Virus record (IMG/VR): IMGVR_UViG_3300044995_000088
Coordinates: 1-21,244 of that record
Strand: one strand, 5' to 3'
DNA: 21,244 nucleotides
Source: a virus
Shown one piece after another: positions 1 through 21,244 of the stretch. The position numbers and the translations under genes were made by a program. How positions within the stretch are numbered: the stretch's first letter is position 1; every line of letters starts with the position of its first letter. The notes beneath the pieces are model-generated. The model was not told the DNA's origin. It saw only the letters and a program-made list of their open reading frames with translations, and ran no database searches.

Positions 1-189
1 GTACGCCGGGCCTAACGGCGTATTGCTGATCTTCGCTACGTGTTGAGCCGGCGGGCGCTTCTTCAGACCATCTACGATAGACGGCAACGCATTGACCATC
101 TCTTCGCATTGAGATGGCAATCTGAGCGTCTCGGTCTGCTGACTAACGCCGTTAACAAGCGTGGGGATAGGAATAGTGACGAGAGCCAT
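1..189 (-). CDS. Tail tubular protein B (gp12-like), N-terminal part only
   Basis: Translating the minus strand from the ATG at 189 gives 63 residues that run off the left edge. The N-terminus has the pattern of T7 gp12-type nozzle proteins: a short start (MALVTIPIPTLVNG), then GVSQQTETLRLPSQCEEM, then a G-L-K-K-R-P-P motif at about residues 44-50. Family knowledge: this protein forms the tail nozzle below the gp11 adaptor ring. The ATG shares one base with the TAA stop of the preceding tail tubular A gene, so the two are probably translationally coupled. Identity rests on this short N-terminus plus gene order. Confidence 0.88.
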   Translation of the reverse strand, partial: MALVTIPIPTLVNGVSQQTETLRLPSQCEEMVNALPSIVDGLKKRPPAQHVAKISNTPLGPAY

Positions 190-776
190 TAGAACGCCCC
201 AGACCTGTCTAGAATGCGTGCCACAGACCAGCTATCGAAGATGCTGTAATTCGCCGTGTCGCCGTCATACTGGCGGAGATCGCTCAATGCCCTTGCCTCT
301 TCTTGGGCCGCCATAGCTCGGAGCGTCTCGGAACCAAGCGCCCGATCGACGAAGACCCGCGCGGCGCGGTACTTGATGTAGGCCCTCGCCGCTTCCGGCA
401 GATCGTTCCACGGCAGCATCCAGACGATCTCCACGCGCAGCGGGGAAGAGAACGTGTAGGTCCGGTTCTTCTTGTCGTAGAGGCGCTGCCCGCGTTGGAC
501 CGGATCGATGTCGTTGGGGCTCTTTCGCGTGTAGACTACCCGTAGAACCGTGTCCGGAAGAGTGATCTGACCATCGACCCCTGGGGTCAACTCGTAGTCC
601 CGCTCGGTGTTGAAGTTCCAACCTTCGAGCAGAACCTGCCGAGTGACCTCGGTTAGCACGTTCTTGGCCAACGACGCGTCTGCCGACGCTTCGTCGATCG
701 TGTTCACCGGAGCGCTGCCAATAGCGCTCAACATCGTGTTGATGGCATCGAGTTCGGTTGTGAGGCCACTCGCCAT
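189..776 (-). CDS. Tail tubular protein A (gp11-like adaptor)
   Basis: 195 residues, almost the same length as T7 gp11 (196). The N-terminal pattern INTMLSAIGSAPVNT, followed by an acidic stretch and RQVLLEGWNFNTE, is the hallmark of this family. Family knowledge: twelve copies form the adaptor ring (gatekeeper) joining the portal to the gp12 nozzle. It is the first gene after the intrinsic terminator that follows the capsid gene, the same relation as T7 gene 11 to Tphi, so it is probably expressed by read-through and less strongly than capsid. The GGGG just upstream of the ATG may serve as a weak ribosome binding site. Confidence 0.93.
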   Translation of the reverse strand: MASGLTTELDAINTMLSAIGSAPVNTIDEASADASLAKNVLTEVTRQVLLEGWNFNTERDYELTPGVDGQITLPDTVLRVVYTRKSPNDIDPVQRGQRLYDKKNRTYTFSSPLRVEIVWMLPWNDLPEAARAYIKYRAARVFVDRALGSETLRAMAAQEEARALSDLRQYDGDTANYSIFDSWSVARILDRSGAF

Positions 777-786
777 GGTTTACCCC

Positions 787-821
787 GAAAAATAGCAGGC
801 CGAGATTTCTCCCGGCCTGCT
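787..821 (-). terminator. Intrinsic terminator after capsid gene (Tphi position)
   Basis: On the minus strand a perfect 9-bp stem (AGCAGGCCG pairing with CGGCCTGCT, loop at 803-812) is followed by A and five Ts. It lies 26 bases after the capsid stop and before the tail tubular A gene, exactly where T7 has Tphi. Inference: it acts on the phage polymerase with partial efficiency, so capsid is made in excess over tail proteins. Confidence 0.9.
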
Positions 822-847
822 CACTAGTGTAGGCTGTCAGTTAGGGA

Positions 848-1792
848 TTAGGCGGGCGTGCCGGTGCGAAGCTCGACCGCGCACTCGGGACGGAGAATGC
901 CGTGGCCGACCGCCATACGGGCGACCATCTGATCGCCCTGATACTCGATCCGCCGGCCCATCTCGGTGGAGAGGTCGAGCAGCTCGACGGTGCCGACGGC
1001 CTCGCGCTTCATCACAACGCCCCTGGTCACGGAGAAGTCGCCGTGGTAGGTGTTGTGGGCGCCGGCGGGCGAAGACGTGATGGTAGTGGTGGGCAGGTTG
1101 TTGCTCTTGACGATCTCGATGCCAGCCACCCGGAGGACCTTACCATCCGAGTAGGCACCAGCGCCGCCCCAGTCCTTGTTGATCACGTTGGTGTTCTGGG
1201 CGAGCAGGTAAAACTGCGCCGGCTTGAGGATGCAGAACCGCATGTCCTCGCCGACGTCCTTCTCGTCCAGCGTCTGGGCAGCAGTGAACAGCGCAGCCGC
1301 GAGGACCGAACTGTCGGAGCCGATGGTGGCCGAAGTCACAGCGGAGCCGCCGTAGCCGCCAGAGATGGTCGCGGCGGCCCGAGCAGCGAGAACCGCAGAG
1401 ATCAGGACCTGCTTGTCGTAGAGAACGGCCAGAGCTCGGCCAAGCTCGGCGGTGTAAATGCTGCGCACATCGAAGTTGTTCATGGCCTCGTCGAGGTCGT
1501 AGATGACCGCCGAAGCCACGAGAAGCCCGTCCACGTTGATCACACGCTCGCCGTGCTTGATGGCCAGCGGGCTGATCTCGTTGCCGGGCGTGAGGTAGTC
1601 AGCGACAGCCTTCCACGTGGCGGGGAACCGAGCGCTCTTGCCGCTGGTGATCCGCCGCACGAGGTGCTTGTCGCGCATGACGTTCACGGTCTCGAACGCC
1701 GTGAGAACCTCGGTCTCGAAGACGGTCTGAAAACCGGCACGATCGTTGCCGGTCGCGTTGATCTGACCGAGGCGGGATAAGGTAATAGACAT
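848..1792 (-). CDS. Major capsid protein (gp10-like, HK97 fold expected)
   Basis: 314 residues, slightly shorter than T7 gp10A (about 345). The start is typical of podoviral capsid proteins: residues ~20-35 read FQTVFETEVLTAFETV, followed by RRITSGKSARFPATWKA, as in T7-type capsids. Later come YDLDEAMNNFDVRS and a conserved glycine-rich end. It sits between the spanin genes and a terminator. The start is unusual: there is no Shine-Dalgarno sequence within 15 bases of the ATG. A strong GAAGGAGG lies about 36 bases upstream, separated by a CA-rich stretch. The first-Met choice is supported by the typical N-terminus. No frameshifted gp10B-like extension is evident, because a terminator follows directly. 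Confidence 0.95.
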   Translation of the reverse strand: MSITLSRLGQINATGNDRAGFQTVFETEVLTAFETVNVMRDKHLVRRITSGKSARFPATWKAVADYLTPGNEISPLAIKHGERVINVDGLLVASAVIYDLDEAMNNFDVRSIYTAELGRALAVLYDKQVLISAVLAARAAATISGGYGGSAVTSATIGSDSSVLAAALFTAAQTLDEKDVGEDMRFCILKPAQFYLLAQNTNVINKDWGGAGAYSDGKVLRVAGIEIVKSNNLPTTTITSSPAGAHNTYHGDFSVTRGVVMKREAVGTVELLDLSTEMGRRIEYQGDQMVARMAVGHGILRPECAVELRTGTPA

Positions 1793-1940
1793 GTTGTGTC
1801 AGGTGTCCGGTGTGTTGGTGGGCCTAAGCCTCCTTCAACTCACCTCGCACTGGGTTGCCCGCGCTGCACCTCCGCAGAGGGTGGCACGGACCTAGGACAA
1901 AGGTAGTCTCTAGTAGGCGACTATGCTGTTACGCAAACTG
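1793..1940 (-). promoter_or_regulatory. Capsid gene leader (about 150 nt)
   Basis: This is the longest non-coding gap in the late region and precedes the most highly expressed late gene, as in T7 where phi10 lies here. Reading the minus strand: the spanin stop is followed at once by a motif shared with other gaps (1919-1938). Next come a short inverted repeat (TAGTC ... GACTA), a small hairpin (CACCCTC-TGCG-GAGGTG type), a detached GAAGGAGG, and a CA-rich, structure-poor stretch leading into the ATG. Inference: it contains a phage-polymerase promoter and an unstructured translational leader. The promoter is not proven. Confidence 0.5.
1919..1938 (-). promoter_or_regulatory. Candidate phage-polymerase promoter motif, copy 1
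   Basis: The minus strand reads GTTTGCGTAACAGCATAGTC. It shares a TTGCGTA core, and C/G positions after it, with GGTTGCGTAGCTGCAAATGG at 14702-14721 and GGTTGCGTATCTGCGAACGG at 17568-17587. All three copies start in, or within a few bases of, a non-coding gap upstream of a gene on the same strand. Phage polymerases of this class use promoters of about 20-23 bp, so the size fits. This copy is the most divergent, and its downstream GG is missing. Confidence 0.35.
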
Positions 1941-2126
1941 CTAGTCGGCCGTTTCGCCGGACTGCAGGCAGAACTGTTCGTACTTCAAATTGTGTGCGAA
2001 AATTTCCCTCTGGGTCTCCTCGGTGTCCCGATCGGACCACGTAAGCGGGGAGACCCAAGATGGACACAGCTCAAGGACGGCGGTATTTGCGCATCCGCTC
2101 GCGGAGAGCATCGAGGCCAGGATCAC
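1941..2126 (-). CDS. Probable outer-membrane spanin (Rz1-like lipoprotein)
   Basis: A small ORF that starts inside the upstream gene in another frame, the classic Rz/Rz1 arrangement. Starting at GTG 2126 (GAGGAG ten bases upstream) gives 61 residues: a short hydrophobic segment MILASMLSASGC ending in a lipobox-like S-A-S-G-C, then a mature part with CPSWVSPLTWSDRDTEET and a second motif AHNLKYEQFC. The W-S-D-R-D-T ... HN pattern is familiar from small phage lysis-cassette proteins. The frame is open up to an ATG at 2216, which would add an arginine-rich leader of 30 residues. I prefer the shorter form because a lipoprotein signal should start near the N-terminus, though it is unusually short. 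Proposed role: link the outer membrane to the inner-membrane spanin at the last step of lysis. Confidence 0.62.
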   Translation of the reverse strand: MILASMLSASGCANTAVLELCPSWVSPLTWSDRDTEETQREIFAHNLKYEQFCLQSGETAD

Positions 2127-2301
2127 GAGAGACGCGCTCCTCGATCGCCTTCGCTGCGCGAGCGGCCGCTCGGTCCGCTTCAAGGGTTGCAAGCCGCGCC
2201 TCCTTTCGGCCCTCATCCCGCAGCCGGCGCTCCTTGATGCGCATTGCCAGCATCAACACGATGTCCAGCAGGGCCGAGATGGCCGAGATGAGCTTGGTCA
2301 T
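2071..2301 (-). CDS. Probable inner-membrane spanin (Rz-like)
   Basis: 76 residues. An N-terminal hydrophobic segment (residues ~4-20, LISAISALLDIVLMLAM) would be a signal-anchor. It is followed by a highly charged, alanine/arginine/glutamate-rich helix (residues ~22-70) that looks like a coiled coil. This is the size-reduced layout of an Rz-type i-spanin, and the Rz1-like lipoprotein frame begins within it. The start overlaps the stop of the preceding gene by four bases. The sequence itself is not distinctive, so the call depends on topology and the nested partner. Confidence 0.6.
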   Translation of the reverse strand: MTKLISAISALLDIVLMLAMRIKERRLRDEGRKEARLATLEADRAAARAAKAIEERVSRDPGLDALRERMRKYRRP

Positions 2302-2746
2302 TCGTAGTAGTCTACGAGGCCGTGTTTTGGATCAAGAAAGTCGAAGCCGACCGGACGCCACGGCAAAACGGTGGACACCACGCGCAGCGACTGCAAAGGA
2401 ACGGCTGTCGTTACGTACATGATCAGCTTTGTTTCATTCTCTCCACAAGACCCAGTGATCCAAATAACAATGTACTTCGGGAAGTCCAACCACGCCGTGT
2501 GCATGTTGCCCGTAGCGTTCGCGGAGAACCCGGCAGATACGTAGTGGCCTAGGTCTACAGCGTGCCCGACCCCCACATGGACGACCCCCGCCGGTTTTGC
2601 GCGGAAGAACGTGTGATACGCCCAGACGTCTTTCTCGAACCTGCGGTGCGCGAAGCCGCGCTTGGGGACGGCCTCGAGGTACATGATCTGCCGAGTGGCC
2701 GATTGGGCCGGCAGATACGGGTCTTCGTCTCTGAAAAGCGCGATCC

Positions 2747-2750
<4 letters not shown>
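2298..2750 (-). CDS. Unrecognised protein, 150 aa, in lysis/head insert
   Basis: I do not recognise this protein. It is rich in aromatic residues and beta-branched runs (for example YIVIWITG and KLIMYVTTAV). It has no signal peptide, no clear transmembrane helix and few charged clusters, suggesting a compact beta-rich fold. Reality as a gene is supported by ATGA coupling to the upstream gene, tight overlap with the spanin gene and an uninterrupted frame. Its base composition looks less GC-rich than its neighbours, with several AT-rich codons, which may mark a recently acquired gene. Position between the holin-like and spanin genes makes a lysis or virion-decoration role possible, but nothing in the sequence shows which. 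Confidence 0.75.
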
Positions 2751-3396
<646 letters not shown>

Positions 3397-3400
<4 letters not shown>

Positions 3401-3624
3401 CCAACAGCCTCCTTATCGGACTTGCTGGGCGCACCGGCATCCTTGGCGTTCGGCGTGATGATGCCGGCGAGAACCTCGATCACCCGGTAGACCTTGGCGA
3501 CCACCGCGTCGTCCGCCGGGGTCGGCGTCAGGTTGACGATCGCGATGGCCAGCGCGTGAACCGCCGCGAGGACGGCGAGAACGCCCGACCAGTTGCTGTT
3601 GATGAACTCAACGATTTCGGACAT
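3397..3624 (-). CDS. Putative holin
   Basis: 75 residues from the ATG at 3624, which has AAGGGG four bases upstream. An in-frame ATG eight codons earlier lacks such a site. One hydrophobic helix (residues ~11-32, WSGVLAVLAAVHALAIAIV) is followed by L-T-P-T-P-A-D-D, then an amphipathic helix and a charged, lysine-containing C-terminal tail. This layout, including the TPTP-D-D motif after the membrane helix, is seen in many small phage holin-like proteins. Expected role: a pore or lesion in the inner membrane that lets out the amidase encoded at 12438-12890. It starts one base after the scaffold stop and lies in an insert between scaffold and capsid genes, not in the terminal lysis position of T7. 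Confidence 0.6.
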
Positions 3625-3625
3625 G

Positions 3626-4408
3626 TCACCCCTTCCTTGCGAACTCACTAGCGAGGAGCTTGCGCTGCACTTCGGCTCGGTAGGCCGGGTCGCGCGCGTA
3701 CCGCGGGTCTTTCATGGCATCGACGGCCTGCTCGCGCGACGCGAACCCGACCACGCCACCCGCGCCGCCGCCCATCACGACCCGCGCCGGGTCGGAGCCG
3801 AGCGCGGAGCGATAGCGCGCGGCCAGCCCGAGAACCGCCAGCCGGGCGGCCTCAGGAGACCTGCCAGTGACCACTTCGTTGAACGCCGCGATCTCGGCCG
3901 GCGATAGGTTAGCAGCGGCCCACTGCGCCATTGCCGCATAGGCCTTGTCTCCGCCGACCTCTTCCTTGATCTTGTTTTCGAACTCCAGCCGCTTGGGATC
4001 GACCTCCGGCTGCTCGTCCTGTTTGGCGGCCTCCGCGAGCATCCCGCGGATGTACGCATCCACAACGTGCCGCGGGTATCCGGCCTTACCGAGGAGGTTG
4101 TAGCTCTCCTCGGAAAGGCGCCCGTTCTTTGCGAACTCGGTATTGAGTGCCTCGACCTGTTCGGGCAGGAGGCCCGGCACGGTGTTCTGGCTCGGGGCTG
4201 CCGCAGTCTGCGCAGCTTGCGCGGTTCCGGCCTCGTTGGCTGGCGCCTGCTGCGCCGACGCGCGCTGACCGAGTTTACGCTCCAGCTCGACATAGGCCTT
4301 GGCGAGCGCGGCCACGTCAGGCTTGTCGCCGCGCATGAACTTCTCGGGGATCGGAACGTCCACCGAGAGGGCCGTGTCCTGCTGCTGGAGCTGCGCCGTC
4401 TGATCCAT
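3626..4408 (-). CDS. Capsid assembly scaffolding protein (gp9-like)
   Basis: 260 residues, somewhat shorter than T7 gp9 (about 307). The N-terminal part has the familiar IPEKFM ... DVAALAKAYVELERKLG block (residues ~20-46), then an alanine/glutamine-rich low-complexity stretch, an acidic helical middle (PEQVEALNTEFAKNGRLSEE and following), and a basic C-terminus ending EFARKG. Such a basic tail binds the inner capsid surface in scaffold proteins generally. It lies directly after the portal and a 69-aa ORF, in T7 order. The TGATG junction suggests coupling with the upstream small gene. Confidence 0.85.
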   Translation of the reverse strand: MDQTAQLQQQDTALSVDVPIPEKFMRGDKPDVAALAKAYVELERKLGQRASAQQAPANEAGTAQAAQTAAAPSQNTVPGLLPEQVEALNTEFAKNGRLSEESYNLLGKAGYPRHVVDAYIRGMLAEAAKQDEQPEVDPKRLEFENKIKEEVGGDKAYAAMAQWAAANLSPAEIAAFNEVVTGRSPEAARLAVLGLAARYRSALGSDPARVVMGGGAGGVVGFASREQAVDAMKDPRYARDPAYRAEVQRKLLASEFARKG

Positions 4409-4617
4409 CAGTAATGCTCCACCGTCAGGCCGTACTGCTCGTTGGTCACGACCTTCTTAGGCTCGCTTCGAGGCGCCGCGACGTTGGGCGATAGGGTGCC
4501 GAAGTCTGGCATGTGTCCCGGCTCGACCACGAGATCGACGGTCTTGGGTGCCTCGTCGGTCTCGGCCGCCTGTCGTGCGGCCCGCGAGCGGACCGTTACG
4601 GTCTTCTTCTCGCTCAC
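4408..4617 (-). CDS. Small unrecognised head-region protein, 69 aa
   Basis: I do not recognise this family. The N-terminal third is basic (KKTVTVRSRAARQAAE). The middle holds PGHMPDFGTLSPNVA, and the C-terminus ends in EQYGLTVEHY. No membrane segment is visible and the protein looks poorly structured. GTG start coupled through GTGA to the portal stop, and TGATG coupling to the scaffold, place it firmly in the head operon. Small ORFs at this position are common in T7-like phages. A capsid-assembly or minor virion role is only a guess. Confidence 0.7.
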   Translation of the reverse strand: MSEKKTVTVRSRAARQAAETDEAPKTVDLVVEPGHMPDFGTLSPNVAAPRSEPKKVVTNEQYGLTVEHY

Positions 4618-6170
4618 TGCTGCTTAACTCCTTGCTGAGGTAGGCTGTTGTCGATAATGGCCTCACCGGCCTTCTGCAGAACGCCCGGCGCGGCCTGTTG
4701 TGCCATCTGCGCCAGCATCGCCGCTTGCTGCTCTTGGGCGAGCTGCTCGTCGGACTTGATGAGACCGGCGGTGTCGATGCCCTCGGCCGCACCGAGCCGC
4801 TTGATAAGCTCGCCTGTGTTCAGGCGCATGATCGTCTCCTGCGGCCCGATGGTCGCCGTTAGGGTCTGCAAGAACGACACGATGCGCGCCCGATCGTTCC
4901 CGCGCCCGAGGGCCTCCATACCGGTGACGATGCTCAAACGGACCGCATCGTCCGGCAACGCCGGAAGTGCTCCAGCCTTTTGCAGCAGAGCCATGCGCCG
5001 CCGCACGTAGGGGATCTGAAATTCCGACGACAGAGCCGAGTAAACGCCGCCGAGCGCGCTCTCAAGCTCTTGCGCCATGTAGCGGATCTCTTCGGCCGTT
5101 ACGCGCTCTGCTTGCCGCTGGACCGCAGTGTTGAGCAAGAACGCCATCTCCAGCCGCTGGGTGATGTCGGCCATCACCACGCGGGTCACCGAGAAGTCGG
5201 CCGACTTGCCGACCTGAAGGACGGTCACGTCCTCAGCAGCGCCCTCGCGAATAGCGCCGTTCTCGGCCTCGGCCAGCGTCTTGGGGCGCGTCATTGAGCC
5301 GGGCCGCACCAAGAAGAGCACCTTGGAGGCCGCTGCGGTCCCCTCGACGAGAGCCTTCGAGAGCGCTTCGAGCGACGCCAAGTCGCCCATGATGTCCTCG
5401 ACGAAGGAGCGGCCATAGTGCTCCCCGTCGACGCGGATCATACGCAGCGGGATGAACGGCGAGCGGTCTGCCGGGTAGTCGCCGAAAGACCCGGGTACTT
5501 CGATCCCGTTGATCTCCTGATAAGACTGCATTCGGTCGCCGACGCGCTCGACGTGCGTGTAGACGCGCACGTTCTCGTCATCGTCGGCCTTGACCCCGAC
5601 ATACGCCCGAAGCTCGGGGTCGAGCGTCCGGCCGGCCACCTCTTCGCAGATCACGATCTCCAAAACGTTCCCCGCGCCGTCCCTGCGGACCACGTAACGG
5701 GTCAGCGGGATCGCCCGAGCGCCTTCCGGCATGACGACGAAGAGGACGTTGCCGGCGACGATCATGTGCTTGAGCGCCTCGTCGAGCACCGGGCGATCGT
5801 TTGCGCTTTCGATCGCCTCGATGATCTTGCGCTCGATCTGCGCCAGCGCGCTGTCCACCGAGGACTTGATCTCCGGCGCCTGCTCTAGTCCCTTCTGCAC
5901 CTCCGGGCTTGCGATCAGCCGGAAGAACGGCGCGTTGGGCGGGAACAGCGCCATCAACAACTTGCTGCTCAGGTGGTTAACGCCCCGGCTGCCGACGCTC
6001 TGGTACGGGCGGTAGAGCCGCATCGTCGCGTTGTGCCCGGCCGGCGGGTACAGCGCCGGCACGGTCAGTTTAGAGGCGTCGCGGGCACGCTGGAGATACG
6101 GCTCTCGGTGGGGCGTCAGCGCCGCATAGCGCTGCGCTGCCGGCCCCGGGTTTTTCGGGTCCGTGATCAC
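4614..6170 (-). CDS. Portal (head-tail connector, gp8-like)
   Basis: 518 residues against 536 in T7 gp8. Residues 57-78 carry the hallmark QSVGSRGVNHLSSKLLMALF stretch of podoviral portals. Later blocks MADITQRLEMAFLLNTAVQR and AERVTAEEIRYMAQELESALGGVYSALSSE also match the family. Family knowledge: a dodecamer at one capsid vertex through which DNA is packaged and released, and to which gp11 attaches. The start is GTG, coupled through GTGA to the proline-rich small protein. The C-terminal ~60 residues are Gln/Ala-rich, as in other portals whose end forms the barrel. Confidence 0.95.
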   Translation of the reverse strand: MITDPKNPGPAAQRYAALTPHREPYLQRARDASKLTVPALYPPAGHNATMRLYRPYQSVGSRGVNHLSSKLLMALFPPNAPFFRLIASPEVQKGLEQAPEIKSSVDSALAQIERKIIEAIESANDRPVLDEALKHMIVAGNVLFVVMPEGARAIPLTRYVVRRDGAGNVLEIVICEEVAGRTLDPELRAYVGVKADDDENVRVYTHVERVGDRMQSYQEINGIEVPGSFGDYPADRSPFIPLRMIRVDGEHYGRSFVEDIMGDLASLEALSKALVEGTAAASKVLFLVRPGSMTRPKTLAEAENGAIREGAAEDVTVLQVGKSADFSVTRVVMADITQRLEMAFLLNTAVQRQAERVTAEEIRYMAQELESALGGVYSALSSEFQIPYVRRRMALLQKAGALPALPDDAVRLSIVTGMEALGRGNDRARIVSFLQTLTATIGPQETIMRLNTGELIKRLGAAEGIDTAGLIKSDEQLAQEQQAAMLAQMAQQAAPGVLQKAGEAIIDNSLPQQGVKQQ

Positions 6171-6376
6171 AACGGGATACTGAGACCGGACGAGGGCTGG
6201 GTGGTGGACACGCTGCGGTCGATCCGGAGCGCCGACACGCCGGTTCGCCGCGGTGTGCCGCCGCTGTCGCTGCGCTTCTTACGCTTCGGCGGGACGACAT
6301 CGGGCGCAGGCGGGGGCGGCGGAGGGGGCGGAGGTGGATCTGGAATTTTCGGCGTCTTAGGTCTGATCGTGCACAT
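6167..6376 (-). CDS. Proline-rich small protein upstream of portal, 69 aa
   Basis: The start is chosen at ATG 6376. A longer open frame reaching 6697 is only the shadow of neighbouring genes. Layout: MCTIRPKTPKIPD, ten prolines in a row (coded by a G-rich tract on the plus strand near 6309-6335), a basic KRKKR patch, then RRTGVSALRIDRSV and a C-terminal GLSIPL. The L-R-I-D-R ... L-S/N-I-P ending is a pattern I have seen in small proteins next to portals of many podoviruses. Their function is unknown to me. It overlaps the end of the preceding gene by 20 bases and is coupled by GTGA to the portal. Confidence 0.75.
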   Translation of the reverse strand: MCTIRPKTPKIPDPPPPPPPPPPAPDVVPPKRKKRSDSGGTPRRTGVSALRIDRSVSTTQPSSGLSIPL

Positions 6377-6551
6377 GCGTCTCGTTCTGTTCCTGATACA
6401 CCTTCCGAAGAAACTCGACGACAGAGGCCTGTCCGGCCTTGAACCAGACCATTCGGTCACTGTCGGTAATCGACGGAGGGCGCGACGGATAGATCTTCTC
6501 CAGCGCTTCCACCAGCGCCAGAGACACGGGGGGAAGCTTATCGGCGTCCAT
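6357..6551 (-). CDS. Small unrecognised protein, 64 aa
   Basis: Not recognised. Mostly helical in appearance: SLALVEALEKIYPSRPP, then MVWFKAGQASVVEFLRKVYQEQ. Repeats in many phages of small proteins that pair an EALE.IYP-type helix with an aromatic W-F-K-A-G-Q motif suggest a real family, but I cannot name it. GAAGGAG nine bases before the ATG supports the start. It begins four bases after the upstream stop and overlaps the proline-rich gene downstream. Confidence 0.7.
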   Translation of the reverse strand: MDADKLPPVSLALVEALEKIYPSRPPSITDSDRMVWFKAGQASVVEFLRKVYQEQNETHVHDQT

Positions 6552-6555
6552 GCGG

Positions 6556-6774
6556 TTACGCTCCTTCCACCTTGTAACGGAACTCCCGAATATTGAGCTG
6601 GCAGCCCGAGCACTTCTGTGCGACCGAAAGCTGGGCTTGCATCACCTCGGTCTCGCCCGGACCGAACAGCCGCGCGCGATGGAGGTACGGGGTCCACTTG
6701 AGGTGGCTGCCGGTCCCCACCCAGAACCTGCCGTCGCTCGTGCGCTCGATCACATAGAAGGCCCGCTCACTCAC
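6556..6774 (-). CDS. Small unrecognised protein with Cys pair, 72 aa
   Basis: Not recognised. It begins AFYVIERTSDGRFWVG, followed by LKWTPYLHRARLF, which looks like a small beta sheet. It ends with a CSGC pair (residues ~55-58) and a basic REFRYKVEG stretch. A single C-x-x-C could bind metal only with help from another chain. GTG start overlaps the upstream DUF3310 gene by eight bases. Reality is supported by the tight packing and uninterrupted frame. Function unknown. Confidence 0.7.
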   Translation of the reverse strand: MSERAFYVIERTSDGRFWVGTGSHLKWTPYLHRARLFGPGETEVMQAQLSVAQKCSGCQLNIREFRYKVEGA

Positions 6775-6985
6775 CGGCGCTCTCCTTCTCGATCAGATAG
6801 TCCAAGTACCACCGCGCTTTTTTCAAGTCTTCGACGCCGTTCTTCCGGCGCCACCGCACGACGTACTTGACCACGTTAGCTTCCGCCCACGGGAGGCTGT
6901 TGGCGACGATGAAGTCGATCGGCTGAATTTTGAAGTCTTTGTAGTGCGACCCGCCGACTTGACTGTCGGTCACTTTGGCTCCCAC
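6767..6985 (-). CDS. DUF3310-type protein (SaV-like), 72 aa
   Basis: The sequence carries the full signature of the DUF3310 family: QVGGSHYKDFKIQPIDFI (residues ~9-26), then NVVKYVVRWRRKNGVEDLKKARWYLDYL (residues ~38-65). The domain is widespread in phages and also occurs in the T7 gp1.7 nucleotide kinase; stand-alone copies like this have no proven activity that I know of. Start is GTG, overlapping the exonuclease end by 16 bases. Position next to the exonuclease suggests a nucleotide-metabolism role, which is inference. Confidence 0.88.
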   Translation of the reverse strand: MGAKVTDSQVGGSHYKDFKIQPIDFIVANSLPWAEANVVKYVVRWRRKNGVEDLKKARWYLDYLIEKESAGE

Positions 6986-7749
6986 AGCTTCGGCTCCCTT
7001 CTAGCGAAGTCGTAATCAGAAGCGCGCAATATGCGCGCAAGTCTCGCTTGAAGCAGTGCCTCTTCTTCACCGAGGCCGGCTGCCTCGAAGGCCGGTACGA
7101 CGCGCTCGCGCCACACCGCAGCGACGCCCATGTCTCGAACCGCATAGACGCCCCCGATGATCTTCTCGGCCTTCGCCGGTCCGACGCCGGGGCAGCCCGA
7201 ATAACCGTCCGTCCGGTCGCCCGACAGCGTCTGGCAGAGGTGCCAGTAGTCTGCGTCGTGTTCGCTGATCTCGACCGGCTCTTGCAGTTTACCGGGAATG
7301 AAGAGCAGCCCCGGGATAGACTTCATGTCCTTGTCGATCGAGACCAAGATCTTCGTGCCCGGCACGATGACCTTGGAGGTCATGATGATGCCGGCCACGT
7401 CGTCGCCCTCTAGGCCCGGCCTGACGTAAGCCTTGTGAGCCTCGATCAGGTGCGCCCGCAGGGCGTCGTAGAGCATCGGCTTTCTGGTCGTCCGGCCGGC
7501 CTTGTAGGACGGCGACAGATTGCGCCTGAACGACCCGCCGGCGTCACTCAGAACGACAACGACACGCGAGGCCTTGAGTAGGTCGCGATAGTAGGTCAGC
7601 TCGGCGTCGATCCGCCCTTTCGCCTCTTCGAGGTCGGCCCATAAGGAGAACTGCCCGTCTCCCCAGTCGATCGCCCGCTCGACGGCGAACCCTGTGCGGT
7701 AGACGAGAATGTCGCCATCAACGACGATCGACGTGTCGTTACGACCCAT
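6970..7749 (-). CDS. 5'-3' exonuclease (gp6-like, FEN/RNase H fold)
   Basis: 259 residues from ATG 7749, chosen because GGAGG lies nine bases upstream and residues 9-13 (VVDGD) then fall where the first metal-binding aspartates belong. An ATG ten codons earlier is less likely. Metal-ligand blocks in order: D11/D13, D69 (VLSDAGG), EGDD at 114-117, SIDKDMKSIPG at 137-147 (D139, D141), D178/D181, then the helix-hairpin-helix-like GCPGVGPAKAEKII (185-198). Role: host DNA degradation and primer removal. It overlaps the upstream acidic protein by 11 bases and lies two genes after DNA polymerase, close to the T7 order. Confidence 0.92.
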   Translation of the reverse strand: MGRNDTSIVVDGDILVYRTGFAVERAIDWGDGQFSLWADLEEAKGRIDAELTYYRDLLKASRVVVVLSDAGGSFRRNLSPSYKAGRTTRKPMLYDALRAHLIEAHKAYVRPGLEGDDVAGIIMTSKVIVPGTKILVSIDKDMKSIPGLLFIPGKLQEPVEISEHDADYWHLCQTLSGDRTDGYSGCPGVGPAKAEKIIGGVYAVRDMGVAAVWRERVVPAFEAAGLGEEEALLQARLARILRASDYDFARREPKLWEPK

Positions 7750-8002
7750 CGTCTGGGTCCTCCTCGTCCTCGTCGTCATTCTCTTGCCGGGCCGCCCTGA
7801 TCGCCTCGGCCACCCTGAAATGTTGCGTCGCGTCCATCCGGCCGAGAGGTATCAGCCACAAGACATCGTGGCCGTCCGCTTCGAGGCTCTCGATCAGATC
7901 GGCGGGGCTGTCTGTGTTCGACGCGACGAACGAGACAGTGGCGCGGCCAGCGAAGAGGGCCGAGAACGCCCACCGGAAGTCATCAGAGCCGCTTGACAAC
8001 AT
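7739..8002 (-). CDS. Small protein with acidic tail, 87 aa
   Basis: Not recognised. A compact N-terminal part (FRWAFSALFAGRATVSFVAS, then ADLIESLEADGHDVLWLIPLG) looks alpha/beta. It is followed by a helix (FRVAEAIRAARQEN) and a strongly acidic tail DDEDEEDPDD. Acidic tails on small phage proteins can mimic DNA or contact DNA-processing enzymes, as in gp2.5, but that is analogy only. It lies between the GIY-YIG-type gene and the exonuclease, overlapping both (20 and 11 bases), so it is co-translated with replication genes. Confidence 0.7.
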   Translation of the reverse strand: MLSSGSDDFRWAFSALFAGRATVSFVASNTDSPADLIESLEADGHDVLWLIPLGRMDATQHFRVAEAIRAARQENDDEDEEDPDDGS

Positions 8003-8474
8003 TGATGGCCTCCTCGACAGACACGGCGAACCACTCGCCAGACAGCCGAGCTTCGCCCAGCGCCATGTGCGCCGCGGCCTCCGCCGCGTATCTGTCTGGG
8101 AAGAACCTGTAGTATCTCAGCTCGTACCCCCGCAGAGGGTCGGCCACCTGAAAGGACGCTAAACGGTCTTCTGGGTCGACCGCCCGGCCGATCTTCACGA
8201 AGCCCGGCCACGCGTTGTTTGTCATGACGTAGACGAACCCCTCGCGAACGCCGGTAGTCAGTGTATTGAGGGACTTCAGGACATCGGCGTACTTCGTTCG
8301 GATTGCGTCTAGTCTCTTCTTGTTCCTCGCGGCAACCCGCCTAGTACTATCGCACGGGACACATGTGTACCAGCACTTGGCTTGGTAGTATTCCGACCAG
8401 TTGAGGCCAATAATCAGTGGGTTGCGGCAGGTCTTGCATTCGCGATCAGTGAGTTTCAGCCCAGTTGCGGCCAA
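7983..8474 (-). CDS. GIY-YIG / T5orf172-type protein with zinc ribbon
   Basis: 163 residues if started at TTG 8474, which has GAGAGG six bases upstream and overlaps DNA polymerase by only 29 bases. The frame is open to ATG 8567, but that would overlap the polymerase by over 120 bases. Residues 13-41 carry C-x2-C ... C-x2-C, a zinc-ribbon-like pair. Residues ~79-150 match the T5orf172/MUG113 branch of the GIY-YIG clan: GFVYVMTN, then VKIGRAVDPEDRLASFQ, a helical middle and GEWF. Family knowledge: DNA-binding or nicking domains, some in homing endonucleases. It lies directly behind DNA polymerase, a favoured site for free-standing homing nucleases. Whether it cuts is unknown; the classical tyrosine pattern is degenerate (VYV ... 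VKIG). Confidence 0.8.
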   Translation of the reverse strand: MAATGLKLTDRECKTCRNPLIIGLNWSEYYQAKCWYTCVPCDSTRRVAARNKKRLDAIRTKYADVLKSLNTLTTGVREGFVYVMTNNAWPGFVKIGRAVDPEDRLASFQVADPLRGYELRYYRFFPDRYAAEAAAHMALGEARLSGEWFAVSVEEAINVVKRL

Positions 8475-10455
8475 TACGCGCCTCTCCGTCGAGGCGGCAC
8501 CGGAACCCGAGCGCTTGTCCAGCTTCTGTAATGGCCGCTGGGGCGAGCTTTGCGTACTCTTCGGCACGTTCGCTCCGGACGTAGCACTGATATTCGTCGT
8601 GAATGTTCAGTGCGAAGGCGTAGTCTTCATCGCGCTTCCAGCCCAAGGAGCGCAGCTTGTCGTCGAGCATGACGACCGCCTTCTTCATCACAATAGCTCC
8701 TGCTGACTGGAGCAGCGTGTTGAGAGCGCTGTGCATGCTGCGCACGTGCAGCGCTCCGCCGTCTATCGCCTTCAGCTTGTTGTTACGCGCCCGCACGGCG
8801 GCTTCGAGGTCTTCCTTGAGGCGCTTCAGGCCAGGGGTCTTCGCCAGAAACGCGGCTCGAAGCTCGGCACCTTTGACAATCGCTGCAGCCGCCAGAGGGT
8901 CCTCAGGCCGGCCCTGCCGTTTCAGCTGCTCTATCGCCCGCCGCCATCGCCGCTTGTCGGCCTTGGCGTCGCGCACCTCGTCCGGCCCGATGCCGGCGAT
9001 CGTTCCGATCTTCTCGTCACCGGCGCCGTAGAGGAACGCGTAGATGAAGCGCTTGGCCGTATTGCGCGCCTGTTCGTGGCTCTTGTTGTTCTTGTCGCGA
9101 ACGGTCCCTTGGGGAACGAAACCCAAGGCTAGTGTGGTCTCCCAGTGAATGTCTCCGTTGAGGAGAATGTCGGCATAGCGCCCGCCGTCATAGCGGGCCA
9201 TGTAGTGCGCTAGACAGCGCAGCTCCAAGCCCGACGCGTCCGTGCCGACCATGACGTAACCTTCCGGCGCGACGAACAGAGAGCGACACTGTTTGCCGAG
9301 CCGGCCGGCCAACTCTTTGGCCCACGCGTGAGGGGACCGCGTGTTTCCGGTAGGGACCTGCGCCAGATTTGGCGATTGATGCGAGCATCGCCGTGTAGCG
9401 GTCCCTAGCGTGACCACCGCCCCGTGGATGCGCCCATCCTGTCCGACCAACTTGAGCCACGATGCGTCGCCCTCGGCGATGTAGCCGAGGACCTTCTCGA
9501 TCATGTAATACTCAAGCAGCTTCGGCGCGATCGGATAGTCGAGCTGCGCCAAGATCTCGTCATTGATCTGCGGGCGGCCTGTGTCTGTGAAGTCTGCTGG
9601 CTTCCATCCGTAGAGCTTCATCAGACGGTCGGCGACATCGGTGCGCGACGAAGGAGAGAACGTCTTGAGCTTCACCCGTGAGAACGGCGCACCGGCCGTG
9701 TAGCCGGTCCGCTTGTTGTCACGGCTCGGAGTGAACTGCCCGTCAAAGGCCCACCACGGCGGGATGTCCTTCTGAAGCTCGGTCAGAAGTTCTGCCCGCC
9801 GGCCGGCGAGCTCGGCATAGAACGCGGCGGCTCGCTCCTTATCGAAGACGACACCGACCGCCTCCTGCCACGCCATCAGCTCGGCGAACCGGTGCTCAAG
9901 CTCGATGGCCGCGCGATCGTCCATCCCGAGCTTGCGGTTGACGGCTTCGGCCTTCTTTATGGCCTGCCAGAGGGCGACCGTGACGCGGACGTCCTGCTCG
10001 CAGTAAGTCTGCATCTCGGGCGTCCACGTCTGCCACGCATCGTCCTCGCCCTTTCCGAAGCTCCCCTTTAGCACTCCGAGACGAACGCCCCAAGCTTCGA
10101 GCGTGTTCTTGCCGACCAGCCGCCGCGGGAACCCACGCTCCACCCGGCGAATGTCGTCGTCCTTGACGTCGGGCCAGTGGTAACGCGCAAGAAGAACCGT
10201 ATCGCGGACGACGCCCTTGATCTCCAGCAGAGGGTACACCTTCTTGAGCGCCGGGAGGTCGAACCGCAGGATGTTGTGGCCGACCACTGTATCGGCCTCT
10301 TGCAGCATCTTCAGACCAACTTCTATCGGCCGGTAGCCCGGCTGGTCGGCGCACGACACCAACTCGCCGGTGTCGAGGTTGAAGACGACCAGCGAGTGAA
10401 CGCGCGTGAGTGTGTCCAAGAAACCGTCGGTCTCGATGTCGAACGCGCAGTCCAC
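8446..10455 (-). CDS. DNA polymerase, family A with 3'-5' exonuclease (gp5-like)
   Basis: 669 residues against 704 in T7 gp5. Exonuclease site: FDIE at residues 5-8 (D6, E8), HNILRFD at 60-66, YCEQD at 151-155. Polymerase motif A: GTDASGLELRCLAHYM at 404-419 with D406. Motif B: RNTAKRFIYAFLYGAG at 464-479. Motif C: NIHDEYQ at 617-623. All catalytic positions are intact, so the enzyme should be active and proofreading. Start is GTG 10455 with AAGGAG six bases upstream. Whether it uses host thioredoxin as T7 does cannot be judged; the thumb region is not obviously extended. Neighbours are primase-helicase upstream and a GIY-YIG-type gene overlapping its end. Confidence 0.97.
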   Translation of the reverse strand: MDCAFDIETDGFLDTLTRVHSLVVFNLDTGELVSCADQPGYRPIEVGLKMLQEADTVVGHNILRFDLPALKKVYPLLEIKGVVRDTVLLARYHWPDVKDDDIRRVERGFPRRLVGKNTLEAWGVRLGVLKGSFGKGEDDAWQTWTPEMQTYCEQDVRVTVALWQAIKKAEAVNRKLGMDDRAAIELEHRFAELMAWQEAVGVVFDKERAAAFYAELAGRRAELLTELQKDIPPWWAFDGQFTPSRDNKRTGYTAGAPFSRVKLKTFSPSSRTDVADRLMKLYGWKPADFTDTGRPQINDEILAQLDYPIAPKLLEYYMIEKVLGYIAEGDASWLKLVGQDGRIHGAVVTLGTATRRCSHQSPNLAQVPTGNTRSPHAWAKELAGRLGKQCRSLFVAPEGYVMVGTDASGLELRCLAHYMARYDGGRYADILLNGDIHWETTLALGFVPQGTVRDKNNKSHEQARNTAKRFIYAFLYGAGDEKIGTIAGIGPDEVRDAKADKRRWRRAIEQLKRQGRPEDPLAAAAIVKGAELRAAFLAKTPGLKRLKEDLEAAVRARNNKLKAIDGGALHVRSMHSALNTLLQSAGAIVMKKAVVMLDDKLRSLGWKRDEDYAFALNIHDEYQCYVRSERAEEYAKLAPAAITEAGQALGFRCRLDGEARIGRNWAETH

Positions 10456-10470
10456 GGCAGTCTCCTTGGA

Positions 10471-12105
10471 TCAGAGCGCGCTGTCCTCCCCGAGGGCTTC
10501 AGCGTCGAAGGCCATCTCGGCTGGAACGAGGCGTCCGGTCTCTTGTGAGTAAGTCAGCGGTAAGACGACACCCGCCGCTTGGCCGGTGTACCGGTCCTTG
10601 AGAACCCTGAAGAGCGCCCTTCGACGCTCCTCTTCGTCTTCGGCCTGCTGGTTACGCTCTATGCCGAACATGTAGTGCGACCAGTAGCCGATCGCCCGAG
10701 ACCCCTTGAAATGGCGGATCATCACACGCCCGCCTTCCTCGTGCGGCCGACCTTCTGGGGTCGATAGGTGAGACACGAGGTGCACCATCACCCGAAGCTC
10801 CTGCGCGAGGCCGGCGACCTCGCCCATGAGGGCTTCGAGCATCCCTCGCTCGTCTTGTGATCCTGACGCGAACGCGGTCAGGTGGTCGATGTAAATCGAG
10901 GTGACGCCGCAAGACCGCACCAAGTAGCGGATGTACGGCTTGACGACATCCCATGAAGACTGGCCCCAGTGGTTGTAGAGGTAGAGCGGCTTCGAGGCGA
11001 CCGCGTCTACCGCCTCGACCAGCTCCTCACGGGTCCATCCGGCATCGGGAACGTGGAACCTCTTGCCGGCAACCTTACCGGCAAGGCGGATCGCGGTCTC
11101 ACGCGGCGCTTGCTCGAACAGAAAAGCGCCGACCCGGAGGCCGAGCACGTCGAGGTCATAAGCGATCTGCTGCAAGAGCCAGTCAGTCTTGCCGCAGCCG
11201 GTCCCCGCGCCGAACGTGTAGACCTCTCCGAGGCGCCGGCCGTAGGTCACCGCGGTCAGACGCTCGTCCCACCAAGGCAGGCCGGTCTCGGGCGGCTCGA
11301 TCGCAGCGTCTCGCACGTCGGCGAGGGTGATGATGCCGTCGGGTCGGAACTCCTTCGCGCCCCAAATCGCGTCGATAAGATCCTTGGCGCGGCCCGCCAC
11401 GAGCATCTCGTTGGCGTCCTTCAAGGGGAGCTTGGCGATCTTGGCCTTGCCGGGAGGCAGGACGAGCGCGGCTTCCTGCGCCGCCCGCTGGCCCGGCTCG
11501 TCGCTGTCGAACAGCAAGACGACAGTCTCGAACCTTTCGAGCCAAGGTAGCGCGGCTGCCACGTCTTTCTTGGCGCCGGATGCTCCAGACTTGATCGAGA
11601 CGACCGGCCACTTGTTGCCTTGTGCTTGCGAGACCGACATCGCATCGATCTCGCCCTCGGTAATGACGACCATCTTGCCGCCGTCTCTCCAGAGGTGCAT
11701 CCCCCACAGAGGTTCGGCGGCCTTGACGTCGCCTCGCCAGAAGAACTCCTTACCTGGCAGCCGGACGTGCTGGGCGACCACTGTCCCCGAGCCGTCGGCT
11801 GCCACGTACTGCGCAACCTGCGCCGGCTGAGACCCGACGGACGCCGGTAGGTACCCGAACAGCCGGCACGTCTCTTCGAGGAGGCCGCGCTTCGGGAGTG
11901 CGACGGCCGAACGCACACTCAGAAGATCAGACACGGCCCCCTCTTGTTGACGTGGACGCCGCGTGGCGCCGTTCCCATGTTCGTAGTAGTGACAGCCGAA
12001 ACAATACCCGTGGCCGTCCGAGTACCGCGCCAGATTATCTACCGAGCCGCACTTGGGGCACGGCTCGTGGCACACGAACTCGGACACGCCGTGCCCCGCG
12101 CGCAT
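10471..12105 (-). CDS. DNA primase-helicase (gp4-like)
   Basis: 544 residues against 566 in T7 gp4A. N-terminal zinc finger C16/C19 and C35/C38 (CPKC ... CFGC), so this is the primase-competent form. TOPRIM acid residues at ITEGEIDAM (E150) and LLFDSDEPG (D200, D202). The RecA-like helicase has Walker A FGAGTGCGKT at 298-307 and Walker B SIYIDH at 403-408 (D407). A C-terminal acidic stretch (EALGEDSAL) ends in a hydrophobic residue, recalling the T7 gp4 tail that contacts polymerase and SSB. Start ATG follows the HTH-gene stop by one base. An internal GTG six codons on is the only close alternative. Acts with DNA polymerase at the fork. Confidence 0.96.
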   Translation of the reverse strand: MRAGHGVSEFVCHEPCPKCGSVDNLARYSDGHGYCFGCHYYEHGNGATRRPRQQEGAVSDLLSVRSAVALPKRGLLEETCRLFGYLPASVGSQPAQVAQYVAADGSGTVVAQHVRLPGKEFFWRGDVKAAEPLWGMHLWRDGGKMVVITEGEIDAMSVSQAQGNKWPVVSIKSGASGAKKDVAAALPWLERFETVVLLFDSDEPGQRAAQEAALVLPPGKAKIAKLPLKDANEMLVAGRAKDLIDAIWGAKEFRPDGIITLADVRDAAIEPPETGLPWWDERLTAVTYGRRLGEVYTFGAGTGCGKTDWLLQQIAYDLDVLGLRVGAFLFEQAPRETAIRLAGKVAGKRFHVPDAGWTREELVEAVDAVASKPLYLYNHWGQSSWDVVKPYIRYLVRSCGVTSIYIDHLTAFASGSQDERGMLEALMGEVAGLAQELRVMVHLVSHLSTPEGRPHEEGGRVMIRHFKGSRAIGYWSHYMFGIERNQQAEDEEERRRALFRVLKDRYTGQAAGVVLPLTYSQETGRLVPAEMAFDAEALGEDSAL

Positions 12106-12106
12106 C

Positions 12107-12391
12107 TCAGACTAGCACGCACTCGTCGCCCTTCTTGGCGACCAGCTGCGCGGCGCGCATCCACCCGCGGCCCTCCTTGATCGTGGTCCGCACGTAATCG
12201 GGTATGGTCCACACAGCGACCGACCGGCACCCGGGAGCCTTCCGAATGTCGGCCACCACGTGGATGCCGCGCCGCCGAATGTCGGCGATACGGGCCGTGA
12301 GGTTCTGGCAGCCGTACAGCTGCATAGCCGAGGCCCGCGTGAGAGCCTCGCCGCGGATGAGCGCGTTCAGGATAGCGTTGGTCTGCGACAT
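12107..12391 (-). CDS. Small HTH-like protein, 94 aa
   Basis: Start ATG 12391 with a GAGAGGG just upstream; a longer open frame to 12718 is a shadow of the amidase gene. Residues ~3-50 (TNAILNALIRGEALTRASAMQLYGCQNLTARIADIRRRG) fit a winged-helix/HTH unit of the kind found in many phage proteins: helix, turn, recognition helix with L-x-A-R-I-x-D-I-R-R-R-G. The C-terminus is basic and of unknown form (TTIKEGRGWMRAAQLV). DNA binding is inferred. It sits between amidase and primase-helicase, one base from the helicase start, where T7 has small gene 3.8. A transcription regulator or a DNA-end protein are both possible. Confidence 0.75.
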   Translation of the reverse strand: MSQTNAILNALIRGEALTRASAMQLYGCQNLTARIADIRRRGIHVVADIRKAPGCRSVAVWTIPDYVRTTIKEGRGWMRAAQLVAKKGDECVLV

Positions 12392-12431
12392 GGTCCCTCT
12401 CAGGTGTCGAGTGCCGTGCTGGCTGGGAACT

Positions 12432-12447
12432 GTTGCGCTATCGCAAC
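12432..12447 (-). other. Perfect hairpin over the amidase stop codon
   Basis: GTTGCG and CGCAAC pair perfectly around a four-base ATAG loop, and the loop contains the amidase TAG stop. No T-run follows, so it is not an intrinsic terminator. It could shield the amidase 3' end or be a processing site; its TTGCG half also resembles the shared intergenic motif. Confidence 0.4.
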
Positions 12448-12890
12448 GATTTGCGCGTGAATAGGCGGTTGCCGAGCATCTCTCCGAGAACCTCGGCGAC
12501 CGAGAACGCCGGGCAGGCCTTCCGCGGGTTGAGGTCGTTGTGGCCGCACACCCGGGCGTCCGGGTAGGTCGCCAGAAGGCGGTCGAGTAGACCGCGGAGC
12601 GTTGCCCACTGCTCCGGCGTGAAGTTGCTCTCGGGCGTCTGCTTGTCGTGCTCGGCAACACCGCCGACGAGGCAGATCCCGATGCTGGCCTTGTTATAGC
12701 CAGCCACGTGAGCGCCAATCTCGTGCTCTGGCCGGCCGAGCTGGAGCGCGCCGGACCGCCGGATCACGTAGTGGTAGCCGATGCGGCGATAGCCGCGCTT
12801 ACGGTGCCACTGGTCGATCTCGGCCTCCCCGATGTCCATAGACGGCGGGGTCGCCGAGCAGTGGAGCACGATCAGGTCGATCGGACGCAT
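12438..12890 (-). CDS. N-acetylmuramoyl-L-alanine amidase (gp3.5-like lysozyme)
   Basis: 150 residues from ATG 12890, against 151 in T7 lysozyme; the longer open frame to 13001 is rejected because the family starts at this Met and the true overlap with endonuclease is then 19 bases. Zinc ligands and catalytic residues align: H10 (LIVLHCSAT), Y39 (GYHY), H117 (CGHNDL), K124 and C126 (RKACPAF), equivalent to T7 H17, Y46, H122, K128, C130. Family knowledge: cleaves the amide bond in peptidoglycan, and in T7 also binds and inhibits the phage RNA polymerase. No signal peptide, so it needs a holin for export. Whether it binds this polymerase cannot be seen. Confidence 0.95.
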   Translation of the reverse strand: MRPIDLIVLHCSATPPSMDIGEAEIDQWHRKRGYRRIGYHYVIRRSGALQLGRPEHEIGAHVAGYNKASIGICLVGGVAEHDKQTPESNFTPEQWATLRGLLDRLLATYPDARVCGHNDLNPRKACPAFSVAEVLGEMLGNRLFTRKSLR

Positions 12891-13336
12891 TCCCGCCTCC
12901 AGCGCATGATGGCGGTCAGGCGGCGCTCCTCGGGCAGCTCGATGAGCCACTCGTCGGGGATGCGCTGCTTCGCCCACTTGAAGCCGTGCTTCTCGGCCCA
13001 CATCGCGTACGTCGTCTTGCTCCCTTTCGTCAGTCGAGCGTGCGGGTTCTGGAAGATGAACCGAACGTCGAGGTCTGGGTATTGCTGCTTGATTAACAAG
13101 TGCTTCTGTCTATCTTCCGCCAAGAAGCGGCCCTTCGTCTCGATGACGATGCCGTTGTTCAACACGAAGTCCACGGTGTAGCGAGACGACCGCGCCGGCT
13201 TCGTGTAGATGATCGTGTAGCCCTCGTACTCGACCGGCTGGCCGGCAGCCTCCAGCTGCGCGGCCACCGCGTCTTCGAGACCGCTGCGGTATCCGTTGAC
13301 GATGCCGTGGCGGTACCGACTTGTTGCGCGCGCCAT
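12872..13336 (-). CDS. Endonuclease I, Holliday-junction resolvase (gp3-like)
   Basis: 154 residues against 149 in T7. The catalytic set is complete: E21, D56 (TVDFVL), E66 and K68 (VIETKGRFL), equivalent to T7 E20, D55, E65 and K67. The following block DRQKHLLIKQQYPDLDVRFIF and GSKTTYAMWAEKHGFKWA is also characteristic, as is a C-terminal IPDEWL. Acts as a dimer that resolves branched DNA during packaging and helps break down host DNA. TGATG junction with the SSB stop shows coupling, and the gene order SSB-endonuclease-lysozyme is exactly that of T7. Confidence 0.96.
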   Translation of the reverse strand: MARATSRYRHGIVNGYRSGLEDAVAAQLEAAGQPVEYEGYTIIYTKPARSSRYTVDFVLNNGIVIETKGRFLAEDRQKHLLIKQQYPDLDVRFIFQNPHARLTKGSKTTYAMWAEKHGFKWAKQRIPDEWLIELPEERRLTAIMRWRRECVRST

Positions 13337-14037
13337 CAGAAGTCCGCCTCGGCAGAGACGTCCACCTCGGCCTCCTCGGTGCCGCCCTCGCCGGTCAGCT
13401 CGGGATCGCCGGCATACTCCTCGGAGTGCTCGTAGCCCTCCTCCTCGACGAACCCGAAGCTCGACGCGTCGCCAGACCCACCGGTCCGCAGCTCGATCAC
13501 CTGAACGGCAGCGAGGCGAAGCTGGACGCCGGCGTCGCCCGTTCCTGCGGAGTAGAACGGATTGACGTAGTAGCTCACCCGAACGCGCGAGCCGGTCCAG
13601 ATCTTCACGTCACCCTTGATAGGGCGACCCTTGGCATCGAACAGCGCCGGCCGGAGCTTGATGATCTCGCCGCTCTTGGCCTTGATCTGAGCCGGCAGCT
13701 TGAACTTCATGACGACCTCGCCGGTCGGTTCGTCGTCCGGCCCGACCGGGTGACCGAGCGGAAGGTAGATGCGCGGCTCGGGCGGCTGGCGTCGGCCGGT
13801 CTTCTTGGCGTTGGCGGCGGCCTTCTTCCACTCGGCCACGGCGGCCGCGAGCTGCTTGTTGGCCTCGGCCTCGATCCGCTCCACGTGCTCCTTGGCCGCG
13901 TCCGCGCCGAGCACGAGATCGAGCTTGTAGACACCCTCGGCCGAGAACTTGGTGTCGGGCTGGGTCAACCACGGATAGCGCGCCTCGCCAACGGGCGTGA
14001 CGTAGTAGACGCGCTTCGAGGTCTTCTTGTCGCTCAT
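13336..14037 (-). CDS. Single-stranded DNA-binding protein (gp2.5-like)
   Basis: 233 residues, one more than T7 gp2.5 (232). The body carries RVYYVTPVGEARYPWLTQPDTKF near the N-terminus, then the OB-fold region with EPRIYLPLGHPVGPDDEPTGEVVMKFKLPAQIKAK and a GSRVRVSYYVNPFY block. The end is strongly acidic and finishes in an aromatic residue (AEADF), exactly the tail that in T7 contacts DNA polymerase and helicase. Role: coats ssDNA, promotes annealing and coordinates the replisome. It is the first of the conserved replication block and is coupled to the endonuclease gene. Confidence 0.94.
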   Translation of the reverse strand: MSDKKTSKRVYYVTPVGEARYPWLTQPDTKFSAEGVYKLDLVLGADAAKEHVERIEAEANKQLAAAVAEWKKAAANAKKTGRRQPPEPRIYLPLGHPVGPDDEPTGEVVMKFKLPAQIKAKSGEIIKLRPALFDAKGRPIKGDVKIWTGSRVRVSYYVNPFYSAGTGDAGVQLRLAAVQVIELRTGGSGDASSFGFVEEEGYEHSEEYAGDPELTGEGGTEEAEVDVSAEADF

Positions 14038-14040
14038 CTG

Positions 14041-14199
14041 TCAGTCCTCGCTGGTTTGCTCGTCACCGCTGTCGGCGACGAACGCGGGCTTGTGGCCCAT
14101 GCCGAATAGCAGCTCGTTGATCGCCATCGCCACGTCTGCCGGCACCGGCTCGTCGAGGCAGGCGTATCGGAGAAGGTCTTCCAGCTCGTACTCGCCCAT
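14041..14199 (-). CDS. Small acidic protein, 52 aa
   Basis: Start at ATG 14199, one base after the stop of the preceding ORF. A longer frame to 14241 would overlap that gene. The protein is acidic with a helical N-terminus (ELEDLLRYACLDEPVPADVAMAINELLFGMG) and ends GDEQTSED. Not recognised. It sits just before SSB, three bases from its start, where T7-like phages often carry short unknown genes (T7 1.5-2 region; T7 gp2 inhibits host RNA polymerase there). No sequence similarity to gp2 is visible to me, so no function is assigned. Confidence 0.65.
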   Translation of the reverse strand: MGEYELEDLLRYACLDEPVPADVAMAINELLFGMGHKPAFVADSGDEQTSED

Positions 14200-14200
14200 C

Positions 14201-14425
14201 TCAGGCCTCGTCGAGCTTAGGGGGCAGATCTGTTGTGACACCGCACACTATCCCTCGAAGGTAGAACTCTGGGTAGGTCGTGAAAAACGCGCGGACTGCT
14301 GCCGCCACGACCGGCGGGGAGCAGAACCGAGCGAATACCGCCGGAGACGTCGCTCCGTCGAAATGCGCCGGAACGACGAAGAAGCATGCCGCGGGGATTG
14401 CCCGCAGACACACCTCGGCGATCAC
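14201..14425 (-). CDS. Small hydrophobic protein, 74 aa
   Basis: Start taken as GTG 14425, giving a GTGA overlap with the previous stop; GTG 14434 is an alternative three codons earlier. Residues are markedly hydrophobic and rich in Ala/Val/Phe: VCLRAIPAACFFVVPAHF, then VFARFCSPPVVAAAVRAFFTTYPEFYL. Either a membrane-associated protein or a compact helical one. Three cysteines are scattered without a metal-site spacing. Not recognised. It is supported only by frame continuity and tight coupling on both sides, so treat as probable. Confidence 0.55.
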   Translation of the reverse strand: MIAEVCLRAIPAACFFVVPAHFDGATSPAVFARFCSPPVVAAAVRAFFTTYPEFYLRGIVCGVTTDLPPKLDEA

Positions 14426-14694
14426 CGCGAGCACGGCAGTTCGTTCTTGATGTACGCCGCGACCGCACGGAACTCGGGGTGTCGACCACCCTCGGGGTCC
14501 CGCATGATGCGGTGCGTGACAGCGAAGAGGTCCTGCGCCGGCATCCGGTAGTGCTCGGCCAGCAGGAGGAACACCACCGCAGCGGCGATCGGCTGGACCT
14601 CGGCGGGCTGGTCTTGCAGCGCGTCGATCACCGAGACAGACGCGACGCGGACCGAGTAGGGCGAGACGCTGTTGACCTTGTCGCGATCGAGCAT
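14422..14694 (-). CDS. Unrecognised protein after RNA polymerase, 90 aa
   Basis: ATG 14694 with GGAGG four bases upstream. Mostly helical: VASVSVIDALQDQPAEVQPIAAAVVFLLLAEHYRMPAQDLFAVTHRIMRDPEGGRHPEFRAVAAYIKNEL. The HYRMPAQDLF ... RIMRD core looks like a four-helix unit, seen in small phage proteins near replication genes, but I cannot name the family. It is the first gene behind the RNA polymerase and directly follows the conserved 23-nt intergenic element, so it is likely to be the first gene read by the phage polymerase. Confidence 0.72.
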   Translation of the reverse strand: MLDRDKVNSVSPYSVRVASVSVIDALQDQPAEVQPIAAAVVFLLLAEHYRMPAQDLFAVTHRIMRDPEGGRHPEFRAVAAYIKNELPCSR

Positions 14695-14698
14695 GTGT

Positions 14699-14721
14699 CC
14701 TCCATTTGCAGCTACGCAACC
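14699..14721 (-). promoter_or_regulatory. Candidate phage promoter motif, copy 2
   Basis: The minus strand reads GGTTGCGTAGCTGCAAATGG then AGG. Together with the following bases to the ATG it matches the element at 17565-17587 in 25 of 30 positions, a strong match for two gaps 2.9 kb apart. It begins on the last bases of the RNA polymerase stop codon, the place where T7 has its first class II promoters. The ribosome binding site GGAGG is part of the conserved block, so translation coupling is an alternative explanation for the conservation. Confidence 0.45.
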
Positions 14722-17207
14722 TAGGCGAAGAAGTAGGGGCTCTCGCGGACCGCCGAGATGTCGAGCGCCCCGCGAGTTGGCAGAGGAGGCAGCTCCGCAT
14801 GCGCCTCCTCTGGAAGAGCGGCCTTCACCTCTTCGAGCAGCGACGCCAGCGGATCGTTGGTCTCGTAGAGGGACACGAAGGCCTCACGCAGACACGCGAC
14901 AGACATGTCGGTGTCGGCCGCTAAGGTGCCGTAACAGTCGTGCACGAGCGCGCAGTTGTTAACACCGTTCGCAGAGGCGAGCAGCACGTAATCTTGGAGC
15001 GCCGTCGCGTCGAGCGAGTGCACGAAGTTGGGCGCGATCCCGTTGACTTGCTTTCGCCAAGACACCTTGGCGTTATCGAAGGACGGGATAACGGCCCAAA
15101 TCAGGGTCTCCCCTAGCTTGGTCTTCACTCGGCGATAGCGGTCCTCGAAGTAGGCTTGAAAGACCCGGAACCCGTTCGGGGTCGTCCATTGCATTGGCAG
15201 CCCATACTTGGCCATGATGCGCGCCACACTGCGGAGCCACTCCATAGCCTCCCGAGCGGCGACCACCACGTCCCCGATGGATTTCCAGACGACGCCGGCA
15301 AGGTAGTCGCACGCCGCCACGTAGTCCGCGCCGAATGCCGCCTCGTGTCCGGCCTCGTCGGCCCAGTCCATGACGTACTCCTTGCACGCATAGAACGTCG
15401 CGCCGTAGGGCAACGTCATGACCGAGCGCTTCGTGGTCTTGCGGTCGATCCCGAGCTTCAGCCACGTGCGGGCGAACCGCACGCGCTTCTCCACGTCGGG
15501 GTCGAGCGGGACACACACGGACTGCGCGACCTCCTCTTCGAGCCGCTTCCGCGCTACTGCTGCCACCTCCGAATAAATGTCGGCCGGCCGGGCCGCCGGC
15601 ACTAGGTTTGTCGCCTTGCCGCCCCGGTAGTCCCGGAGCAGCGCGCTGTAATGCTGGAGACCGTTGCACGAACCGTCCAGCATCACCGGAATGTGAGAAA
15701 CGTAGTCGACGCCCTCTCGATTGTAGCCCTCCCACTCGAAACAGAAGGCCAAGAACTGGAAGGGATCATCGGCCGTCTGCCAGAACCCGCACGAGAACGG
15801 GTCTGCGGCAGACGCGAGTATTTCCTCCTCGTGCTCGTAGACCCACGAGATGCGGTCCTCGAAGGAGACCTTGTCGATCCCGAAGCAGTTCGCCCCGTGG
15901 ATCGCCAGCCACCCGACGCCGCGCGCGTTACCGAGCGGCTTGCCGACCGCGAACTCCAGCAAGGCACGCGCCACATCGTTACCTTGCGGGGTCAGGAAGG
16001 CCGGGATCGGGTAGATGCGCCCGCGAAAGTCGAGCTGATACGGGAAGTAGAATCGCGGCTCGTCCTTGAACTTGTCGGCGAGCCACAGCAGCTTGAGAAA
16101 GAGCAGCCGCTTCGGCCTGAGCTGCGCGTTCTTGGTGTGGATTGCGGCCGCCCGCCTGCGATAGGCCTTGCGGGCCTCCTCGTTGGTGGCGATATCGGCA
16201 GGCTTCTCCGGAAGCTCGTAGTCGTCCGCGCGCGGCAGCAGGTTGTCGAACGCGCTCATCTCCCATGCCTTGATGAGCACGTCGTAGATGCGGCGGTTGA
16301 TGCGCCACGCCGTCTTCTGGGCGATATTCACAGCCTCGACGGCGCGGGCCATCTTATCCCAGTCGTTCGCGGCCTCCTCCAGATAGGCCGGGTAGTTGGC
16401 CTTGATGAAGCGGAGGTTGGCCGCGGCCTCCTCGCGGACCAAGTAGTAGCCACCATCGTCGATCCCGGTCCAGTCCTTCGGCGGATACACCATCGGCATG
16501 TACAGCGGCGCCATCAGGGAGAGCTTGGACGCCCTCGCGTCGAGGAACTTCCAAGCCTCGTCTGTCAGGTGCAGCTCGTGGACTTGCTCACGCCGGCCGC
16601 GCCGAGCGACGCGCGTCTCGCAGATGCCGGTGTGCTGGATGTACAGCTCGATGAGCTTCGCCCCGACGTGGACCGCCTCGCTCAAGGTCCACCGCTCGTC
16701 GAGCATGCCGGCCGAGCGCATCTCGGCCAGCATGACGCGCTGCCGGCGGTGCGGGTCGCCGGTCCGCTCGTCGAGCTTCTTGAGAACGCGCCGGTAGTGG
16801 CCGGCCTTCTCGGCCTCGAAGCGGCGCAGAGCAAGCTCGGTCTCGATGCGCCGCCCTACGGTAGCCGCCACCGAGGAGAGCCGCGTCTCCGAGACGGCCT
16901 TGTCGAGAATCGCCCTGCCGGCAATGAAGACCGCCGTCTCCGGGTCGATCAGAGCGAGCTTGCGGGCCGCCACGTTGCGAGCACCCGCCCGGCCGGTCGA
17001 GGCCTCCGCCAGGAACCGTTTGAGAGCCTCGACCACCGGCTGCAGCGCAACGCGGATGAGGTCGCGCGCCGGTCGAGAGATACCGAACCGCCCGCGCCCC
17101 TTTGCATCCTCGATGCGCTCCTCGTACATGGCAACACCAGAGGAGACCATCTCGCGTTCGAGGTCGAGCTGCCGCTGGAAGTTGGGATCAGCGACGGCAC
17201 CGTCCAT
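14721..17207 (-). CDS. Single-subunit DNA-directed RNA polymerase (gp1-like)
   Basis: 828 residues from ATG 17207, with AAGGAG seven bases upstream; the open frame to 17288 is a run-in. T7 is 883. Catalytic landmarks: motif A DGSCNGLQHYSALLRD with D511 (T7 D537); motif B RKTTKRSVMTLPYG with K593 and Y601 (T7 K631, Y639); motif C ALVHDCYGT with H756 and D757 (T7 H811, D812). The C-terminus is YFFA, matching the T7 FAFA foot. The promoter-specificity region (residues ~665-700, PMQWTTPNGFRVFQAY and RYRRVKTKL) differs from T7, so a different promoter is expected. Role: transcribes middle and late genes from phage promoters. Confidence 0.97.
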   Translation of the reverse strand: MDGAVADPNFQRQLDLEREMVSSGVAMYEERIEDAKGRGRFGISRPARDLIRVALQPVVEALKRFLAEASTGRAGARNVAARKLALIDPETAVFIAGRAILDKAVSETRLSSVAATVGRRIETELALRRFEAEKAGHYRRVLKKLDERTGDPHRRQRVMLAEMRSAGMLDERWTLSEAVHVGAKLIELYIQHTGICETRVARRGRREQVHELHLTDEAWKFLDARASKLSLMAPLYMPMVYPPKDWTGIDDGGYYLVREEAAANLRFIKANYPAYLEEAANDWDKMARAVEAVNIAQKTAWRINRRIYDVLIKAWEMSAFDNLLPRADDYELPEKPADIATNEEARKAYRRRAAAIHTKNAQLRPKRLLFLKLLWLADKFKDEPRFYFPYQLDFRGRIYPIPAFLTPQGNDVARALLEFAVGKPLGNARGVGWLAIHGANCFGIDKVSFEDRISWVYEHEEEILASAADPFSCGFWQTADDPFQFLAFCFEWEGYNREGVDYVSHIPVMLDGSCNGLQHYSALLRDYRGGKATNLVPAARPADIYSEVAAVARKRLEEEVAQSVCVPLDPDVEKRVRFARTWLKLGIDRKTTKRSVMTLPYGATFYACKEYVMDWADEAGHEAAFGADYVAACDYLAGVVWKSIGDVVVAAREAMEWLRSVARIMAKYGLPMQWTTPNGFRVFQAYFEDRYRRVKTKLGETLIWAVIPSFDNAKVSWRKQVNGIAPNFVHSLDATALQDYVLLASANGVNNCALVHDCYGTLAADTDMSVACLREAFVSLYETNDPLASLLEEVKAALPEEAHAELPPLPTRGALDISAVRESPYFFA

Positions 17208-17355
17208 GCGCGAACTCCTTGTCGGCAATCGTGGCCAATGTGCTGAGCAGCCGGTCAGCCGCCTCCTCCTGCGAATTGGCCAGCACAATGATGTTGCGCG
17301 GACCCGCTACGTACTGCCCGCCGGAGTTATTCTGAGCGAAGAGGTACCACTTCAT
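17188..17355 (-). CDS. Small DUF7296-like protein, 55 aa
   Basis: ATG 17355 has a GGGGGG five bases upstream and overlaps the RNA polymerase start by 20 bases. The protein starts MKWYLFAQNNSGGQYV and continues with an I-V-L-A-N-S-Q-E-E-A-A-D helix. The F-x-Q-N-N-S-G-G-x-F/Y opening followed by an A-x-S-x-E-E-A element is a pattern I know from small proteins of many T7-like and other phages (called DUF7296, from memory). This copy seems to lack the usual C-terminal half. Function unknown. Confidence 0.72.
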   Translation of the reverse strand: MKWYLFAQNNSGGQYVAGPRNIIVLANSQEEAADRLLSTLATIADKEFAHGRCRR

Positions 17356-17356
17356 T

Positions 17357-17560
17357 TTAGCCCCCCAAAAGGCCGCTCTTGTAGGCGTCTTCCAACATCT
17401 GGAAGACATCATCGATGAACTCAGCGATCAGGAAGGCCTCGATTAGAGGGCTTCCCGAGGCCTCTTTGAGTTCCTTCACGAAGGCCTCGACGCGCCGCTC
17501 GACCTCGGCGGGGTCGAGCTTGGCGGGCAGCATCCAGTGGGCGACGTGGATAGGCGACAT
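17357..17560 (-). CDS. Small unrecognised protein, 67 aa
   Basis: ATG 17560 follows a strong GGAGG (four bases apart); an earlier in-frame start would read through the shared intergenic motif. Sequence: SPIHVAHWMLPAKLDPAEVERRVEAFVKELKEASG, then a helical acidic part ending GLLGG. Two amphipathic helices are likely. Not recognised. It is the first gene after the integrase gap and ends one base before the DUF7296-like gene, so the pair and RNA polymerase form one unit. Confidence 0.72.
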   Translation of the reverse strand: MSPIHVAHWMLPAKLDPAEVERRVEAFVKELKEASGSPLIEAFLIAEFIDDVFQMLEDAYKSGLLGG

Positions 17561-17564
17561 GTTA

Positions 17565-17587
17565 CCTCCGTTCGCAGATACGCAACC
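17565..17587 (-). promoter_or_regulatory. Candidate phage promoter motif, copy 3
   Basis: GGTTGCGTATCTGCGAACGG then AGG on the minus strand, nearly the same as 14699-14721 and placed identically: ribosome binding site and ATG follow directly. Lying upstream of the genes leading into RNA polymerase, it would give the polymerase positive feedback on its own gene if it is a promoter. Confidence 0.42.
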
Positions 17588-17603
17588 ATGCGCCACGCAA
17601 AGG

Positions 17604-17623
17604 CCTGTTGCAGCTACCGTTCC
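17604..17623 (-). promoter_or_regulatory. Weaker copy of the intergenic motif
   Basis: GGAACGGTAGCTGCAACAGG on the minus strand matches the 14702-14721 copy at 14 of 20 positions, with GTAGCTGCAA identical. It overlaps the tRNA-like candidate attachment site, so it may belong to that element and not to the promoter series. Confidence 0.25.
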
Positions 17624-17634
17624 GCCACGCCTAC
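17613..17634 (-). other. Candidate attP: tRNA-Leu-like D-arm segment
   Basis: On the minus strand, seven bases after the integrase stop, the sequence GTAGGCGTGGCGGAACGGTAGC reads like the acceptor-stem end and D-arm of a bacterial tRNA-Leu (TG-GCGGAA-nGGTAG). The rest of a tRNA (anticodon and T arms) is absent, so it is not a tRNA gene. A host tRNA fragment directly beside an integrase gene is the normal look of a phage attachment site. A GCGTGGCG direct repeat at 17591-17598 and 17623-17630 could be integrase arm sites. Based on similarity judged by eye only. Confidence 0.4.
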
Positions 17635-17641
17635 AGGGGGG

Positions 17642-18526
17642 TCAAGAGGCTTCGAGCGCCTCCGCAGCCGAAAACAGGTTTGTCGGCGCGAGGTGCGCGT
17701 ATCGCAGCGTGACTTGCAAGGAGCGGTGTCCGAGCCACTCCTTGACCACCTGAAGGGGCACACCGCGCTGCACGAGACGGGACGCGCACGTGTGCCTCAA
17801 CACGTACGGGATGAACTGCGGGTCGCCGTCGGCGCCCATCTGCGTCCGAACCTTCGCCCACTGGCGGTTCAGCCAGTAGACGTCGTAGGGGAACAACGCA
17901 GAGCCGGGCGCCGCCGTGCGCACGCGCGCGAAGACCACCTCGGCGGCCCGCTTGGTCAACGGCACGGACCTGGGATCACCGTTCTTCGTGTCCCAGACCG
18001 AGACAGTCGGCCTAGAGCTGTTCCGGTTGACGTCCTGCGCGGTCAACCGGAACAACTCGCTGGGCCGCAGGCCGGTATCGAGGAGGACGATGGTCACGTC
18101 CCGCAGCTCGATCAAGCCGAGATGCTCCGCCCAGCGGAGGACGGCGGCCTCCTCCTCGACCGTGAGGAACCGCCCCCGTCCTCGGCCCTCCCGCCGGCGG
18201 GCGATGTAGGGGCGCGCCGTAAGCACGCCGCTTCGGACCCCGACGGTCAGGAGCTTAGAGAGCGCCGCCATCTGTCGGTTGATGGTGGCGCCACGCAAGC
18301 CCTGACGCTCTAGGTGCGCGGCATAAGCCGCCACCCTATCGGGAGTGATGTCGGCAAGGCTCGTAGCCTCACCGAAGAAGGCCAAGGCCCGCTCGGCATT
18401 GCGCACGAGCGTGCCCTGAGCCTTCGCGTCCCTCCAATCGCCTGCAAGGAGCGCATCGAGCGCCCCTCGCAGGGTCATCGGCGGCTTCGCCGCACGCGGC
18501 TCACGCCGCCCGACCGAGGCGCGCAT
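17642..18526 (-). CDS. int: Tyrosine recombinase (phage integrase)
   Basis: 294 residues. The N-terminal SAM-like DNA-binding part (residues ~18-105) contains the helical GATINRQMAALSKLL segment. The catalytic domain has R154 (TGLRPSELF), K181 (TKNGDPRSV), R244/H245 (YVLRHTCAS), H267 (WLGHRS) and the nucleophile Y276 (LRYAHL). The usual H of the HxxR box is Y241 here (Y-V-L-R). Start ATG 18526 lacks a strong ribosome binding site; M17 is a possible alternative. Role: site-specific integration, implying a temperate lifestyle for a T7-like phage. Integrase upstream of RNA polymerase is also known from cyanophage and pelagiphage podoviruses. No excisionase is recognisable; one of the early small ORFs might serve. 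Confidence 0.95.
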   Translation of the reverse strand: MRASVGRREPRAAKPPMTLRGALDALLAGDWRDAKAQGTLVRNAERALAFFGEATSLADITPDRVAAYAAHLERQGLRGATINRQMAALSKLLTVGVRSGVLTARPYIARRREGRGRGRFLTVEEEAAVLRWAEHLGLIELRDVTIVLLDTGLRPSELFRLTAQDVNRNSSRPTVSVWDTKNGDPRSVPLTKRAAEVVFARVRTAAPGSALFPYDVYWLNRQWAKVRTQMGADGDPQFIPYVLRHTCASRLVQRGVPLQVVKEWLGHRSLQVTLRYAHLAPTNLFSAAEALEAS

Positions 18527-18547
18527 CTGCTTCTGGTCCCAGACGCG

Positions 18548-18874
18548 TCAGTCGGCGAACACGTCGCCGACGAGCGCATCCGGGTCCAAGTCGAGGCGCG
18601 CGATCATCTCGCGCGCCATCGGCTCGACCGCCGCGATCGCCGCCGAGCGGGCGGCGTTGTCGATCTCCAGCCTCGGGGTGGGGGCGGCCGTGCCGAATGC
18701 CCGGCGCTCCCGGAGGCTCTCGGGTGCGAGATCCCCCGCGAGCATCAGCAGCGCCTCCCACAGCGGGAGGGAGGCGGCCTCGTTCTGGAGGGCCGCCGGG
18801 AAGCGGCCCGAGAGCGCTAGCCGGAGGCGGGCGTAACTGTACGCCCCCTTCCAGTCGGTCACGTAATCGTCCAT
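18548..18874 (-). CDS. Unrecognised early protein, 108 aa
   Basis: ATG 18874 with AAGGAG six bases upstream. Not recognised. Helical throughout: WKGAYSYARLRLALSGRF, then LPLWEALLMLAGDLAPESL, and an acidic end (RLDLDPDALVGDVFAD). No metal sites or membrane segments. It ends 21 bases before the integrase start, so integrase is probably co-transcribed with it. Early small proteins of this kind in T7-like phages often target host factors, but there is no direct evidence here. Confidence 0.7.
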   Translation of the reverse strand: MDDYVTDWKGAYSYARLRLALSGRFPAALQNEAASLPLWEALLMLAGDLAPESLRERRAFGTAAPTPRLEIDNAARSAAIAAVEPMAREMIARLDLDPDALVGDVFAD

Positions 18875-18913
18875 AACCACTCCTTTCGAGGAATTCACGC
18901 CGCGCCGTCAAGC

Positions 18914-18934
18914 ACGCAGCCCTGAGAGAGGGCC
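18914..18934 (-). other. Intergenic RNA hairpin in early region
   Basis: An 8-bp stem with a five-base loop on the minus-strand transcript: GCGGCCCT-CTCTC-AGGGCTGC, with one G-U pair that would be an A-C mismatch on the other strand. It sits in a 75-base gap between early genes and has no T-run. T7 early mRNA is cut at hairpins between genes by RNase III, so a processing role is a reasonable guess. Confidence 0.4.
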
Positions 18935-18949
18935 GCGCGCAACACCCGC

Positions 18950-19174
18950 TCAGTCCGCACTCTCAGCCCTGACGAGCACCGCCCGCCCCGGCGAGCGGCA
19001 CTCGACCCGGCCGAAGTAGGCATAGCCGTACCTGTTCAACCACCGGTCGACGTACTCGTCGACCAGATCCGGCTTGCCGTAGACTACCGTCCGGATCGTC
19101 CGGTAACGGCCCGGATCGGGCTGTTCGTCGACAACAAGATCGATGTCGACCGAGGCCATTTCGCCGTTACGCAT
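18950..19174 (-). CDS. Unrecognised early protein, 74 aa
   Basis: Start at ATG 19174 preceded by AAGGAGG seven bases upstream; the open frame to 19261 is a run-in. Sequence: acidic MASVDIDLVVDEQPDPGRYRTIRTVVYG, then DLVDEYVDRWLNRYGYAYFGRVECR and a basic-hydrophobic GRAVLVRAESAD end. Looks like a small alpha/beta fold with regular strands. Not recognised. It lies between two gaps that both contain hairpins, so it may be translated from a processed mRNA. Confidence 0.68.
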   Translation of the reverse strand: MRNGEMASVDIDLVVDEQPDPGRYRTIRTVVYGKPDLVDEYVDRWLNRYGYAYFGRVECRSPGRAVLVRAESAD

Positions 19175-19191
19175 AGCCGCACCTCCTTGAA

Positions 19192-19217
19192 GCCACGCGT
19201 TCGTCGACCAGCGTGGC
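19192..19217 (-). other. Second intergenic RNA hairpin in early region
   Basis: A perfect 7-bp inverted repeat (GCCACGC / GCGTGGC) around a 12-base loop, immediately after a stop codon and 11 bases before the next ribosome binding site. There is no T-run, so it is not a typical terminator. Possible RNase III or stability element, like the hairpin at 18914-18934. Confidence 0.35.
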
Positions 19218-19505
19218 CTAGCGCGTCTCTTGGACTGCGAGACGCTGCAGCACGTGCGCACGCTCTACGTTACCCGTGAGCGGCCCGCACACGTCCGCAG
19301 CCAAAGTTCGCCGGACGACCTCTCGCACGTGGGCGGAAAGGGCCCCATTGGGTCCATAAGGGACCCGCCAGGGGTAGCTCAGCACCTTCGCCCGGGCGGC
19401 CGGATAGGCCGCCTCGATGGTCGGAAGGTCCGAAGGAAGCGCGCCGAGAGCGCGCGCCGCCCATAGCGCGTCACTCTCGGCGCCGGCCGGCTTCTTCATG
19501 GTCAT
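19218..19505 (-). CDS. Unrecognised early protein, 95 aa
   Basis: Start ATG 19505, which overlaps the stop of the upstream mini-ORF as ATGA; MTMKK follows. An earlier in-frame Met at 19520 lies inside that ORF. Residues ~10-50 contain ALWAARALGALPSDLPTIEAAYPAARAKVLSYPW, then VPYGPNGALSAHVREVVRRTLAADVCGPLTGNVERAHVLQRLAVQ, mainly helical and Ala/Arg-rich. No recognised domain. Its TAG stop is followed directly by a hairpin. Confidence 0.65.
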   Translation of the reverse strand: MTMKKPAGAESDALWAARALGALPSDLPTIEAAYPAARAKVLSYPWRVPYGPNGALSAHVREVVRRTLAADVCGPLTGNVERAHVLQRLAVQETR

Positions 19506-19654
19506 GGCTGCTTGATCCAATCGACGGTAGAGCCGCCGGTTGTGAGGTCGAAGACCGCCTCGGCGATGATGCGAGGCGCCTTCGGCTTGGCGGTCCGCTT
19601 GCGGACCCGCCGCGTGGCCTTCTCGAAGGGAGACGGCCGATCGTCCTTGCTGAT
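19502..19654 (-). CDS. 50-aa basic mini-ORF without a standard start codon
   Basis: Not in any standard-start frame, yet it looks coding. After the TGA stop of the GP88-like gene the same frame stays open for 55 codons and ends in ATGA overlap with the next gene. The first plausible start is ATC 19654, placed seven bases after AAGGGG. The product would be basic at the front (SKDDRPSPFEKATRRVRKRTAKPKAPR), then IIAEAVFDLTTGGSTVDWIKQ. Alternatives: TGA read-through giving a 55-residue extension of the GP88-like protein, a sequencing error, or a decayed gene. No ATG, GTG or TTG exists in this frame between the TGA and the end. Confidence 0.45.
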   Translation of the reverse strand: MSKDDRPSPFEKATRRVRKRTAKPKAPRIIAEAVFDLTTGGSTVDWIKQP

Positions 19655-19666
19655 TCGGCCGCCCCT

Positions 19667-20383
19667 TCAGAGGTCCACTACGAACCCGCTCTTGTCTCCC
19701 TTCGCGCGCCCCTTGGCGCGCAGACCGACAACAACGGCGCCATCGAGGAACCGCGCGTCATCGGTGTCGCCGTCGACAACCGGCCGCCCAAGAAACTCCT
19801 TCGGCAACTCGTTGCGGAACACGACCGCGACGGGCGAGCCGGCGGCGAGCCACGCGGCGGCCCGCTCGGCAGCCTGCGGGTGTTCAGACCACGAGTAGGT
19901 GAGATGATAGTTCGCGGGCCTATTAGCCCGCTTATTTAGCAGGTGCTTGGTATAATCGTAAAATACAACGTCAGGAAATGCAGACATGATATTGGGGTAG
20001 CGCTTCCCGTCGATTTCGACGGGAATGCGCTCCCATAAGATGTCGGAGGTGCCGTTCAGGCGAACGGCGGGCTTCATGCCGCGCCGTCTCGCCTCGGCGA
20101 CCAGTCGCCGAACGTCGGCGACCAGGTCAGCCATGAACCCCTCGCGGTCGTCAAAAAGCCGCCGCGTCTTTGCGGCGCGGGCAGCCATGACGTTCGCCAT
20201 GGCCCCGCGGCCCGCCGTGAAGAGGCAGGCCGCGGTGCAGCCTGCCGTCCTCATTGGGCAGACCTCGCGGCCCGCCACCGTCGCGGGCGCGAGGTAGAGG
20301 ATGCCCGTGAGGATACCCTTACGGAAGCCCTTCACCGTCTTGGCGTCGCGTTCGACGCCAATGAGCCTGTAGCCGCTCGACAT
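19667..20383 (-). CDS. GP88/DUF7227-like early protein with Cys cluster
   Basis: 238 residues from ATG 20383, with GAGG six bases upstream (TTG two codons earlier is weaker). It begins with RDAKTVKGFRKGILTGILYLAPA and a Cys cluster C42-x6-C49-x3-C53 followed by LFTAGRG; then VRLNGTSDILWE, PDVVFYDYTKH, YHLTYSWSEH and AVVFRNE. This series of short strands, each followed by polar residues, looks like a TIM-barrel-like fold, and the family is widespread in phages (GP88/DUF7227, from memory) with unknown function. The cysteines suggest a metal or Fe-S site, but C-x6-C-x3-C is not the standard radical-SAM spacing. It is the first gene of the early region, transcribed away from the repeat-rich end. 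Confidence 0.78.
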   Translation of the reverse strand: MSSGYRLIGVERDAKTVKGFRKGILTGILYLAPATVAGREVCPMRTAGCTAACLFTAGRGAMANVMAARAAKTRRLFDDREGFMADLVADVRRLVAEARRRGMKPAVRLNGTSDILWERIPVEIDGKRYPNIMSAFPDVVFYDYTKHLLNKRANRPANYHLTYSWSEHPQAAERAAAWLAAGSPVAVVFRNELPKEFLGRPVVDGDTDDARFLDGAVVVGLRAKGRAKGDKSGFVVDL

Positions 20384-20395
20384 GCTCAACCTCGT

Positions 20396-20563
20396 TCAGT
20401 GTTCGCACGATTGCCTCGCTTTCGGCCGCGAAGAGCGCTGCCGCGAAGAGCGCTGCCGCGAAGAGCGCTGCCGCGAAGAGCGCTGCCGCGAAGAGCGCTG
20501 CCGCCAAGACCGCGGCCGCCGTCCGCGATTACCGCGTCCGGCAGACAATCGTGCGAGCACTGA
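20396..20563. repeat. 21-nt imperfect inverted repeat around the 15-bp array
   Basis: The left arm TCAGTGTTCGCACGATTGCCT (20396-20416) and the reverse complement of 20543-20563 agree at 19 of 21 positions. The arms enclose 126 bases containing the tandem repeats. The left arm begins 12 bases upstream of the first ATG. Such a layout could form a large cruciform or RNA stem, or be the two binding sites of a dimeric protein. Confidence 0.85.
20431..20520. repeat. 15-bp iteron-like tandem array
   Basis: Five copies of AAGAGCGCTGCCGCG in direct succession (20431-20505; the fifth ends in C) and a degenerate sixth (506-520). The unit contains the palindrome AGCGCT and is a multiple of three, so frames through it stay open (ALFAA or EERCR repeats), but no start with a ribosome binding site leads in. 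Iteron-like spacing fits replication or partition protein binding sites. Confidence 0.88.
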
Positions 20564-20775
20564 GCTCGCTTATTGACCCCCTTAGCCCGCGACTCAACCG
20601 GGCTTCTCGGGGAACCACTAGCAGGCATCAGGCTCGCTTTCGCGAACGTTGCCCGCCAAGGGCCGCGGTCTCTTTTATGTCCCGGCCTTTCCGCCGGTTC
20701 GCCGCTTGCGAGCCAAGACATAGGCCCAAGCGAGCCGGCGCGCAAGCGGGAAAATCGGGTCAGGCGCAAGAAAGT

Positions 20776-20784
20776 TGTGGATAA
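20776..20784 (-). promoter_or_regulatory. Consensus DnaA box
   Basis: The minus strand reads TTATCCACA, the exact consensus box of E. coli DnaA. A single 9-mer can occur by chance, but it is the least GC-rich spot of this region and lies between the two repeat arrays. No second box is visible near it. Confidence 0.4.
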
Positions 20785-20837
20785 CTCGAAAGGCTAAGTG
20801 GAGCGGGCACTTACGAGGAGGTCTGGGGGCGGCGCGA

Positions 20838-21244
20838 GGAGCCTAGAGGGAGCCTAGAGGGAGCCTAGAGGGAACCTAGAGGGGGCCGGGAGGGAGCCTA
20901 GAGGGAGCCTAGAGGGAACCTAGAGGGGGCCGGGAGGGAACCTAGAGGGAGCCGGGAGGGAGCCGGGAGGGAGCCTAGAGGGAGCCTAGAGGGAGCCTAG
21001 AGGGAGCTTAGAGGGAGCCTAGAGGGAGCCTAGAAGGAGCCGGGAGGGAGCCTAGAGGGAGCCGGAAGGGAGCCTAGAGGGAGCCTAGAGGGAGCCTAGA
21101 GGGAGCCTAGAAGGAGCCGGGAGGGAGCCTAGAGGGAGCCGGAAGGGAGCCTAGAAGGAGCCTAGAGGGAGCCTAGAGGGAGCCTAGAAGGAGCCTAGAA
21201 GGAGCCTAGAGGGAGCCTAGAAGGAGCCTAGAGGGAGCCGGGAG
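20838..21244. repeat. 11-bp tandem array, at least 37 units, open at the edge
   Basis: From 20838 to the last base the plus strand is 37 consecutive 11-mers GGAGCCTAGAG or variants, with no insertion or deletion anywhere. Variants are mainly CCGGGAG, CCTAGAA, CCGGAAG and AACCTAGAG. Groups of four units recur (849-892 equals 893-936 base for base), a higher-order 44-bp repeat. The period is not a multiple of three and TAG falls in all frames, so it is non-coding. T7 has arrays of a similar 7-mer, CCTAAAG, next to its terminal repeats (from memory), which suggests this marks a genome end, although here CCTAGAG points away from the genes. Confidence 0.92.

Follow-up and report, generated by a model that had tools for sequence, protein, structure and literature searches.

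A long 11-bp tandem array at the left genome end of a T7-type phage and its likeness to terminal short-repeat arrays

The terminal short repeats of phage T7 have, to our knowledge, had no settled function since they were first described, and a search of an open literature library found no paper on their function. The left T7 array, of the CCTAAAG type, consists of 13-bp repeats at positions 175-340 (about 12.7 copies, 67% matches) and adjoins the 160-bp terminal repeat. In two integrase-bearing T7-like phages, too, short repeats lie at the inner margin of the direct terminal repeat: Rhizobium phage Pasto (5.0 copies of 23 bp at 282-398, beside the terminal repeat 1-271) and Pseudomonas phage LUZ100 (a weak array, 4.8 copies of 11 bp at 195-249, that straddles the edge of the repeat 1-244). 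In both, unlike the array described here, the copies were few and irregular. A further comparable case was found in an IMG/VR relative, L226, whose 10-bp array (GAGGAGACCT, 9.5 copies) lies 184 bp past the terminase gene.

We studied a 21,244-bp stretch of viral DNA (the window), which is a whole IMG/VR record and a genome fragment. It is part of an Autographivirales (T7-type) phage with an integrase. Besides its own T7-type RNA polymerase, the window encodes a DNA polymerase, a T7-type primase-helicase, an SSB, endonuclease I, an exonuclease, portal, scaffold and capsid proteins, a tail protein and a tyrosine integrase (Table 1). The main genes all run from right to left, so the array sits at the left, early end of the genome, where the initial annotation had placed it; the gene order and the GP88-type gene agree with this. 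It is noncoding (20770-21244 is free of ORFs) and lies upstream of the first early gene. Judged by RNA polymerase (about 40% identity), integrase-bearing Rhizobiales phages, e.g., Pasto and Lo5R7ANS, are among the nearest cultured relatives, and a GP88-type gene near the left end was also present in Lo5R7ANS, HTVC120P and HTVC134P. Two sister contigs, 99.7-99.8% identical, cover the middle and late part only, and both the window and the sister contig L014 end short of the terminase and the right genome end. Two further observations concern the gene region: a gene at 7983-8567 (negative strand) and the end of the DNA polymerase gene overlap, the former encoding a protein with a T5orf172/MUG113-type domain, possibly a homing-type nuclease; and the integrase gene contains, at 18015-18058, an inverted repeat of 17 bp (94%) whose loop measures 10 bases.

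Table 1 Positions of the array and of neighbouring features in the window
Feature	Position	Strand	Remarks
11-bp tandem array	20838..21244	+	37 complete units; consensus GGAGCCTAGAG, variant GGAGCCGGGAG; reaches contig end
Exact 44-bp tandem duplication in array	20849..20936	+	20849-20892 = 20893-20936; unit string AADE, AADE
70-bp exact repeat in array	21009..21155	+	Copies begin at 21009 and 21086, 77 bp apart
Leader, array to first recognisable early gene	20390..20837		ORF-free from 20770
Perfect DnaA box TTATCCACA	20776..20784	-	53 bp from array; sole one in window, 0.05 expected
GP88-family early gene	19667..20389	-	Leftmost recognisable gene; marks genome end
Tyrosine integrase	17642..18526	-	Early region
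T7-type RNA polymerase	14721..17288	-	Sets phage order, early-to-late direction

TRF, run on the window, reported a repeat of period 11 at 20838-21239 (36.5 copies, 86% matches, 0% indels, score 594), and phasing from 20838 gave 37 complete units of seven types up to base 21244. The array occupies the contig through its last base; thus 37 units is a lower bound. On the negative strand, i.e., in genome direction, the unit reads CTCTAGGCTCC. The consensus accounted for 18 of the 37 units, and columns 7-8, always linked, were TA in 28 and GG in nine. The best lag-11 identity was 134/150, as against a maximum of 70 among 200 dinucleotide shuffles; no other array compared here came near it in length or regularity (z 18.8 at lag 11). 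The unbroken 11-bp phase over 37 units, the two core forms and the exact block repeat noted in the initial annotation were all confirmed. The 44-bp higher-order structure proposed there was not: it came down to one exact tandem duplication, unit identity at lag 4 (44 bp) was not above that of shuffled order (p 0.24, exact units), and the longest repeated unit string was unexceptional given these units (permutation p 0.13). A regular 44-bp period was accordingly rejected. The sole notable unit lag was 7 (77 bp; p 0.003, uncorrected for 19 lags), which is due to the 70-bp exact repeat. Duplicated blocks make up a mosaic in which only about six sites vary, and perhaps 6-8 substitutions, multiplied by duplication, account for the differences among the 37 units. 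With so few variable sites, and variants spread by duplication, the lack of indels would be unsurprising and by itself no evidence of a selected phase.

Structural explanations of the repeat fared poorly. Both array strands folded far less than their shuffles (z +6.6 and +8.7), so intrastrand structure is disfavoured and a hairpin-forming repeat was rejected. The suggestion that the G-triplets allow G-quadruplexes holds for one canonical motif (20947-20967), the folding program being blind to such structures; this is a weak signal, and a G-quadruplex ladder was rejected. Avoidance of CTAG was likewise discarded as an explanation, since 24 CTAG occurred outside the array versus 29 expected (Markov estimate), i.e., the word is not strongly avoided. 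In the leader, the ORF at 20386-20769 (negative strand) matched no PHROGs family. An Rfam search and a tRNA scan gave no matches. The leader also holds a 15-bp array of GCCGCGAAGAGCGCT (about six copies, 20425-20519), just upstream of the GP88-type gene and enclosed by a 21-bp inverted repeat (20396-20416 / 20543-20563). As negative-strand RNA, 20396-20563 folded better than shuffles (z -2.7), and it lies in a place similar to that of the leader sites for RNase III in the T3 annotation.

The array resembles the left short-repeat array of T7 in several respects: both are noncoding, lie at the left end of a T7-type phage upstream of the early genes, and are built of short direct repeats whose core is CCTARRG. 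They differ in spacing, number and regularity (13 bp, about 12.7 copies and 67% in T7 versus 11 bp, at least 37 units and 86%). The present core, CCTAGAG, is one base off CCTAAAG and lies on the opposite strand, the T7 word itself being absent from the array in genome direction, and the terminal repeat would lie beyond the contig. The L226 array, also at a terminal junction of a T7-type phage, shares a GGAG-CCT theme, a near-helical period and alternating forms (GAGGAGACCT / GGGGAGACCT). Unlike the present one it is shorter, has a 10-bp unit, reads in genome direction and lies on the right-end side directly past the terminase, followed by a C-run/G-run hairpin. Repeats resembling CTAAAGACA form another array in L226, at 7281-7414, which immediately precedes the RNA polymerase gene and extends into it.

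We then compared the period of such repeats across the family. Genome junctions in relatives were located via the terminase of Rhizobium phage TRX32-1, and periodicity was surveyed in the 1.3 kb past the terminase stop in 48 non-redundant relatives. This stretch between the terminase and the early genes showed an excess of short repeats of 10-13 bp with a peak at 11, the range to which the present array (11 bp, 37 units) belongs. Mean z was 2.3, 2.8 and 2.5 at 10, 11 and 12 bp, with a harmonic at 22-24, and lags 10-13 exceeded lags 14-17 (p 4e-9) as well as 6-9 and 25-28. A coding control gave codon multiples (e.g., 9, 12, 21 and 24), with no signal at lag 10 or 11. A z above 2.5 at lags 10-11 was reached by 26-29% of junctions versus 4-6% of ORF-free regions elsewhere; junctions differed from other ORF-free DNA at lags 10-13 (p 2.6e-5) and did not at lags 14-17 (p 0.56). 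A smaller, earlier run of the period test pointed in the same direction. The units varied among relatives (GAGGAGACCT, AGGGTAACCTA, ACCTCAAGCTC, TAAGGTACACC) and their arrays were shorter than the present one. CCTARRG, which covers both the T7 and the present core, was 2.8-fold enriched. Among cultured genomes the signal rose above shuffles in T7, T3, phiYeO3-12 and SP6; it was weak in several others (a 150-bp measure gave about equal scores for other 1-kb pieces of the Pasto, Lo5R7ANS and LUZ100 genomes), and no array signal stood out in P-SSP7, RHEph01, Paku and CRP-125.

In these sequences, the relatives' junctions keep the period and not the unit sequence. The units differ among relatives too, so the exact word CCTAAAG defines T7 rather than the wider group. 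The analogy to the T7 arrays drawn in the initial annotation is thus borne out, by the T7 13-bp array and by the 10-13 bp excess at the same place in relatives. Its argument that strict phase with frequent substitutions indicates selected spacing stands in part: the absence of indels in one array does not carry it, whereas a period kept across 48 relatives while the unit varies supports selection on spacing better than the present array alone.

On balance, and with moderate confidence, we explain the array as phage DNA, the left member of a pair of T7-type terminal short-repeat arrays flanking the end repeat and, as its most likely role, perhaps a phased platform for cooperative protein binding. 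The parts of this explanation differ in strength. That the array belongs to the T7-type terminal short repeats at the left genome end we consider likely; the binding-platform mechanism is a tentative suggestion. The array would have grown via duplication of units and blocks, with the terminal repeat lying just past the contig end, and would form a repeated, helically phased platform beside that repeat to which a protein may bind. Such a platform might serve in the cutting and packaging of concatemers or in protecting the ends. In T3 and T7, packaging specificity lies within 5% of the termini (PMC3276506). Several points count against this explanation: contact of the array with the terminal repeat is presumed, since that repeat and the right end lie outside the contig; the unit is on the strand opposite to that of T7 CCTAAAG; not every relative shows an array that stands out (P-SSP7, RHEph01, Paku and CRP-125 do not); the 13-bp spacing of T7 is not one helical turn; and noncoding arrays can be neutral.

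A broader proposal, which we think possible though rather unlikely, is that T7-type phages keep the period and not the sequence at their ends because a phage-specific oligomeric protein coats the helical-turn repeats cooperatively, marking or shaping the ends for cutting and packaging. Candidates for the coating protein would be the terminase small subunit or, in some phages, DnaA.

The array may instead have arisen by neutral expansion, i.e., by slippage or unequal recombination at a noncoding genome end where short arrays arise and decay without function; we judge this unlikely, yet the least so of the competing explanations. Concatemer formation and end processing would, as proposed, make genome-end DNA prone to such events, the unit sequence varies among relatives, block duplications are visible within the array, and with about six variable sites the missing indels carry little weight. 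Neutral expansion does not readily account for an excess that is limited to 10-13 bp in the 48 junctions and absent from other ORF-free DNA, as slippage alone has no obvious preference for 11 over 8 or 15.

The perfect DnaA box near the array raises a different reading, in which the two form an origin of the iteron type or a switch under DnaA control that the phage would use, e.g., during lysogeny. Direct repeats near the helical pitch with a DnaA box beside them are what plasmid iteron origins present, and perfect boxes were enriched in the junctions of the 48 relatives (6 vs 0.4 in shuffles, a rate 13x that of all viral loci), although this test rests on few hits, was prompted by the data and includes one box only 37 bp past the terminase. 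Junctions with perfect boxes include those of L295, L297, L299 and L263; the L295 array, also of 11 bp, follows two boxes that lie 22 bp from each other and enclose a near-match at 11-bp steps. L118, L132, L144 and L259 have further DnaA boxes upstream of RNA polymerase. The 11-bp unit itself is not a DnaA box: the strict pattern TTWTNCACA had no match within the array, and an array of TTATCCACA-like 9-mers at 11-bp spacing was rejected. Known iterons are mostly 17-22 bp long and present in few copies, whereas the present unit is half the usual length and has far more copies. No replication initiator or cognate Rep was recognised among the proteins scanned, several early proteins being without recognised function, and the replication genes of the phage are of the T7 type. 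Near the left end, moreover, T7 and most cultured relatives lack a DnaA box. We therefore regard an origin or switch as very unlikely.

That the array is flanking bacterial sequence or an assembly error, as the integrase and the termination of the contig inside the array might suggest, is highly improbable, given that early genes run unbroken from the integrase to the array (making a host border within the leader less likely), that leader G+C (65%) equals that of the rest of the contig, that all 77-mers in the array are unique and the part shown can thus be resolved at usual assembly k values, and that, as against what a host chromosomal minisatellite would give, no exact 22-base (two-unit) match occurred in GTDB r220 species genomes, where the host's own species may be absent. 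Nor did a 28-base pattern of the array match IMG/VR, or blastn match the array to phage records or the leader to plasmids.

The present array is a new, extreme variant of the T7-type terminal short repeats, and the family-wide constraint on the period is the more interesting result. If T7-type phages do keep period rather than sequence at their ends, this array would be the longest example. A family-wide rule in which a period of 10-13 bp is kept and the unit is free to vary makes a testable prediction, for which the 37-unit array offers a strong substrate in binding and packaging assays. In practice, short-read contigs of T7-type phages with such arrays can break exactly at the genome ends.
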